Assembly (NCBI GenBank): GCA_947259975.1 | Contig: CAMYOD010000003.1 | Coordinates: 56,433-120,432 of the forward strand | DNA: 64,000 bases | Source: an uncultured Gammaproteobacteria bacterium | GTDB taxonomy: Bacteria > Pseudomonadota > Gammaproteobacteria > HyVt-429 | Direction: 5' to 3' | Shown here: in pieces, positions 1 to 64,000 of the stretch | How the letters are laid out: each line of letters opens with the position of its first letter | Numbering within the stretch: the stretch's first letter is position 1 | The notes under the pieces: generated by a model | Seen by the model: only the letters and a program-made list of their open reading frames with translations | Told to the model about the DNA's origin: nothing | The model's database searches: none | Program-made: the position numbers and the translations under genes

Positions 1-43
1 GCGTGTGGCGGCGGTGATTACGGAACGCAGTGAAGAATAAGAA

Positions 44-120
44 CAGGTACAAGGTACAAGGCTGGAACCGCTAGTGCCCAAAGTTATTCCTTGTAACTTG
101 AAACTTGCAACTTGCAGCTT
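44..120. repeat. 7-nt periodic intergenic hairpin element, copy 1 (CAAGGTA CAAGGCT ... CTTGTAA CTTGAAA CTTGCAA CTTGCAG)
   Basis: Direct reading: right arm 90-117 is four consecutive CTTGNNN heptads; left arm has complementary CAAG heptads at 50-63. Confidence 0.8.
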
Positions 121-131
121 TCGTTTACTAT

Positions 132-1565
132 ATGGCGACTGACACTACAGTTACAGTTACTTTCGTTGTCTACCTGCTCGTGCTGCTGGCCATCGGCATT
201 GCGGCCTGGCGGCGCACGCGGGATTTATCCGATTACATCCTCGGCGGGCGCAAACTGGGCAGTTGGGTCACCGCGCTGAGTGCCGGCGCCTCGGACATGA
301 GCGGCTGGTTGTTGCTGGGGCTGCCGGGGTTCGCCTATGCCGCGGGCCTCGAGGCGGTATGGATCGCTGCGGGGCTGCTGCTCGGCACGTATTTGAACTG
401 GCGTATCGTCGCGAGCCGTCTACGCCGGCAGACCGAACAGCATGGCAATGCCCTGACGCTGCCGGAATTTTTCGAGGCCCGCTTTGATGATCACAGCCGC
501 TTACTGCGCGTGATCGCGGCGTTTTTCATCCTGTTGTTTTTCATGTTTTATACCAGCTCCGGGCTGGCCGCCGGGGGCAAGTTGTTCAATGCCGTGTTCG
601 ACATCCCCTACGCCACCGCCGTCACGGTGGGTGCGCTGGCGGTGATCGGGTATACCTTCCTCGGCGGTTTCTTCGCGGTGTCGTGGACAGACCTGGTGCA
701 GGGTTTATTGATGGCGCTGGCCCTGGTGCTGGTGCCGGCCATGGCGATGGTGAGTCTCGGCGGGGCGGGTGATGCGCTAGAACGACTCGAAGCAGTGAAC
801 CCTCATCTGCTTTCTTTTTTCACCGGCAGCGACGGTCAACCGCTGACGTGGATTGCCATCGCCTCGCTGCTTGGCTGGGGGCTGGGCTATTTCGGCCAGC
901 CGCATATTCTCGCCCGCTTCATGGCCATTCATTCCTATAAGCGTCTGCCGCGGGCGCGACGCATCGCCGTAAGCTGGACCGCGATCACGCTGTGCGGCGC
1001 GCTGTTTGCCGGTCTGGCCGGCATCGGGGTGATGGAACCGCCGTTGACCGGCGCGGATAGCGAGAAGGTGTTCATATACCTTATTAACGGTCTACTGCAT
1101 CCGGTGCCGGCGGGAATTTGTCTTGCCGCGATTCTCGCGGCCATCATGAGCACGGCGGATTCGCAGCTGTTGGTGGCCTCGGCGGCACTCACGGATGACT
1201 TTTACAAGGGCTTGTTTCGCAAACACGCGAGCGAACGGGAGCTGGTGTGGGTCGGGCGCGGCACCGTGATCGGCATCGCGCTCCTGGCGTTGATGTTTGC
1301 CCTTGACCCACAAAGCAAGGTGCTGGATCTGGTGGCCTATGCCTGGGCCGGCTTCGGTGCCGCCTTCGGGCCGGCGATCATTCTCGCCTTGTTCTGGCCG
1401 CGCATGACACGCAACGGGGCTCTCGCCGGTATCGTCGTCGGCGCGGCGACAGTGATATCGTGGGAACGGGCAAGTGGCGGAATCTTTGAGCTCTATGAGT
1501 TGGTGCCGGGGTTCATTCTTTCAGCTGCCGCCATAATCACTGTGAGTCTTCTCGATAAGAGATAG
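132..1565 (+). CDS. putP: Sodium:solute symporter, PutP-like (sodium/proline symporter)
   Basis: ORF 105..1565; start moved to the ATG of MATDTTVTV because the upstream part overlaps the heptad repeat. SSS-family protein with SDYILGGRKLGSWVTALSAGASDMSGWLLLGLPG. Confidence 0.85.
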   Translation: MATDTTVTVTFVVYLLVLLAIGIAAWRRTRDLSDYILGGRKLGSWVTALSAGASDMSGWLLLGLPGFAYAAGLEAVWIAAGLLLGTYLNWRIVASRLRRQTEQHGNALTLPEFFEARFDDHSRLLRVIAAFFILLFFMFYTSSGLAAGGKLFNAVFDIPYATAVTVGALAVIGYTFLGGFFAVSWTDLVQGLLMALALVLVPAMAMVSLGGAGDALERLEAVNPHLLSFFTGSDGQPLTWIAIASLLGWGLGYFGQPHILARFMAIHSYKRLPRARRIAVSWTAITLCGALFAGLAGIGVMEPPLTGADSEKVFIYLINGLLHPVPAGICLAAILAAIMSTADSQLLVASAALTDDFYKGLFRKHASERELVWVGRGTVIGIALLALMFALDPQSKVLDLVAYAWAGFGAAFGPAIILALFWPRMTRNGALAGIVVGAATVISWERASGGIFELYELVPGFILSAAAIITVSLLDKR

Positions 1566-1575
1566 TCGCACGTTG

Positions 1576-1655
1576 CAAGATATAAGTGTCAAGTAGCCCC
1601 TTGTGTCATGTATCTTCTATCTTGTAACTTGCACCTTGTAGCTTGTCACTTGTAA
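1576..1655. repeat. 7-nt periodic intergenic element, copy 2 (eight consecutive heptads on the right arm)
   Basis: 1600-1655 reads CTTGTGT CATGTAT CTTCTAT CTTGTAA CTTGCAC CTTGTAG CTTGTCA CTTGTAA; left arm CAAGATA TAAGTGT CAAGTAG at 1576-1596. Confidence 0.85.
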
Positions 1656-1696
1656 ACGGCTTTCACGAGAATAATGGTCACACAACGGGAGACGAT

Positions 1697-2647
1697 ATGC
1701 CGTCCGCAGAGCCTTCGCTGACTTATCCATCCAACACGATCGGCCGTTACCTGTTAGCCACCCGGCCCGGGTTCCTCGGCGCCAGCGCGGCGCCGGTATT
1801 CATCGGCCTGGCTACGGCGTATTACACCGGGTTGGCCATCGATCCGCTGCGCGCCCTGCTCTGCCTCGTTGGCATTGTCCTGATTCATGCGGGCATCAAC
1901 GCGGTGAACGACTACTACGATGCCCAGATCGGTACCGATGCGATCAACACCGAACGGGTATACCCCTTCACCGGCGGCAGCCGCTTCATTCAAAACGGTG
2001 TTTTCACGCCAACACAAATGGGCAACTACGGCTTGCTGCTCCTGCTCGCCGGAGGCACGCTCGGCCTGGTGTTGGCGTGGCTGGTCGGGCCGGAACTGCT
2101 GATGCTGGGGGCGATCGGTCTTCTGCTGGGCTGGGGTTACTCGGCGCCGCCGTTGCTCCTGGCGGGCCGTGGCGTGGGTGAGCTCGCCGTCGCCCTCGGC
2201 TTCGGCGTGCTCATTCCGGTGGGCGCGGATTTTGTGCAACGGGAGACCTGGTCCACGCTGCCTCTGTGGGCCGGTGTTCCCTATGCGCTGTTGGTCGCCA
2301 ACATTCTCTATATAAACCAATTCCCGGATTTCCATGCCGACGCCGCCACCGGCAAACATCATTGGGTCGTGCGCCTGGGACTCGGGCGCGCCCGTTTCGT
2401 CTACTCGGTCATCATGGCGGTCGCCCTCGCGGTGCTGATCGTCGGCAACCAGCTGCATGTGTTGCCCGACGCCTGCCTGTTGACGATCATCGCCTTCGTC
2501 CCCGCCGCCGTCGCGGCACGCCAACTCCTGTCATTGGCCGGCACACCGGCCAGACTCGCGCCGGCGATTCGCCTCACCATTACTGCGGCCCTGGCCTACG
2601 GGCTGCTCATGACTCTGGGGCTGGTCATCGCCGCCCCGGGCGCCTGA
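1697..2647 (+). CDS. UbiA-family prenyltransferase (MenA-like)
   Basis: NAVNDYYDAQIGTD Asp-rich motif and multiple hydrophobic segments; start chosen at MPSAEPSL. Confidence 0.8.
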   Translation: MPSAEPSLTYPSNTIGRYLLATRPGFLGASAAPVFIGLATAYYTGLAIDPLRALLCLVGIVLIHAGINAVNDYYDAQIGTDAINTERVYPFTGGSRFIQNGVFTPTQMGNYGLLLLLAGGTLGLVLAWLVGPELLMLGAIGLLLGWGYSAPPLLLAGRGVGELAVALGFGVLIPVGADFVQRETWSTLPLWAGVPYALLVANILYINQFPDFHADAATGKHHWVVRLGLGRARFVYSVIMAVALAVLIVGNQLHVLPDACLLTIIAFVPAAVAARQLLSLAGTPARLAPAIRLTITAALAYGLLMTLGLVIAAPGA

Positions 2648-2835
2648 CCACGGCATCGTCTATACTTTTTGTGTGGGAACCCGTCGAAGTTTTGACGGTC
2701 AGATACTCCTCGACGTCAAGAATCCGGCGAATCGGGCAGGATTTGCGCCAAAAACCCGTATCCTAGCGGGTATACTTTTTGCACAGGTTTTGGGCATAGT
2801 CTATAAAATCAGGGGCTTAGGCTCGAGTATCGATC

Positions 2836-4155
2836 ATGTTCATGCGCTACATACAGCGACTTCCATTGCGGATTCGGTTCCTGCTCGGCGCCGGCGCCAT
2901 TCTGGTGCCCATGATGGTGCTATCGGTGGCCGGCTATGTGCTGTTCACCAAGGTGGCCGGCACCACGGACGCATCCATCGAGGAAGTACGTGACCAATTG
3001 CTGCCCGTCGCGCGGTTGCAGACCTTGTTGCAACGTGCGGCGATGCCACCCAATGACTGGCTGATCCACGGCAACCCGCGGGAACAGACGGATTTCGCCG
3101 CCATCAGCAAGAACATCGATCAGGTATTTGTCGAGCTCCTGGGCTCCCCCATCGCCGAGGCAGAGAAAACGGGACATATCGCGCAGGCGCGGGAGAATTG
3201 GCACGCGGCCAAGACCCAGGCCGCGACCTTATTCGACCTGTCCTACCCGATCGCCGATATGGCCGCCGCCGCGGACAAGATGGAGGCATACGACACCACC
3301 ATCGACGCGGCGACCGAACACCTTGATAAGGTTTATGTGCTGGTGCAGGAAGAGCTTGCCGAGCAGCATGCGCAGGTGCATTTGATCAAGCGCTGGATCC
3401 AGGCATTAATCTTTGGTGCGTTTCTTTTCTCCGCACTGCTGGTATTTTTTGGCGCACTGATTCTGTCGCGCACGATCATACAACCCATCCATACCCTGGA
3501 CGACAGCGCCGCCTTGATCGGTGCCGGCGAACTCAACCACCGGGTGCCCATCAACAGCGACGACGAGCTCGGCCGTCTTGCGCGGACCTTCAACGAGATG
3601 GCCGGCAAACTTGAGCAGTTGGCGATTCGCGATGGTCTCACCGGCTTGTACAACAAGCGGGAGTTCGACCGTCGTTTGCATGAAGAACTGGAACGCGCGC
3701 GTCGTAACGGACGCCCGTTCGCACTGCTTATGATCGATGCGGATTACTTCAAGAAAATCAATGATGACTACGGCCATCTGGCCGGCGACCGGGTATTGCG
3801 CAAGCTCGCAAATCTGTTGAGTCAGGGGGTGCGGCCGGTGGATCACGCGGCGCGTTATGGCGGCGAAGAGTTCGCCATCATCCTGCCGGAAACCAGCACC
3901 AAAGAGGCCAACAAGACGGCAGAGCGTCTGCGCCGCGCGGTACAAATGCAGGAGATTGTCCTCGACGGCGACCGACGAATCCGCATTACCGTTAGCATCG
4001 GACTCGCCGGCTATCCGCGGGACGCCGCCTCCGCCAAGGCCCTGGTGGCCGCCGCGGACGAGGCCATGTATGCGGCCAAGGCGGGCGGGCGTAATCTGGT
4101 GCGGCAGTTCGTCGCGACGACGAGTGAGCCATCGGCGGCTTACGGCACCGGCTGA
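2836..4155 (+). CDS. Membrane diguanylate cyclase: 4HB-type sensor, HAMP, GGDEF (active-site GGEEF)
   Basis: RDGLTGLYNKREFDRRL and ARYGGEEFAIILPET motifs; HAMP segment after the second TM. Confidence 0.9.
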   Translation: MFMRYIQRLPLRIRFLLGAGAILVPMMVLSVAGYVLFTKVAGTTDASIEEVRDQLLPVARLQTLLQRAAMPPNDWLIHGNPREQTDFAAISKNIDQVFVELLGSPIAEAEKTGHIAQARENWHAAKTQAATLFDLSYPIADMAAAADKMEAYDTTIDAATEHLDKVYVLVQEELAEQHAQVHLIKRWIQALIFGAFLFSALLVFFGALILSRTIIQPIHTLDDSAALIGAGELNHRVPINSDDELGRLARTFNEMAGKLEQLAIRDGLTGLYNKREFDRRLHEELERARRNGRPFALLMIDADYFKKINDDYGHLAGDRVLRKLANLLSQGVRPVDHAARYGGEEFAIILPETSTKEANKTAERLRRAVQMQEIVLDGDRRIRITVSIGLAGYPRDAASAKALVAAADEAMYAAKAGGRNLVRQFVATTSEPSAAYGTG

Positions 4156-4206
4156 CGCGCAGGACAGTTCTGGTATAATCCCCCGCCCAGTTTCCAGAAC
4201 CCTCAT

Positions 4207-4282
<76 letters not shown>

Positions 4283-4292
4283 TTTCATCAAA

Positions 4293-4333
4293 GGGGTCAT
4301 TCTGCTTATTCTTGAAAAAAGCAGTATGTCCCC
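4293..4333. repeat. REP-like stem-loop downstream of tRNA-Ala
   Basis: GGGGTCATTCTGCTT ... AAGCAGTATGTCCCC, 13 of 15 complementary positions. Confidence 0.55.
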
Positions 4334-4399
4334 TCTTCTTTTGCTCGATATTTAACTAATCGGTTGACTTTTTATCGGGCGCTATTTATATATAACCAT

Positions 4400-4774
4400 A
4401 TGGTTAAACATTCGTCAGCCGCGCTGGATCGGGTCTTCCATGCCCTCGCCGACCCCACCCGTCGCGCCATGCTGCAGCGGATCGCCGGCGGCGACTGCTC
4501 CGTGAGCGATCTGGCGCAACCCTTCAACATGTCACTGGCGGCGGTGTCCAAGCACATCACGGTGCTGGAGTCCGCCGGTCTGCTGCGCAGAAAGAAGGAA
4601 GGCCGTACCTCGTGGTGTTCGCTTGAACCCAAGGGCCTGCGCGCCGCGGAGGCATGGTTGCGCTATTACGAGAAGTTCTGGAATACACGGCTCGATGCCC
4701 TGGAATCGATATTAAAGAAATCAAAAATGACCAAAGGAGGACGACGTCATGGCAAATCCCCAACCGGTAAGTGA
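4400..4774 (+). CDS. ArsR-family HTH transcriptional regulator
   Basis: LADPTRRAMLQRI...VSDLAQPFNMSLAAVSKHITVLESAGLLRRKKEGR. Confidence 0.9.
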   Translation: MVKHSSAALDRVFHALADPTRRAMLQRIAGGDCSVSDLAQPFNMSLAAVSKHITVLESAGLLRRKKEGRTSWCSLEPKGLRAAEAWLRYYEKFWNTRLDALESILKKSKMTKGGRRHGKSPTGK

Positions 4775-5192
4775 CACGTCACTGCAGATCGTCCGCACCG
4801 TGGATACGGATCCGCAGACCGTATTCGACGCCTGGACCCAACCGGAGTTGATAAAAAAATGGTTCGCGCCCGGCGATCATACAGTGCCGGCGGCCGAGGT
4901 CGACCTGTGCGTGGGTGGACGCTATCGCATCACCATGCAACAGCCGGACGGACACCAGGACATCAGCAGCGGGGCCTACAAGGAGATCGTGCCGGGACAA
5001 CGCCTGGTCATGACCTGGGCCTGGGAAGTGCCAGATGCGAAACAGACCCTTCTGACCGTGGAGTTTCGCGCCGTCGCCGGCGGTACCGAAATCACTTTGA
5101 CCCATGAAGACTTTCGCGATGCCGAACAGCGGGATCTGCATGACGAGGGTTGGCACGGCTGCCTGGACAATCTGCCAAAAGTTTTTATTTAA
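4749..5192 (+). CDS. SRPBCC / AHSA1-family protein (partner of the upstream ArsR regulator)
   Basis: VDTDPQTVFDAWTQPELIKKWFAPGDHTVPAAEVDLCVGGRYRI; overlaps the ArsR gene. Confidence 0.85.
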   Translation: MANPQPVSDTSLQIVRTVDTDPQTVFDAWTQPELIKKWFAPGDHTVPAAEVDLCVGGRYRITMQQPDGHQDISSGAYKEIVPGQRLVMTWAWEVPDAKQTLLTVEFRAVAGGTEITLTHEDFRDAEQRDLHDEGWHGCLDNLPKVFI

Positions 5193-5340
5193 CGAAACAC
5201 AAAGAGGGAAGATTCGGGCACGGCCAGGGCTCACTCCAGCGCAAAAGAAACTGGGACGAGGCGCGAATAATGCTGGTGTCCGGCCGCTAATTCGAGTGGT
5301 GTAGAATCCTAGCCTTGTCTCAATTGATAGCGATGAGGTT

Positions 5341-6231
5341 ATGAGCGAACGCTTGATCAAGGTCGCCCTGGTGCAGCAGAACTGCGGTGCCGAGCGCGAT
5401 GATAATATGGCCTCGAGTATCGACGGTATCCGTGATGCCGCGGCCCGCGGCGCGAAACTCATCGTCCTGCAAGAACTGCACACAAGTCACTATTTCTGTC
5501 AGACCGAGGATGCGGAGAACTTTTCGCTTGCCGAGGCAATTCCTGGGCCCACCACCGACGAACTCGGCACCATCGCGGTAGAGCTTGGCGTGGTGATCGT
5601 CGGTTCCGTGTTCGAACGCCGCACGGCGGGGATCTATCACAACACCGCAGTGGTGGTGAATGCGAACGGCTCTGTGGCGGGCAGTTATCGCAAAATGCAT
5701 ATTCCGGACGATCCCGGCTATCACGAAAAATACTACTTCACCCCCGGCGATCTGGGCTTCACGCCGGTAGATACGCCGGCGGGCCGGCTCGGCGTGCTGG
5801 TGTGCTGGGATCAGTGGTACCCGGAAGCCGCGCGGCTGATGGCGCTGGCCGGTGCCGAGATCCTGATCTACCCCACCGCGATCGGCTGGGACCGCGACGA
5901 CGATGCCGCGGAGCAACAGCGCCAGTACGACAGCTGGCGGACCGTGCAGCGCGCCCACGCCATCGCCAACGGACTACCGCTGGTGTGCTGCAACCGGGTG
6001 GGCCACGAACCGGATCCGAGCGGCAAGACCACGGGCATCGATTTCTGGGGCGGCAGCTTTATCGCCGGGCCCCAGGGGGAAGTGCTGGCCGCGGCACCCA
6101 CGGATGTGCCGTCCGTGTTGGTGACCGAGGTCGACCTGGCGCGCTCGGAGAAGGTGCGCCAGATCTGGCCGTTTCTGCGCGACCGGCGGGTCGACGCCTA
6201 CGCCGGGCTGACCGAACGTTTTCGTAAGTAG
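5341..6231 (+). CDS. aguB: Carbon-nitrogen hydrolase, N-carbamoylputrescine amidase-like
   Basis: VLQELHTSHYFCQTED, GSYRKMHIPDDPGYHEKYYFTPGD and LGVLVCWDQWYPEAAR, typical of AguB-type nitrilases. Confidence 0.88.
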   Translation: MSERLIKVALVQQNCGAERDDNMASSIDGIRDAAARGAKLIVLQELHTSHYFCQTEDAENFSLAEAIPGPTTDELGTIAVELGVVIVGSVFERRTAGIYHNTAVVVNANGSVAGSYRKMHIPDDPGYHEKYYFTPGDLGFTPVDTPAGRLGVLVCWDQWYPEAARLMALAGAEILIYPTAIGWDRDDDAAEQQRQYDSWRTVQRAHAIANGLPLVCCNRVGHEPDPSGKTTGIDFWGGSFIAGPQGEVLAAAPTDVPSVLVTEVDLARSEKVRQIWPFLRDRRVDAYAGLTERFRK

Positions 6232-6270
6232 ATCAAGTTCTTGTAGCACTGGTCGATAAGGATTACGGCG

Positions 6271-6948
6271 ATGGAAGATACGAACCTCAAACTTCAGGTC
6301 GGCGACGCCCTGCAACTGCAATTCGTGGATGACGACACGAAGGATCGCGTGTACGTGAAGGTCATCGGTTATCTGGACGGCCAAAGCGTGGTGGTAACCA
6401 ACCCCCGTATCAACGGCAATATTATGCTCATCCGCGAAGGCCAGGGTTTCATTGTGCGGCTGCTGTCCGGCAACCGGGTATTGGGTTTCAATTCCACGGT
6501 GATGCGCACCTGCGCCCGCCCCTACGCCTACCTCCACCTCAGCTATCCGAACGATACCCAGGAGATGGTGGTGCGTCGCGCACAGCGCGCCACCGTCGAC
6601 ATCATCGTGTCGGTACAGAACAAGCATCCGGAGCGCGCGACCGATAAAGCCGTTTCCGCCGTCATCCGCGACATGAGCACGGCGGGCTGTCTGATTACCT
6701 CACGCAGTCTCTTGGGTGAAGAGGATGACATCCTCGATCTGTCGGCACGGGTCAACGTCGGCAACGTGGAGGATTATTTGCGGCTGCCGGCGTCGATCAA
6801 GAACGTGCGCCATGAGCCGGATGCCACGAACCATAATGGCGACCCCTACCGCTACGGTATCGAGTTTCAGTTGGTCGAAGGGCACGACAGCCTGATGTTG
6901 CATGGCTTCGTCTACGAGCAGATCGCCAAGAATCTGCTCGATACATAA
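6271..6948 (+). CDS. PilZ-domain, YcgR-like flagellar brake protein
   Basis: N-terminal YcgR-type segment and PilZ motifs RRAQRATVDI and DMSTAGCLI. Confidence 0.8.
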   Translation: MEDTNLKLQVGDALQLQFVDDDTKDRVYVKVIGYLDGQSVVVTNPRINGNIMLIREGQGFIVRLLSGNRVLGFNSTVMRTCARPYAYLHLSYPNDTQEMVVRRAQRATVDIIVSVQNKHPERATDKAVSAVIRDMSTAGCLITSRSLLGEEDDILDLSARVNVGNVEDYLRLPASIKNVRHEPDATNHNGDPYRYGIEFQLVEGHDSLMLHGFVYEQIAKNLLDT

Positions 6949-7368
6949 ATTAAAGTGGCGAGGGACGAGGAGCCAGCAAAAATGCGTGCCGGAGCGCCGT
7001 GCTCGGGGCAAATAGACTGCAGTACATTACTTCGTGGCCGGTGCCTGCTCGTACCTAGCCGAGCTTCAAGATGCTAGCCGCAGGATACAAGTAAGAGCCC
7101 TTGACTCTTGGCGCCCGTCATTCCGGACACGCGCAGCGTGATCCACAATCCGGTGTGCGTTCGTGGGTCTCTGGGCTCCGGGTTCGGTACTGCGTACCGC
7201 GCCGGAATGAGGTAGAGAGAAACTTGTGCGCCGAATTTTGCACCTTGTTCCTCCTTCCCCGCGCCTGGTTCCTCTACCGTGATCCCTTGTTTTAGTTTGG
7301 CTCCAAGCGCATTTTTCTCCATACTATGAAAATCATCAGCATGAATCGCAACCTGGGAGATCGAAGCG

Positions 7369-7713
7369 ATGACCGATTGCCTGTTTTGCAAAATGGTGGC
7401 CGGCGACATCAAACCGGATACGGTGTACGAAAACGATGAGGTACTCGCCTTTCGCGATATCAATCCGCAGACGCCGGTACACGTTTTGGTGATCCCCAAG
7501 CGTCATATCGCGACGACGAACGATCTAGAAGCGGGCGACGCGGAGTTGATTGGCAAGCTGTATCTCGTTGCCAAGCAGGTGGCAGAACAGGAAGGAATCG
7601 CGGAGCCGGGCTACCGAACGCTGATCAATTGCAATCGGGACGGGGGCCAGGCGGTTTACCATATCCACCTGCATCTCATGGGCGGGCGGCCCCTGGGCTG
7701 GCCGCCAGGCTAA
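7369..7713 (+). CDS. hinT: HIT-family protein (HinT-like)
   Basis: TDCLFCKMVAGDI...PVHVLVIPKRHI...VYHIHLHLMGGRPLGWPPG (HxHxH motif). Confidence 0.95.
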   Translation: MTDCLFCKMVAGDIKPDTVYENDEVLAFRDINPQTPVHVLVIPKRHIATTNDLEAGDAELIGKLYLVAKQVAEQEGIAEPGYRTLINCNRDGGQAVYHIHLHLMGGRPLGWPPG

Positions 7714-7725
7714 ACGTCCAAGGCG

Positions 7726-8091
7726 CTACGCGGTCACAACGGGGATGTTATTGCACGCGCCGGGATAGTCGTAATGCTTGCGGTCTTTGCGGCGGCGGCC
7801 GACCCGCTGGATGATCACGCCCTTGACCTCGAACGGCGGGATGAGCTCCACCGCAGGATGCTCCGGATTCAGGTGGCGCAGCCAGGTACGGCCCTGCTCC
7901 TGCCAGTACTGCCCGAACCGCACCTCGCCCCCATAGTCGACCACGACGAAGGCCTCGTGACACGCCGCGAAACCCGGGTCGATAATCACGATGTTGCCGT
8001 CCTGGAACTCCGGCGCCATGCTGTCGCCGATGACACGCAGGGCAAACGGTTCGGTGATATCGGCGGTGCAACCGCCACCAGCTTCACTCAT
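7726..8091 (-). CDS. Stand-alone S24/LexA-like peptidase domain protein
   Basis: FALRVIGDSMAPEFQDGNIVIIDPG matches the S24 Ser motif; no HTH segment in the ORF. Confidence 0.75.
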   Translation of the reverse strand: MSEAGGGCTADITEPFALRVIGDSMAPEFQDGNIVIIDPGFAACHEAFVVVDYGGEVRFGQYWQEQGRTWLRHLNPEHPAVELIPPFEVKGVIIQRVGRRRKDRKHYDYPGACNNIPVVTA

Positions 8092-8182
8092 TACAGGATC
8101 GCCTCACAAGAGAACGCGCATTATATCGCCCCGCCGGGGTTGGCCCAAACGTTTGTGACCCGGGAAAAACAGGGAACCAGGG

Positions 8183-8203
8183 CAAGGTACGAGTATCGAG
8201 GCA
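8183..8203. repeat. Short copy of the heptad family (CAAGGTA CGAGTAT CGAGGCA)
   Basis: Three consecutive heptads read directly. Confidence 0.5.
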
Positions 8204-8405
8204 GCAGGCGGATGAGAGCGCGTTCTCGCCGCGAATGCGCATAAGGTCACTCTTCGTGGCTTGAGGCCTGATCGGCGTGCATTTCGAATTTCTTGCCGCA
8301 GGGATCTTTATTCACAAGCGCGCTGTCACTATATTACTTCGTTAATGCCCAATATCACGCACCACCGGGGCCCCAGGGCATCCATGGGCAAGAGTCGAAA
8401 ATGAA

Positions 8406-8861
8406 ATGAAGGCAATTAAGGATTTTTTCAGACAACATCTCGCGCGGGAGACGGCCGCCGAGACTCCCGAGCATCGGCTGCAACTCACCACTGCGGCGCT
8501 GTTGATCGAAATGGCGCGCGCCGATTTCGAGTTCAGCGAGGACGAGCGCGCAACGATCACGCACGCCGTGCAAACCACCTTCGAGTTGAGCTCTGCAGAA
8601 ACCGATGAACTGGTGCAGTTGGCAGAGGCGCAGGCACGGGATGCGACCTGCCTGCATGAATTCACGTCGCTTATCAATAAGGAGTATGACTACCCGGACA
8701 AACTGAAGATCATGGAGATGTTATGGCGCGTCGCACACACCGACGCCGTAGTCGAAAGTCACGAGCGTCATCTCATGCGCAAGATCGCGAGCCTGCTCTA
8801 CATCTCGAACAAGGACTACGTGGCCACCCAACGACGCGCCAGCAATAACCTTCTGGCCTAG
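8406..8861 (+). CDS. TerB-family (tellurite resistance-like) protein
   Basis: ALLIEMARADFEFSEDERATI...KLKIMEMLWRVAHTDAVVESHERHLMRKIASLLYIS. Confidence 0.85.
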   Translation: MKAIKDFFRQHLARETAAETPEHRLQLTTAALLIEMARADFEFSEDERATITHAVQTTFELSSAETDELVQLAEAQARDATCLHEFTSLINKEYDYPDKLKIMEMLWRVAHTDAVVESHERHLMRKIASLLYISNKDYVATQRRASNNLLA

Positions 8862-8864
8862 GGC

Positions 8865-9233
8865 TCAGGCCGCGTATTCGTCGTCCTCCATGATAGCGAA
8901 GCCATTACCTTCGGTGTCTTTGCAGTTCACCAGATAGCCAACCCCGGGAATGGCTTGTTTTGGTGCGAGGATAGTGCCGCCGGCAGCCACGACCCGCGCA
9001 GCATATTCGTCCACGGAAGGCACATTGATGATGCTGGTAATCCCAGCATCTGGATTCGAGCGCACCCCCATGCCGCCATCGATACCCGGCTCTTCCTCCA
9101 CTCCGGTACGTATAAGCCAGTAGTCGAAGGGTCCATCCCATTTGCTGAACTGCCAATCGAATGCCTTAGTATAGAACTTCAGCGCGCGTTCGGGCTGATC
9201 GGCACTTATATCAAAATGAACAACACGCGGCAT
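8865..9233 (-). CDS. VOC-family (glyoxalase-like) protein
   Basis: VVHFDISADQPERALKFYTKAFDWQF...GMGVRSNPDAGITSIINV...NCKDTEGNGFAIMEDDE. Confidence 0.88.
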   Translation of the reverse strand: MPRVVHFDISADQPERALKFYTKAFDWQFSKWDGPFDYWLIRTGVEEEPGIDGGMGVRSNPDAGITSIINVPSVDEYAARVVAAGGTILAPKQAIPGVGYLVNCKDTEGNGFAIMEDDEYAA

Positions 9234-9496
9234 GACGCACCCCTGTCAAACAATGGAGTAGCGGCGAATTATAACCGCATGTCAGATCGGCCGAAATCAC
9301 CCTTATGCACATTTCCACATTGGCTCGTCGTGCGGACCTCAGGGGTCGACAGCCAGCGGTTACTTGCGGCATCATTGCGTGACACGAACACGAAACGTCA
9401 AACGCCTTTCACGAAGACGTGAACCCGGGATCAGAACCTTGAGCCGGCGCGACCCCGGGAAGATCATCCACCCAGAAGCAGACCATCTTCAAACAG

Positions 9497-11167
9497 TTGA
9501 ATACCTCATTTAATACCGCGTCATGGCACACGATTACCCGAGATTGGCCTCTGCTGGCGGCATTGTTTTTTCTATATGTGTTAGCGCATGGCGGCATGCT
9601 TCTCCTCGGCCAAGATATATTTTGGGACGATTGGTTTCTGGTTGACAAGCCGCCATCGGTCATCATTGAATATTTTTCGCAACTGGGGGCGCCCTATTTC
9701 GTTTACCTGCACGTATGGCTTCTCAAGCTGGGCCCACCGGCCTATCGCATTCTCACGTTCTTCCTGTTGTTCGGAGCAGGATTGTTCGTATGGGGGATAC
9801 TCAGCACAATCCGCCAGCTCGATGCCAAAGACCGCTTTCTATTTACGGCGCTATTCTTGTTGGCGCCGGTCTACGCGGCGCGCTCATACCTAATTTGCTT
9901 CCCCTACACCCTTGACTATACGCTTTTCTTCGCTGCCTGGTATCTTTGGGCGCGGAACACGTTGCGACCATCATACAGCCTGCATTTGATGGCGCTGGTA
10001 TTGTTCTTCATTTCATTCCAAACCCAATCTTTATTAGTATTTTTCGCCCTACCGGTCGCGCATATCTTTACGCTTCGGCAAGTTCCCAACCCATCTGGTG
10101 TCGCGTCGTTCTGCCTGCGAAATATCGATTTTTTGCTACTGCCCTTCGTTGCCTATATGTCGAAAGCGTTACTCTTTCCGGCGTACGGTTCGTCCTCGGG
10201 TTACAATCAATTGGCCGTATCGGAATACATTGCGTATTTCACTTCAGACATCAATTACGTTTCGCGCACGTTTATCAATTTTGCGCGCGACCTTCTTGTA
10301 ACTCCATCCTGGCTTCTATTATTCGCGGGGCTTTTCGCTTTATTTTTAGGAATATCGCTCACACGCCGTGCACACACAACCGTTGACACCGAAACAGGCG
10401 ATACACATCCTCGCCTTCAGGGCATGATATTTATCACCATTGGAATCGGCGCGATGTATCTGGCAATCGTGCCATATCTCATGGTGCGAAAGATTCCCGA
10501 TTTTGTTGAACCGTGGTCACGGCACCAACTTCTCATTCCCTTTGGTATGGCGATGAGCTCGTTTGGCATCGGCCGACTGCTGCCTGCCAAATTACGTCGC
10601 TTTTGGTTTGCAGGGCTTTTGGCGTTCTTTATCACAGCGAATATCGATGGCACCGTGGCATTTCATCGTGACGCAATCAAACAGGATGCGCTGATGCACG
10701 AATTCGCGGAATCGCCCGCAATACGCGCTGGTGACAATTTCTCTGTAATCGATTTTACGTGCGCGTATGACGCCCGCAACCGCCGGTATCGTGACTATGA
10801 GTATGTCGGAATGCTGCGGCGCGTATTTGCGGAGACAACACGCTATGCCGATTCCTGGCGCGCTCGCGGAATAAGTCGTTGGCAGAAAGACGTCGAAAGA
10901 CGAGTCAGCGATATACACCGCAAAGGATTTTACTTTCCCGGGCCGGTATCCGACCGACCTTCCTGTCAGTTGCGGATCAGTCCAGGCAAGACAGTGTTGT
11001 CCGGGCTGCCCCTGGCGCATCTCTTCTGGCAGAAAACGTTTGCGGCGCCAGAGGTGTATCAGGCCGCTCTTACAGACATCCTGAATGTTGAGTGCGTTCC
11101 ATTTACGGATGATCCGGATTTAGGAAACACGACCAAAACTGACTGCCCATCGTTTTGGGCGCGGTAA
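9497..11167 (+). CDS. Polytopic membrane protein, GT-C-like, unknown function (probable TTG start)
   Basis: About ten hydrophobic segments; early DDW motif (QDIFWDDWFLVDK); visibly lower GC than flanking genes. Confidence 0.6.
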   Translation: MNTSFNTASWHTITRDWPLLAALFFLYVLAHGGMLLLGQDIFWDDWFLVDKPPSVIIEYFSQLGAPYFVYLHVWLLKLGPPAYRILTFFLLFGAGLFVWGILSTIRQLDAKDRFLFTALFLLAPVYAARSYLICFPYTLDYTLFFAAWYLWARNTLRPSYSLHLMALVLFFISFQTQSLLVFFALPVAHIFTLRQVPNPSGVASFCLRNIDFLLLPFVAYMSKALLFPAYGSSSGYNQLAVSEYIAYFTSDINYVSRTFINFARDLLVTPSWLLLFAGLFALFLGISLTRRAHTTVDTETGDTHPRLQGMIFITIGIGAMYLAIVPYLMVRKIPDFVEPWSRHQLLIPFGMAMSSFGIGRLLPAKLRRFWFAGLLAFFITANIDGTVAFHRDAIKQDALMHEFAESPAIRAGDNFSVIDFTCAYDARNRRYRDYEYVGMLRRVFAETTRYADSWRARGISRWQKDVERRVSDIHRKGFYFPGPVSDRPSCQLRISPGKTVLSGLPLAHLFWQKTFAAPEVYQAALTDILNVECVPFTDDPDLGNTTKTDCPSFWAR

Positions 11168-11373
11168 AACCGGCCTAGACTAAACAAGGCGCAAGCATAA
11201 ATGTGTGCGCCCTGATATTGCACCCGTCACGCCGACACCAATATCTGTCGGACCGCTTTATCGACCACATGGTGCAACTCGCTATTCGGCATTACGGCGC
11301 CACAAAGACCTGAGTCGAACCTCTTGCCTGACCGTGGCTCCGAACGATCTCTTTCCCTTTTACCGCATATCCT

Positions 11374-12354
11374 CTATTCAACGAAGTGACAGGCAACCTG
11401 TACGCCGCCGCCCAACATCCGAAGAACGGGGGTTTCGGTGGCACAACGCGCGGCGGCTATGGGGCAACGGTTTCGGAAGGCGCAGCCGCTCGGCGGATCC
11501 AGTGGCGAGGGCACTTCACCGGTCAGCGGGGTGTGGCTTCGACTACGCTCCCGTTGCGGATCGGGCAGGGGCACCGCATCGATCAAGGCGCGGGTGTAGG
11601 GGTGACGCGGCTGCGCGTAAATCGCGTCACGGGGGGCGATCTCCACGGCGCGCCCCAGATACATCACCATCACGCGCTGACTGATGTGACGCACTACATT
11701 TAGGTCATGGGCAATGAAAATCAGGGCCAGGTCGAGATCCCGCTGCAGGTCCTGCAGCAGATTGATGATTTGCGCCTGGATGGAAACATCCAGCGCACTG
11801 ACCGGTTCATCACAGACGATCAGCTTCGGATTCAGCACCAGGGCCCGGGCGATACCGATACGCTGGCATTGGCCGCCGGAGAATTCGTGCGGATAGCGAT
11901 GCACCTGGTCGGCCTGTAGGCCGACCCGTGCCATCACATCTGCCACCCGCCGACGCCGTTGTGTCGCGTCGATCTCCGGCGCCAGCGCCTTGAGCGGTTC
12001 GGCGATAATCTGTTCCGCGGTCATGCGCGGATCCAGCGACGCGAGCGGGTCTTGAAAGATGATCTGCATTTGCTTGCGCAGCGGCCGCATCGCGGCCTCC
12101 GTCAAACCGGACACGGCTTGACCCAACCACATGACCCTCCCGCTACCGGCCGGCACCAGATTCAACACGGCGCGGGCGAGGGTGGACTTTCCGCACCCGG
12201 ACTCCCCCACCACACCCAGGGTCTCGCCGACATGCAAATCAAAACTGATCCCGTCCACCGCCTTAAGGTTTCGCGTCGCGTAACCCAGGCCGCTTCCCGT
12301 GGATACGCAGAAAGACACGCGTAAATCATTCACCTGCAGCAAAGGTGTGGTCAC
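11374..12354 (-). CDS. oppF: Oligopeptide ABC transporter ATP-binding protein (OppF/DppF type), operon 1
   Basis: Walker [10 protein letters not shown], signature LSGGQ-like [16 protein letters not shown]-terminal oligo_HPY segment. Confidence 0.9.
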   Translation of the reverse strand: MTTPLLQVNDLRVSFCVSTGSGLGYATRNLKAVDGISFDLHVGETLGVVGESGCGKSTLARAVLNLVPAGSGRVMWLGQAVSGLTEAAMRPLRKQMQIIFQDPLASLDPRMTAEQIIAEPLKALAPEIDATQRRRRVADVMARVGLQADQVHRYPHEFSGGQCQRIGIARALVLNPKLIVCDEPVSALDVSIQAQIINLLQDLQRDLDLALIFIAHDLNVVRHISQRVMVMYLGRAVEIAPRDAIYAQPRHPYTRALIDAVPLPDPQRERSRSHTPLTGEVPSPLDPPSGCAFRNRCPIAAARCATETPVLRMLGGGVQVACHFVE

Positions 12355-13322
12355 GGTAGCACCTCCAGGTGGCAGGCCTTGGCGCGTCCATTGATGACGG
12401 TCTGCAGTGGTGGGGGGTGTTCGGCGCAGGCAGCGAACGCGTAGGCACAGCGGTCACGATACGCACACCCGCGCGGCCGCTGGGTTATCGCCGGCGGGTT
12501 GCCCGGAATCGTGGCCAGGCGCTCACCGGTGATCTCGTCGAGTCGGGGAACGGAAGTCAGCAGACCCCGTGTATAGGGATGCTGTGGATCACTGAACATG
12601 GCGTCCACAGGCCCGGTCTCGACGATACGCCCGGCATACATCACCGCGATCCGGTCACACAATCCGGCTACCACGCCCAGGTCATGGGTGATCAGTATGA
12701 TGGCGGTGTCCCGCTGTGTTTGCAGCTCGCGCATGAGACCCACGGTTTGCGCTTGCACGGTGACGTCGAGCGCGGTGGTGGGTTCATCGGCGATCAGCAG
12801 GTGCGGATCACACAGCAGCGCCATAGCGATCATGACCCGCTGGCGCATGCCGCCGGAAAACTCGTGTGGATACTGATCGATGCGCCGCTCCGGCGCGGCG
12901 ATACCCACCGCCGCCAACATCTGCAGCGCCTGCGCCCGCGCCGCGGACCGGCCCAGCCTCTGATGCAGCGCCAGCACTTCGGTCATCTGGGTGGCGATCG
13001 AAAGATAGGGATTGAGCGAGGTCATGGGGTCCTGAAAGATCATCGAGACTTCCTTGCCACGCACCTGGTTGAGGTCCCGAATCGGCAGGTCGAGTAGATC
13101 GCGGCCGTTGAATACGGCCCGGCCCGACGCGCGCCCATTGGCTGAAAGCAAGCCCAGCAGCGCGAGCACGGTCTGGCTCTTGCCGGAACCGGATTCACCG
13201 ACGATACCCAGGGTCTCGCCTTTGCTTATAGCGAAACTGACGCCGTCCACGGCGCACAGCTCGCCGTCGGCGGTAGCGAAGTGCACACTTAGCGCATCGA
13301 CATTCAACAGTGGCGCGGTCAC
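12351..13322 (-). CDS. oppD: Oligopeptide ABC transporter ATP-binding protein (OppD/DppD type), operon 1
   Basis: [33 protein letters not shown], Cys-rich C-terminus. Confidence 0.9.
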
Positions 13323-13334
13323 GTTAGCGAAGCC

Positions 13335-14225
13335 TCAGCGATCTTGGGGGTCGAGGGCGTCACGCAACCCGTCGCCGATAAAGTTGAGACAAAACAATGT
13401 CGCGGCGAGAAACACGGCCGGGAACATCAGGCTCCAGGGCGCGCTCTCCATGCCCTGCGCACCTTCGTTCACGAGTGCGCCCCAGCTCGTGTAGGGTTCC
13501 TGCACGCCGAGGCCGAGAAAACTCAGGAACGATTCCACCAGAATCACCTGCGGGATGGTGAGCGTCACATAGACGATCACGACTCCCAGCAGATTGGGCA
13601 CGATGTGGCGGGCGATGATGCCGGCGCTGCCGACGCCGCAGGCGCGCGCCGACTCGATGAATTCCTTCTGTTTCAGACTCAGGGTCTGTCCACGCACGAT
13701 GCGCGCCATATCGAGCCAATTGATCGCGCCGATGGCAACGAAGATGAGCACCAGGCTGCGGCCGAAAAACACCATCAAAAGAATAACGAAGAACATGAAC
13801 GGCATCGCATACAGGATATCGACGATGCGCATCATGACGCTGTCCGTGCGACCGCCCAGATAACCGGCAGTGGCGCCGTAGGCGACACCGATGAACAAAC
13901 TCACCAGCGTCGCCGCAAGCCCGACCGCGAGCGAGAGACGTCCGCCGTAGAGCGTGCGCACGAAAAGATCGCGCCCCACCGCGTCGGTGCCGAACACATG
14001 ACCGCTGGCGAGATCCGGCGGCGTTGAGATGTGTTCCCAGTCGATATGATCGAAGGCATACGGACTCAAGTACGGGCCGACGATGACCAGCAAGGCCATA
14101 AATCCCAGGATTACCGCGCCGCTCACCGCGGCCCGGTTGCGTATTAACCGCAGCCATGCGTCGTGCCACAGGCCGCGGCCGGGGGTCGCGGCATTCATGG
14201 TTTGAATGTTTTCGACGCTCGACAT
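13335..14225 (-). CDS. oppC: Oligopeptide ABC transporter permease (OppC type), operon 1
   Basis: ORF 13335..14507 trimmed to MSSVENIQTMNAATPG; GTDAVGRDLFVRTLYGGRLSLAVG and FLSFLGLGVQEPYTSWG. Confidence 0.9.
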   Translation of the reverse strand: MSSVENIQTMNAATPGRGLWHDAWLRLIRNRAAVSGAVILGFMALLVIVGPYLSPYAFDHIDWEHISTPPDLASGHVFGTDAVGRDLFVRTLYGGRLSLAVGLAATLVSLFIGVAYGATAGYLGGRTDSVMMRIVDILYAMPFMFFVILLMVFFGRSLVLIFVAIGAINWLDMARIVRGQTLSLKQKEFIESARACGVGSAGIIARHIVPNLLGVVIVYVTLTIPQVILVESFLSFLGLGVQEPYTSWGALVNEGAQGMESAPWSLMFPAVFLAATLFCLNFIGDGLRDALDPQDR

Positions 14226-14236
14226 TCCCGGGCGGC

Positions 14237-15157
14237 TCAATAGCGGATCCTGGGATCCAGCCACGCGTAGATCAGATCCACGAGCAGGTTGAAGGCCACG
14301 ATCAGCGCACCGTAGAACACCACCACCCCCATGACCAATGTGTAATCCCGATTCAGTGCGCCCTGCACGAAATAGCGACCGAGACCGGGAATGCCGAAGA
14401 TCTGCTCCACCACCACCGAGCCGGTGACGATGGCCGCGGTCGCTGGACCCAGATAGGAGACGACGGGCAACAGCGCGGGTCGCAGCGCGTGGCGCAGGAT
14501 CACCCAACGCTCCGGCACGCCCTTGGCGCGCGCGGTACGGATGAAATTACTGCGCAGGACCTCGAGCATGCTGCCGCGGGTGAGGCGTGCGATATAGGCG
14601 ACCTGCGGCAGGCTGAGCGCAATCACCGGCAACAGGGTGTGTTTCCAGTGACCGCCCTCCCAACCGCCCGCCGGCAACCAGTTGAGCGCGACCGCGAAGA
14701 GCAGGATCAACAGCGGCGCCATGACGAAATTGGGAATGGAAATTCCCGTCATGGCCGTCGCCATGACCGCGTAATCCGTGAACGTGTTCTGGCGCAGCGC
14801 CGCGATCACGCCCAGGGACAGGCCCAGCAACAGGGCCACTCCCATGGCCAGCGCGCCGAGTCGCAGCGATACGGGGAAGCCGGTCGCGATCAATTCGTTG
14901 ACGGTGTAATCCTTGTATTGAAACGAGGGGCCGAGATCGCCTTGTGCGAGCCCGGCGAGGAAACGGCCGTACTGCTTCGCCAAGGGTTCGTCGAGATGAT
15001 ACTGCCGGTCGAGGTTGGCCTGGATTTCCGGTGGCAGACTCTTTTCCACATCGAACGGCCCGCCGGGTGCGGCCCGTACCAGCACGAAGGCCAGGGTGGC
15101 AAGAATCAGAAGCGTGGGCCAGGCGCCGAGGAAACGTTTGAATGCAAAGGCGAGCAT
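14237..15157 (-). CDS. oppB: Oligopeptide ABC transporter permease (OppB type), operon 1
   Basis: FIRTARAKGVPERWVILRHALRPALLPVVSYLGP...VEQIFGIPGLGRYFVQGALNRDY. Confidence 0.92.
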   Translation of the reverse strand: MLAFAFKRFLGAWPTLLILATLAFVLVRAAPGGPFDVEKSLPPEIQANLDRQYHLDEPLAKQYGRFLAGLAQGDLGPSFQYKDYTVNELIATGFPVSLRLGALAMGVALLLGLSLGVIAALRQNTFTDYAVMATAMTGISIPNFVMAPLLILLFAVALNWLPAGGWEGGHWKHTLLPVIALSLPQVAYIARLTRGSMLEVLRSNFIRTARAKGVPERWVILRHALRPALLPVVSYLGPATAAIVTGSVVVEQIFGIPGLGRYFVQGALNRDYTLVMGVVVFYGALIVAFNLLVDLIYAWLDPRIRY

Positions 15158-15172
15158 GGACCGGTCAGGGTA

Positions 15173-16858
15173 TCAATGCTTCAGGACGCGCATGTGCTTG
15201 CTGTGATGATGGTCGAGGATATTCGCGGCATAACCCTTTATATAGGGTTTTACCAACCGCTTGGAGACATAGAAATAAATCGGCACGATGGTGTGCTCGG
15301 CGAGCAGTATGCGCTCCGCCTGCTCCAGCAGTAGCATGCGTGTTTTCGCGTCCGTGGTGAGCGACGCCTTTTGTAACAGGCGGTCATAGTCCACGTTTAC
15401 GAATCCGGTGTCGTTGCGGCCGTGACCCGAGTGGAATAGCTCGGCAAAGGTATAGGGATCGTTGTAATCGCCGATCCAGCCGGCGCGGAACACCTGGGTA
15501 TGGACTTTCTGTTTGCGGGTCTCGAGAAACACCTTCCATTCCTCGTTCACGAGTCGGGTTTTCACGCCGAGCGCCTGCTTCCACATGGCGGCAATCGCTA
15601 CTGCGACCTTCTTATGGTTCTCGCTGGTGTTGTAGCGCAACTCGATTTCCAGCGGCCGCACTCGCGAGTAGCCCGCCGCCGCATACAACCGCCGCGCCTC
15701 CGCAAGACGTTGTGCCGGGGTCAAAGCGGAGAAGTTGACGCCCTGCGCCTCGTACCCGGCCACCCCCGGGGGCACCCAGCCGTAGGCCGGCACCTCGCCG
15801 GCACCGGTGATCTTGCCGGTGAGGATCTCCCGGTCGATCACCATGGACAGAGCGTGGCGCAAACCGGGTGCATCCTTGAAGGGAGGTCGCGTGATATTAA
15901 AACCATAGAAATAGGTGCCCAAATAGGGCGCAACCTGCAGCTCGTCCGCAAGGTTTTCACGAATCCAGCGAAACTGATTCAGTGGCACGGTACCGGTCCA
16001 ATCCAGCCCCCCGGCCCGGTAGCGTTTGAACGCGCCATTACTATCCTCGGTGGGATAGTAGCTGACTTCGTCGATGGTAGTATGGACGTTGTCCCAATAA
16101 TGTGTGTTACGCGCGAGCTTGATGTGCGAATGCACCACCCATTCGCTGAGGCGGTAAGCACCGTTCGATATCAGATTGCCCGGGCGAGTGAATCTGGCAC
16201 CATGTTGCGCGAGGGACGGGCGATGGATCGGGTAGGTAGTCGAGTGCGTCAGCAAGCCGAGAAAATACGGTGTCGGCGCGATCAATTCTATTTGCAGGGT
16301 GTATGCATCCACAGCCCGCGCCCCCAACATGGTCGGCGGTTCCTGACCGGCGATGACCGCCGCGGCGTTGCGAATCGGTGCCAGCACCTGGGCGTAATGG
16401 GAGGCAGTGAGCGGATCCACCGCGCGGCGCAGGCCGGCAACAAAGTCCTCGGCGGTCACGGGATCGCCATTCGACCAGCGCGCATTGCGGCGCAAATAAA
16501 ACGTGTATTCGGTACCGTCGGCGTTGACTTGCCAGCGTTCGGCGGCGCCCGGAATCAGCGTGCCGTCCGGCGCCTCCCCCACCAGGCCCTCGTACAGATC
16601 GCGCAGGATGTTCGCCGAGGACACGTCCTCTGCCTTGTGTGGATCGAGTGTCTGCGGTTCGGCGCCGTTGCCGCGGTGCAGGGCCTGCACCGCGGCCAGT
16701 TCCTCGGCCGCGACCGATGCACCGTAGAGGCCAAACCAGACCAGGCCCAACAACACAAGCACACATTGCGCCCATTTGCGACGTGGTCGCTGACGCACGA
16801 GCTGCGGGTGGTCAGGGATCGAATGAAGTCCAGGAATGGTCAAGCGCAATCGAAGCAT
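15173..16858 (-). CDS. oppA: Oligopeptide ABC transporter substrate-binding protein (OppA/SBP_bac_5), operon 1
   Basis: GNGAEPQTLDPHKAEDVSSANILRDLYEGLV...LRRNARWSNGDPVTAEDFV. Confidence 0.9.
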   Translation of the reverse strand: MLRLRLTIPGLHSIPDHPQLVRQRPRRKWAQCVLVLLGLVWFGLYGASVAAEELAAVQALHRGNGAEPQTLDPHKAEDVSSANILRDLYEGLVGEAPDGTLIPGAAERWQVNADGTEYTFYLRRNARWSNGDPVTAEDFVAGLRRAVDPLTASHYAQVLAPIRNAAAVIAGQEPPTMLGARAVDAYTLQIELIAPTPYFLGLLTHSTTYPIHRPSLAQHGARFTRPGNLISNGAYRLSEWVVHSHIKLARNTHYWDNVHTTIDEVSYYPTEDSNGAFKRYRAGGLDWTGTVPLNQFRWIRENLADELQVAPYLGTYFYGFNITRPPFKDAPGLRHALSMVIDREILTGKITGAGEVPAYGWVPPGVAGYEAQGVNFSALTPAQRLAEARRLYAAAGYSRVRPLEIELRYNTSENHKKVAVAIAAMWKQALGVKTRLVNEEWKVFLETRKQKVHTQVFRAGWIGDYNDPYTFAELFHSGHGRNDTGFVNVDYDRLLQKASLTTDAKTRMLLLEQAERILLAEHTIVPIYFYVSKRLVKPYIKGYAANILDHHHSKHMRVLKH

Positions 16859-16870
16859 GTCGGAAGTTAC

Positions 16871-17054
16871 GGGGACAGTATACTTAATTGCGGTTATTCA
16901 TGAATCCCGTCGGGATTAACACCGAAGACCTTTATCCAGCCTGGGGCATCGGACCGGCTTTGATCCACGCCACGCTTGGCGGATTTGCTGGCGCCCGGTG
17001 CAACAAGACGTGACATACGAGTCATTATCTGCACGAATTCAGTATACTGTCCCC
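16871..17054. mobile_element. Degenerate REP/RAYT-type element bounded by an inverted GGGGACAGTATACT repeat
   Basis: 16871-16884 GGGGACAGTATACT and 17041-17054 AGTATACTGTCCCC are a perfect 14-bp inverted repeat, with further partial match inward. Confidence 0.6.
16894..17025 (-). pseudogene. Possible RAYT (REP-associated tyrosine transposase) N-terminal remnant
   Basis: Reverse-strand reading MTRMSRLVAPGASKSAKRGV... resembles RAYT N-termini (M-x-R-x-x-R-L-V-x-P-G) but stops after 43 aa and lacks HUH motifs. Confidence 0.4.
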
Positions 17055-17064
17055 AGAACCCAAT

Positions 17065-17141
17065 GCCCCGGTAGCTCAGCTGGATAGAGCAGCCGCCTCC
17101 TAAGCGGCAGGTCGGACGTTCAAATCGTCTCCGGGGCACCA
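17065..17141 (+). tRNA. tRNA-Arg (CCT), CCA encoded
   Basis: GCCCCGG acceptor, anticodon loop CTCCTAA, T-loop GTTCAAATC, 3' GCCA/ACCA end. Confidence 0.93.
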
Positions 17142-17313
17142 TCTTTTCGCACCCGAATCGGCCGATGGGGCTGCTCGCCACCGACCCCAGGCTGGTGCAC
17201 GCAAGCGCCTCAGGCCCCTATATGGTGCAGACCGTCCCGCCCCATCCGCAAGGCGGAAAAATTTCTATTAGAAAATTCACGAACTTATCGTCATTCCGGT
17301 CGACGGACGGTTC

Positions 17314-17329
17314 TGGCACGCAAATTGTA
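17314..17329 (+). promoter_or_regulatory. Possible sigma54-type promoter (TGGCACG-CAAA-TTGTA), one mismatch in the -12 GC
   Basis: TGGCACGCAAATTGTA, about 40 nt upstream of the small ORF at 17371. Confidence 0.35.
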
Positions 17330-17370
17330 ACCAACCTTCAGCAAACACGAATCGCCTAAGGAGTACTGAG

Positions 17371-17532
17371 ATGCATACTGATATCAATTATTCCGGTTTT
17401 GCCGATCTCGTAACCCGGGCCACCGCTGACTACGGCCGCGAGGACACTTCCGCCGAACAAGTGGCCTGCGAGCATGCGGCGTGTCCCTGCGACAACCGGT
17501 GCATCGAACCGCCGTCAGCCGACAACACCTAG
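17371..17532 (+). CDS. 53-aa Cys-rich small protein of unknown function
   Basis: MHTDINYSGFADLVTRATADYGREDTSAEQVACEHAACPCDNRCIEPPSADNT*; AAGGAG ribosome binding site 5' of the ATG; not in the supplied ORF track because it is under 60 aa. Confidence 0.6.
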   Translation: MHTDINYSGFADLVTRATADYGREDTSAEQVACEHAACPCDNRCIEPPSADNT

Positions 17533-17541
17533 ACCGGTCTA

Positions 17542-19134
17542 TTGTTGAACATCTCGGGCGTACCCCGTAAACCCGTAATACTGATTATCCTCGACGGTTT
17601 CGGCACCAACCCCAGCAAGATCAACAATGGGGTGGCCGAAGCCGATACACCACGGCTGGATGCGTATTTCAGCCAGCATACACACACCCTGCTCGCCGCC
17701 TCCGGAACCGCGGTCGGCTTGCCGGATGGCCAGATGGGCAACTCCGAGGTCGGCCATCTGACCCTGGGTGCCGGCGCCGTTATTCGCCAGGACCTGGTGC
17801 GCATCGATGCGGCTATCGACAACGGCGAATTCTTCACCAATCCGGCCTTACTCGACGCCGCCCATCAGGCGGTGGAAAAAAACCGCCCCCTGCATCTCAT
17901 TGGCCTGGTGTCCGACGGCGGCGTGCACAGCCATACCCGCCACCTGTTTGCCCTGGTGCAGCTGTGTAAACAGCAAGGCATCAAGCCCCTGCTGCACCTG
18001 ATCACCGACGGCCGCGATACGCCGCCTGCTTCCGCCCTGAATTACCTCGGCGACGTCGAGGCACATCTGCACGAGGCCGGTGGCGGCATCGCCACCATCA
18101 TGGGACGTTATTTCGCCATGGACCGGGACAAACGCTGGGACCGCACGGAACTGGCCTGGCGCGCGCTGGTGCTTGGTAAGGGCCAGCCGGCGGTGTCTGC
18201 GGAGACCGCGATCCGTAGCGCATATGCCGCCGGCGACACCGATGAATTTATTCGCCCCATGCATCTCCCCTTGGCGCAAACCATCGAACACGATGATGCA
18301 GTCATTTTTTTCAACTTTCGTAAAGACCGACCCCGGCAGCTGGTGGCGGCGCTGGGTGCGAACGACTTCACCGGCTTCGACCGGGGCGACTCACCTTTGG
18401 CGCGAGTCACTTGCATGATGCCCTATGACCGCCGCCTGAACATGCCGGCTGCGTTCGAACCGGAGCGTCCGGCGACGACGCTCGGTCGGGTCGTAAGTGC
18501 GCTGGGATTGGCGCAGTTTCACTGCGCCGAAACGGAGAAGTACGCCCATGTCACCTACTTTTTCAATGGCGGCCGCACGACCCCCTACTCCGGTGAGACC
18601 CAGCTGCTGGTGCCCTCACCACGGGTAGCGACCTATGACCTCAAACCCAGCATGAGTGCCCGCGAAGTTGCGGATGCAACCATCGGCGCAATTAACAAGG
18701 GTCGTCACGCATTTATGGTGATCAATTTCGCCAACGGCGACATGGTGGGGCACACGGCAATGCGCGATGCAGTGATTACCGCGGTAGAGACCCTGGACGA
18801 GGAAGTCGGACGAGTACTGGATGCCGCGACCACCGCCGGTTATTCGGTTCTGCTGACCGCCGATCACGGCAATTGCGAAGAACTGATCGATCCGCTCACC
18901 GGCGCACCCCATACCCAGCACACCACCTACCCGGTACCGTTGCTGCTGATTGATGAAGAAAACTGGCAGCTGTCCAGTACCGGTGGACTCGCCAATATCG
19001 CCCCCACCGCGTTACAACTTATGGGCATCGAGGCACCCACAGCCATGTCCGCAGGCTCACTGCTATTGCGACGCTTGCCGCGGCCGGACCAGCGGACCGA
19101 CTATCGCGCGACGCGCCTGCGCGGCGCGGCCTGA
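17542..19134 (+). CDS. gpmI: 2,3-bisphosphoglycerate-independent phosphoglycerate mutase
   Basis: ILDGFGTNPSKINNGVAEADTPRLD, GQMGNSEVGHLTLGAG, LTADHGNCEELIDP. Confidence 0.96.
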   Translation: MLNISGVPRKPVILIILDGFGTNPSKINNGVAEADTPRLDAYFSQHTHTLLAASGTAVGLPDGQMGNSEVGHLTLGAGAVIRQDLVRIDAAIDNGEFFTNPALLDAAHQAVEKNRPLHLIGLVSDGGVHSHTRHLFALVQLCKQQGIKPLLHLITDGRDTPPASALNYLGDVEAHLHEAGGGIATIMGRYFAMDRDKRWDRTELAWRALVLGKGQPAVSAETAIRSAYAAGDTDEFIRPMHLPLAQTIEHDDAVIFFNFRKDRPRQLVAALGANDFTGFDRGDSPLARVTCMMPYDRRLNMPAAFEPERPATTLGRVVSALGLAQFHCAETEKYAHVTYFFNGGRTTPYSGETQLLVPSPRVATYDLKPSMSAREVADATIGAINKGRHAFMVINFANGDMVGHTAMRDAVITAVETLDEEVGRVLDAATTAGYSVLLTADHGNCEELIDPLTGAPHTQHTTYPVPLLLIDEENWQLSSTGGLANIAPTALQLMGIEAPTAMSAGSLLLRRLPRPDQRTDYRATRLRGAA

Positions 19135-20379
19135 TCACTGTCCGTCCGATTCCGACTGCGCTTGCAGTTCGATGAGTTCTTCTTCGGCACCCGCGGCGTG
19201 CGTCAGCTCGGCGACATTTTCTTTTGCAAAGAACCCATCGAAGTCGCCGAAACGCTGGACATACTCGATAATCAGCGACGAATGCTCGGACGCACTCGAA
19301 AAAATCTGCTTCAGCCCCTGCTCCTTGGATCCGATAACGTCGAGGAGAAAATCCCGCCCCTGCTCCGCGATCTGCGCGACCACGTATTCGATGTTCTCTT
19401 GGCCATGACGCCCGCCATCACGAACCGCAAGCGCAATGTGATGCAGACGCGGTCCATAGTTGCGCACAAACGTCTCGGTCGGAGACGGCAGATTCACCAA
19501 ATGATTGACGAACCAGGGGGTATTGTTCGCGGTGAAAACCTTGGCCGGGCTGCGCATCTCGTCGGCTTGCCGGACGCTCTTCGTGACATTGGTCGATGAG
19601 TTTTGGTCCTTGATGTCATATGAGCCCCAGTAGAAATAACTCGACAGCGATAGCCACTCGAGAATCGCTACTTCGCGGTTCTGGCAATAGACCCGCGTGG
19701 CGAGATGGTCGATGGGCAGAATGAGATCGTCGATCTCGAGCTGTTTCTGTAGTTCCTTCGCCGCCAGGTAGATCTCTTGTACGTCATTGCGGATATTGCT
19801 GAGACCGAGCGCGTAAATCCGCGGGTCGCTCACCGCGCGCTCCATATACGCGACGATATTATGCGTATACGGGGACGGCTTGCTGATCGCCAGATTGCCG
19901 GGAAGCTCGAGCTTGCGGGTCTGGTCCTGGGAAAAGAAACGGAATCCCCGCGTCTTCTGACACTCGACCACACCGTGCAGATCCTCGACGCGGAGTATTT
20001 CGCCCATATAGCGGCTGTTTGGCTTGCTCGCCCCTATGGGGTAGACCTCGTTGAGACTGCGGAAGATGCCGCGAGTGCTTGCATCCTTGACTTCCCGCAC
20101 GATGAAGTCGGGCGCGTTCATATCGACACGCAGGATATGCGTCCAATGACTTTCGCTCTCCAAGGTGACCAGGTAGTGATACGGGGTCATGAGACACAGC
20201 TCACCAACATAGCGAATGGAATGCCCCGGATCGACCGTGATCATGATCGCGTCGATGTCGTGGATCTTCTCGGTCAGGCCGGATGCATCGCGTTCCTGCA
20301 GTAGTCGAGACAGGTAGTCCTCGAAGAAGGCGGAATTTTGCTTGTCGCCGTGGCGCTGAAATTCAAGCGAATTAATCAT
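19135..20379 (-). CDS. VOC-superfamily protein with HPPD-like C-terminal part, unknown function
   Basis: GPRLHHIALAVRDGGRHGQENIEYVVAQIAEQGRDFL...GSKEQGLKQIFSSASEHSSLIIEYVQRFGDFDGFFAKENVAELTHA resembles 4-hydroxyphenylpyruvate dioxygenase C-termini. Start placed at MINSLEFQ. Confidence 0.55.
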   Translation of the reverse strand: MINSLEFQRHGDKQNSAFFEDYLSRLLQERDASGLTEKIHDIDAIMITVDPGHSIRYVGELCLMTPYHYLVTLESESHWTHILRVDMNAPDFIVREVKDASTRGIFRSLNEVYPIGASKPNSRYMGEILRVEDLHGVVECQKTRGFRFFSQDQTRKLELPGNLAISKPSPYTHNIVAYMERAVSDPRIYALGLSNIRNDVQEIYLAAKELQKQLEIDDLILPIDHLATRVYCQNREVAILEWLSLSSYFYWGSYDIKDQNSSTNVTKSVRQADEMRSPAKVFTANNTPWFVNHLVNLPSPTETFVRNYGPRLHHIALAVRDGGRHGQENIEYVVAQIAEQGRDFLLDVIGSKEQGLKQIFSSASEHSSLIIEYVQRFGDFDGFFAKENVAELTHAAGAEEELIELQAQSESDGQ

Positions 20380-20426
20380 TGGGGTCAACCTTTGTCGCTG
20401 GTCAAAAGAATCCTGCGATCGTCTCA

Positions 20427-20441
20427 GCAACAATCGCGCCA
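20427..20441 (-). promoter_or_regulatory. sigma54-type promoter for the VOC/HPPD-like gene (TGGCGC-N5-TTGC)
   Basis: Reverse strand reads TGGCGCGATTGTTGC, invariant GG and GC at correct spacing, about 48 nt upstream of the start codon. Confidence 0.5.
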
Positions 20442-20657
20442 TTCGTGGGCAAGAGATGCGACAGGGGAATTTCCGACGTTTTCCCAAAGGGTTAGCCCAT
20501 CGGAGAGGCATGCCAGTCCTGCGCGCAAGCCCCGGACTGTGCGATAACAGTGCAGTTTCTGCGGCGACAATAGAGATATGGGCCAAGATGGTGCAGACCC
20601 GGATCGCGCCAAGTGACAAACCAGCGGATTTACAACGGCTTGCCCGTTTCCGGTGCG

Positions 20658-20672
20658 TGGCACAGATATTGC
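20658..20672 (+). promoter_or_regulatory. sigma54-type promoter for the 1149-aa gene (TGGCAC-N5-TTGC)
   Basis: TGGCACAGATATTGC, exact consensus, 43 nt upstream of the ATG at 20715. Confidence 0.7.
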
Positions 20673-20714
20673 GATGGAGAGGTCACTGCGGGCACCCGCA
20701 ACAGGAACCCTACT

Positions 20715-23700
20715 ATGAGCGACCTGGCAACATCAGACATCGATACGTCCCCCGGTACGGCACTCCAGCGACGTCACCAGCACATCAATCTAAAGCTCGC
20801 GGCACTCGGCCAGCCGACCTGCCACCTCGACGGCGACAACAGCTACCTGCAGGTCGCCGACGGGCTGCTGAAACACCACGCCCGGCAGAAGCGGCTTCTG
20901 TCGGACTATCGCTGCCCCGCGGATCAACGTATCCAGGATTTTCTCAATGCCTACATGGCCGAGCATGGGCTGGATCTGAACATCGAGCTGCCGGGCGCAA
21001 CCTTCATTCTGGATGAGCCCGGACTGGCGCGGGAGTTATCGCTACCCTTGAATGGCACCCATTTCCACTCGGATCTGCTCGATTCCTATCGACTCCTGCA
21101 AGGCGTGCTGAATAACCCGAAAAGCGACCGGCGTACGACCAAGGGCGTATTTCATATCGTCGCCGGTGGATTGCCGGTACCCGCGGACAAGCGCGAGACG
21201 CCGGTGGCGGTCTTTGCCGCATTGTTGATGAAAGCCCTCGATCCGCCACCGGAGTTGCTGCGGCTGCCGGCGACGAGCGAGGAACCGGAGCCGGCGGAAC
21301 TGTGGGTGTCGCTGTTGTTGCGCCCGACGGTTCGCCCGGAAGTCCCCGGAGTCCTGCCGACCAAGAGCCTCGAGGTGCGTTTCTTCGCACCCGGTAGTCT
21401 GGTTGCCAACCTGGATTTCGTGGAATCTATCTTTGGTAACGGCGGTGACCCGTTTCTGCCGGACAACGACGCCGCCCTGGACATCGAGCACTGGACCGGA
21501 CAAAGCGGCTGCGTGATTCTTGCGCCGCACCTGGTGGGCTGTCGCAAGAAGGAGCTGGGGCTGCCCCACTACGACAATGCCACGGAACGCCAACGCCGCG
21601 ACGGCATGTGCTGGCAGGACGAAGACGAGCTATACAACGACGGCCAGGCATTCAAGATTGTCTGTCGCGATTGGCGTGGCGTCGTCGTCACGTTGATTGC
21701 AGACAACTACTTCGGCTACAGCAAAAAGGAAATCAAATCCCAGATCAGCTTCTCCGCCAATCTATACGGTGGCTCCGAGGAGGAACATGCCGGCGGTGCT
21801 CTGGCATATCCGTGTGTCAATCTGGGCGAAACCTATATCCCGCGCCCCGCCGATATGCATGGACACTACAGCTTCGCCGACCTCGCCCGGCGTCTGGCGG
21901 GCAGTATCCGCGTTGTGGATGACGGGTATGCCGTCGATAACCAATATTCGAATATCATCTATGTACCCGAAAATGCGCATATCAATATTCAAAATCTGCG
22001 CGTCGGCTGGCACGATCAATCGGGCGAGCACCAAATCAAGCTGCTTGCCGAACACGTCTATGTGTATCCCAGCGGTTTCCGCGTGCACATGGAGCAGCAT
22101 CCCCATGCGCCCAGTTGGCGTCTGATCGGCACCGTCGGCGAAGGCACATTTTGCCACAAGCCCAGCACCGTCTCGGGCGGCGGCAAGTCGGAGATCTCCA
22201 AGTCAATTTCCGGCGCGGTGATCTCCGGGCCGATCTACGTGGGTGATTTCGAGCCGGATCTGGCTCAGGTGCGGGCAATATTTGAGCGCGATTACTCGGA
22301 TCGCTTCCGAAACCCGGAATCGCAGCCACCGGACACGCGCAGCCTCCTCAGCGCACAACGCAGTCTGGGGTCGGTCATCAAACTGCTAACACCATCCGCC
22401 AGCGAATATTCGGATACCTACAATGAGTGGCTGCAGGGTATTCCACAACATATTCTCGCCCTGGTCTTCATGATTAAGCGCTTTTACCGGCAGGAATGGG
22501 GTCGCGATTGGCAAAAGCACTTCTCGGTCGATACGGTCAATGGGAACCCGGGGCACGAACTGAAATTCGATGGGCGCAAACTCATGGCGAGTTATCTGCG
22601 CGTGGGTTTCGATGATGACGGCAGTTGGCGTCTGTTCAAGTTGCGCCAGGATTATGTGCCGGCGGCCAAGGTACAGATGGAAGACGATATAACCGCTTCC
22701 ACCGTGGTTCCGATATCCTATCTCGCGGGCCTGAATCCTGAATACAATAACCCAAGCGTCAAACTCGTGGTCAACTGCGAGCGGCACCTGTTTCAACGCC
22801 CGGATGACGCCATTCACCGTGGTACCGACCTGCAGACTGAAAACGATTTGGCCGGCAGGGATAATTTTATTTCGAATTTCGAGCCCATGGATAAAGAGGA
22901 TGCGCGCGCGCTCATGGAAGATGTCGTGCACTTCCAGCAGTTCAGTCCGCCGATGCAGCGCCTGGTAAAGGACGCGGCGCAAATGGATGATGAACTCTAT
23001 TTCGTGTCGTCCGCGCATCCGCGTATTGTGGATGGCAAGCCCAGCCTTAATGTCCGTTACCTGCAAATTCGGCCGGATCTTGCAGATCCACTTCCGCGCC
23101 ATCTGGCGGAAACCTGTACCCGTCTCGCGCGCGGATTGGAATCGGATCAACCGGTACATTTTCCGGTCAACGCCGTGCTCGCCGGACGCCGCAACAATCC
23201 ACCGGGCCCGGGCATCAGATCATTGGCCGTCTACAACCCAATCCATTACCAGGAGCTTCCGGAACTCTTTATGGAGTTGATCAGCAGCCTGACTGGCAAG
23301 TCGCCTTCGACCACCGGTGCGGGTTCCGAAGGCGCGTTGACCAAGGGTCCCTTCAACTCCCTATGCGCCACCGCCGATCTCAATACCGCGCTGGTTTCGT
23401 TCATCCTGTGCGGGCACGATGGTTTTACCACTCCCGCGGGACACATCGGGCCCAAGCGTCGTATAGATCACGACATCAGTATGTTGATACCGGAGATCTG
23501 GTGCCGTTTACCGGTTGCGGTTCGTGATCCTGAATACATGATTGCGCATGGATACCTGGAAAAGCTCGAGGATTTTGAATACGAGGGTCGGCCGGTTCTG
23601 GCGAGCCGACTGGGCTACCGAATCACGAAGCGTTTCGTGCGCGATCAGTTCGGCAAGATCTTCGATACGCCGGCGGCGGTTTTCGATGACGCCATGTTAT

Positions 23701-24164
23701 GTCCGGAAACCCAGGATCAGGAATCTTATGTCGATGGAATCCACAACATATGCGAGGCTCAGCAACGGGTGGCGCTGCACTACTTCTCCGACGGCTCGGT
23801 GGAAGACGCCTGCCCTCCGCTGCAGGCGCTGCTGCACATAATGGCGCACGGCCGCTACCTGAACAAGACCGTGGATGATCCGGAAATCCGTAACATGTTT
23901 ACGCGCGACTATTTGCTGCAGAGCGATTGGTACCAGGAACGGCTCGTAATCAAGCAACAATGGGATGAACAGCTCTGGCGTCAGCACCGGGAGCACCTGC
24001 GCGTCCAGAAGAACAATCTCAACGACGACGAAACCAGCGGCCACGCCGATCTCGCGGCACGCATCGCGGAAGCCGACCGCATGATCGGTGTGGTTTCGAG
24101 CGCGGCCTATCTGGAACGCCTTGAGGGGACATTGGGGGCGGACTGGGTGCACCGCGGCACTTGA
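20715..24164 (+). CDS. Conserved ~1149-aa protein, candidate PPi-type phosphoenolpyruvate carboxykinase homologue
   Basis: ORF 20613..24164 trimmed to MSDLATSDIDTSPG, downstream of the sigma54-type promoter. Contains FFAPGSLVANLDFVESIFGNGGDPFLPDNDAALDIEHWTGQSGCVILAPHL. Identity is from memory of the large PPi-PEPCK-like family and length, not a search. Confidence 0.45.
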   Translation: MSDLATSDIDTSPGTALQRRHQHINLKLAALGQPTCHLDGDNSYLQVADGLLKHHARQKRLLSDYRCPADQRIQDFLNAYMAEHGLDLNIELPGATFILDEPGLARELSLPLNGTHFHSDLLDSYRLLQGVLNNPKSDRRTTKGVFHIVAGGLPVPADKRETPVAVFAALLMKALDPPPELLRLPATSEEPEPAELWVSLLLRPTVRPEVPGVLPTKSLEVRFFAPGSLVANLDFVESIFGNGGDPFLPDNDAALDIEHWTGQSGCVILAPHLVGCRKKELGLPHYDNATERQRRDGMCWQDEDELYNDGQAFKIVCRDWRGVVVTLIADNYFGYSKKEIKSQISFSANLYGGSEEEHAGGALAYPCVNLGETYIPRPADMHGHYSFADLARRLAGSIRVVDDGYAVDNQYSNIIYVPENAHINIQNLRVGWHDQSGEHQIKLLAEHVYVYPSGFRVHMEQHPHAPSWRLIGTVGEGTFCHKPSTVSGGGKSEISKSISGAVISGPIYVGDFEPDLAQVRAIFERDYSDRFRNPESQPPDTRSLLSAQRSLGSVIKLLTPSASEYSDTYNEWLQGIPQHILALVFMIKRFYRQEWGRDWQKHFSVDTVNGNPGHELKFDGRKLMASYLRVGFDDDGSWRLFKLRQDYVPAAKVQMEDDITASTVVPISYLAGLNPEYNNPSVKLVVNCERHLFQRPDDAIHRGTDLQTENDLAGRDNFISNFEPMDKEDARALMEDVVHFQQFSPPMQRLVKDAAQMDDELYFVSSAHPRIVDGKPSLNVRYLQIRPDLADPLPRHLAETCTRLARGLESDQPVHFPVNAVLAGRRNNPPGPGIRSLAVYNPIHYQELPELFMELISSLTGKSPSTTGAGSEGALTKGPFNSLCATADLNTALVSFILCGHDGFTTPAGHIGPKRRIDHDISMLIPEIWCRLPVAVRDPEYMIAHGYLEKLEDFEYEGRPVLASRLGYRITKRFVRDQFGKIFDTPAAVFDDAMLCPETQDQESYVDGIHNICEAQQRVALHYFSDGSVEDACPPLQALLHIMAHGRYLNKTVDDPEIRNMFTRDYLLQSDWYQERLVIKQQWDEQLWRQHREHLRVQKNNLNDDETSGHADLAARIAEADRMIGVVSSAAYLERLEGTLGADWVHRGT

Positions 24165-24207
24165 CCCCCCGCCTACGGCAATCACGCCCAGCCGCGGCGC
24201 CGCATCA

Positions 24208-24239
24208 CGCCGCGTGACGACCATCCTCGTCACGCGGCG
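24208..24239. terminator. Strong hairpin, 13-bp perfect stem (CGCCGCGTGACGA-ccatcc-TCGTCACGCGGCG), no U-tract
   Basis: Read directly; lies 44 nt after the stop of the 1149-aa gene. Confidence 0.55.
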
Positions 24240-24315
24240 ATCACTCGGCCACACTGAAATTCTCACCGCGACCCCGTCGGATGCGCAGTTTCACCGCTTC
24301 GGGCGCCGCCGGGCG

Positions 24316-24362
24316 TGTCATAATCGCCGCTCCGGCGCCGGGACGGCTGTCATAATCGCCGC
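24316..24362 (+). repeat. 15-bp direct repeat TGTCATAATCGCCGC x2, 32 bp apart
   Basis: 24316-24330 and 24348-24362 identical. Confidence 0.75.
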
Positions 24363-24375
24363 GGGCGCGCCGGCG

Positions 24376-24410
24376 CTATCCACAGAGCTTGTGGATAAGT
24401 CTGTGGATTA
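24376..24410. promoter_or_regulatory. Cluster of three DnaA-box-like sequences
   Basis: CTATCCACA (24376-24384), TGTGGATAA (24390-24398, exact consensus complement), TGTGGATTA (24402-24410). Confidence 0.55.
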
Positions 24411-24641
24411 CCGGTCGAATTTCATACTGGATTGATGGCGCCGGGCAGGGCTCCTTAAAGCTGCGCAAAAATACAGCAAATCCCATAAACTATAAATATC
24501 AGTGACTTATAGGGCCGTTAGAATATCCGTGTTTGCTAATATTTTGCTTACTCGTTGTATGGACACTGTTTTTTGTCCAATGTGTACAACCGCCGCCGCC
24601 GACACCCCACCGAGCCGGCGTACAGCGCCTTTATCGGCCCC

Positions 24642-25106
24642 ATGACGCCTAGCGAGCCGGAAAACGTCGGCAAACCGGCAGGTATCTTGCGGCGATTTGC
24701 TGCGATCCTGTATGACAGTCTGCTGCTGGTGGCGATCCTGTTCGTCGCCGCCCTGCCCCTGCCCGCGATCCCGGAGGCCTTGCGTACCGCGTTACTTGGC
24801 CGCCTGGCAGTACAACTCTATTTGCTTGCCGTCGGCATTTTGTTTTTTGCGTGGTTTTGGGTGCACGGCGGCCAGACCCTGGGCATGCGCGCCTGGCGCC
24901 TCAAGGTGGTGACCGATCCCGGCGGCGCGCCGCTGAATTGGCGCAACGCGCTGACCCGCGCGCTCCTGGCGTTGATCTCCTGGGTCTGCCTCGGCGTGGG
25001 TTTCCTGTGGGCACTGTGGGATCCACAGCGGCGCGCCTGGCATGACCGCGGTTCGCGGACTCGCCTGATAGTGTTACCGAAACGGCCGCGGCGTAAACGG
25101 CGCTAG
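24642..25106 (+). CDS. RDD-family membrane protein
   Basis: ILRRFAAILYDSLLLVAILF...GQTLGMRAWRLKVV...LLALISWVCLGVGFLWALWDPQRRAWHDR. Confidence 0.9.
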   Translation: MTPSEPENVGKPAGILRRFAAILYDSLLLVAILFVAALPLPAIPEALRTALLGRLAVQLYLLAVGILFFAWFWVHGGQTLGMRAWRLKVVTDPGGAPLNWRNALTRALLALISWVCLGVGFLWALWDPQRRAWHDRGSRTRLIVLPKRPRRKRR

Positions 25107-25113
25107 CAAATCC

Positions 25114-26175
25114 TCAAGCGACGCGCCGCAACATCAACAACGCCGCACCGAGAAAGAGCACCGTCGGCATGAGCGCGCCGATCAGAGGATGCACGTCATA
25201 CACCAACACGTAAAAACCGAAACCATGATTGGCCAGATAAAATCCCAGTCCCAGCATGATGCCACCGAACAGGCTCTGGCCGAGACCGCCGCTGCGCAAG
25301 TGGCGGAAGGCGAAGGGGATCGCCAGGATCACCATGACCGCGGTGGCGAACGGTAATATCAGCTTTTGCCAGAAGGCCAGTTCGTACTGCGCCGGATCCT
25401 GGGCGTTCTCACGCAGGTGCGAGATATAGCGGCGCAGGTTCCAGGCGGACATCTGCTCCGGTTTCACCAGGAAAGCAGACAAGATCTTCGGCGTCAGCGC
25501 GGAGGACCAGTAGGCCGCATCGGCGGAAATGGCCTCCACCCGGTCTTCCTCGAACAACGACTGGCGCACGTTACTGAGACGCCACTGCTCCTCCTCGTAC
25601 GTAGCCTCCGCCGCATGCACCACCGACCGCAGACGCTGGGCGTCATCGAACTCGAATACCCGCAGATTCAGCAGACTTAGATCGGGCAGCACCTCGTCGA
25701 CGCTCACAAACACGGTCTGGTCGCGCATCCAGATGCCGTGACTGGAATGTTTCACGCCCTGCTCCAGGGCCTGGGCACGGTATTGCTGCGCCTGGGTCTC
25801 GGTAAAGGGTGTGACCAATTCGCCGATCAGCACCGCCGCAAACACCAGCACTGCGCCCAACTTCATGACCGCGGAGGTGATCTGCAGCAGCGACAAGCCC
25901 GATGCGCGCATCACCACCAGTTCGGAATCGGCGGCGAGTGCCGACAGACCCAGCATGGTGCCAACCAGGGCCGCCATGGGGAACAGTTCATAGATTCGTT
26001 GCGGAATCGATAAGCCCAGATAAGCCAGCAATTGCGGGAAATGATAATTGCCGACACCCAGGTCCTGCAGTTCATCGATGAAGGTAATAAATGTGAACAG
26101 GGCGACCAGCACTCCCATGACCAGAAGGCTGTACATGAGGATGGTGCGACCGATATAGAGATCGAAGACTTTCAT
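25114..26175 (-). CDS. lptG: LPS export ABC transporter permease LptG
   Basis: MKVFDLYIGRTILMYSLLVMGVLVALFTFITFIDELQDLG; adjacent to lptF. Confidence 0.93.
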   Translation of the reverse strand: MKVFDLYIGRTILMYSLLVMGVLVALFTFITFIDELQDLGVGNYHFPQLLAYLGLSIPQRIYELFPMAALVGTMLGLSALAADSELVVMRASGLSLLQITSAVMKLGAVLVFAAVLIGELVTPFTETQAQQYRAQALEQGVKHSSHGIWMRDQTVFVSVDEVLPDLSLLNLRVFEFDDAQRLRSVVHAAEATYEEEQWRLSNVRQSLFEEDRVEAISADAAYWSSALTPKILSAFLVKPEQMSAWNLRRYISHLRENAQDPAQYELAFWQKLILPFATAVMVILAIPFAFRHLRSGGLGQSLFGGIMLGLGFYLANHGFGFYVLVYDVHPLIGALMPTVLFLGAALLMLRRVA

Positions 26176-27281
26176 CGGCGTGGCCGCAGCAGCTTCAGCC
26201 CGGGAATCAACGGCCGGTTGGTGGTGCGGCAGAAAAATACGTAGATGGCGAGGGCGAGAAACAGGGCGTGCACCCACCACATGCCGAGCTGCGGGTCGAT
26301 CTTGCCCTTTTTGATCGCGGCATGGGCATAACCGGAAAGGTTCGCATACACAAAATAGGTCGCAAACGCCAACACGGTACGCCAGAACTGCGCCTGACGC
26401 ACACTGACGTAGGTGAATCCAAGGGCCAGAAATGCCAGCGTCGCTACCGAGATCGGTTTGGCGATGCGCCAGTGAATTTCCGCATAGGCGCGACTGCTCT
26501 CGGTTTTCAATAGCTGGGCCGTGGACATGGCCTTGACCGAGAGTACCGGCGTGGTGGTGGTATTGGGTTTGATGCGCAAGGCATAGGTCTCGAACGCGAG
26601 GATACTGTAATCGCCCTGACCGGGTACCCCTTCATAGCGGCTGCCGTTTTTTAACACCAGGAAACGGTCGCCGGTGGTCTCATCTACATACTGGAACCCC
26701 TTGTTGGCCACCACCACATCTTCCTGCAACAGGCCTCTGGCATAGGCGAAGACATTTTCCAACACATCGCGTTGCTCACCGACCCGTTCCACATAGTACA
26801 CGCCCCGCCCCTGCCAGTCGTTGAACACGCCTGGCACCACGCCACCGAGTTCAACGCTCTTCTTGCTTTCTTCAATAACCTGGCTCGAATAGGCCAGCGC
26901 GCGGGGTCCGTAATAGAGCGAGATCACGGCTACGAGGACCGTAACGATCCCGGCCAGAATCAGCGTCGGGCGTATCAAGCGGGTGAGGCCCACACCGCAG
27001 GCCTGCAAGACGGTGAATTCATTGTCACGGATCCAGCGCCCCAGGACCATCACAATCGCCACATACAGTACCAGGGGCAGGATCAGGTCGAGATAGCTGC
27101 TCACCTTGAGCGTCAAGAGCAGGAACATTTGATCGGTGGGTAACTCGCCGGTGGCGGCCTTGGCGAGAAAGCGCACCAGGCGCACGATCATCAAAATTCC
27201 GACAATGACCAGGGTCACCGCGGCACCGGTCACGCCCACCTCGCGCATAAACGCGCGGTCGATGATCGTCGGCTTATTCAT
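26172..27281 (-). CDS. lptF: LPS export ABC transporter permease LptF
   Basis: IIDRAFMREVGVTGAAVTLVIVGILMIVRLVRFLAKAATGELP; start placed at MNKPTIID. Confidence 0.93.
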   Translation of the reverse strand: MNKPTIIDRAFMREVGVTGAAVTLVIVGILMIVRLVRFLAKAATGELPTDQMFLLLTLKVSSYLDLILPLVLYVAIVMVLGRWIRDNEFTVLQACGVGLTRLIRPTLILAGIVTVLVAVISLYYGPRALAYSSQVIEESKKSVELGGVVPGVFNDWQGRGVYYVERVGEQRDVLENVFAYARGLLQEDVVVANKGFQYVDETTGDRFLVLKNGSRYEGVPGQGDYSILAFETYALRIKPNTTTTPVLSVKAMSTAQLLKTESSRAYAEIHWRIAKPISVATLAFLALGFTYVSVRQAQFWRTVLAFATYFVYANLSGYAHAAIKKGKIDPQLGMWWVHALFLALAIYVFFCRTTNRPLIPGLKLLRPRR

Positions 27282-27489
27282 CGGCGGTACTTTGACAAGG
27301 AGAGGCGGGACATCGGAAAATAGCGGCCGCAAAAAGCACCATGATTTTGCACGTTTCTATCGTCCAATCGCGCTGCGGGCCAGACCCGTGTGCTGGCCCC
27401 GTTTGGTTGACATAGTGCGTCTTAACCCTCGGGCACTATAACATAACGGCCGCAACCCCGGGGGTCGCGCGCCGCATCTGGGAGTAATT

Positions 27490-28983
27490 ATGGATTTCAC
27501 GATCAAGACCGGTGACCCGGCGAAACAACGCGGTGCCTGCGTGGTTGTCGGCGTATTTGAATCGCGCAAACTTTCGCCCGCGGCGGCGGCCATCGACCGG
27601 GCATCCCGTGGCGCGCTTGGCAAGATACTCGCCACCGGTGACATGGACGGCCGCACCGGCCAGACCCTGTTACTGCACCACCTGCCGCGAGTGGCCGCCG
27701 AGCGTGTCCTGTTGGTCGGCTGCGGCAAACAAAAAGATTTTGATATCGGCCGCCTCCGCCAAGCCATGGGCACCACGGCCGCCACCTTGAATACGCTCGG
27801 CACCCGCAACGCCGGCGTGTTCCTGACCGAACTCACTGTGGCCGGCCTCGACACACCGCGCAAGGTACGTCAGGCCGCGGAAGCGGCCTCCGCCGCGGTG
27901 TACCGCTTCGACGAATTGAAAACTGACCCGCCCAAGGTCCGCCACCCGTTACGCAGACTCAATCTGTTCGTGCCCGACCGCAAGGAGGTCGCCGACGCAC
28001 GCATCGCCGCGCGCCAGGGTGGTGCCATCGGCCAGGGGGTGACCCTGGCGCGGGACTTGGGCAATCTGCCCGGCAACATCTGCACCCCCAGCTACCTGGC
28101 CGACCAGGCCCGGGCGCTGGCGGAAGACTATCCGATCCGCACCAAGGTGCTCGAAGAGGCGGACATGAAACGTATGGGCATGGGCGCCTTGTTGTCGGTC
28201 TCCCGTGGCAGCCGCGAACCGGCGAAACTCATCACCATGGAATACAAACAAGGCAAGCGCGGCGACGCACCGGTGGTGCTCGTCGGCAAGGGGCTGACAT
28301 TCGATGCCGGCGGCATCTCCCTGAAACCGGCGGCGAGCATGGATGAGATGAAATTCGACATGTGTGGCGGCGCCAGTGTGTTTGGCGTCCTCAAGGCGAT
28401 CGCGGAAATGGAATTACCCATCAATGTGGTGGGTGTAGTGCCCAGTTCCGAGAATCTGCCCGACGGCGAGGCGAACAAGCCCGGCGACATCGTGACCAGC
28501 ATGTCCGGCAAGACTATCGAAATACTGAATACCGATGCCGAGGGCCGTTTGATCCTGTGCGACGCGCTGACCTACGCGGAACGTTTCAATCCGGAAGTGG
28601 TGATCGACATCGCCACCCTCACCGGCGCCTGCGTCATCGCCCTGGGTGCACAGGCCAGCGGGTTGCTGGGCAACAATCAGGATCTGGTCGACAAATTGAT
28701 CGCCGCCGGCGAATACAGTCATGACCGCGCCTGGCAGCTGCCGTTGTGGAAGGACTATCAGCCGCAGCTCGATACGAATTTTGCCGACATGGCGAATATC
28801 GGCGGGCGTGAGGCGGGCACTATTACCGCCGCCTGTTTCCTGGCCCGCTTTACCGAAAAAATGAAATGGGCCCACCTGGATATTGCCGGCACCGCCTGGA
28901 ACCAAGGCAAGGAGAAAGGCGGCACCGGGCGACCGGTACCGCTGCTGACCCAGTTTTTGATCGAGCGCGCCACGCAACAATAG
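27490..28983 (+). CDS. pepA: Leucyl aminopeptidase (cytosol aminopeptidase)
   Basis: VGKGLTFDAGGISLKPAASMDEMKFDMCGGA and NTDAEGRLILCDALTYAE. Confidence 0.97.
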   Translation: MDFTIKTGDPAKQRGACVVVGVFESRKLSPAAAAIDRASRGALGKILATGDMDGRTGQTLLLHHLPRVAAERVLLVGCGKQKDFDIGRLRQAMGTTAATLNTLGTRNAGVFLTELTVAGLDTPRKVRQAAEAASAAVYRFDELKTDPPKVRHPLRRLNLFVPDRKEVADARIAARQGGAIGQGVTLARDLGNLPGNICTPSYLADQARALAEDYPIRTKVLEEADMKRMGMGALLSVSRGSREPAKLITMEYKQGKRGDAPVVLVGKGLTFDAGGISLKPAASMDEMKFDMCGGASVFGVLKAIAEMELPINVVGVVPSSENLPDGEANKPGDIVTSMSGKTIEILNTDAEGRLILCDALTYAERFNPEVVIDIATLTGACVIALGAQASGLLGNNQDLVDKLIAAGEYSHDRAWQLPLWKDYQPQLDTNFADMANIGGREAGTITAACFLARFTEKMKWAHLDIAGTAWNQGKEKGGTGRPVPLLTQFLIERATQQ

Positions 28984-29006
28984 AATAAGCTGTCTTTCGG
29001 ATTCAA

Positions 29007-29444
29007 ATGACCCGCGTCGATTTCTATCTCATCCAGAACCCGGCCAGCCACGGCAAGCACCGACTCGCCTGCCGGCTGGCGGATAAGGCCTACCGGCTGG
29101 GACACCACATCTACATGCTCACCGGCAGCGCGGCAGAATCCGCCGCTCTCGACGAGCTGCTGTGGACCCAGGGGCAGACCACATTCGTGCCCCATGAGGT
29201 GCATACCGAGGGTGCGACCTCCACCGCGGACGTGCCGGTGGTGATCGGTCACGGGGAGCCGCCGACGGGCCTCGATAACGTGTTGATCAGCCTGAGCGCT
29301 GAGATTCCGGCGTTTTTCAGCCGCTTCGAGCGGGTCGCGGAGGTGGTCGGGGCGGAGGCTGCCGACAAAGAAAAGGCCCGCGAACGGTTCCGCTTTTACC
29401 GGGATCGGGGTTATGCTCTAAATACACACGAGCTCACGGTCTAA
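29007..29444 (+). CDS. holC: DNA polymerase III chi subunit
   Basis: TRVDFYLIQNPASHGKHRLACRLADKAYRLGHHIYML; canonical pepA-holC-valS position. Confidence 0.92.
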   Translation: MTRVDFYLIQNPASHGKHRLACRLADKAYRLGHHIYMLTGSAAESAALDELLWTQGQTTFVPHEVHTEGATSTADVPVVIGHGEPPTGLDNVLISLSAEIPAFFSRFERVAEVVGAEAADKEKARERFRFYRDRGYALNTHELTV

Positions 29445-30274
29445 TGTTCGGTCGGCGAAAATCCTTATTTAATCGTGGCGACGAGCCCGAATCCTCCGAC
29501 AAGGATGCCTTGGCGGACACGCTCAAATCGCTGCAGGAACTGATCAAGGACGTCGATCCGGAAGAAGTTGATGCGGATGTCGGCGCGCCGCAGGCGGCCG
29601 CTGCCGGCGAGGGCACGGAAAACGCCGCGTCGGCAGCCCAATCAACGGCACCGACAACCTCCACGCGAACCGCCTCCGAGGGTGACGAATGGGACGTGAT
29701 CACGCCCCCGGGCGGCATCGCGCAGCGTTCCCTGTTCGAGGCCCAGGAAAACGCCCCCGCCGCGAACCTGGAACTGGACGAGGACGGTATTCCGTTGCTC
29801 AGTGATGTCGTGATGTCAAACGCCGGCCCGAGCGCCGCGGCGACGTCGTCCACTGCGCGCATCGACCCGGAACCCGAGGCGGAATTCCCGCCCAAGCCCG
29901 AGGCGGCACCCAAGATCTCGCCGGCCGCCGCCCAGTTGTCGATCGGCGCTGCCATCGCCGAACATCTTGAATCGGTGCGCGAAACCGAGGAGACCGGCGC
30001 GACCGCGGCAGGCGACGGCGGCGAAACCGTCCCGGAGACCGCTCCCGCGCCCGCCCCGGTGACCACCGAAACCGCAAGCATCGCGTTCGATCGCGGTTCT
30101 ATTCCGCTGGTAGCCGATGAAATCATCGACATTCTGGATCGGCGCTTGCGCGACACCACCGGACAGCCTCTGGATACGGAAACCCGCAGCACATTGCGCA
30201 CAAGCCTGTTTACCGCACTGCAGGATTGGGCGGCGGCCACGGAAACCCGGCTGCGCGACACCAGCAAGCATTAA
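29444..30274 (+). CDS. Acidic, largely low-complexity protein of unknown function between holC and valS
   Basis: Long Ala/Glu/Pro-rich middle with ordered-looking C-terminus VADEIIDILDRRLRDTTGQPLDTETRSTLRTSLFTALQDW. Confidence 0.6.
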   Translation: MFGRRKSLFNRGDEPESSDKDALADTLKSLQELIKDVDPEEVDADVGAPQAAAAGEGTENAASAAQSTAPTTSTRTASEGDEWDVITPPGGIAQRSLFEAQENAPAANLELDEDGIPLLSDVVMSNAGPSAAATSSTARIDPEPEAEFPPKPEAAPKISPAAAQLSIGAAIAEHLESVRETEETGATAAGDGGETVPETAPAPAPVTTETASIAFDRGSIPLVADEIIDILDRRLRDTTGQPLDTETRSTLRTSLFTALQDWAAATETRLRDTSKH

Positions 30275-30334
30275 TCACCAGCCATATATTCAAGGTGCGG
30301 CCACGGCAGCGAACCGTGGCACGCAAATCGACGT

Positions 30335-33084
30335 ATGAGTACAGAAGACTTCGCCAAAACCTTCGACCCGCATGCCGTCGAGGAGCATATCTATGCGGCC
30401 TGGGAGGCCGCCGACGCCTTCGGCCCCAGCGGCCAGGGCGCGTCCTACTGCATCATGATCCCGCCGCCGAATGTGACCGGCAGCCTGCACATGGGGCATG
30501 CCTTCCAGGACACCATCATGGACGGGCTGATTCGTTACCATCGCATGCGTGGCGACAACACCTTGTGGCAGGCGGGCTCGGATCACGCCGGCATCGCCAC
30601 ACAGATGGTGGTGGAGCGACAGCTGGCGGCGGAAGGCAAGAGCCGCCATGACCTGGGCCGGGAGGCCTTCGTCGAACGCATTTGGGACTGGAAGCAGCAC
30701 TCCGGCGGCACCATCACCCAACAGTTGCGCCGCATGGGGGCATCCCTCGACTGGTCGCGGGAACGCTTCACCATGGATGCCGGCCTGTCCGACGCCGTGC
30801 GCGAGGTCTTCGTGCGACTCTACGACGAAGGACTGATCTATCGCGGCAAACGCCTGGTGAACTGGGACCCGGTACTGCACACCGCGGTGTCCGATCTGGA
30901 AGTGGTCTCGGCGGAAGAAGACGGTCATCTGTGGCACATCCGTTACCCGCTGGCGGACGGCTCCGGTCACCTCACCGTCGCCACCACCCGTCCCGAGACC
31001 ATGCTGGGAGATGCCGCGGTGGCGGTGCACCCGGACGACGCGCGCTATCAACATCTGATCGGCAAGGAACCGACGACTACGTGGACCCGGAATTCGGTTC
31101 CGGCTGCGTGAAGATTACTCCCGCGCACGACTTCAATGACTACGAGATCGGGCTGCGCCACGACCTGGCCATGATCAACGTACTCACGGTTGATGCCAGC
31201 ATCGAGCTGCCGGACACGCCCTATCATGGCCTCGACCGTTACGCCGCGCGCGAGCGAATCGTTGCCGATCTCGAAGCCCGCGACCTGGTGGAGAAGATCG
31301 ACGATCACAAACTCATGGTACCGCGGGGCGACCGCTCCCATGCGGTAGTGGAACCCTACCTCACCGACCAGTGGTACGTGAAAATCGCACCGCTGGCGGA
31401 ACCGGCCATCAAAGCCGTGGCAGACGGACGCATCCGCTTCGTGCCGGAAAACTGGTCCAAGACCTATTTCGAATGGATGAACAACATCCAGGACTGGTGT
31501 ATCTCGCGCCAGATCTGGTGGGGTCATCGCATTCCCGCCTGGTATGACGAGGCGGGCAATGTCTATGTCGCCGACGACGAGGCCGCGGTGCGCGCCAAGT
31601 ATAAACTGGGCGAAGACATAACGTTGCGCCAGGATGATGACGTGCTCGATACCTGGTTCTCCTCCGCCCTGTGGCCCTTCTCCACCCTGGGCTGGCCGCA
31701 GGCAACGCCGGAGCTCAAGACCTTCTATCCCACCAGCGTGCTGGTTACCGGCTTCGACATCATTTTCTTCTGGGTCGCGCGCATGATCATGATGGGACTC
31801 AAATTCATGGACGACGTGCCCTTTGATGAGGTCTATATTCACGGCCTGGTGCGCGATGCGCACGGCAACAAGATGTCCAAGTCCAAGGGCAATATCCTTG
31901 ATCCCCTCGACCTTATCGATGGCATTGAGCTGGAGCCCCTGATAAAAAAGCGCACCACCGGGCTCATGCAACCGCAGATGGCGCCGGCGATCGAGAAGGC
32001 GACGCGCAAGGAATTCCCTGACGGCATCCCGGCCTACGGTACCGATGCCCTGCGCTTCACCTTCGCCAGCCTCGCCACCCAGGGCCGCGACATCCGCTTC
32101 GACCTGGGCCGCATCGAAGGTTACCGCAACTTCTGCAACAAACTCTGGAACGCTTCCCGCTATGTGTACATGAACGCCGCGGACGAGGACTGCGGCGCGG
32201 AAGGTGGTGAGATCGACCGGACCCTGGCGGAACGTTGGATCGATTCGCGCTTGCAGCAAGTGACCGCCGAGATCAGTGAGTCCATCGACGCCTACCGCTT
32301 CGACCTGGCGGCGCAAACGGTGTATCAATTCGTCTGGGATGAATACTGCAGTTGGTATATCGAGCTGTCCAAGGTTGTGCTCTACGACGAGACCAGCAGC
32401 GCGGAACTCCTGCGCGGCACGCGCCAGACCCTGGTGCGAGCACTGGAAACCGTTCTGCGTCTGTTACATCCGATCATGCCCTTCATCACCGAGGAGCTCT
32501 GGCGCAAGGTCGCGCCCCTGGCGGGTGTCGCGGGCGACAGCATCATCCAGCAACCCTACCCGCTCGCGGACGATTCGCTCATCGACGCCGACGCCATCGC
32601 CGAAATGGAATGGGTCATGGCGGTGATCGCCGGCGTGCGCAACATTCGCGGCGAAATGAACATCGCGCCCTCGAAACCGTTGCCGGTGCTGCTGCAGGAC
32701 GCTGCGGACCGCGATATCGCCTACCTGGAACACAACCTCGCCTACCTTACCCAGTTGGCACGACTCGCGGACGTCACAGTGCTGGAAACCGGCGCCGCGG
32801 CGCCCGAATCCGCCACTGCGTTGGTGGGTAACATGAAGGTGTTGGTGCCCCTCGGCGGTTTAATCGATGTCGCTGCGGAACGGGAGCGCCTCGATCGCGA
32901 ACTGGACAAGACCGGAAAGGAACTGGAGCGCTCGCAGAAAAAACTCGCCAACGCCAACTTCGTCGATCGTGCGCCGGCCGAGGTGGTGGAAAAGGAACAT
33001 GCTCGGGTCGCGGAACTTGAAACCGCGCTGACCAATCTAACCGCGCAACGGCAACGGCTCAAACAACTCCAGCCCGACGCGTAG
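30335..33084 (+). CDS. valS: Valyl-tRNA synthetase, apparently interrupted by a deletion/frameshift near 31065-31072
   Basis: ORFs 30335..31111 and 30682..33084 cover consecutive parts in different frames: ...[12 protein letters not shown] | [35 protein letters not shown] motif downstream. Confidence 0.9.
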
Positions 33085-33353
33085 ATCGCGCGCTTTCCCC
33101 ACCCTGGCGTGGGACGTAGAATGGTCGGGAACGAACACCGTCGAGGGAAAACCATGGTGCCCGGACGCCCCATGCGACAAGCCATTCCACCGTCGGCCCC
33201 AACGAGGGGCCCCACTCCTCTGTTTTCGGACCGACCTGGCGCGGGAAACGATCAATATTCCATTGCTGTACGTGTTATACGGAATCTTTCCGCGTTACAA
33301 CACGGAGACTTTCCGTCTGCTCGTTGTTATGTGTTCTATTAAACGGAGATAAC

Positions 33354-33716
33354 ATGAAAATATTGATTAATGTGATTTTGGCCATCCTAGTATTTTTAGC
33401 TGTCTTGGCCGGAATTACAAAAATAATGCTCATGCAACAGGATGTAGAATTGTTTGGTAAATATGGCTTTACCAATTCAATTTTAATTGCATATGGCGTT
33501 GTCCAACTATTCGGCGGGATATTGCTGGTACTACCGAAAACTAGAATTGCTGGGGCGATTCTCGTTGCAATCAGCTTCTTAATATCAGCTGTGGTACTCG
33601 CAATGGAAGGTAATGTTCCAGTTACTATTGTTACGTTAGTTTGTGTACTATTGTTAGGGTTTATTATACAGCAGTCTCTTATCAGAGCGGCTCCGCCGCC
33701 AACTGAAACGCAGTAG
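33354..33716 (+). CDS. Small four-TM membrane protein (DoxX-like), low GC
   Basis: MKILINVILAILVFLAVLAGITKIMLMQQDVELFGKYGFTNSILIAYGVVQLFGGILLVLPKTRIAGAILVAISFLISAV. Confidence 0.6.
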   Translation: MKILINVILAILVFLAVLAGITKIMLMQQDVELFGKYGFTNSILIAYGVVQLFGGILLVLPKTRIAGAILVAISFLISAVVLAMEGNVPVTIVTLVCVLLLGFIIQQSLIRAAPPPTETQ

Positions 33717-33754
33717 TCAGACCGACTGAACTAACCAGGATGGGGCGGTGATCA

Positions 33755-33952
33755 ATGACACGACGATGTCTTGTTTACGCGCTATTTGGATTTATGCTTG
33801 GCTGTTCGGGGGACGCTGCCGACACGAACGAGGGACAGGTTCAAGATCGTGTGTTCGGCGCGCAAATCGAGGCTATCGATAAAGCCAAAGCAGTAGAGCA
33901 GACCATCCTAGATGCTGCAGCAAAACGGCGGCAAGCGATCGAGGATCGGTAA
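33755..33952 (+). CDS. Small putative lipoprotein
   Basis: MTRRCLVYALFGFMLGCSGDAADTNEGQVQDR...; lipobox FMLGC. Confidence 0.6.
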   Translation: MTRRCLVYALFGFMLGCSGDAADTNEGQVQDRVFGAQIEAIDKAKAVEQTILDAAAKRRQAIEDR

Positions 33953-33958
33953 GAATCC

Positions 33959-34008
33959 GGGTCAGGAAATAATTAGCGCGCATATTAGAGAATATTGTTC
34001 TCTGACCC
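33959..34008. repeat. REP-like inverted repeat (GGGTCAG ... CTGACCC)
   Basis: 7-bp perfect terminal arms, AT-rich interior with AATATT. Confidence 0.4.
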
Positions 34009-34207
34009 GCATTTCTAACGAAATCTCAGGTATACTCCGTCGTCAAGCTCTGGTGCACTTCGGTCTGCACCTGTTTTCAGCGCGCTAATCCCTCCCGATT
34101 CGCCTCGAAACACACAGTTTCCGCCTAGACCGGCCCAAGGCATATGTCCAAACATGTGTATCGGGTAGTAGGCCGATCCCCTTACATAGTTTGGAGAACA
34201 TCGTCGC

Positions 34208-35500
34208 ATGTCATTTGAATCCCTCGGCCTCCGGGCCGAATTGCTCCGTGCGGTAGCCGACAAAGGCTATCGCGAGCCCACCCCGATACAAATCCAGGCC
34301 ATCCCGCCTATTCTCGAAGGCCGTGACATCATGGGTGGCGCACAGACGGGTACGGGCAAAACCGCCGGTTTCACCCTGCCACTACTACAAAGATTGATGG
34401 CATCCGGCGATCCGGAAAACGGCCGTCGCGTTATCCGCACCCTGGTGCTAACCCCAACCCGCGAACTCGCCGCCCAAGTGGGCGAGAGTGTGGAATCCTA
34501 TGGCAAGTACCTGCCTCTGCAGTCCACCGTGATCTTCGGCGGCGTGAAAATCAACCCGCAAATTCAGCGGCTGCGCAAGGGTGTCGACATCCTGGTCGCC
34601 ACGCCGGGACGCTTGCTGGATCACGTCGGTCAGAAGACCGTCGACCTTTCGCAGGTGGATATCCTGGTGCTCGACGAAGCCGACCGCATGCTCGACATGG
34701 GGTTTATTCGCGACATTCGCAAGGTGCTCGCCCTGTTACCCAAACAGAAACAGACCTTATTGTTCTCGGCCACCTTCTCGGACGAAATCAAACGCCTGGC
34801 CGATGATCTGCTCAACGCACCGGCCCTGATTGAAGTCGCACGGCGCAATACCGCCGCCGAAAGTGTCACCCAGGTCGTGCATCCGGTCGACAAAAGCCGT
34901 AAACGCGAACTGCTTGCCTATCTGGTGGGTTCGAACGACTGGCAACAGGTGCTGGTGTTTACCCGTACCAAGCACGGTGCCAACCGGCTTTGCAAACAAC
35001 TCCATACCGATGGCATCACCGCGGCCGCGATTCATGGCAACAAGAGCCAGGGCGCGCGCACCCGGGCGCTGGCGGATTTTAAGGCCGGCCAGGTGCGGGT
35101 TCTGGTGGCCACGGATATTGCCGCGCGCGGACTGGACATCGATCAGTTGCCACATGTGGTGAACTTCGAATTACCCAACGTCGCGGAAGACTACGTCCAC
35201 CGCATTGGCCGCACGGGGCGTGCCGGCAATGAGGGCGAAGCCATGTCGCTGGTATGCGTCGATGAGCTGATGTTGCTCAAGGACATCGAGCGTCTGGTAA
35301 AACGTGATATCCCCAAGGACGTGGTTGAGGGTTTTGAGCCCGATCCTTCCATCAAAGCGGAACCCCTACACAAGGGGCGCGGCGGACAGCAACGGCCCGC
35401 CGGCAAAAGAACGGCATCTCGCCGCAACAACCCGCGCGCGAACTACAAGGGGCGCTCGAACAATCAGAGCCGATCGGGTAACCGCGCGCGTCACGGTTGA
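34208..35500 (+). CDS. rhlE: DEAD-box RNA helicase, RhlE type
   Basis: [43 protein letters not shown], basic C-terminal tail. Confidence 0.93.
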
Positions 35501-35553
35501 CAGAATAAGGCCCCCGCTCGTTTGGCTCCGGCCTCTTTCGATGGTAAATGCCT

Positions 35554-35742
35554 TTAGTTCTTGAGGCGGTATCCCGTCTTGAAGATCCACCCTATCGTCA
35601 AAAGGCAGAGCAACATGAACACGAAGATCATGCTCACGTTTATGGCGACGTTTACATCGGCGACGCCGTAGAAACTCCAGCGAAAACCACTGATCAGTTA
35701 GACCGCCGGGTTGAATAACGTGAGCTTTTGCCAAAATGGTGG
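35554..35742 (-). pseudogene. ABC-2 type transporter permease, C-terminal remnant
   Basis: Reverse strand: [61 protein letters not shown], with an in-frame TAA. Confidence 0.7.
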
Positions 35743-35976
35743 CAGCACGTTTGCGTTGGTCGCTGACGACACGCTCTATCTAAAAGCGGACACCGTCTCC
35801 GCAGGCGAATTTATTCGCCTTAATCTCACGCCGTTCAAGTACCGAAAAGGCGCCAAGCTCGTGACGATGTCCTAATTCATGGCGCCCGAACAGATGCTCG
35901 ATGATCCTGCGCAGCGCGACACTGGGCCGAGCTGGCTTTCGACGCCGCCCTGCGCGCGAAAAAACCACATCGCTAG
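35743..35976 (+). pseudogene. TfoX-like C-terminal remnant (nonsense plus frameshift)
   Basis: TFALVADDTLYLKADTVSAGEFIRLNLTPFKYRKGAKLVTMS*FMAPEQMLDDPAQ... then, in another frame, ELAFDAALRAKKPHR*. Confidence 0.65.
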
Positions 35977-36168
35977 TACGGCGCCTACAAATCTCGGCCA
36001 CGGGTGTCGGCGCTCGAGACCGGTATTCGCTGACCTGCGCGGCAGCCGCGGCTCGCGGCGAATCACAGCAACTACGGGTCCTTTTCGAATCTACCTTGTC
36101 GCGGCGCGGCCCATCGGCTATACCTATTACTTACTAGAATCAATGCCATAGCAGTAACGGAGGATCCA

Positions 36169-37137
36169 ATGGCCAGCATGCGTCAACTTACGTTTTCAAT
36201 TTTGCTACTGACCCTCACCGGGATCGCCCACGGTGACAATGTCCTGGTACAGGTCCCGGGTGTACAGGTGGATGCCGATGGCACCGTGCGTATGCCGGGC
36301 GTCGTGGTCGGGCCGGACGGCTCTGTCAGCGCCCCGGGCGTCGAGGTGCGCGGCAGCGACGGAGGTTCCGCCGGAAATACCGTAAGTACATCGGCCGGCA
36401 GCGGCATGAGTTACTCGGGTACGGATCTGAGGGGTTCAGACTTCCGTGGCCAGGATCTCTCCGGCGCGTCGTTCTCGGCGGTCGACCTGCGTGGCGCCGA
36501 TCTTTCCGGCGCCAACCTGACGGGCGCGACGTTTGTGGGCACGGATCTGCGCAACGCCAAGCTCAGAAATGCCTGCCTGCAAAATGCCAAGATGACTGGA
36601 AATAATCTCGCCAGCGCGGATCTGACCGGCGCCACACTCACCGGCGCGGCCATGGTCGGCAACGATCTCAGAAATGCGACTATGCACAATGTGATTCGCA
36701 ACGCAGACTGTCCGTCAGCCACTGCAAGCGCGCGCCCAGCGGTGACCAAGGCGGCGGAAATCACACAGGCGCTGGCGGCACCCGACGGCAAGGTCGACCT
36801 CACGGTGAATTTCGAAACCGACTCGGACAAGATCAAGGCCGACGCCCATGTGCAGGTGATGGAGATCGCCAACGCGCTGCGTGCGCCCGAACTCAGCGAC
36901 GCCCGTGTACGCATTGAGGGCCATACCGACAGCGTCGGCGAAAACGATTACAACCTGGATCTATCTTATCGACGCGCGATCCGCGTCATGCGTAACCTGG
37001 TCGAGGAATACGGAATCCCGAGCGACCGCTTCGAGGTGAAGGGCTTTGGCGAAGATCAGCCGGTGGCATCAAATGTGTCTGATAACGGGCGCGCCCTAAA
37101 TCGGCGGGTCACCCTGGTCAATCTGGGCGCCGGTTAG
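36169..37137 (+). CDS. Secreted pentapeptide-repeat protein with C-terminal OmpA-like peptidoglycan-binding domain
   Basis: Signal peptide; SDFRGQDLSGASFSAVDLRGADLSGANLTGATFVGTDLRNAKL; then VRIEGHTDSVGENDYNLDLSYRRAIRV. Confidence 0.85.
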   Translation: MASMRQLTFSILLLTLTGIAHGDNVLVQVPGVQVDADGTVRMPGVVVGPDGSVSAPGVEVRGSDGGSAGNTVSTSAGSGMSYSGTDLRGSDFRGQDLSGASFSAVDLRGADLSGANLTGATFVGTDLRNAKLRNACLQNAKMTGNNLASADLTGATLTGAAMVGNDLRNATMHNVIRNADCPSATASARPAVTKAAEITQALAAPDGKVDLTVNFETDSDKIKADAHVQVMEIANALRAPELSDARVRIEGHTDSVGENDYNLDLSYRRAIRVMRNLVEEYGIPSDRFEVKGFGEDQPVASNVSDNGRALNRRVTLVNLGAG

Positions 37138-37227
37138 CGAGTTACCCTGCCAAGAACATCGAACCGTCGAAGTCGATGGACGCAGACCGCACCCTGGGTG
37201 CGGTCTGCGTGTATTAACGCCCGCTTC

Positions 37228-37956
37228 CTATTGCAGGAGCCCGGCCAGGGCGGCTACGGCGGCAGTTTCGATCCGCAGAATGGCCGACCCGAGTGCGACG
37301 CGCCTGCCGCCTTGCTGCACGATGCTGTCGATTTCGGTCGCTGTGAAACCACCTTCGGGACCGACCATGATCACCAGAGATGGCTCGTTCGTACTGTCGG
37401 ATATCAATTCCTGTATCGGTGCGCCCGCCGGATCGGCCACCCATATCTCAGCGTCGTCCCCGACCGCGCCGCGGATGCGATCCGGCGTGACCGCGGCCGC
37501 GATCCGCGGAACATAGCTGCGGCGGGCCTGTTTGCACGCCTCCAGGCAGACACGCTCCCAGCGTGTGTGTGCCTTGATTGTCGCCTTGACGACACTGCGC
37601 TCGCACTGCAAAGGCACAAAGCGGGTCATACCCAACTGGGTGCCCATATCGAGCAGCACCGCCATCCGGTCCCCTTTCGGCAGGGCGCTGGCCAGTGTGA
37701 TCGATCGTGGCGGCGCCTGCCGCTCCATATGTTCAATAGTAATTGCGAGTGCCGCTGACTTACGCTCAACCCGTGCGATGCGGCCGTCGGCGACGGTGCC
37801 GCGCCCATTGAATAGCGCGATCGCGTCACCGGACGCCAGACGACGGGCCGCCAGGGCATGGCGCGCCTCTTCCCCCTGCAACAACGCTGTACCGCCCGCC
37901 GCCGGCAACTCGGCACAATAGAACAACGGTGGTCGCGATTTTGGATTGTCGCGCAT
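37228..37956 (-). CDS. rsmE: 16S rRNA m3U1498 methyltransferase
   Basis: VMVGPEGGFTATEIDSIVQQGGRRVALGSAILRIETAAVAAL. Confidence 0.92.
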   Translation of the reverse strand: MRDNPKSRPPLFYCAELPAAGGTALLQGEEARHALAARRLASGDAIALFNGRGTVADGRIARVERKSAALAITIEHMERQAPPRSITLASALPKGDRMAVLLDMGTQLGMTRFVPLQCERSVVKATIKAHTRWERVCLEACKQARRSYVPRIAAAVTPDRIRGAVGDDAEIWVADPAGAPIQELISDSTNEPSLVIMVGPEGGFTATEIDSIVQQGGRRVALGSAILRIETAAVAALAGLLQ

Positions 37957-37960
37957 CGCT

Positions 37961-38833
37961 TCAGGTCTGGGCGTGGCGTACATAAACGTCATAGCGCACG
38001 AGCTTACCTTTATAAGTCACAGTAACATCCGGCGCCACCGGCGGCGCGTAATCCGGCCGCTTGACTACGACACGTCGGAGTGCGTTTTCGCGACACACCT
38101 GCAACAGCTCCGCCGCGTCCGGGTCATCGCCGACGATGGCGCGCAACATGCGTACCTCCTTCTTCGCCAGGGCGGAACGATTCGGTTTGGGTGGAAACAT
38201 GGGGTCCATGTAGATCACATCCGGCGCCGCAACGGTGGCCAGAAGCGTACGGGCATCCCCCGCAGCGAGCCGAATGCGCGCCGCAATGCATGCGGATTTC
38301 GGGTCATGCGCTCGCAGACGCCGCAGACCGTCGGCCAGGAGAGCGAATACCACCGGCGAGCGTTCGATGGCGAGTACGCCGAGTCCCAGGCTGGCAATGA
38401 GGTAGCTGTCATGACCCAGCCCGGCGGTGACATCGACCGCGGTGTGCGCACGTTTCCCCAGCGCCTTGGCCAAGGGTTGGCGACGAGACAAGGCCGCGAA
38501 CGGGCGCGCCAGCTCCGCGGCAAAATCCACCGCGACCGGCCCGATCTTGGGGTCGCGGGCATCGCGCAGACCCAGCTGTCCGTCGTCGTTCCATTCGAGC
38601 AACCAATCCGCCGCACCGGTGGCGTCCGCCGCGCACAGGGACAGATCCAACCGTTGCGCCAGCTCGCGCGCCCATGCCGCCACCTCGAGATCGGCGGCGT
38701 CGCACACCACGGCCAAGCGTGGACCCGTTGCCGCCGCAGACGCGCTTTGCGGTGAGAACTTCTCCCGCACCCGCTGCGCAGACAAGGCCCGGGGATTCCC
38801 GACCCAACCACCCGGTTTTTGATGTTTTTCCAT
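37961..38833 (-). CDS. rsmJ: 16S rRNA m2G1516 methyltransferase
   Basis: VDVTAGLGHDSYLIASLGLGVLAIERSPVVFALL...VIYMDPMFPPKPNRSALAKKEVRML. Confidence 0.92.
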   Translation of the reverse strand: MEKHQKPGGWVGNPRALSAQRVREKFSPQSASAAATGPRLAVVCDAADLEVAAWARELAQRLDLSLCAADATGAADWLLEWNDDGQLGLRDARDPKIGPVAVDFAAELARPFAALSRRQPLAKALGKRAHTAVDVTAGLGHDSYLIASLGLGVLAIERSPVVFALLADGLRRLRAHDPKSACIAARIRLAAGDARTLLATVAAPDVIYMDPMFPPKPNRSALAKKEVRMLRAIVGDDPDAAELLQVCRENALRRVVVKRPDYAPPVAPDVTVTYKGKLVRYDVYVRHAQT

Positions 38834-38925
38834 AGTCACCCTATACTTCAACCCTTGCCGCCGCGCCCGCGTCCATCGCGACCGACGTGCTGCCGCAATC
38901 AATCCGACCGGTCCGTTAGGGCCGC

Positions 38926-40014
38926 ATGTCCACGACACAAACTGACTTTACCCTGAACTTAAATACTATGCGTCCAGCCGAGATCCTGGTCATCCTCGAC
39001 CGTGAGTTCACCAGCACCAAGAGCGGCCACCATACACCGGTAATGATGTGGGGTCCGCCCGGCGTGGGCAAGTCTCAGATGGTGGCCCAGGTCGGGGCAA
39101 AACATGGTGCGCCGGTGATCGATATCCGGCTCTCACAAATGGAACCGAGCGACCTGCGCGGCATTCCATTTCGTGTCGACCAGCACGTGGAATGGGCGAT
39201 ACCGGCGATGCTGCCGGATGTACAACGTCATGGACCGGAAGGAATTTTGTTTCTCGATGAAATCACCTCCGCGGCACCGACGGTATCTGCCGCCGCCTAT
39301 CAATTGATTCTCGATCGCCGACTCGGCGAGTACCAGGTCCCCGATCATTGGGCGATTTTCGCCGCCGGTAATCGCCAGGGCGATCGCGGCGTCACCTACA
39401 GCATGCCGGCACCGCTGGCGAATCGATTTCAACATTTCGAAGTTGAGGCCCATCTCGACGACTGGGTCGCGTGGGCCTACAAGAACGGTATCGATAATCG
39501 GCTGATTGCGTTCCTGCGTTTTCGTCCGGAGCTGTTGTTCGATTTCGATCCGGCGCACAACCCGGTCGCGTTCCCGTCGCCGCGTTCCTGGGAGTTCGCA
39601 CACCGCGCGTTGCAGAAATTTGACGATAACCCGAAGGCGATGCTCGGCGCCTTGCAGGCATGCGTCGGACCGGCCGCGGGCATCGAAGCCAAGGCCTTTA
39701 TCGATAACCTGGACAACCTACCCGACATCGAGGCCATCGTCCGTGGTGAAGAAGTGCCGGTACCCAAGGAAATCGACCTGCAATACGCGGTTGCATCGTC
39801 ACTGGTGGCACAGGCGATACGCGCCCAGGGCAATGGCAAGGCGCAGGAGACTTTCGGTAACATACTGACCTATGCGCGTCGCTTTCCGCAACGGGAAATG
39901 GGCGTAATGCTGGTATCGGACATGCATCGCGCCGTCGGTCACGACCTCTTCGAAGTGCCGCAATTCGATCAGTGGGCGCAGGATATCGCGGACGTGATGT
40001 TGTTTGACATGTAA
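38926..40014 (+). CDS. MoxR-like AAA+ ATPase
   Basis: MMWGPPGVGKSQMVAQVG...GILFLDEITSAAPTVSAAAYQLILDRRLGEY. Confidence 0.9.
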   Translation: MSTTQTDFTLNLNTMRPAEILVILDREFTSTKSGHHTPVMMWGPPGVGKSQMVAQVGAKHGAPVIDIRLSQMEPSDLRGIPFRVDQHVEWAIPAMLPDVQRHGPEGILFLDEITSAAPTVSAAAYQLILDRRLGEYQVPDHWAIFAAGNRQGDRGVTYSMPAPLANRFQHFEVEAHLDDWVAWAYKNGIDNRLIAFLRFRPELLFDFDPAHNPVAFPSPRSWEFAHRALQKFDDNPKAMLGALQACVGPAAGIEAKAFIDNLDNLPDIEAIVRGEEVPVPKEIDLQYAVASSLVAQAIRAQGNGKAQETFGNILTYARRFPQREMGVMLVSDMHRAVGHDLFEVPQFDQWAQDIADVMLFDM

Positions 40015-40024
40015 TAGGCAGTCA

Positions 40025-40094
40025 CAAGTTACAAGATACAAGTTGCAAGGCTAGAACTGATTATTGCTTGTATCTTCAAACTTGAAACTTGAAA
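40025..40094. repeat. 7-nt periodic hairpin element, copy 3 (ten heptads in a single phase)
   Basis: CAAGTTA CAAGATA CAAGTTG CAAGGCT (14 nt) CTTGTAT CTTCAAA CTTGAAA CTTGAAA. Confidence 0.88.
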
Positions 40095-40101
40095 CTGATT
40101 T

Positions 40102-41334
40102 ATGTCCAACGACGTCGAAATCAAACTCAGCGCCGCGCGCACGCGCCTGATCCTCGACAAGCCGTTCCTCGGTGCGTTGGTGCTGCGCCTGCCCATGGTT
40201 GCGGGCGACCCCGCCTGGTGCAAGAGCACGGCCACCGACGCGCGGACCTTCTACTACAATCGAGGCTATATCAATCGGCTCACCTTGGACGAGACCCAGT
40301 TTGTGCTTGCGCACGAAGCCCTGCATTGTGCGCTATCCCATTTCGCTCGCCGCCAGCACCGCGTAAAGCGCCGCTGGGATCTGGCGTGCGATTTCGCAAT
40401 CAACCCCCTGCTCATCAATGAAGGTCTGCAACCGACGCCGGATGCCCTGTACATGTCCGAATTCGAGGACATGACCGCGGAGGAAATCTATCCCAACCTC
40501 GACGACAACATGGATGAGGAGCCTCAGGACCAACATCTCTACGACCAACCCGACGCGAGCGGCAGCGGCGGCCAGGGCCAGGACATGGACAAGCAGCGCG
40601 ACGGCGAGCAGAGTTCGCCGGAAAGCGACGAGGGCACGGCCAGCGAGTCCGAGGTTGACGAGAACCAGGGTGGCGCGCCGCAGCCGCCGCCCCTCAGTCC
40701 CGCCGAGCAGGAACAGTTGAGCGTACAGTGGCAACAACGCATGGCGGGTGCCGCCCAGCAGGCCATGCAGGCCGGCAAGATGGGCGATGCCATGGCCCGC
40801 ATGGTGGACCATCTACTGCAACCCCAGTTGCCCTGGCGCATGCTGCTGGCGCGCTACATGACCAATATCGCGCGGGACGACTACAGTTACTTTCGGCCCT
40901 CACGCCGGGAAGGCAACGCCATTTTTCCGAGTCTGCGCAGCTCCCAACTGGACGTGACCGCGGTGATCGATACCAGCGGCTCGATCGCACAAGATGAGAT
41001 GGAACAGTTCGTTTCCGAAGTGAATGCAATCAAGGGCCAGATGCGTGCCCGCATTACCTTGCTTGCCTGCGACGCCCAGGTCAGCGACAAGGGGCCCTGG
41101 GTGTTCGAGCCCTGGGAGGATGCGGAGTTGCCCACCGAACTGGAGGGCGGCGGCGGCACCGACTTCGTGCCCGCGTTTGACTGGGTTGAGACCCAAGACC
41201 AGGCGCCGGACCTGCTGATCTATTTCACCGACGCCGACGGCAACTTTCCGCAGAGCGAGCCGGCTTACCCAGTTTTGTGGCTGGTCAAAGGCAAGGCGAA
41301 GGTGCCTTGGGGGCAAAGGGTACAACTTAATTGA
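40102..41334 (+). CDS. VWA-like / DUF2201-type putative metallopeptidase
   Basis: FVLAHEALHCALSHFARRQHR (HExxH) and VIDTSGSIAQDEMEQFVSEVNAI. Confidence 0.88.
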   Translation: MSNDVEIKLSAARTRLILDKPFLGALVLRLPMVAGDPAWCKSTATDARTFYYNRGYINRLTLDETQFVLAHEALHCALSHFARRQHRVKRRWDLACDFAINPLLINEGLQPTPDALYMSEFEDMTAEEIYPNLDDNMDEEPQDQHLYDQPDASGSGGQGQDMDKQRDGEQSSPESDEGTASESEVDENQGGAPQPPPLSPAEQEQLSVQWQQRMAGAAQQAMQAGKMGDAMARMVDHLLQPQLPWRMLLARYMTNIARDDYSYFRPSRREGNAIFPSLRSSQLDVTAVIDTSGSIAQDEMEQFVSEVNAIKGQMRARITLLACDAQVSDKGPWVFEPWEDAELPTELEGGGGTDFVPAFDWVETQDQAPDLLIYFTDADGNFPQSEPAYPVLWLVKGKAKVPWGQRVQLN

Positions 41335-41340
41335 TAGGGC

Positions 41341-41473
41341 CAAGTATCGAGGGACGAGTCTCGAGTAAAAAAGCAACAACACAAAACACTAAGACGCATT
41401 GCAAATAAGCGACTCGACACGAGCAATAATCTCAATTCCTAACCATTTCACCCTCGTTACTCGTACCTCGCAA
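41341..41473. repeat. CGAG/CTCG variant of the heptad hairpin family
   Basis: CAAGTAT CGAGGGA CGAGTCT CGAGTAA (41341-41368) and CTCGTTA CTCGTAC CTCGCAA (41453-41473). Confidence 0.75.
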
Positions 41474-41481
41474 CTGTATTT

Positions 41482-42651
41482 ATGGAACTCTCCCACGAAG
41501 ACACGCTGCGCCTGAATGTACTGCTGAAAAACGTCAAGGCGGTGCGTATCGATGAACAGGCGATGACGGTACACGGCCTGTCGGAGCGCGGCGAGGCCAA
41601 GGTCAAACTCAGCCCGAACTGTCGCCCGGATCGTTATCTGAAGCTGGTGCGTGAGTTTCTTTCCGGCGTGGCACTCGGCTCGCCGGGGGGCTATCCGATC
41701 TACCTAAAACGCTGGACCCGCATGGGTCAGATCAGCGCCACTGCCCTGGCGGAATTGCTCATGCTGGGCGAGCCGGAAGCCGTGACCGCGGTGGTACGCG
41801 CAGAAGGACTCACGGAGGAGTTGGCGCGGCGCGCCTGGTGGGCCTCCCCGGTATCGGAAACCGCGCGCCGCATTCTCGCGCACGAAAGCATCCGCGCCAC
41901 CGCCCTGGGTCCGGAGCTGGCCGAGTTTCTGGTCGAGCACTTGCCGTTCGAGACCAATGCTCATGTGATTATCGATATGGTGCGCCTGATCCTGCAACCG
42001 GGATTGATCGATGCGGAACGACGCCAGCAGATCTGGGAGCGTGGCGGCGAAAATAACGTCTATCGTGTCGGCTTCCTTGTCGCCATGCCGGATAATCTGC
42101 CGGGCGATGCACCACCGCGAGCGCAACTCGCGACACATCGCGAATCGCTTGGCGCATTAGCCGACGCCGGAAATGAACTCGCTGGTTTATTATTGCGCGT
42201 GCTGGACATGCGCGGACAGATCTTCATCGCCACAGCCGAAGCCGTCCTGTTGCGCCCGAAAGATCAAGACGTGGTCGTGGAATTGCTCAACGCCACCGCG
42301 GACTATTTCACCGCCGCGCGGTTGGCGCGCCCCTTCAGTGGCGACGTTGCTGTCGCTCTGGTCGACGCGGACTACTTGTGTGCGCAGGGTGCCGACGCTC
42401 ATCCGGCCCTCGCTGAGCTGATTGCCGCAGTACCCGACCTGCAACCCGAAATTAAGGCGATGCTGGTACTGGCTTGCGCAAATGAATCTATCGTGACGCC
42501 GGTCTTCGCCCGTACCGACGCGGTCGGCACGGTAATGCAACAGAAACTACTCCCGGTGACCCAGACTCTATTCGAACAACTGGCAGTGCTCCACGGCGGC
42601 GACACCGTGACACCCACAACCCGCCGGCGCCGGCGCCAACGTCCGAGCTGA
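41482..42651 (+). CDS. Conserved soluble protein, possibly DsrS-like
   Basis: MELSHEDTLRLNVLLKNVKAVRIDEQAMTVHGLSERGEAKVKL...GSPGGYPIYLKRWTRMGQ; resemblance to proteins annotated DsrS is from memory. Confidence 0.45.
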   Translation: MELSHEDTLRLNVLLKNVKAVRIDEQAMTVHGLSERGEAKVKLSPNCRPDRYLKLVREFLSGVALGSPGGYPIYLKRWTRMGQISATALAELLMLGEPEAVTAVVRAEGLTEELARRAWWASPVSETARRILAHESIRATALGPELAEFLVEHLPFETNAHVIIDMVRLILQPGLIDAERRQQIWERGGENNVYRVGFLVAMPDNLPGDAPPRAQLATHRESLGALADAGNELAGLLLRVLDMRGQIFIATAEAVLLRPKDQDVVVELLNATADYFTAARLARPFSGDVAVALVDADYLCAQGADAHPALAELIAAVPDLQPEIKAMLVLACANESIVTPVFARTDAVGTVMQQKLLPVTQTLFEQLAVLHGGDTVTPTTRRRRRQRPS

Positions 42652-42798
42652 TACATATCCTCAGGGAATGGAAATTGCGTCGCCAATAGGCGACCATCGG
42701 ACCCCGCCGAAAGATAGTTGTCAAACCTGAAAGGTCCTTGCTACAGTTGCATTTCAGGATCAGGTCAACTCGACAAGAACAACGGTAGTCTGAACAGT

Positions 42799-43653
42799 AT
42801 GCACCGCAGGACCGCACTGAAATTTGCCCTCGGCTTCCTTGCTTTCCCGAAACCTGCGCTGGCGGGATTCTTTTCGCGCCGTGCAGGAGAGCAGAAGATC
42901 CGCCCACCGCTGATTCATTCGCTGCGGGAAGAGAGCCACATCAAGGATAAGCTTGTCATTTCGAGCATCCAGGTGCCGCGGCATGAGAAAATGCTGCTCG
43001 AGGGTTCACGCCTGGATTTGCTGTATTCCGTCACCGCCCGCCTGGAACGACTAAAGCGTATCGTCGGCTATGGCAACTTCAGCTTGCTGTCGTTTGACGA
43101 TGCCTTACGCTTCGCGCGCAACTACTCCGAGATCGGCGCATTTAACAGCGCCGAACTCAATTTTCTGGAAGAAGTCTTTTTCGAAGACGCGCGACGTTAT
43201 GGATTTTATGGCTCCAAGGTAACGACACAACTCGGCGCCCACATACCGAAACGGGAAATTGTCAAAGTACCCCGGACCGGTCATTACTTGTTCAAGGGTG
43301 AACCGTTGGAGATGTACAAGAAGGTCCGGCGCGAAGTGGGTGACAGCCTGGTCCTGACATCAGGGATACGCAGTGTTGTCAAACAGATGCATTTGTTTCT
43401 GGCCAAGACGATCTCGGTGGGTGGCAGTCTCTCCGAGGCGTCGTACTCATTGGCCCCGCCAGGACACTCCTACCACGGCATCGGTGATTTCGATGTGGGC
43501 AAAGTCGGTCTCGGTGCCGCCAACTTCACTGAAAAATTCGCCAAAACGGATGAGTTCAAGCGCCTCATCGACCTGGGCTACGTATTAATTCGTTATCCCG
43601 ACATCAATCCCTATGGGGTCCGATATGAGCCGTGGCATATCAAAGTGGTTTAA
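42799..43653 (+). CDS. Exported VanY/LAS-type D-alanyl-D-alanine carboxypeptidase-like protein
   Basis: LTSGIRSVVKQMHLFL...SYSLAPPGHSYHGIGDFDVG...GVRYEPWHIKVV; N-terminal export signal from MHRRTALKF. Confidence 0.75.
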   Translation: MHRRTALKFALGFLAFPKPALAGFFSRRAGEQKIRPPLIHSLREESHIKDKLVISSIQVPRHEKMLLEGSRLDLLYSVTARLERLKRIVGYGNFSLLSFDDALRFARNYSEIGAFNSAELNFLEEVFFEDARRYGFYGSKVTTQLGAHIPKREIVKVPRTGHYLFKGEPLEMYKKVRREVGDSLVLTSGIRSVVKQMHLFLAKTISVGGSLSEASYSLAPPGHSYHGIGDFDVGKVGLGAANFTEKFAKTDEFKRLIDLGYVLIRYPDINPYGVRYEPWHIKVV

Positions 43654-45028
43654 CGCCGGTTTGCTGGCCCTGCTCGTCGCCGCGGTGCTAGCGACACACC
43701 CTGCACTCGGCAAGATACGTCCCACAGATCTGAGCTTCAGTCTGCACAAGCTCGAATCCGGCGAACCGGGCCCAACCGTCCTGGTCATCGGCGGCATCCA
43801 GGGCGATGAGCCCGGCGGCTTCAATGCCGCGGCCTTGCTGACCACGCACTACCGGATCACGCAGGGCAATGTCTGGGTTGTACCGAATCTCAATTTTCAC
43901 AGCATCGTCAAGCGCACCCGCGGCGTGCACGGGGACATGAACCGGAAATTCATGCAGCTGAAGGAAACCGACCCCGAATACAGCGCGGTGCAAAAGATCC
44001 AGTCGATCATTCTCGACAACGAGGTGGACCTCGTTCTGAATCTGCATGACGGCAGCGGCTTCTATCACCCCAAACACATTGACAAGTCCCGTAATCCGCA
44101 CCGTTGGGGTCAGAGCATAATTATTGACCAGGAAAGTATTGAAGCGTTCTACGGTGACATGGGTGATATGGCGCGCGAGGTCATCGACCAGGTGAATCAA
44201 GGTATCTCGACGACGAAACACCGTTACCACCTGAAGAATACACACACCGCCAATGGTGACCGGGAAATGGAAAAGACCCTCACCTACTTCGCGATCCGCA
44301 ACGGCAAACCCGCGGTCGGCGTGGAAGCCAGCAAGACCTTCCGTACCTATCAACGGGCTCATTACCACCTGCGAGTCATTGAAGCCTACCTGGACAGGCT
44401 CGGCATCGGTTTTGAGCGACCTTTTGACCTGACGCCAGCGGATGTCAAAGCGCAAATCGATAATGACGTCCGGTTAGCGCTCTACGACAACGAGATTCTG
44501 CTCGATATTTCGCGGCCGCGACCCTGGTTGCGTTACGTGCCCTTGAAAAAGAATGAGCCGCTCGAATTCAATGCAACCAATCCACTCGTGACCGTGCTCG
44601 GCGGCGATAAACACTACAGCGTCTACTACGGCAATCGGCGGGTCACGAACCTGCATCCACAGTATTTCAGCTTTGACAATAGTCTGCGCAAACTGGCCAT
44701 GGAAATCGACGGCAATGAAACCGAGGTCAGTCTGGGCTCGGTTATCGACGTGGCGCAATCATTCAAGGTACAGCCGCTTGAGGGCTATCGCGTAAATGCC
44801 ATCGGCTTCTCGCGCCAGGGCGTCAAGAACGAAAGCGGCATTACGCTACGTAAAACGGATTTCATGCAGCGCTTCTCGGTGGACAAGCGCGCCGCGCAGT
44901 ACCGCATCGAGGTCTATCAGGAAAAGAAATTCTGCGGCATGGTGGTGGTAAATTTCATCGCCGACCCGGACGCGACTACAAACAAGGTTTCGCTTTCAGC
45001 GCCGAAGGCGTCCGCCACGCCAGGCTAA
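43625..45028 (+). CDS. M14/M99-type zinc carboxypeptidase, Csd4-like (Gln zinc ligand)
   Basis: VLVIGGIQGDEPGGFNAA (Q-x-x-E instead of H-x-x-E), DMNRKFM, VLNLHDGSGFYHP. Start at MSRGISK, overlapping the preceding gene. Confidence 0.7.
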   Translation: MSRGISKWFNAGLLALLVAAVLATHPALGKIRPTDLSFSLHKLESGEPGPTVLVIGGIQGDEPGGFNAAALLTTHYRITQGNVWVVPNLNFHSIVKRTRGVHGDMNRKFMQLKETDPEYSAVQKIQSIILDNEVDLVLNLHDGSGFYHPKHIDKSRNPHRWGQSIIIDQESIEAFYGDMGDMAREVIDQVNQGISTTKHRYHLKNTHTANGDREMEKTLTYFAIRNGKPAVGVEASKTFRTYQRAHYHLRVIEAYLDRLGIGFERPFDLTPADVKAQIDNDVRLALYDNEILLDISRPRPWLRYVPLKKNEPLEFNATNPLVTVLGGDKHYSVYYGNRRVTNLHPQYFSFDNSLRKLAMEIDGNETEVSLGSVIDVAQSFKVQPLEGYRVNAIGFSRQGVKNESGITLRKTDFMQRFSVDKRAAQYRIEVYQEKKFCGMVVVNFIADPDATTNKVSLSAPKASATPG

Positions 45029-45127
45029 GGCCTCCTATACATCCAGCGCCAGGCTAAGGGGTTGAGGTGATTTATTTTTGGGCAGGCAATCACATGCTGT
45101 CGAAAAATAGGTCACTCCAACCCTTTT

Positions 45128-46963
45128 TTAATGCTCGGCGACGACTCCCACCTGCGGCATGTGCGCCAGACCCGTTTCGCGAGCATGCTCCTGGAAACCC
45201 CGGTTGCGCCAGAAGAAGGCACCGGGCATGGTGGTCGGAATCACCAGCACATAAAACAGGGCGCGCCCGACAATTGCGGTTGCCAGGACCAACGCTGCCA
45301 CCGCCGACCACGCGGCGACGCCCACCCAGGCCTCGAGCCCCATTAGGGCCGCCGCGGCGACCGCGAGGATGCTCACGAGCAGTCCCAAATTACGAGCGAG
45401 ATAGGTTTTACCAAAGGTCGTTGTCTGCTCGTAGTGAGACGCCGCCCCTTCGCCGCCCTGGCGCTTGAGATCGCGGGAATGGAAATACAAGCCGACGCCT
45501 TCAAGCGAGAGCCCGGTGACCATGGGGATTGCCAGCAACTGCAGCGGTCCTGCGAACGGCGCTGACATGAACGCCGACAACACCGCATACACCAGCCCGA
45601 CGGTCAGCGCGCCCAGGGTCAGCATGTTGCCGAAAAACGCGGTGAGCACTTGCCAGTGGTTCCAGAACGGACGCGCCTCGATCCGGTAGATGGCGTGCAT
45701 GAAATACAACGCAATGGGACCGGCAATCGCCGCGCCCCAACCCAGTGTCGTGCTCAGCGTATCGAGCCATCCCGCCGGTAACCAGGCGAACAGACCCGGC
45801 AGGCCAGTCAAGATCGTATACGCACCCAGCAGGTTGTAGAACACCGCCAGCCCCGCCACCTCGCGGGACACCGGCGAAAAGCGCAGGTTGTTGAAGGCGC
45901 GGTAGAACCGGTGCGGCTTGCCCAGGTGCATGGTGGACAGGGCCAGGGCGAAGGTCTCCAGGCCTAACAGCGCGAACAGGAAGGCGGGATAAGCCACCGG
46001 ATGGCTGGCCGGGGCCAGCATCTCGAGCCCGAACAGCGGGCCCAGAAACAAGGCCAGGAACGCGCCTACGACCCCCTGCGAAATCAGGGTGAAGACCACC
46101 AAAGGATCTTCCCGAGAACGCAGCTTACTCAGGTTCCAGCTGCGTCCCTTGCCGTTCTCCCGCACCTTGGTACGGAACGCCCCCGCGCCCTGATCGTCCC
46201 GCTCATAACGCAGGGGCATATCGTCCGTGCGAACCATCTCCCGCGGCAGACTGCGCGTCTGTTGGAAGCGTATGTTCGGCTGCGTGATGGTCGGATCGGG
46301 AAAGCCCGGGATCTGAGTCTCCAGCTGCTCACGATTGTCCGGCGCGGTTTCGATGATGCCGAAGTCGAGGGCGCCGGCGAGACAGGCGGACGCACAGGCC
46401 GGCTTCAGGCCGACTTCGAGACGGTCCACGCACATGTTGCACTTCTCCACCTGACCGTTGACCGGGTCCAGCTGCGGCGCATTGTAGGGGCACACCCAGG
46501 TGCAATAGCCGCAGCCGAAACAGATATCCGGGTCCTGCAGCACCGCGCCGTATTCGGCGAACTTGGTATAGGCGCGGGTCGGACACCCCTTCAGACACAC
46601 CGGGTCATCGCAGTGGTTACAGGCCATGGAGATGTTCAGGCGCTGGTAATTGGGGTAGGTGCCCCCCTCCACGTAGCCCACGGCGCGGAACGCCAGATGC
46701 GGCGCCAGGTCGTTCTTTTCCGAACAGGCGGATTCACAGGCGTGACAGGAGATGCAGTTGTCGGCGTTGAAATAAAAGCCATGCTGCTTGTAACGATTCG
46801 GGTTTTCGCCGATGCCTGCATCACCGTTGATATTCAGACTCTTGCCGGCCAAGGCATCGTTCTCGTCGGCCAGTTCAATCGACTGCCCGTAACGGTTGAT
46901 GTCCGGTGCTTGGGCATCCGGGACAAACGCGTAATCCGGCTCGTCTTTTCTGACTTCAAACAT
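45128..46963 (-). CDS. Fused DmsB-type 4x[4Fe-4S] ferredoxin and DmsC-type membrane anchor
   Basis: CISCHACESACSEKN, CNHCDDPVCLKGCP, CFGCGYCTWVCPYNAP, CNMCVDRLEVGLKPACASAC; then about eight TM segments. Confidence 0.88.
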   Translation of the reverse strand: MFEVRKDEPDYAFVPDAQAPDINRYGQSIELADENDALAGKSLNINGDAGIGENPNRYKQHGFYFNADNCISCHACESACSEKNDLAPHLAFRAVGYVEGGTYPNYQRLNISMACNHCDDPVCLKGCPTRAYTKFAEYGAVLQDPDICFGCGYCTWVCPYNAPQLDPVNGQVEKCNMCVDRLEVGLKPACASACLAGALDFGIIETAPDNREQLETQIPGFPDPTITQPNIRFQQTRSLPREMVRTDDMPLRYERDDQGAGAFRTKVRENGKGRSWNLSKLRSREDPLVVFTLISQGVVGAFLALFLGPLFGLEMLAPASHPVAYPAFLFALLGLETFALALSTMHLGKPHRFYRAFNNLRFSPVSREVAGLAVFYNLLGAYTILTGLPGLFAWLPAGWLDTLSTTLGWGAAIAGPIALYFMHAIYRIEARPFWNHWQVLTAFFGNMLTLGALTVGLVYAVLSAFMSAPFAGPLQLLAIPMVTGLSLEGVGLYFHSRDLKRQGGEGAASHYEQTTTFGKTYLARNLGLLVSILAVAAAALMGLEAWVGVAAWSAVAALVLATAIVGRALFYVLVIPTTMPGAFFWRNRGFQEHARETGLAHMPQVGVVAEH

Positions 46964-46965
46964 TA

Positions 46966-49149
46966 TTAATATGCCCGCGCGGCCCTATTGCGCACTGCCG
47001 CGACCTGCTGATCAGCGGCGGGCTCGATGTGCACCGCGCACTGCTTGAAGGCCGGCTGGCGCGAATGGGGGTCCAGCAATCCCAGGGCCAGGCGGTTGAC
47101 GCACTCGTGGTAATGGAACGGGATGAACACCATGTTCGGTGGTACCCGCTGGGTAAGCTGCACCATGACCACCGCGTCGCCACGCCGTGAGGTGAGGCGT
47201 GCATACCCGCCGTGGATGATCCCGAGCTCCCGCGCGGCGTCCGGATTCATCTCCATATAGGGTGTCGGGCTGAACTTATTCAGGTTGCCGATCTTGCCGG
47301 TCCGGGTGCGGGTATGAAAATGCTCCACCACCCGGCCGGAGTTCAGCCAGAACGGGTATTCCTCGTCCGGCCGCTCGTTGTTGTCCACGAAGGGCAAGGC
47401 AATCAGGTGGGCCCTGCCGTCGGCGGTCTGGAATACTCCATCGGTGTAGAGGCGTGATGAGCCCTCGGGTGCCGAGTCGTGATTACATGGCCATTGAATG
47501 CCCCGCTGTTGTTCGATCTTGTCGTAGGTCATGCCGGAATAATCCAGCAGGCGGCCCCTGGACAACTCGCGCAGTTCGTCGAACACGCCCTCGGCAGTTT
47601 CTGGGAAACGGATCTTGCGACCCTGGTCGAATCGTTTCGCGACCTCATTGAAAATCCACAAATCCGACTTTGATTGCCCGAGAGGCTCGACCACATTGCG
47701 AATCAGGTTCACACGCCGCTCGGTGTTGGTAAAGCAGCCTTCTTTCTCAGCCCATATCGCTGCCGGCAGATAGACGTGGGCGTACTCGTTGGTCTCCACG
47801 TCCGCGTAGGCGTCTTGCACGACGAGGAATTCCAGATTCTCTAGAATCTTGCGAATGCGGGCGGTGTTCGTCATGGAGGTCATGGGGTTGGTGGCAATGA
47901 CCCACAGGCCCTTGATCTCACCGCTCTCTATGGCGGGAAAGATATCGGTCTGGAACAGGCCGCGCTTTTTCGGGAAGAACTCCGGATCAATGCCCCAATA
48001 ATCGGCGATATATTCCCGATCTTCTTCATGCTCCAACGCGCGGTAGCCGGGCAGGCCGGAACAGGACGACCATTCGCGGGTACCCATGGCATTGCATTGG
48101 CCGGTGATGGAAAGACTGGTGCCGCCGGGTTTACCGATGTTGCCGGTGATCAGATTCAGGTTGTTGATCGCCACCACGCCGTCGCTGCCGTGGGTGCTCT
48201 GATTGATGCCCATGGTCCAGATGGTCATGGCCGCACCGGCCCGGGCATAGGTGCGTGCCACATTGCGTATCGTATCTTCGTCGATGCCGCAGATCGCCGC
48301 CGCGGTCACCGGATCATATTGTGCGACCAGCGCGGAAAATTCCTCATAACCACCGGTGTGTGCGTCGATATAGGCGCGATCCTCCAGTCCCTCGTCCAGA
48401 ATCACGTGCGCCAACGCGTTCAGTAGCACCAGATCGGTGCCCGGGGTCACCGGCAAATGAATGTCCGCCTGTTGCGCCAGCATGGTAACCCGCGGGTCCA
48501 CCACGATGAGCGGGAAACGGCGCCTCTCCCGCGCCTGCTGCATGCGCCAGTAGATGATCGGGTGCTGTTCCGGCAGATTGGAGCCGATTGCTAACAGGCA
48601 CTCGGTATGCTCGAAATCCTCGTAACACCCCGGCGGTCCGTCGGAACCAAACGAGCGCTTGTAACCGGACACCGCCGAGGACATGCACAGGGTGGTATTG
48701 CCGTCGTAGTTGTTGGTGCCGATCACGCCGCGGGCCAACTTGCCCAGAGTGTAAAACTCTTCGGTCATGATCTGGCCGGTGGAGACGATGGCGAAAGAAT
48801 CGCGGCCGTACTTCTCCTGAATGCGCTGGATCTCTGAGCCAACCTTATCCAGAGCTTCGTCCCAATCGGTTTCGCGGAACGACTCATAGAAGCGATCGCG
48901 CATCAGCGGCGCCCGGCCCCGGTTGGCGCTGTGAAATAGTTCGTGCTCGAAGATACCCTTCAGACACAGCTTGCCGCGATTGACGTCGGCGGAGCCGACA
49001 CCCCGGGACGCCACCGCCTTGCCATCCTTGTCGAGTCCCACTTCGATGGAACAGCCGGTCGAACAATAACCGCAGGTGGTGTATTTCCAATCCACCACGC
49101 CCTTGTCGGCAATCTTGATGGGGTTCTTTGTACCGCGACCGAATAACAT
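46966..49149 (-). CDS. nasA: Molybdopterin oxidoreductase, NasA-like nitrate reductase catalytic subunit
   Basis: WKYTTCGYCSTGCSIEVGL [4Fe-4S] motif, GGTSLSITGQCNAMGTREWS, adjacent to nirBD; no Tat signal or C-terminal BFD domain seen. Confidence 0.8.
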   Translation of the reverse strand: MLFGRGTKNPIKIADKGVVDWKYTTCGYCSTGCSIEVGLDKDGKAVASRGVGSADVNRGKLCLKGIFEHELFHSANRGRAPLMRDRFYESFRETDWDEALDKVGSEIQRIQEKYGRDSFAIVSTGQIMTEEFYTLGKLARGVIGTNNYDGNTTLCMSSAVSGYKRSFGSDGPPGCYEDFEHTECLLAIGSNLPEQHPIIYWRMQQARERRRFPLIVVDPRVTMLAQQADIHLPVTPGTDLVLLNALAHVILDEGLEDRAYIDAHTGGYEEFSALVAQYDPVTAAAICGIDEDTIRNVARTYARAGAAMTIWTMGINQSTHGSDGVVAINNLNLITGNIGKPGGTSLSITGQCNAMGTREWSSCSGLPGYRALEHEEDREYIADYWGIDPEFFPKKRGLFQTDIFPAIESGEIKGLWVIATNPMTSMTNTARIRKILENLEFLVVQDAYADVETNEYAHVYLPAAIWAEKEGCFTNTERRVNLIRNVVEPLGQSKSDLWIFNEVAKRFDQGRKIRFPETAEGVFDELRELSRGRLLDYSGMTYDKIEQQRGIQWPCNHDSAPEGSSRLYTDGVFQTADGRAHLIALPFVDNNERPDEEYPFWLNSGRVVEHFHTRTRTGKIGNLNKFSPTPYMEMNPDAARELGIIHGGYARLTSRRGDAVVMVQLTQRVPPNMVFIPFHYHECVNRLALGLLDPHSRQPAFKQCAVHIEPAADQQVAAVRNRAARAY

Positions 49150-49157
49150 TTCAATTG

Positions 49158-49520
49158 CTACTTATTCGGGCAACCGTCGCTAGCGGCCAGGGACAGCAAC
49201 ACTGTATCTCCGTCGAGCTTTACCGGAAAACTTGCGGCACAGCCCTCATCCGGGGCCACCGCCTCGCCGGAGTCCAAATGAATTTTCCAATCGTGCAGCG
49301 GGCAGGCGACCCGCTTGCCGTGCACGATGCCCTGGGACAAGGGCCCGCCCTTGTGCGGACATTTGTCGCGTAGGGCGAAGACCTCGTCACTGGCAGTGCG
49401 GAACACCGCTATGTCGCCCAGTGGCGAATTGACGACCCGGGCACCCAGGCGCGGGATGTCGGCCAGCTTGCCGACCTCGATCCAGTCCTGCGCCATATCC
49501 AATTTTTCCACGTGCTGCAT
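49158..49520 (-). CDS. nirD: Nitrite reductase (NADH) small subunit
   Basis: Rieske-type FALRDKCPHKGGPLSQGIVHGKRVACPLHDWKIHLDSGEAV. Confidence 0.93.
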   Translation of the reverse strand: MQHVEKLDMAQDWIEVGKLADIPRLGARVVNSPLGDIAVFRTASDEVFALRDKCPHKGGPLSQGIVHGKRVACPLHDWKIHLDSGEAVAPDEGCAASFPVKLDGDTVLLSLAASDGCPNK

Positions 49521-49529
49521 GATCTGTCC

Positions 49530-51965
49530 TCAACTGACTTTCTTTAGTGGCACGAACTCGTGTTCGTCCACGCCTTCGGCACGCTCCTTCCAGGGATCAA
49601 CCTGAGCGAATTTCTGCGAATGTAGAAACCGCTCCGCCAGGGTCTTGCGCGCGTCCACATCCTCGACGATGCGTTCCTTTACATAGGTAAGACCGACCCG
49701 CTCAATCCACGGGGCGGTACGCTCCAGGTAATGGGCCTCTTCGCGGTACAACTGCATGAATGCCGCGGTATATTCCAGCACCTCCTCTTCGCTGCTCACA
49801 TTGCACAGCAGGTCCGTGGCTCGCACCTTCACGCCACCGTTGCCACCGACATGAATTTCATAACCGGAATCTACACACACCACACCCAGGTCCTTGATCG
49901 TGGCCTCGGCACAGTTACGCGGGCAGCCGGAAGCAGCCATCTTGAACTTGTGCGGTGTCCAGGACCCCCAGGTCATTTTTTCCAGTTCAATGCCCAGGTG
50001 GGTGGAATCCTGGGTGCCAAAGCGGCACCATTCCTTGCCCACACAGGTCTTTACGGTACGCAGGGCCTTGCCATAGGCATGACCGGAGACCATGCCGGCG
50101 TCACTGAGTCTCTTCCAGATGCGGGGCAGTTCTTCCTTCTTCAGGCCATACAAAGCAATACGTTGGCCACCGGTGACATGCACGGTCTTGACCTTGTATT
50201 CCTCGGCCACATCGGCGATGGCACGTAACTCTTTTGGGGAGGTACCACCACCCCACATGCGGGGAATCACCGAGTAGGTACCATCATTTTGGATATTGGC
50301 GTGGGCGCGCTCATTGATGAAGCGGGACTGGTAATCGTCCAGACCTTCCTGGGGCCAGGCACAGACCAGATAGTAATTCAGTGCCGGCCGGCACTTGCTA
50401 CAGCCATCCGGGGTTTTCCATTCCAGGAAGTCCATCACGGCACGGATAGATTTCAGTTCCTGATCCTTGATAGTAACGCGCACCTCGTCATGGGAACGCT
50501 CGGTGCAACCGCACATGGGTTTGAGATGGGGTGCCACCGAGTAATCACCGCCCACGGTGTGGGCCAGCAGGCTTTCCACCAGGCCGGTGCAGGAGCCGCA
50601 GGAACTGGAGGCCTTGGTATGCGCGCGCACGTCTTCCAGGGTAAACAGTTTCTTGTCGCCGATGGCCTGCACGATGTCACCCTTGCATACCCCGTTACAG
50701 CCACAGATCTCCGCGCTATCAGCCATCTGCGCCACCCGGTTATCGTCACCATGACCGGAATCGCCCAGATGGGCCTGGCCAAACAAAATGTTGTTACGGA
50801 AATCGCTGATATCGGTTTCATCGCGCATGAGGTCAAAATACCAGGCGCCGTCAATGGTATCGCCGTACATAACCGCACCCTTGATGCGGTTCTCTTGCAC
50901 CACCAGCTTGCGATAGACACCTTGCGCCGCGTCCTGAAACACCAGCTCCTCGGTGTTTTCATCGCCGGTGAAATCGCCCGCGGAAAACAGATCGATGCCC
51001 GTGACCTTGAGTTTGGTCGAGGTCATGGAGCCTTCATAGCGGCCGATGCCGATCTTGGCCAGGTGATTCGCACAGACCTTGCCCATCTCGAACAGGGGCG
51101 CCACCAGGCCGTAGGCGATACCGCGGTGCTGGACACACTCGCCCACGGCATAGATGCGCGGATCAAAAGTCTGCAGGGTGTCATTCACCACCACGCCACG
51201 CTCACAATGAATACCGGATTTTTTCGCCAACTCGGTGTTAGGACGGATACCCACCGCCATCACTACCAAGTCCGCATAGATCTCAGTGCCATCCTTGAAG
51301 CGCACCTTCTCGACCCGGGTGTCGCCGATGATCGCCTCGGTCTGCGCCTGCATAAGAAAATGCAGACCCCGCTCTTCGAGGGAACGCTTGAGCATGGCGG
51401 CGGCCGGTTTATCCAGCTGGCGCTCCATGAGCGAATCCATAAGGTGAACTACGGTCACACTCATGCCCTGCTGCATGAGGCCGTTGGCTGCTTCCAGGCC
51501 GAGAAGTCCACCGCCGATCACGACCGCATGCTTGTGTTCTTTCGATGCCGCGAGCATCTGATCCACATCATGTATGTCGCGGAAACTGATGACCCCTTTC
51601 AGGTCATTACCGGGCACGGGGATCATGAATGGATTGGAACCGGTCGCCAGCAATAGCCGGTCATAGGATTGCTCGCTACCATCGGCCGCGATCACCTTAC
51701 GATTCACCCGATCGATGTCGACGATCTCCTGCCCCTTCTTCAGGGTAATACCGTTGTCCACATACCATTGCTCGTCGTTGAGCATGATGTCATCGATCGT
51801 CTTTTCCCCGGCCAGCACCGGCGAAAGCATGATGCGGTTATAGTTGCCATAGGGCTCGGCACCGAACACCGTGATGTCATAGGCGTTGGGGGCGAGTTTG
51901 AGCAACTCCTCCAGGGTGCGAACACCGGCCATGCCGTTGCCCACCATCACCAACTTTTCCTTCAT
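49530..51965 (-). CDS. nirB: Nitrite reductase (NADH) large subunit
   Basis: MVGNGMAGVRTLEELL, GCNGVCKGDIVQAI, FKMAASGCPRNCAEATIKDLGVVCV siroheme/4Fe-4S motif. Confidence 0.96.
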   Translation of the reverse strand: MKEKLVMVGNGMAGVRTLEELLKLAPNAYDITVFGAEPYGNYNRIMLSPVLAGEKTIDDIMLNDEQWYVDNGITLKKGQEIVDIDRVNRKVIAADGSEQSYDRLLLATGSNPFMIPVPGNDLKGVISFRDIHDVDQMLAASKEHKHAVVIGGGLLGLEAANGLMQQGMSVTVVHLMDSLMERQLDKPAAAMLKRSLEERGLHFLMQAQTEAIIGDTRVEKVRFKDGTEIYADLVVMAVGIRPNTELAKKSGIHCERGVVVNDTLQTFDPRIYAVGECVQHRGIAYGLVAPLFEMGKVCANHLAKIGIGRYEGSMTSTKLKVTGIDLFSAGDFTGDENTEELVFQDAAQGVYRKLVVQENRIKGAVMYGDTIDGAWYFDLMRDETDISDFRNNILFGQAHLGDSGHGDDNRVAQMADSAEICGCNGVCKGDIVQAIGDKKLFTLEDVRAHTKASSSCGSCTGLVESLLAHTVGGDYSVAPHLKPMCGCTERSHDEVRVTIKDQELKSIRAVMDFLEWKTPDGCSKCRPALNYYLVCAWPQEGLDDYQSRFINERAHANIQNDGTYSVIPRMWGGGTSPKELRAIADVAEEYKVKTVHVTGGQRIALYGLKKEELPRIWKRLSDAGMVSGHAYGKALRTVKTCVGKEWCRFGTQDSTHLGIELEKMTWGSWTPHKFKMAASGCPRNCAEATIKDLGVVCVDSGYEIHVGGNGGVKVRATDLLCNVSSEEEVLEYTAAFMQLYREEAHYLERTAPWIERVGLTYVKERIVEDVDARKTLAERFLHSQKFAQVDPWKERAEGVDEHEFVPLKKVS

Positions 51966-52003
51966 TTAAGGTCTCCGGGACGGCTCATTAGCCCGCATAA
52001 ATG

Positions 52004-52018
52004 GCAAAACCTGTGCCA
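52004..52018 (-). promoter_or_regulatory. sigma54-type promoter of the nirB operon (TGGCAC-N5-TTGC)
   Basis: Reverse strand reads TGGCACAGGTTTTGC, 39 nt upstream of the nirB ATG. Confidence 0.7.
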
Positions 52019-52094
52019 GCTGCCCCTGTTCACGGGCGTTTTTGTAATTGTCTGAAAATAAGCGTGTTTTTTGCCGGGTCACGAAATTTCCGCG

Positions 52095-52170
52095 GCACCG
52101 AAGACAGCTGTCGCCCCAATTCGGTGCAGCATCCTGTACTCCTGCACCGGGCATGAACAGCCTTCGGTGC
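52095..52170. promoter_or_regulatory. Cluster of four GCACC/GGTGC half-sites upstream of the nirB sigma54 promoter
   Basis: GCACCGAAG (52095-52103), TTCGGTGCAG (52120-52129), CTGCACCG (52142-52149), CTTCGGTGC (52162-52170). Confidence 0.55.
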
Positions 52171-52412
52171 GGACTGCCGGCCGGTTACATTCGTGATTTG
52201 TGGTAATCCAGCCCGGTCCTGGCGCCCCAGGGTTTACCGCTCTTGATCGAAGCAAGCCCGCTGCGTTTCTGGCGCGGTCTCGCCATCGTGCGGCTCATCG
52301 TCAAGCTGGTGTTGGTAGTCGATCCGCTGCGCGGCGAGCACGTCCCCGCGTGCGACTCGGCGAGTGTATAATCACCCAAGCTCGTGCCCTTCCCCTTAAG
52401 GCCCGGCAGGCA

Positions 52413-52874
52413 ATGCACGAACCTCATACCATTCGCATTCAGACAGAAGACTTCGATCCCGGCGTCGAGATCGCCACGCTGCAAGGGGCGGACACGGGCG
52501 CGGTGGCGACGTTCATCGGCACCGTCCGCGACCACAATGCCGATACCAGGATCAGCGAACTTCGGCTCGAGACCTATCCGGCGATGGCGAACCAGGCGTT
52601 ACGCGACATCATCGCCGAGACGCAGGAAAAATGGCACATCCTGCGCAGCACGGTGGTGCATCGTTACGGCAGCTTGAAGCCTGGCGATCGGATTGTCTTT
52701 GTCGGCATCGCCAGCGAACACCGGCGCGATGCCTTTGCCGCCTGTGAATACATCATGGATTACCTGAAGGTGGCGGCACCGTTCTGGAAACAGGAAGCTA
52801 CGCCGGCGGGTGCCCGCTGGCTCGACGCCCGTGCGAGCGACGCCCAGGCGGCGGCGCGCTGGAAGGACAAATGA
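52413..52874 (+). CDS. moaE: Molybdopterin synthase catalytic subunit
   Basis: GAVATFIGTVRDHNADTRISELRLETYPAMANQALRDI...HRYGSLKPGDRIVFVGIASEHRRDAFAACEYIMDYLK. Confidence 0.93.
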   Translation: MHEPHTIRIQTEDFDPGVEIATLQGADTGAVATFIGTVRDHNADTRISELRLETYPAMANQALRDIIAETQEKWHILRSTVVHRYGSLKPGDRIVFVGIASEHRRDAFAACEYIMDYLKVAAPFWKQEATPAGARWLDARASDAQAAARWKDK

Positions 52875-53518
52875 CTGATCCGCAGACCATCGGCCGGGCG
52901 CAGATCACCGGCGCGATCCTGGCCGGCGGTCGCGGCCGGCGCATGGGCGGCGCCGACAAGGGCCTGATGCCGTTGCACGACCAGGCCATGGTGGAATACG
53001 TAATCGCAACGATTGCACCCCAGGTGGGCGATCTCATCATCAGCGCCAACCGCAATCAGGACCGGTATCGCGCCTACGGCCATCCGGTATTTGGCGACGA
53101 CGATGGTGATTTTACCGGACCGTTGGCGGGTATTGCCACGGCACTGCGTCAGGCGGCGACGCCCTATGTATTTATCGCGCCCTGCGATACTCCCCTGCTC
53201 CCGTCGGACCTGGTGAGCCGCCTGTCGAGCGCCCTGTCAGCCGGCGGTTGCAAGGCCGCGACAGTGCATGATGGACAGCAACTGCAGCCCCTGTGTGCAT
53301 TGCTGCACCGGAAGTTGCTTAGCGATCTCGAGGACTTTCTCGCCACCGGCGAACGCAAGGCCGAGACCTGGTTGTTGCGACAGCATCCGGCAATCGTCGA
53401 TATGGCAGATCAGGCGCGGGCGTTTGGAAACATCAATCGCCCGGATGATCGGCGGTGGGTCGAGACGTGGTTGCGCAAATCCGATCGTAATACGTTGCGG
53501 TCGGCTCAGGATTCGTAG
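52871..53518 (+). CDS. mobA: Molybdenum cofactor guanylyltransferase
   Basis: [34 protein letters not shown]. Confidence 0.93.
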
Positions 53519-54480
53519 AGCAGGCAGCTCACGCTGTGGGTTTCACTCATGGCCGTCGTGTCCGGATACTTTTCTTTGCATTTATCCATTGCCTGGGGAC
53601 AGCGCGGATGAAAATGACAACCGCTGGGTGGGCGTAGCGGCGAGGGAACATCGCCCTGCAGCGGCTGACCTTCCTGTGCCACATCCGGATCCGGCACCGG
53701 ATTGGCGGCGATCAGGGCCTGGGTATAGGGATGGCGCGGCGCGTTGAACAGTTCCTCTACCGGCGCGACCTCGACGATACGGCCCAGGTACATCACCGCC
53801 ACCCGATCCGCGATATGCCGCACGACGTTCAGATCATGGGCGATAAACAAATAGGCCAGATTGAACTGCGCCTGCAGGTCGTTCAGCAGGTTGATGATTT
53901 GCGCCTGAATGGATACATCCAGCGCCGACACCGCCTCATCGCAGACCACGAACTTGGGGTTCATCGCCAGGGCGCGAGCGATGCCGATACGCTGGCGTTG
54001 GCCGCCGGAGAACTCATGCGGGTAACGGCGCTGATAGGCCGCGGACAGGCCGACGATCTCCAATAACTCGCTGACCCGCCGCTCAAGCTCACCGTTACCG
54101 GTCACGCCGTGGACCCGTAGCGGCTCGCCGATCATATTGCCGATGCTCATACGCGGATTGAGCGAGCTGTAGGGGTCCTGAAAAATAATCTGCATGTCAC
54201 GGCGCAATTCGCGCATACCGGCGCTGTCGAGTTGCGCAAGATTCCGACCTTCGAACAGGACCTCGCCGGCGGACGGCTCGATCAGGCGCAGCACACAGCG
54301 CGCCGCGGTAGTCTTGCCGCAACCGGACTCGCCCACCAGCGCCAGGGTCTCGCCGGGATAGACGTCGAAGGACACACCGTCCACCGCCTTGACCCAGTCC
54401 TGAACCCGGGCAAAAAAACCGCCACGTACCGGAAAGTGTTTCTTCAGGCCGCGGACTTCGAGCAGGGCGGGTGAACTCAC
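53506..54480 (-). CDS. Oligopeptide/dipeptide ABC transporter ATP-binding protein (DppF type), operon 2
   Basis: [39 protein letters not shown]. Confidence 0.9.
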
Positions 54481-55493
54481 GAGCGGTCAGCCTCCTCGTA
54501 CAGCCAGCAGGCAGCCTGATGCGCCTCCTCCTGGTTACGCAGGGTTGGGCGCCGTGCGCAGCAATGGGGCATCACCTCCGGGCAACGGGTGCAGAATCGG
54601 CAGCCGACGGGGAAATGCTGCGGCTGGGGCACCGTCCCCTCGATGGACGTCAGGCGCCGATCACGTTGGCCGGGAGTGGGAATAGACGCGAGCAAGGCGC
54701 GTGTGTACGGATGATACGGCGATTTGAACACCGGCCGAACCGCCGCGCTCTCCACGATCTCGCCCGCATACATCACCATGACGCGGCGCGAGAAATGTGC
54801 CACCACGCCGAGGTTATGGGTGATCAGCAGGATCGCCATGCCCAGCTCATCCTGCAGCTGCTTTAAAAGATCGAGGATCTGCGCCTGGATCGTTACATCA
54901 AGCGCCGTGGTCGGCTCGTCGGCGATCAACAGATCCGGCTTGCAGGCCAACGCCATGGCGATCATCACCCGCTGCTTCATGCCGCCGGAGAGTTCATGGG
55001 GATATTGATCGATGCGCCGCGCCGGTGACGGGATGCCGACTTTATCGAGCAGATCCAGTACTTCCTCCCGCGCCGTCGCCTCATCGTGGTCGAAGTGACG
55101 CTGCAGCACCTCGCCGATTTGATCGCCGATGGTGAAAACCGGGTTGAGTGAGGTCATGGGTTCCTGAAACACCATACCGATGCGGCCGCCGCGCAGCGCC
55201 TGCAATTCACTCTCCGGCAGCCCGACCAGCTCCTGGCCGCGCAGGCGGATACTGCCGCCGGTGATCTGGCCCGGCTTTTCGATCAGCCCCATGATGGCCA
55301 GCGCCGTGACCGACTTGCCGCAACCGGACTCGCCGACCAACGCGACTGTTTCCCCCGGCTGGATGTCGAAACTCACATCGCGTACCACATTCAGATCGCC
55401 CCGTTCGGTGAAAAACGACACACTGAGATCCGCCACCGACAATACTGACTGATCGTTTGCTGTAGTTGCCGCTGGATTCGCTGGAGCACTCAA
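54477..55493 (-). CDS. Oligopeptide/dipeptide ABC transporter ATP-binding protein (DppD type), operon 2
   Basis: [41 protein letters not shown]. Confidence 0.9.
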
Positions 55494-56470
55494 GTGCGCC
55501 GCCTCAATTTCGGGTTGAGCGCCTCACGCATACCCTCGCCCACAAGATTAAACGCCAGCACCACCACCAGGATGGCCATGCCGGGGATAAAAAACAGCCA
55601 TGGCGCATCGAAGATATAACCCTTGCCATCGGACAGGATATTGCCCCAGGTGGCGAACGGCGGCTGCACACCGAAACCCAGAAAACTCAAGGCCGATTCG
55701 GTAAGAATGGCGGTGGCGACACCGATGGTGGCGGACACCAACACCGGCGCGATGGCGTTGGGTACCATGTGCACGAAGATGATGCGCCGTTCCGGTAACC
55801 CCATGGCCTGCGCCGCCACTACGAAGTCCTGCTCACGCAAGGCGAGAAACTCCGCGCGCACGAAACGGGCGGTACCCATCCAGCTGGTCAGGCCGATGAC
55901 GATCATGATGTTGTAGATGCTCGGTGGCAGCAGCGCCACTACCGTGAGAATCAAAAAGAAAGTCGGAAAGCAGAGCATCACGTCGGTAAACCGCATAATC
56001 AGGGTATCTACGGTCATGAGGCGGAAGATCCGCAGGTTTCCGTAATAGCCCGCCAGGCCACCGAGCAGAATGCCAATGAAGATGGATATGCCCACCGCAA
56101 CGAAGCCGATCGACAGGGATACGAACGAGCCCTGCAGCATGCGTGCGAACACGTCGCGTCCCAGCTCATCAGTGCCCAGCAGATAGATGCCACCCCGCGG
56201 CAGGTCTTCCGCCGGCAGTAGCGTTGACGCAGCCGACATGGGCGGCTTGAATTTGTCCACCAGACGCACGGTGGCGGGGTCGAACACCACGGTCCACTCG
56301 GTCAGCGCTTTCGCGGCAAATGCCGCGAACAGGAGCAACACCAGCACGATGAGACCGGCCATCGCCAGGCGATCGCGCCGGAAGATATGCCAGAACTCAC
56401 GCAGGGGGGATTCCGGCGGTTGCCGCAGCGCGAGTTCGTCTTCGTCCAGGATCTGCGTCTCAGCCATCAC
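55490..56470 (-). CDS. ABC transporter permease (DppC type), operon 2
   Basis: LGTDELGRDVFARMLQGSFVSLSIG...ALSFLGFGVQPPFATWGNIL. Confidence 0.9.
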   Translation of the reverse strand: MMAETQILDEDELALRQPPESPLREFWHIFRRDRLAMAGLIVLVLLLFAAFAAKALTEWTVVFDPATVRLVDKFKPPMSAASTLLPAEDLPRGGIYLLGTDELGRDVFARMLQGSFVSLSIGFVAVGISIFIGILLGGLAGYYGNLRIFRLMTVDTLIMRFTDVMLCFPTFFLILTVVALLPPSIYNIMIVIGLTSWMGTARFVRAEFLALREQDFVVAAQAMGLPERRIIFVHMVPNAIAPVLVSATIGVATAILTESALSFLGFGVQPPFATWGNILSDGKGYIFDAPWLFFIPGMAILVVVLAFNLVGEGMREALNPKLRRRT

Positions 56471-57432
56471 TATTCCAGGCGAATGCGCGGGTCCACCACC
56501 GCGTAAAGAATATCGGAAATAAACGTGCCCGCCAGGGTCAATGCGGCGGCGATGAAATTGATCGTCAGGATGACCGGGAAGTCCCGCGACAGGATGGCGT
56601 CATAACCCAGGCGCCCGAGACCCGGCCAGGCAAAAATCTGTTCGAAGATTACCGAGCCGCCAATCAGGCCAGGCAGCAAAAATCCGAACATGGTTACGAA
56701 TGGCAACAGCGCATTACGCAGTGCGTGCCGATACACCACGGTGTCTTCATCCAGGCCCTTGGCGCGGGCCGTGCGCACATAATCCTGGCCAATCACTTCC
56801 AGCATCTGCGACCGCACGTAGCGCGAGAGCACTGCGATTCCCGCCAGGGCCGACATCAGCGACGGCATCACCAGATGCCAGACCCGGTCCATGCCGCGGA
56901 AGGCCCAATGCGCCTCCTCCATGCCGAAGGTACGCATACCGATCACCGGCACCCCCAGCCATTCGACCACCCACAGGATGACCAGATAGGAAAGGAAAAA
57001 CCCCGGGACCGAGATCAACGTATAGGCGACAAAGGTGGTACTTCGATCATAGGCGGATCCTCGCCGAATTGCGGCATGAATGCCGGTGGGAAACGACAGG
57101 GTCCAGATGATCAGGGTGGCGACGATGAACAGCGGCAACGAATTGAGGAAGCGTTCCCAGATCTTGGGCAGCACCGGCTGGCTGTCCTTGAAGGACTTGA
57201 GTTCGCCGGTCAAGAGATCCCGCATCCAATAGGCATATTGCAGGTACAGGGGATCGTCGAGATGGAAGGCCTCACGGATCTTGACGATATCCTCCGGTTT
57301 CATGCGCGGGTTGGCCGGGTCCACCTCGCTGGGCTCACCCGGTGCCAGGTGGACTACCGAATGGGCAATCACCGAGACGATCACCAGCAACACCAGGCGC
57401 TGTAACAGATTACGAAAGATAAATGGCCACAT
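56470..57432 (-). CDS. ABC transporter permease (DppB type), operon 2
   Basis: YVRTARAKGLDEDTVVYRHALRNALLPFVTMFGFLLPGLIGGSVIFEQIFAWPGLG; start at MWPFIFRN. Confidence 0.9.
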   Translation of the reverse strand: MWPFIFRNLLQRLVLLVIVSVIAHSVVHLAPGEPSEVDPANPRMKPEDIVKIREAFHLDDPLYLQYAYWMRDLLTGELKSFKDSQPVLPKIWERFLNSLPLFIVATLIIWTLSFPTGIHAAIRRGSAYDRSTTFVAYTLISVPGFFLSYLVILWVVEWLGVPVIGMRTFGMEEAHWAFRGMDRVWHLVMPSLMSALAGIAVLSRYVRSQMLEVIGQDYVRTARAKGLDEDTVVYRHALRNALLPFVTMFGFLLPGLIGGSVIFEQIFAWPGLGRLGYDAILSRDFPVILTINFIAAALTLAGTFISDILYAVVDPRIRLE

Positions 57433-57452
57433 CGTGTTTGCTTTGCCGTGCG

Positions 57453-59558
57453 CTAAAGCTCGACGGCATGCTCCAGTTTCTTCCAACGATTAAAGTAGAA
57501 AAAGATACTGCCGGTCTTGGTCTGTTTCAGGCGTGACAATTTGCCTTCCTCATCGACCATGACAATTTTCTTATCCAGCACCCGGGTGCCGCGGGGCGCA
57601 AACAGAAAACTATAGGGTTGGTCATCGGCGATCACCGCATGTAAGCGATGGGTCAGTTCACGCTGTGTGGCCACATCATACTCACGGCGAATGCGTACGA
57701 TGAGATCATCCGCGACAGGATTGTTATACCCCACGAAATTCAACTGGTTTGGGCCGGACTCACTGGAATGCCAGATCTGATAAAGATCCGGATCGACCCC
57801 CATGCTCCAACCCAGGACCACCGCGTCAAACTTGCCCGGGTTGATAAAATCCTTGAGCAGTACCGCCCACTCGAACAACTGGGTGTTGCATTTGATGCCG
57901 ATCTTGCGCCAATTGTTCTGGGCAATGGTGAGCACCGCCTTGCGTACCAGATTGCCGTTGTTGGTGATGAGATTAAATTCCAGCAGTTGTCCGTCTTTCT
58001 CCAGCCAGCCGTCGGCATTTTTGCGCCAGCCCGCCTCCCCCAACAGCGCCTCAGCTGCCATCGGATCGTAGGGTAACGGCAGCACCGTTGCATCGTACCA
58101 CTGGGTGTTTTTCGGATAGGGCCCGGTGATTCGCTCGCCCTCACCATAGAGAACGTACTTGATGATCTCATCCACGTTAACGGCCATGCCTAAAGCTCGT
58201 CGTACGCGCTTATCTTTCAGTATTGGATGGCGGTTGCTATAGCCGATATAGGTAAAACCCAGACCGAGACTTGAGTAGGACTGGTAGGCCGGATCGTCCG
58301 TATAACGCGCGACCTGATGTGGCAGCGTGCCGTAGGTATCGATGGCGCCGGTACGGAATTCGACTTCCTGGGTCAGCGCATCGGGAATGATGCGGTAAAA
58401 ATAGTCCTTGTAAAGCGGCGGCCCCTCCCAGTAGTCGTCGTTGCGGGTCAGATGAATCATCTCGTCGCTTTGCCATTTCACGAACTTAAACGGCCCGAAG
58501 CCAATGGGCTTGCGATTGAATTCGCTGTCACGCATGCCGAAGGCCTCGCGCGCCGTCTCCGACAGGCCGCGGCGATCCATTTCCTGCCGCATGGCGTCTT
58601 CGTTGAGCAAATGCTCTGGTAGGATCCCCATGCTCCAGGCGTTGATGGCCGGCGAGAACAGCCGCTTATAAATCACCTCGACCACATGGGGGGCGATAAT
58701 CCGCACCGACTTGATGGGCTCGAAATCCGACGTCCGCGGCGAGAGGTTCTTCGGATCCATGATGGCCTCGTAGGTGAACTTCACATCGCCGGCGTCGAAC
58801 TCATGACCATCGTGAAAGTGCACCCCGTTACGCAGATTGAAGCGAATAATCGGATTGTGTTCGAAGACCGGTAGCAGTTCAGCGAAGCGCGGTGCGACCA
58901 GATTACGTTTGTTGGTAGGCTCTACCTCGATCCAGCTGTCATAGGGCGCACTCGAGGCGTAGTCATCGCCGATGATCACCTCCAGCCGCTTAAAGAAATC
59001 CTGATCCACCTTGCGTAATCGAAACTCGACCCGCTCGGGAACATGCAAGTCTACTGTCACACTTATTGCCGTATCGTCTTCACTCCGCAACGAGATCGAT
59101 TCCGTACGCTCGTGTGCCGGCTGCAGTCGAATATCGATGAGATTGTCTTGCAGGCTGTTCAAAGTTCCATCGGTCACTGCGCGACGAATCCTCGTCTCCA
59201 GCTCGCCCGTCGTGACCGGACTACCGTCGGGAAAATACGCACGCGGATTGACTGCCAGATAGGCCGTTTCCGTGACGGTCCAGTCAGTGGCAAGGCGACC
59301 ACGCAGGTTCAGGTTTTCATCCAGATCCAGCAGGCCCTCAAAGACTTTATCGACAATACCGCTGCTGGCGGTATCGGCGTTGAGGATTGGATTCAGGATC
59401 TTGGCGTCACCGATAGACGCCTCGATAAATTTTTCAAGCCGGGCTGGATTGCCCGTCGTCTGGGCCTCATAGGTGGGCACCCAGAAAACAGACTGGAAGA
59501 GCGCCAGCACCAACACGACGGGGGCGATGATCAATAACCACTTAAGCCGCAATGTCAT
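57453..59558 (-). CDS. ABC transporter substrate-binding protein (SBP_bac_5, 701 aa), operon 2
   Basis: ADTASSGIVDKVFEGLLDLDENLNLRGRLATDWTVTE...FNLRNGVHFHDGHEFDAGDVKFTYEAIMDPKN. Confidence 0.9.
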   Translation of the reverse strand: MTLRLKWLLIIAPVVLVLALFQSVFWVPTYEAQTTGNPARLEKFIEASIGDAKILNPILNADTASSGIVDKVFEGLLDLDENLNLRGRLATDWTVTETAYLAVNPRAYFPDGSPVTTGELETRIRRAVTDGTLNSLQDNLIDIRLQPAHERTESISLRSEDDTAISVTVDLHVPERVEFRLRKVDQDFFKRLEVIIGDDYASSAPYDSWIEVEPTNKRNLVAPRFAELLPVFEHNPIIRFNLRNGVHFHDGHEFDAGDVKFTYEAIMDPKNLSPRTSDFEPIKSVRIIAPHVVEVIYKRLFSPAINAWSMGILPEHLLNEDAMRQEMDRRGLSETAREAFGMRDSEFNRKPIGFGPFKFVKWQSDEMIHLTRNDDYWEGPPLYKDYFYRIIPDALTQEVEFRTGAIDTYGTLPHQVARYTDDPAYQSYSSLGLGFTYIGYSNRHPILKDKRVRRALGMAVNVDEIIKYVLYGEGERITGPYPKNTQWYDATVLPLPYDPMAAEALLGEAGWRKNADGWLEKDGQLLEFNLITNNGNLVRKAVLTIAQNNWRKIGIKCNTQLFEWAVLLKDFINPGKFDAVVLGWSMGVDPDLYQIWHSSESGPNQLNFVGYNNPVADDLIVRIRREYDVATQRELTHRLHAVIADDQPYSFLFAPRGTRVLDKKIVMVDEEGKLSRLKQTKTGSIFFYFNRWKKLEHAVEL

Positions 59559-59793
59559 CCCCCGTTCTGGTAAAAAGTTTTTTCACTATGTGCACGACGT
59601 GCTGTTACCGAATATGCGCGACACACAAGATACCGAATTCATTCGCATTTTACAGAATCCACGGCCATTGCGTTACCGGACGTCCTCATATTGTGCCGAC
59701 CCGTTAAACAGGGTATATAGGGCCCACCATGCCCGCAGGTCACGACAGACGCCTGTGGATTTCTGCTGACGTAACGAGACCTTGGGGGAGGAT

Positions 59794-60585
59794 ATGGGAT
59801 TTCTTGCCGGAAAACGCGCTTTGATCGTCGGTGTCGCGAGCGAACGCTCGATTGCCTACGGCACCGCCAAGGCCATGCATCGGGAAGGAGCCCAGCTCGC
59901 CTTTACCTACCAGAACGAGAAGCTACGGACACGGGTCGAAAAAGTCGCACAACAGACCGACTCCGAAATTGTCTTGCCCTGTGATGTAAGCAGTGACGAA
60001 CAGATCGAGGCGGTATTCTCCGAGCTTGGCAAGGCCTGGGACGGCCTGGACATCATTGTGCATTCGGTGGCATTTGCGCCGCGGGAACAGCTGGACGGGC
60101 TCTATCTGGATGCAGTGACCCGCGAAGGCTTCAACACTGCGCACGAGGTCAGTTCGTATAGCTTTGCCGCCCTGGCCAAGGCCGGCCGTGCGCTGATGGC
60201 CGGTCGCGACGGCGCCTTGCTGACACTCTCATATATCGGCGCGGTCCGCTCCATGCCGGGCTACAATGTGATGGGTCTCGCCAAGGCCAGTCTGGAGGCC
60301 AATGTGCGCTATATGGCCCAGACCCTGGGCCCCGAAGGCATTCGCGTGAATGCCATTTCCGCCGGTCCGATCAAGACCCTGGCGGCAGCCGGCATCAGCG
60401 GCATGAAGAAGATGCTCGATTTCTACGACCGGACAGCACCCCTGGGGCGTGGCGTGACCATTCATGAGGTCGGCAATGCCGCCGCCTTTCTTTGCTCCGA
60501 TCTGGCGTCCGGCATCACCGCCGAGATTACCTATGTCGACGGCGGCTTTAATTCAGTCGGCATCGGCGCAAAGATGGTTGAGTGA
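59794..60585 (+). CDS. fabI: Enoyl-[acyl-carrier-protein] reductase (NADH)
   Basis: [42 protein letters not shown]...GGFNSVG. Confidence 0.95.
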
Positions 60586-60588
60586 CCG

Positions 60589-62502
60589 CTATAACTGATC
60601 CTCATGGATCACGATTTCGGCGCTGTCTCGCAACCCCTGCCGATAACTGAGGAAGTCATCGTAGCCCCGTCGCGACAGAAGGGTGTTGCGGGTTTGTTGC
60701 ACCAGCGAAGTCTCGGCCTTGGCCGGATCGCCGTCGACAACCGCACTCAGGGCCGCGATAGCGAATCCATCCGCCGCAAGATCAATTCCCGTATAGACCG
60801 TCGCGCCCGCCGCCGGTCGGGCTGCGCGGAACAGTGCGTCGACAATACGCGCATCAATGCCCTGGGCGGCCTGGCGTGACACCTTCTGCGTCGCACTGAC
60901 GGAAACACCGTGGCGCGCTGCCACGGTACTCAGGGCTTCTCCGCTCCGCAAGCTCGCCAGCATTTTTTCGCCCAGCTCGACGGCTTGTTTGCGCGCCGCA
61001 TCGACCTTGAGTTCCTGTTCGATCTGCTCGCGCACCTCCGCCAGGGGGCGCAATTCAGACGGCTTACGCTCGAGCAATCGCAGCGCCACGTAGCTGCCTG
61101 CATCCACCTCGATAACTTCACTGTTCTCTTCGCCGCTAAGAACCTGCTCGGCAAAGGCCGCCGTCACGACGCTCGGTGTCGCGGCGATACCAGGGCCGCC
61201 GTCACGGGAAAACCAGTCGCTCTGCTTGATCTCAAGCCCCAGCTCCTCGGCGGCCGGCTGCAGGCTGTTCGGCTGCTCGTAGACCAGATTGCCGAATTTC
61301 TCCGCCTGATCGAAAAACAGCTCTTCACCACGCTCTTGCTTGAGATCCGCGGCGAGCTGCTCGCGCGCTTGTTCGAAACTCTTTTGTTTTTGCGGTACCA
61401 GTTTCGTTAGCTTAATGACATGAAAACCAAATTGGGTCTCAACGGGATCCGATACGACGCCCTCGGCAAGCGAAAAGACCGCGTCCTCGAACGGCGGCAC
61501 CATTACACCGCGCGCGATCAACCCCAGATCACCGCCTTGCGCGGCAGAACCTATATCACCCGAGTGCTCTTTCGCCAGCGCCGCGAAATCAGCGCCCGCG
61601 CGCGCCTGCGCCGCCAAAGTCTTCGCCTTTTCCAGCGCAGTCTCGCGGACCGCCGCATCCGCATCCTGCGCTGCCGTAATCAGAATATGACTTGCATGAC
61701 GCTGCTCAGGGAGGGTGTACTGGTCGACATTGTTTTCATAACGGGTCCGCAGCTCATCTTCGGTCGGCTCGATCTTGCGCGCCAGATCCACGATTGACAG
61801 CTGGATATATTCAACCCGCAGTTTCTCCGGCACCCGGAATCGAGCATCATTGGTTCGATAATGCTCCTCGATCGCGCTCTCGCTGAGCACGATCTCTGGC
61901 AAGAACTTCTCGGGCTTAATCTGCAGGTAAGCCATCTCGCGCTCTTGCATCTGGAGCACCAGCGCACGCTCCACTTCCCGATTCGTTACGAAGGCGGACT
62001 CGAGATAACCTCGCTGCACCTGGTCAACGGCATTCTGCTGACGCAGGCGCGCCTCGAACTCCAGCGGACTCAGTCGCGCATTGCGCAACGCCAGATCGTA
62101 GCGGGTCGCATCGAAACGGCCGTCACGCTGAAACTCGGAGCGACTTTGAATAAGATCGGTAAGCTGTTTGTCGCTTGTGCGATGACCCTGATCCGATACG
62201 TTGCGTATCAGTAACACGCGATCGATGATGGTTTCGAGCACCTGACGGCGGAAGGCCTCGCTGTTGACATAGTCGGCAGGCACTTTGCCGCCGGAGAGCT
62301 GCTGTACCAGCGCGCGCTGCTCCTCGAGAGCGGCGCGGTACTCCTGGTCGCTTATGTCTTCACCGTCGACCTCGGCAACAACGATCTTGGTCAGCCCCTG
62401 GAAATAGCTCTGCACGCCCCAGAGGGCGAAGGTGACGCAGATCAGGCCGACGATGGCCCATACGAGCCACTTCTGGGCTTTATCCCGGATTGCAGTAAAC
62501 AT
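60589..62502 (-). CDS. ppiD: Periplasmic peptidyl-prolyl isomerase/chaperone PpiD
   Basis: N-terminal TM, SurA-N-like segment, rotamase motif HASHILITAAQDAD...GDLGLIARGVMVPPFEDAVFSL. Confidence 0.93.
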   Translation of the reverse strand: MFTAIRDKAQKWLVWAIVGLICVTFALWGVQSYFQGLTKIVVAEVDGEDISDQEYRAALEEQRALVQQLSGGKVPADYVNSEAFRRQVLETIIDRVLLIRNVSDQGHRTSDKQLTDLIQSRSEFQRDGRFDATRYDLALRNARLSPLEFEARLRQQNAVDQVQRGYLESAFVTNREVERALVLQMQEREMAYLQIKPEKFLPEIVLSESAIEEHYRTNDARFRVPEKLRVEYIQLSIVDLARKIEPTEDELRTRYENNVDQYTLPEQRHASHILITAAQDADAAVRETALEKAKTLAAQARAGADFAALAKEHSGDIGSAAQGGDLGLIARGVMVPPFEDAVFSLAEGVVSDPVETQFGFHVIKLTKLVPQKQKSFEQAREQLAADLKQERGEELFFDQAEKFGNLVYEQPNSLQPAAEELGLEIKQSDWFSRDGGPGIAATPSVVTAAFAEQVLSGEENSEVIEVDAGSYVALRLLERKPSELRPLAEVREQIEQELKVDAARKQAVELGEKMLASLRSGEALSTVAARHGVSVSATQKVSRQAAQGIDARIVDALFRAARPAAGATVYTGIDLAADGFAIAALSAVVDGDPAKAETSLVQQTRNTLLSRRGYDDFLSYRQGLRDSAEIVIHEDQL

Positions 62503-62552
62503 TAAGAGCTCGAGGAAAAAAGGGCGCCCAAATCGAGCGCCCTGCAGAAATC

Positions 62553-62629
62553 TGGCGGAGCGGACGGGACTCGAACCCGCGACCCCCGGCGTGACAGGCC
62601 GGTATTCTAACCAGCTGAACTACCGCTCC
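62553..62629 (-). tRNA. tRNA-Asp (GTC), CCA encoded
   Basis: Reverse strand GGAGCGGTAGTTCAGCTGG...CCTGTCAC...GGGTTCGAGTCCCGTCCGCTCCGCCA. Confidence 0.96.
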
Positions 62630-62639
62630 TGGTCAGTCT

Positions 62640-62715
62640 TGGTGGGTGCTGAGGGGTTCGAACCCCCGACCTTCGCCTTGTAAGGGCGACGCTCTCCCAG
62701 CTGAGCTAAGCACCC
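62640..62715 (-). tRNA. tRNA-Val (TAC), CCA encoded
   Basis: Reverse strand GGGTGCTTAGCTCAGCTGGGAGAGC...CTTACAA...GGGTTCGAACCCCTCAGCACCCACCA. Confidence 0.96.
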
Positions 62716-62725
62716 CGAAGGCGCG

Positions 62726-62998
62726 CTAGTTTAAGGCATCCTTCAGGGCTTTGCCAGCTTTGAACTTCGCACCCTTTGAGGCGCGAATTGTAATAGTTTC
62801 CCCGGTCTGCGGGTTACGCCCCGTACGTGCCGCGCGACTGCTGACGGAAAACGTTCCGAAACCGACGACGGTCACGGAGTCGCCTTTCTTCAATGTACCG
62901 GTAATTCCGTCGAATACCGCATCAACGGCCCTGGCCGCGGCAGCCTTCGAGATGTCTGCGGAGTCTGCCACTGCATCGATTAGATCACCTTTATTCAC
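62726..62998 (-). CDS. hupB: HU-family DNA-binding protein
   Basis: [67 protein letters not shown]. Confidence 0.96.
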
Positions 62999-63294
62999 GT
63001 TATGTATCCTCTCAATTGAAGGTATCGAAATTTTTTATGGAACGACTTGAGCGCGGAATACTCACCCAGACCACGGCCCACGGATTCTCCCCGCCAACGT
63101 TATAACAAGGCGCCGAAAGTCGTGTCAAGAATCACGTTATTCTGATTGCCGCCCAAATACACGTAGGCCCAACCAAAGAAATATATTGACAAGAAAATAG
63201 AAAGACGCAACCGTTTGTTATGACTACAGCCAACCGCCCGTGTCCGTCTATCGGCTGACAGACGGGCGGCTACTGATCAGTATTATGCGGCAGC

Positions 63295-64000
63295 TTAGTG
63301 GGTCGTGACAACGCTGTCTTTGGTCTTATCGACATCCTTGCCGGCCTTCTCCTTCTTCTTTGGACCCTTCTCGCCCGGCTCGACCCGCATCTGCGGAACC
63401 GTCTCCAATGCGATCTCGAGCACCTGGTCGACCCAACGAACTGGTTGAATATCAAGCTTATCCTTGATGTTCTTCGGAATCTCCGTGAGATCTTTGCGGT
63501 TCTCCTCCGGGATCAGCACGACCTTGATTCCACCGCGGTGGGCCGCCAGCAGCTTTTCTTTCAGCCCGCCGATCGGCAGGACCTCGCCGCGCAGGGTGAT
63601 TTCGCCGGTCATGGCAACATCCGATTTGACCGGTATGCCGGTCAGCGCCGATACGATCGCGGTACACATACCAATACCCGCACTCGGACCGTCCTTGGGC
63701 GTTGCACCCTCGGGTACATGTACGTGAACGTCGTGGTTCTGATAGAACTCGGGATCGATACCGAACGAATCCGCGCGACTGCGTACGACACTGATGGCGG
63801 CCTGGATCGACTCCTGCATTACATCACCGAGCTTGCCCGTGTATATCTGCTTACCCTTACCCGGCAGAATCGAGCTTTCAATCGTTAACAATTCACCACC
63901 GACTTCGGTCCATGCAAGACCAGTCACCTGCCCAACCAGATTCTTTTCCTCAACGATGCCGTAACGGAAGCGCCGTACACCGAGATACTTGGCGAGTTGC
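63295..64000 (-). CDS. lon: ATP-dependent protease La, C-terminal part (continues beyond window)
   Basis: [66 protein letters not shown]; open frame continues to the window edge. Confidence 0.96.

Follow-up and report, generated by a model that had tools for sequence, protein, structure and literature searches.

What joins two neighbouring genes that point away from each other, each behind a sigma54-type promoter element, and which activator would serve them both? This question is raised by a locus within a stretch of 64,000 nucleotides (hereafter the window) from an uncultured gammaproteobacterium, where a gene for a protein of 414 amino acids (aa) and one for a protein of 1149 aa diverge from a 335-bp intergenic region. 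The first-pass annotation of this DNA had read them as a co-regulated two-gene system of unknown role. Herein, we argue that the divergent genes probably form an NtrC-activated, sigma54-dependent unit induced by nitrogen limitation, through which the phosphoenolpyruvate (PEP)–oxaloacetate node would be coupled to nitrogen supply. A link between this pair and a nitrogen-starvation regulator appears not to have been described before, as far as the open-access literature goes.

The divergent genes and the adjoining gpmI unit

The genes and the tRNA considered here are the following:

17065-17141: tRNA-Arg(CCT)
17371-17532, forward strand: small Cys-rich open reading frame (ORF) of 53 aa, first in the gpmI unit, with no NCBIfam match
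17542-19134, forward strand: gpmI, 2,3-bisphosphoglycerate-independent phosphoglycerate mutase, a second, divergent copy (TIGR01307, 635 bits)
19135-20379, reverse strand: gene of the VOC superfamily for a protein resembling 4-hydroxyphenylpyruvate dioxygenase (HPPD-like), 414 aa (ATG at 20379)
20715-24164, forward strand: gene for a PPi-dependent phosphoenolpyruvate carboxykinase (PPi-PEPCK), 1149 aa (ATG at 20715)

Judged by its sequence, the product of the large gene is a full-length PPi-dependent PEP carboxykinase. In a phmmer search its residues 10-1142 matched two solved structures, PDB 8e1u (a PPi-dependent PEPCK) and 6k31 (AiPEPCK), with 1186 and 1183 bits. It had looked unknown because none of the Pfam and NCBIfam models match it. 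PPi-dependent PEPCK, also known as PEP carboxytransphosphorylase (EC 4.1.1.38), is an enzyme of about 1130 aa with a patchy distribution, unrelated to the ATP- and GTP-dependent PEPCKs. It catalyzes the reversible reaction PEP + Pi + CO2 <-> oxaloacetate + PPi. As neither a PEP carboxylase nor an ATP-PEPCK or GTP-PEPCK was found in the source genome (92.8% complete), the PPi-PEPCK may be its only such enzyme. Our search of the open-access literature found no report on nitrogen control, or any other regulation, of PPi-PEPCK.

The smaller protein belongs to a conserved family of ~410 aa that has an HPPD-like fold and no established name, with 64-82% identity among its members and a presence in 30 of 369 genomes sampled from the same class. 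An AlphaFold2 model of the family is of moderate quality (pLDDT 66, pTM 0.73). Its 50 best Foldseek matches in the PDB consist solely of HPPD, hydroxymandelate synthase, and an HPPD fusion, with E-values from 2.7e-7 and TM-scores of ~0.4-0.54 for a model of this pLDDT (66). Across an alignment of 25 orthologues, the candidate iron ligands H225, H313/H314, and E372 are invariant. They fall in the motifs IDH, HHIA, and EYVQR, which we take to resemble the iron-binding motifs of HPPD. Sequence searches gave another picture: the best Pfam match was Glyoxalase_4 (E 0.11), nothing in Pfam or NCBIfam (the HPPD models included) scored above cut-off, and an HMM of the family had no detectable match to any solved structure among the PDB sequences. 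Since no sequence model recognises the protein, we keep the name HPPD-like rather than HPPD and regard it as a candidate Fe(II)-type oxygenase of the HPPD fold.

Convergent with the HPPD-like gene, and with a stop codon that abuts its own, lies gpmI. This copy is only 46-47% identical to the other copy in the genome (contig C67) and to the copies of three genomes of the same family. The block from 17.2 to 24.2 kb, which begins beside the tRNA gene, may be a horizontally gained unit.

Promoter elements and NtrC-like sites

NtrC binds the consensus TGCACYAWWWTRGTGCA. We scored candidate sites by their matches to this consensus (out of 17), with a threshold of 14/17 that was chosen after the site had been seen. 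The NtrC-like sites of the first six lines below are unstranded, and the two -24/-12 elements of the divergent pair were read directly from the sequence:

17213-17229: NtrC-like site GGCCCCTATATGGTGCA (14/17), ahead of the unit formed by the small ORF and gpmI
17314-17328, forward strand: sigma54-like element TGGCACGCAAATTGT, weaker because its -12 has GT instead of GC
20427-20441, reverse strand: -24/-12 element TGGCGCGATTGTTGC of the HPPD-like gene (TGGCGC-N5-TTGC; TGGCGCGATTGTTGCT from 20441)
20538-20554: second NtrC-like site TGTGCGATAACAGTGCA (13/17), overlapping a palindrome at 20536-20551
20579-20595: NtrC-like enhancer site TGGGCCAAGATGGTGCA (14/17; shuffle p 0.007)
20658-20672, forward strand: -24/-12 element TGGCACAGATATTGC of the PPi-PEPCK gene (TGGCAC-N5-TTGC; TGGCACAGATATTGCG from 20658)
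49530-52128 (upstream sites included), reverse strand: nirB, nitrite reductase large subunit (TIGR02374, 959 bits)
at 52018: sigma54 element TGGCACAGGTTTTGCC of nirB
52112-52128: NtrC-like site TGCACCGAATTGGGGCG of nirB

The two -24/-12 elements of the divergent pair lie exactly where the first-pass annotation had put them, and its estimate of about 40-50 nt to the starts translates into 42 nt before the ATG at 20715 and 47 nt before that at 20379. Both have the sigma54 core spacing GG-N10-GC, with the TGGC and TGC cores fixed. Within the 335-bp intergenic region, a core on either strand at once arose in 0.28% of dinucleotide shuffles when defined as TGGC-N8-TGC, and in 0.13% when defined as TGGC-N7-[TC]TGC. 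Genome-wide, TGGCAC-N5-TTGCW occurs nine times versus zero times for the reversed pattern; the wrong-spacing count, for which TGGC-N8-TTGCW (one base too long) was used, came to 41 matches. RpoN is encoded in the source genome.

Two NtrC-like sites stand between these elements, with a joint shuffle probability of 0.001; permuted consensus sequences, scored over five regions as a control, reached this level in 3 of 199 cases. The palindrome ACTGT-gcgata-ACAGT, earlier suggested as the site of a shared enhancer-binding protein, is present, but two bases away from the reported 20534-20549. A shared enhancer is indeed probable, but the palindrome is better read as a part of the second NtrC-like site. 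As an independent operator it was rejected: its overlap with an NtrC-like site that has a perfect half-site makes a separate regulator unneeded. In agreement with the earlier reading, no regulator gene adjoins the divergent pair.

Only three sites reach at least 14/17 in these 64 kb, each of them 30-200 nt ahead of a TGGCAC-N5-TTG element (P 1.2e-6), the zones at this distance from the four such elements making up 1.07% of the window. At a threshold of 13/17, 4 of the 13 sites in the window are near an element (P 9e-6). The three sites belong to the HPPD-like/PEPCK intergenic region, to the gpmI unit (17213/17314), and to nirB, which is well suited as an internal control for the NtrC/sigma54 pattern. 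The site of the gpmI unit is a direct repeat of the stretch 20583-20599. The fourth element of the window (34982-34969, reverse strand) has no NtrC-like site upstream. The source genome also encodes glnA-ntrB-ntrC, with glnA first, and its NtrC scores 718 bits versus a cut-off of 559 bits (TIGR01818). This glnA is preceded by NtrC-like sites of 15/17 and 14/17 and a sigma54 element, TGGCACGCTTCGTGCA. The notion of a two-gene system needs widening: the pair would still be co-regulated, but it does not stand alone, as gpmI to its left repeats this promoter arrangement in weaker form.

Conservation and gene neighbourhoods

Orthologues of the two genes differ markedly in their upstream regions. 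TGGC-N8-TGC is found at most 150 nt from the start in 9 of 29 HPPD-like orthologues, whereas shuffled sequences gave a mean of 0.3 and never more than 3; on the same 29 upstream regions, other spacings gave 0-2 matches and the reverse strand gave 1. Two of these nine share one genus, so the matches are not fully independent. We consider this conservation the strongest external support for the predicted sigma54 elements. The strict core is absent from the other 20 orthologues, several of which (e.g., L165 and L167) lie downstream in a same-strand cluster. Among 112 regions upstream of PPi-PEPCK orthologues (some species counted twice), a single one has a sigma54 element, and a conserved PEPCK promoter was rejected on this count. 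The two ratios point to an old promoter on the HPPD-like side and to one peculiar to this lineage on the PEPCK side; since PEPCK orthologues are generally devoid of the element, control on the PEPCK side may be local. The proposed co-regulation keeps its pair of sigma54-type promoters and a probable shared enhancer, but only the HPPD-like side is conserved; judged by conservation in orthologous intergenic regions, the yardstick set by the first-pass annotation, half of its claim stands.

The exact divergent HPPD-like/PEPCK pair was found nowhere else. Homologous divergent pairs in other genomes carry CP-ATPgrasp, not PEPCK, opposite the HPPD-like gene, and in three loci (L162, L164, and L169) a sigma54 element is present on each side, which is the layout of the window with another gene opposite the HPPD-like one. 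Among 22 inspected loci of the HPPD-like gene, about half also hold genes for CP-ATPgrasp, alpha-E, transglutaminase, DUF2126, and Anbu (identities assigned by Pfam). Anbu is a proteasome relative for which we know of no substrate or activity. The role is thus not entirely unknown and the scope is wider than two genes, as the large gene encodes a PPi-PEPCK and the HPPD-like gene often sits with the Anbu cluster elsewhere.

The source genome has its own Anbu cluster on another contig (L213, G000:C9:44000-63900, at 6660-11116), comprising a zinc-ribbon peptidase, Anbu (confirmed against the PDB), CP-ATPgrasp, and alpha-E. Its Anbu/ATP-grasp region contains a 14/17 NtrC-like site and no recognisable sigma54 element. 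In Pseudomonas putida, the Anbu operon PP_2685-2688 is upregulated under nitrogen limitation, which was assigned to NtrB/NtrC (PMC7801951, PMC5666114, PMC6376114). In Burkholderia cenocepacia, a transglutaminase-domain cluster depends on sigma54 and NtrC (PMC5491218).

The PEPCK gene is linked to the HPPD-like gene and to members of this cluster in varied arrangements. HPPD-like and PEPCK genes occur together in 10 of the 369 genomes where 2.5 are expected (p 3.8e-5, with genomes treated as unrelated). In a Thiotrichales MAG (L068), the HPPD-like stop and the PEPCK start are only 1-2 bases apart, with one sigma54 element ahead, and this abutting operon is independent evidence that the two genes belong together. 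Genome G248 has them in the same order with a longer spacer. PEPCK follows alpha-E after 26 nt in L061, lies beside transglutaminase/ATP-grasp genes in L062, and closes a one-strand run in genome G046 (CP-ATPgrasp, alpha-E, GltB, glucan phosphorylase, PEPCK) that has a sigma54 element ahead of CP-ATPgrasp. This run stands opposite the HPPD-like gene in L169 (G046:C7) and in L164 and L224 (G186:C13). G046 carries two HPPD-like copies (G046:C16:42711-43949 and G046:C7:52794-54020), one of them on the same strand as Anbu and downstream of it, the other with its own sigma54 element.

A putative nitrogen-responsive unit, its alternatives, and known systems

In the mechanism that we favour, phosphorylated NtrC would bind the candidate sites at 20538-20554 and 20579-20595 under nitrogen limitation. 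Measured from the expected PEPCK start, the nearer site lies ~96 nt and the farther one ~137 nt upstream; for the start of the HPPD-like gene, these distances are ~130 and ~171 nt. Bound NtrC would then activate RpoN-polymerase at both promoters, in both directions. The PPi-PEPCK would act at the PEP-oxaloacetate node and, probably together with gpmI, supply oxaloacetate carbon skeletons for nitrogen assimilation. With its similar upstream arrangement (weaker at -12), gpmI would extend the unit to 3-phosphoglycerate. Toward oxaloacetate is the direction of flux that we favour.

It is quite possible that the enzyme runs the other way, toward PEP, serving gluconeogenesis or PPi recycling, given the reversibility of its reaction and a genome in which no further PEPCK turned up. 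This would alter the flux step only and is compatible with NtrC/sigma54 control. Against it, no PEP carboxylase was found either, and the company of PEPCK elsewhere, glutamate synthase and glucan phosphorylase, suggests carbon flow toward PEP and oxaloacetate.

As the HPPD-like family is often found alongside the Anbu cluster, a step in the Anbu pathway is suggested for it. We tentatively propose that the family could be an unrecognised oxygenase of an NtrC/sigma54-controlled Anbu/ATP-grasp/alpha-E/transglutaminase pathway, with PPi-PEPCK as its recruited carbon-supply partner.

Would NtrC be the activator at all? The genome encodes enhancer-binding proteins of many types (FleQ, FleR/FlbD, GlrR, AtoC-like, PrsR, NtrC, NorR-like, and NtrX), and one further such protein adjoins a PilS-type kinase. 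The promoters could thus be real while a protein such as NtrX, PrsR, or the AtoC-like orphan encoded on contig C37 acts on them in response to a signal other than nitrogen, the more so because several sigma54-bearing HPPD-like upstream regions (L168, L175, and L179) have no good NtrC-like site. We deem this unlikely, as the sites in the window fit the pattern of glnA and nirB, and the linked cluster is under NtrC control in two published species (PMC7801951, PMC5491218).

Less likely still, only the HPPD-like promoter would be functional, the PEPCK element being a chance match and PEPCK a housekeeping gene with an ordinary promoter. The scarcity of the element among PEPCK orthologues speaks for this, and steady expression might be needed in a genome where the searches for PEP carboxylase, ATP-PEPCK, and GTP-PEPCK came up empty. 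Yet the PEPCK element has a full TGGCAC at -24 and a 14/17 NtrC-like site ~70 nt upstream, and sigma54 elements also precede the HPPD-like-PEPCK operon of L068 and the PEPCK-ending run of G046. That the two genes were merely co-transferred horizontally next to tRNA-Arg, with no common function, would fit their not being found in three genomes of the same family, the tRNA, and the divergent second gpmI, but is improbable because their linkage recurs in varied arrangements in several lineages (L068, G248, G046, G186, and L061), PEPCK also adjoins transglutaminase/ATP-grasp genes in L062, and no convincing attachment-site repeats were seen around the tRNA-flanked block.

If NtrC does control the divergent pair, its significance would be twofold. 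A pyrophosphate-based switch between PEP and oxaloacetate would be tied to nitrogen starvation, which places PPi-PEPCK under a nitrogen regulator here, whereas in relatives it lies beside enzymes of nitrogen metabolism. Moreover, an HPPD-like oxygenase and a carbon-supply enzyme as partners of Anbu would provide a new, testable handle on the function of the latter.

How does the pair compare with known systems? The HPPD-like family has its best fold matches in HPPD and hydroxymandelate synthase, and its invariant His, His, and Glu may correspond to their iron ligands, but by sequence it was recognised neither by HPPD models nor through any solved structure. The large gene resembles known PPi-PEPCK (EC 4.1.1.38) in its full-length match to two solved enzymes and differs by its own sigma54-type promoter and its pairing with the HPPD-like gene. 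Like the presumed NtrC targets glnA and nirB, the pair combines a -24/-12 element with NtrC-like sites at most 200 nt upstream; unlike them, its target is an enzyme of the PEP-oxaloacetate node, and the enhancer region is common to two divergent promoters. As for the Anbu/CP-ATP-grasp/alpha-E/transglutaminase cluster, the HPPD-like family is its frequent neighbour in Gammaproteobacteria (L162-L169, L172, and L061), whereas in the source genome that cluster resides off-contig, and PPi-PEPCK takes its place opposite the HPPD-like gene.
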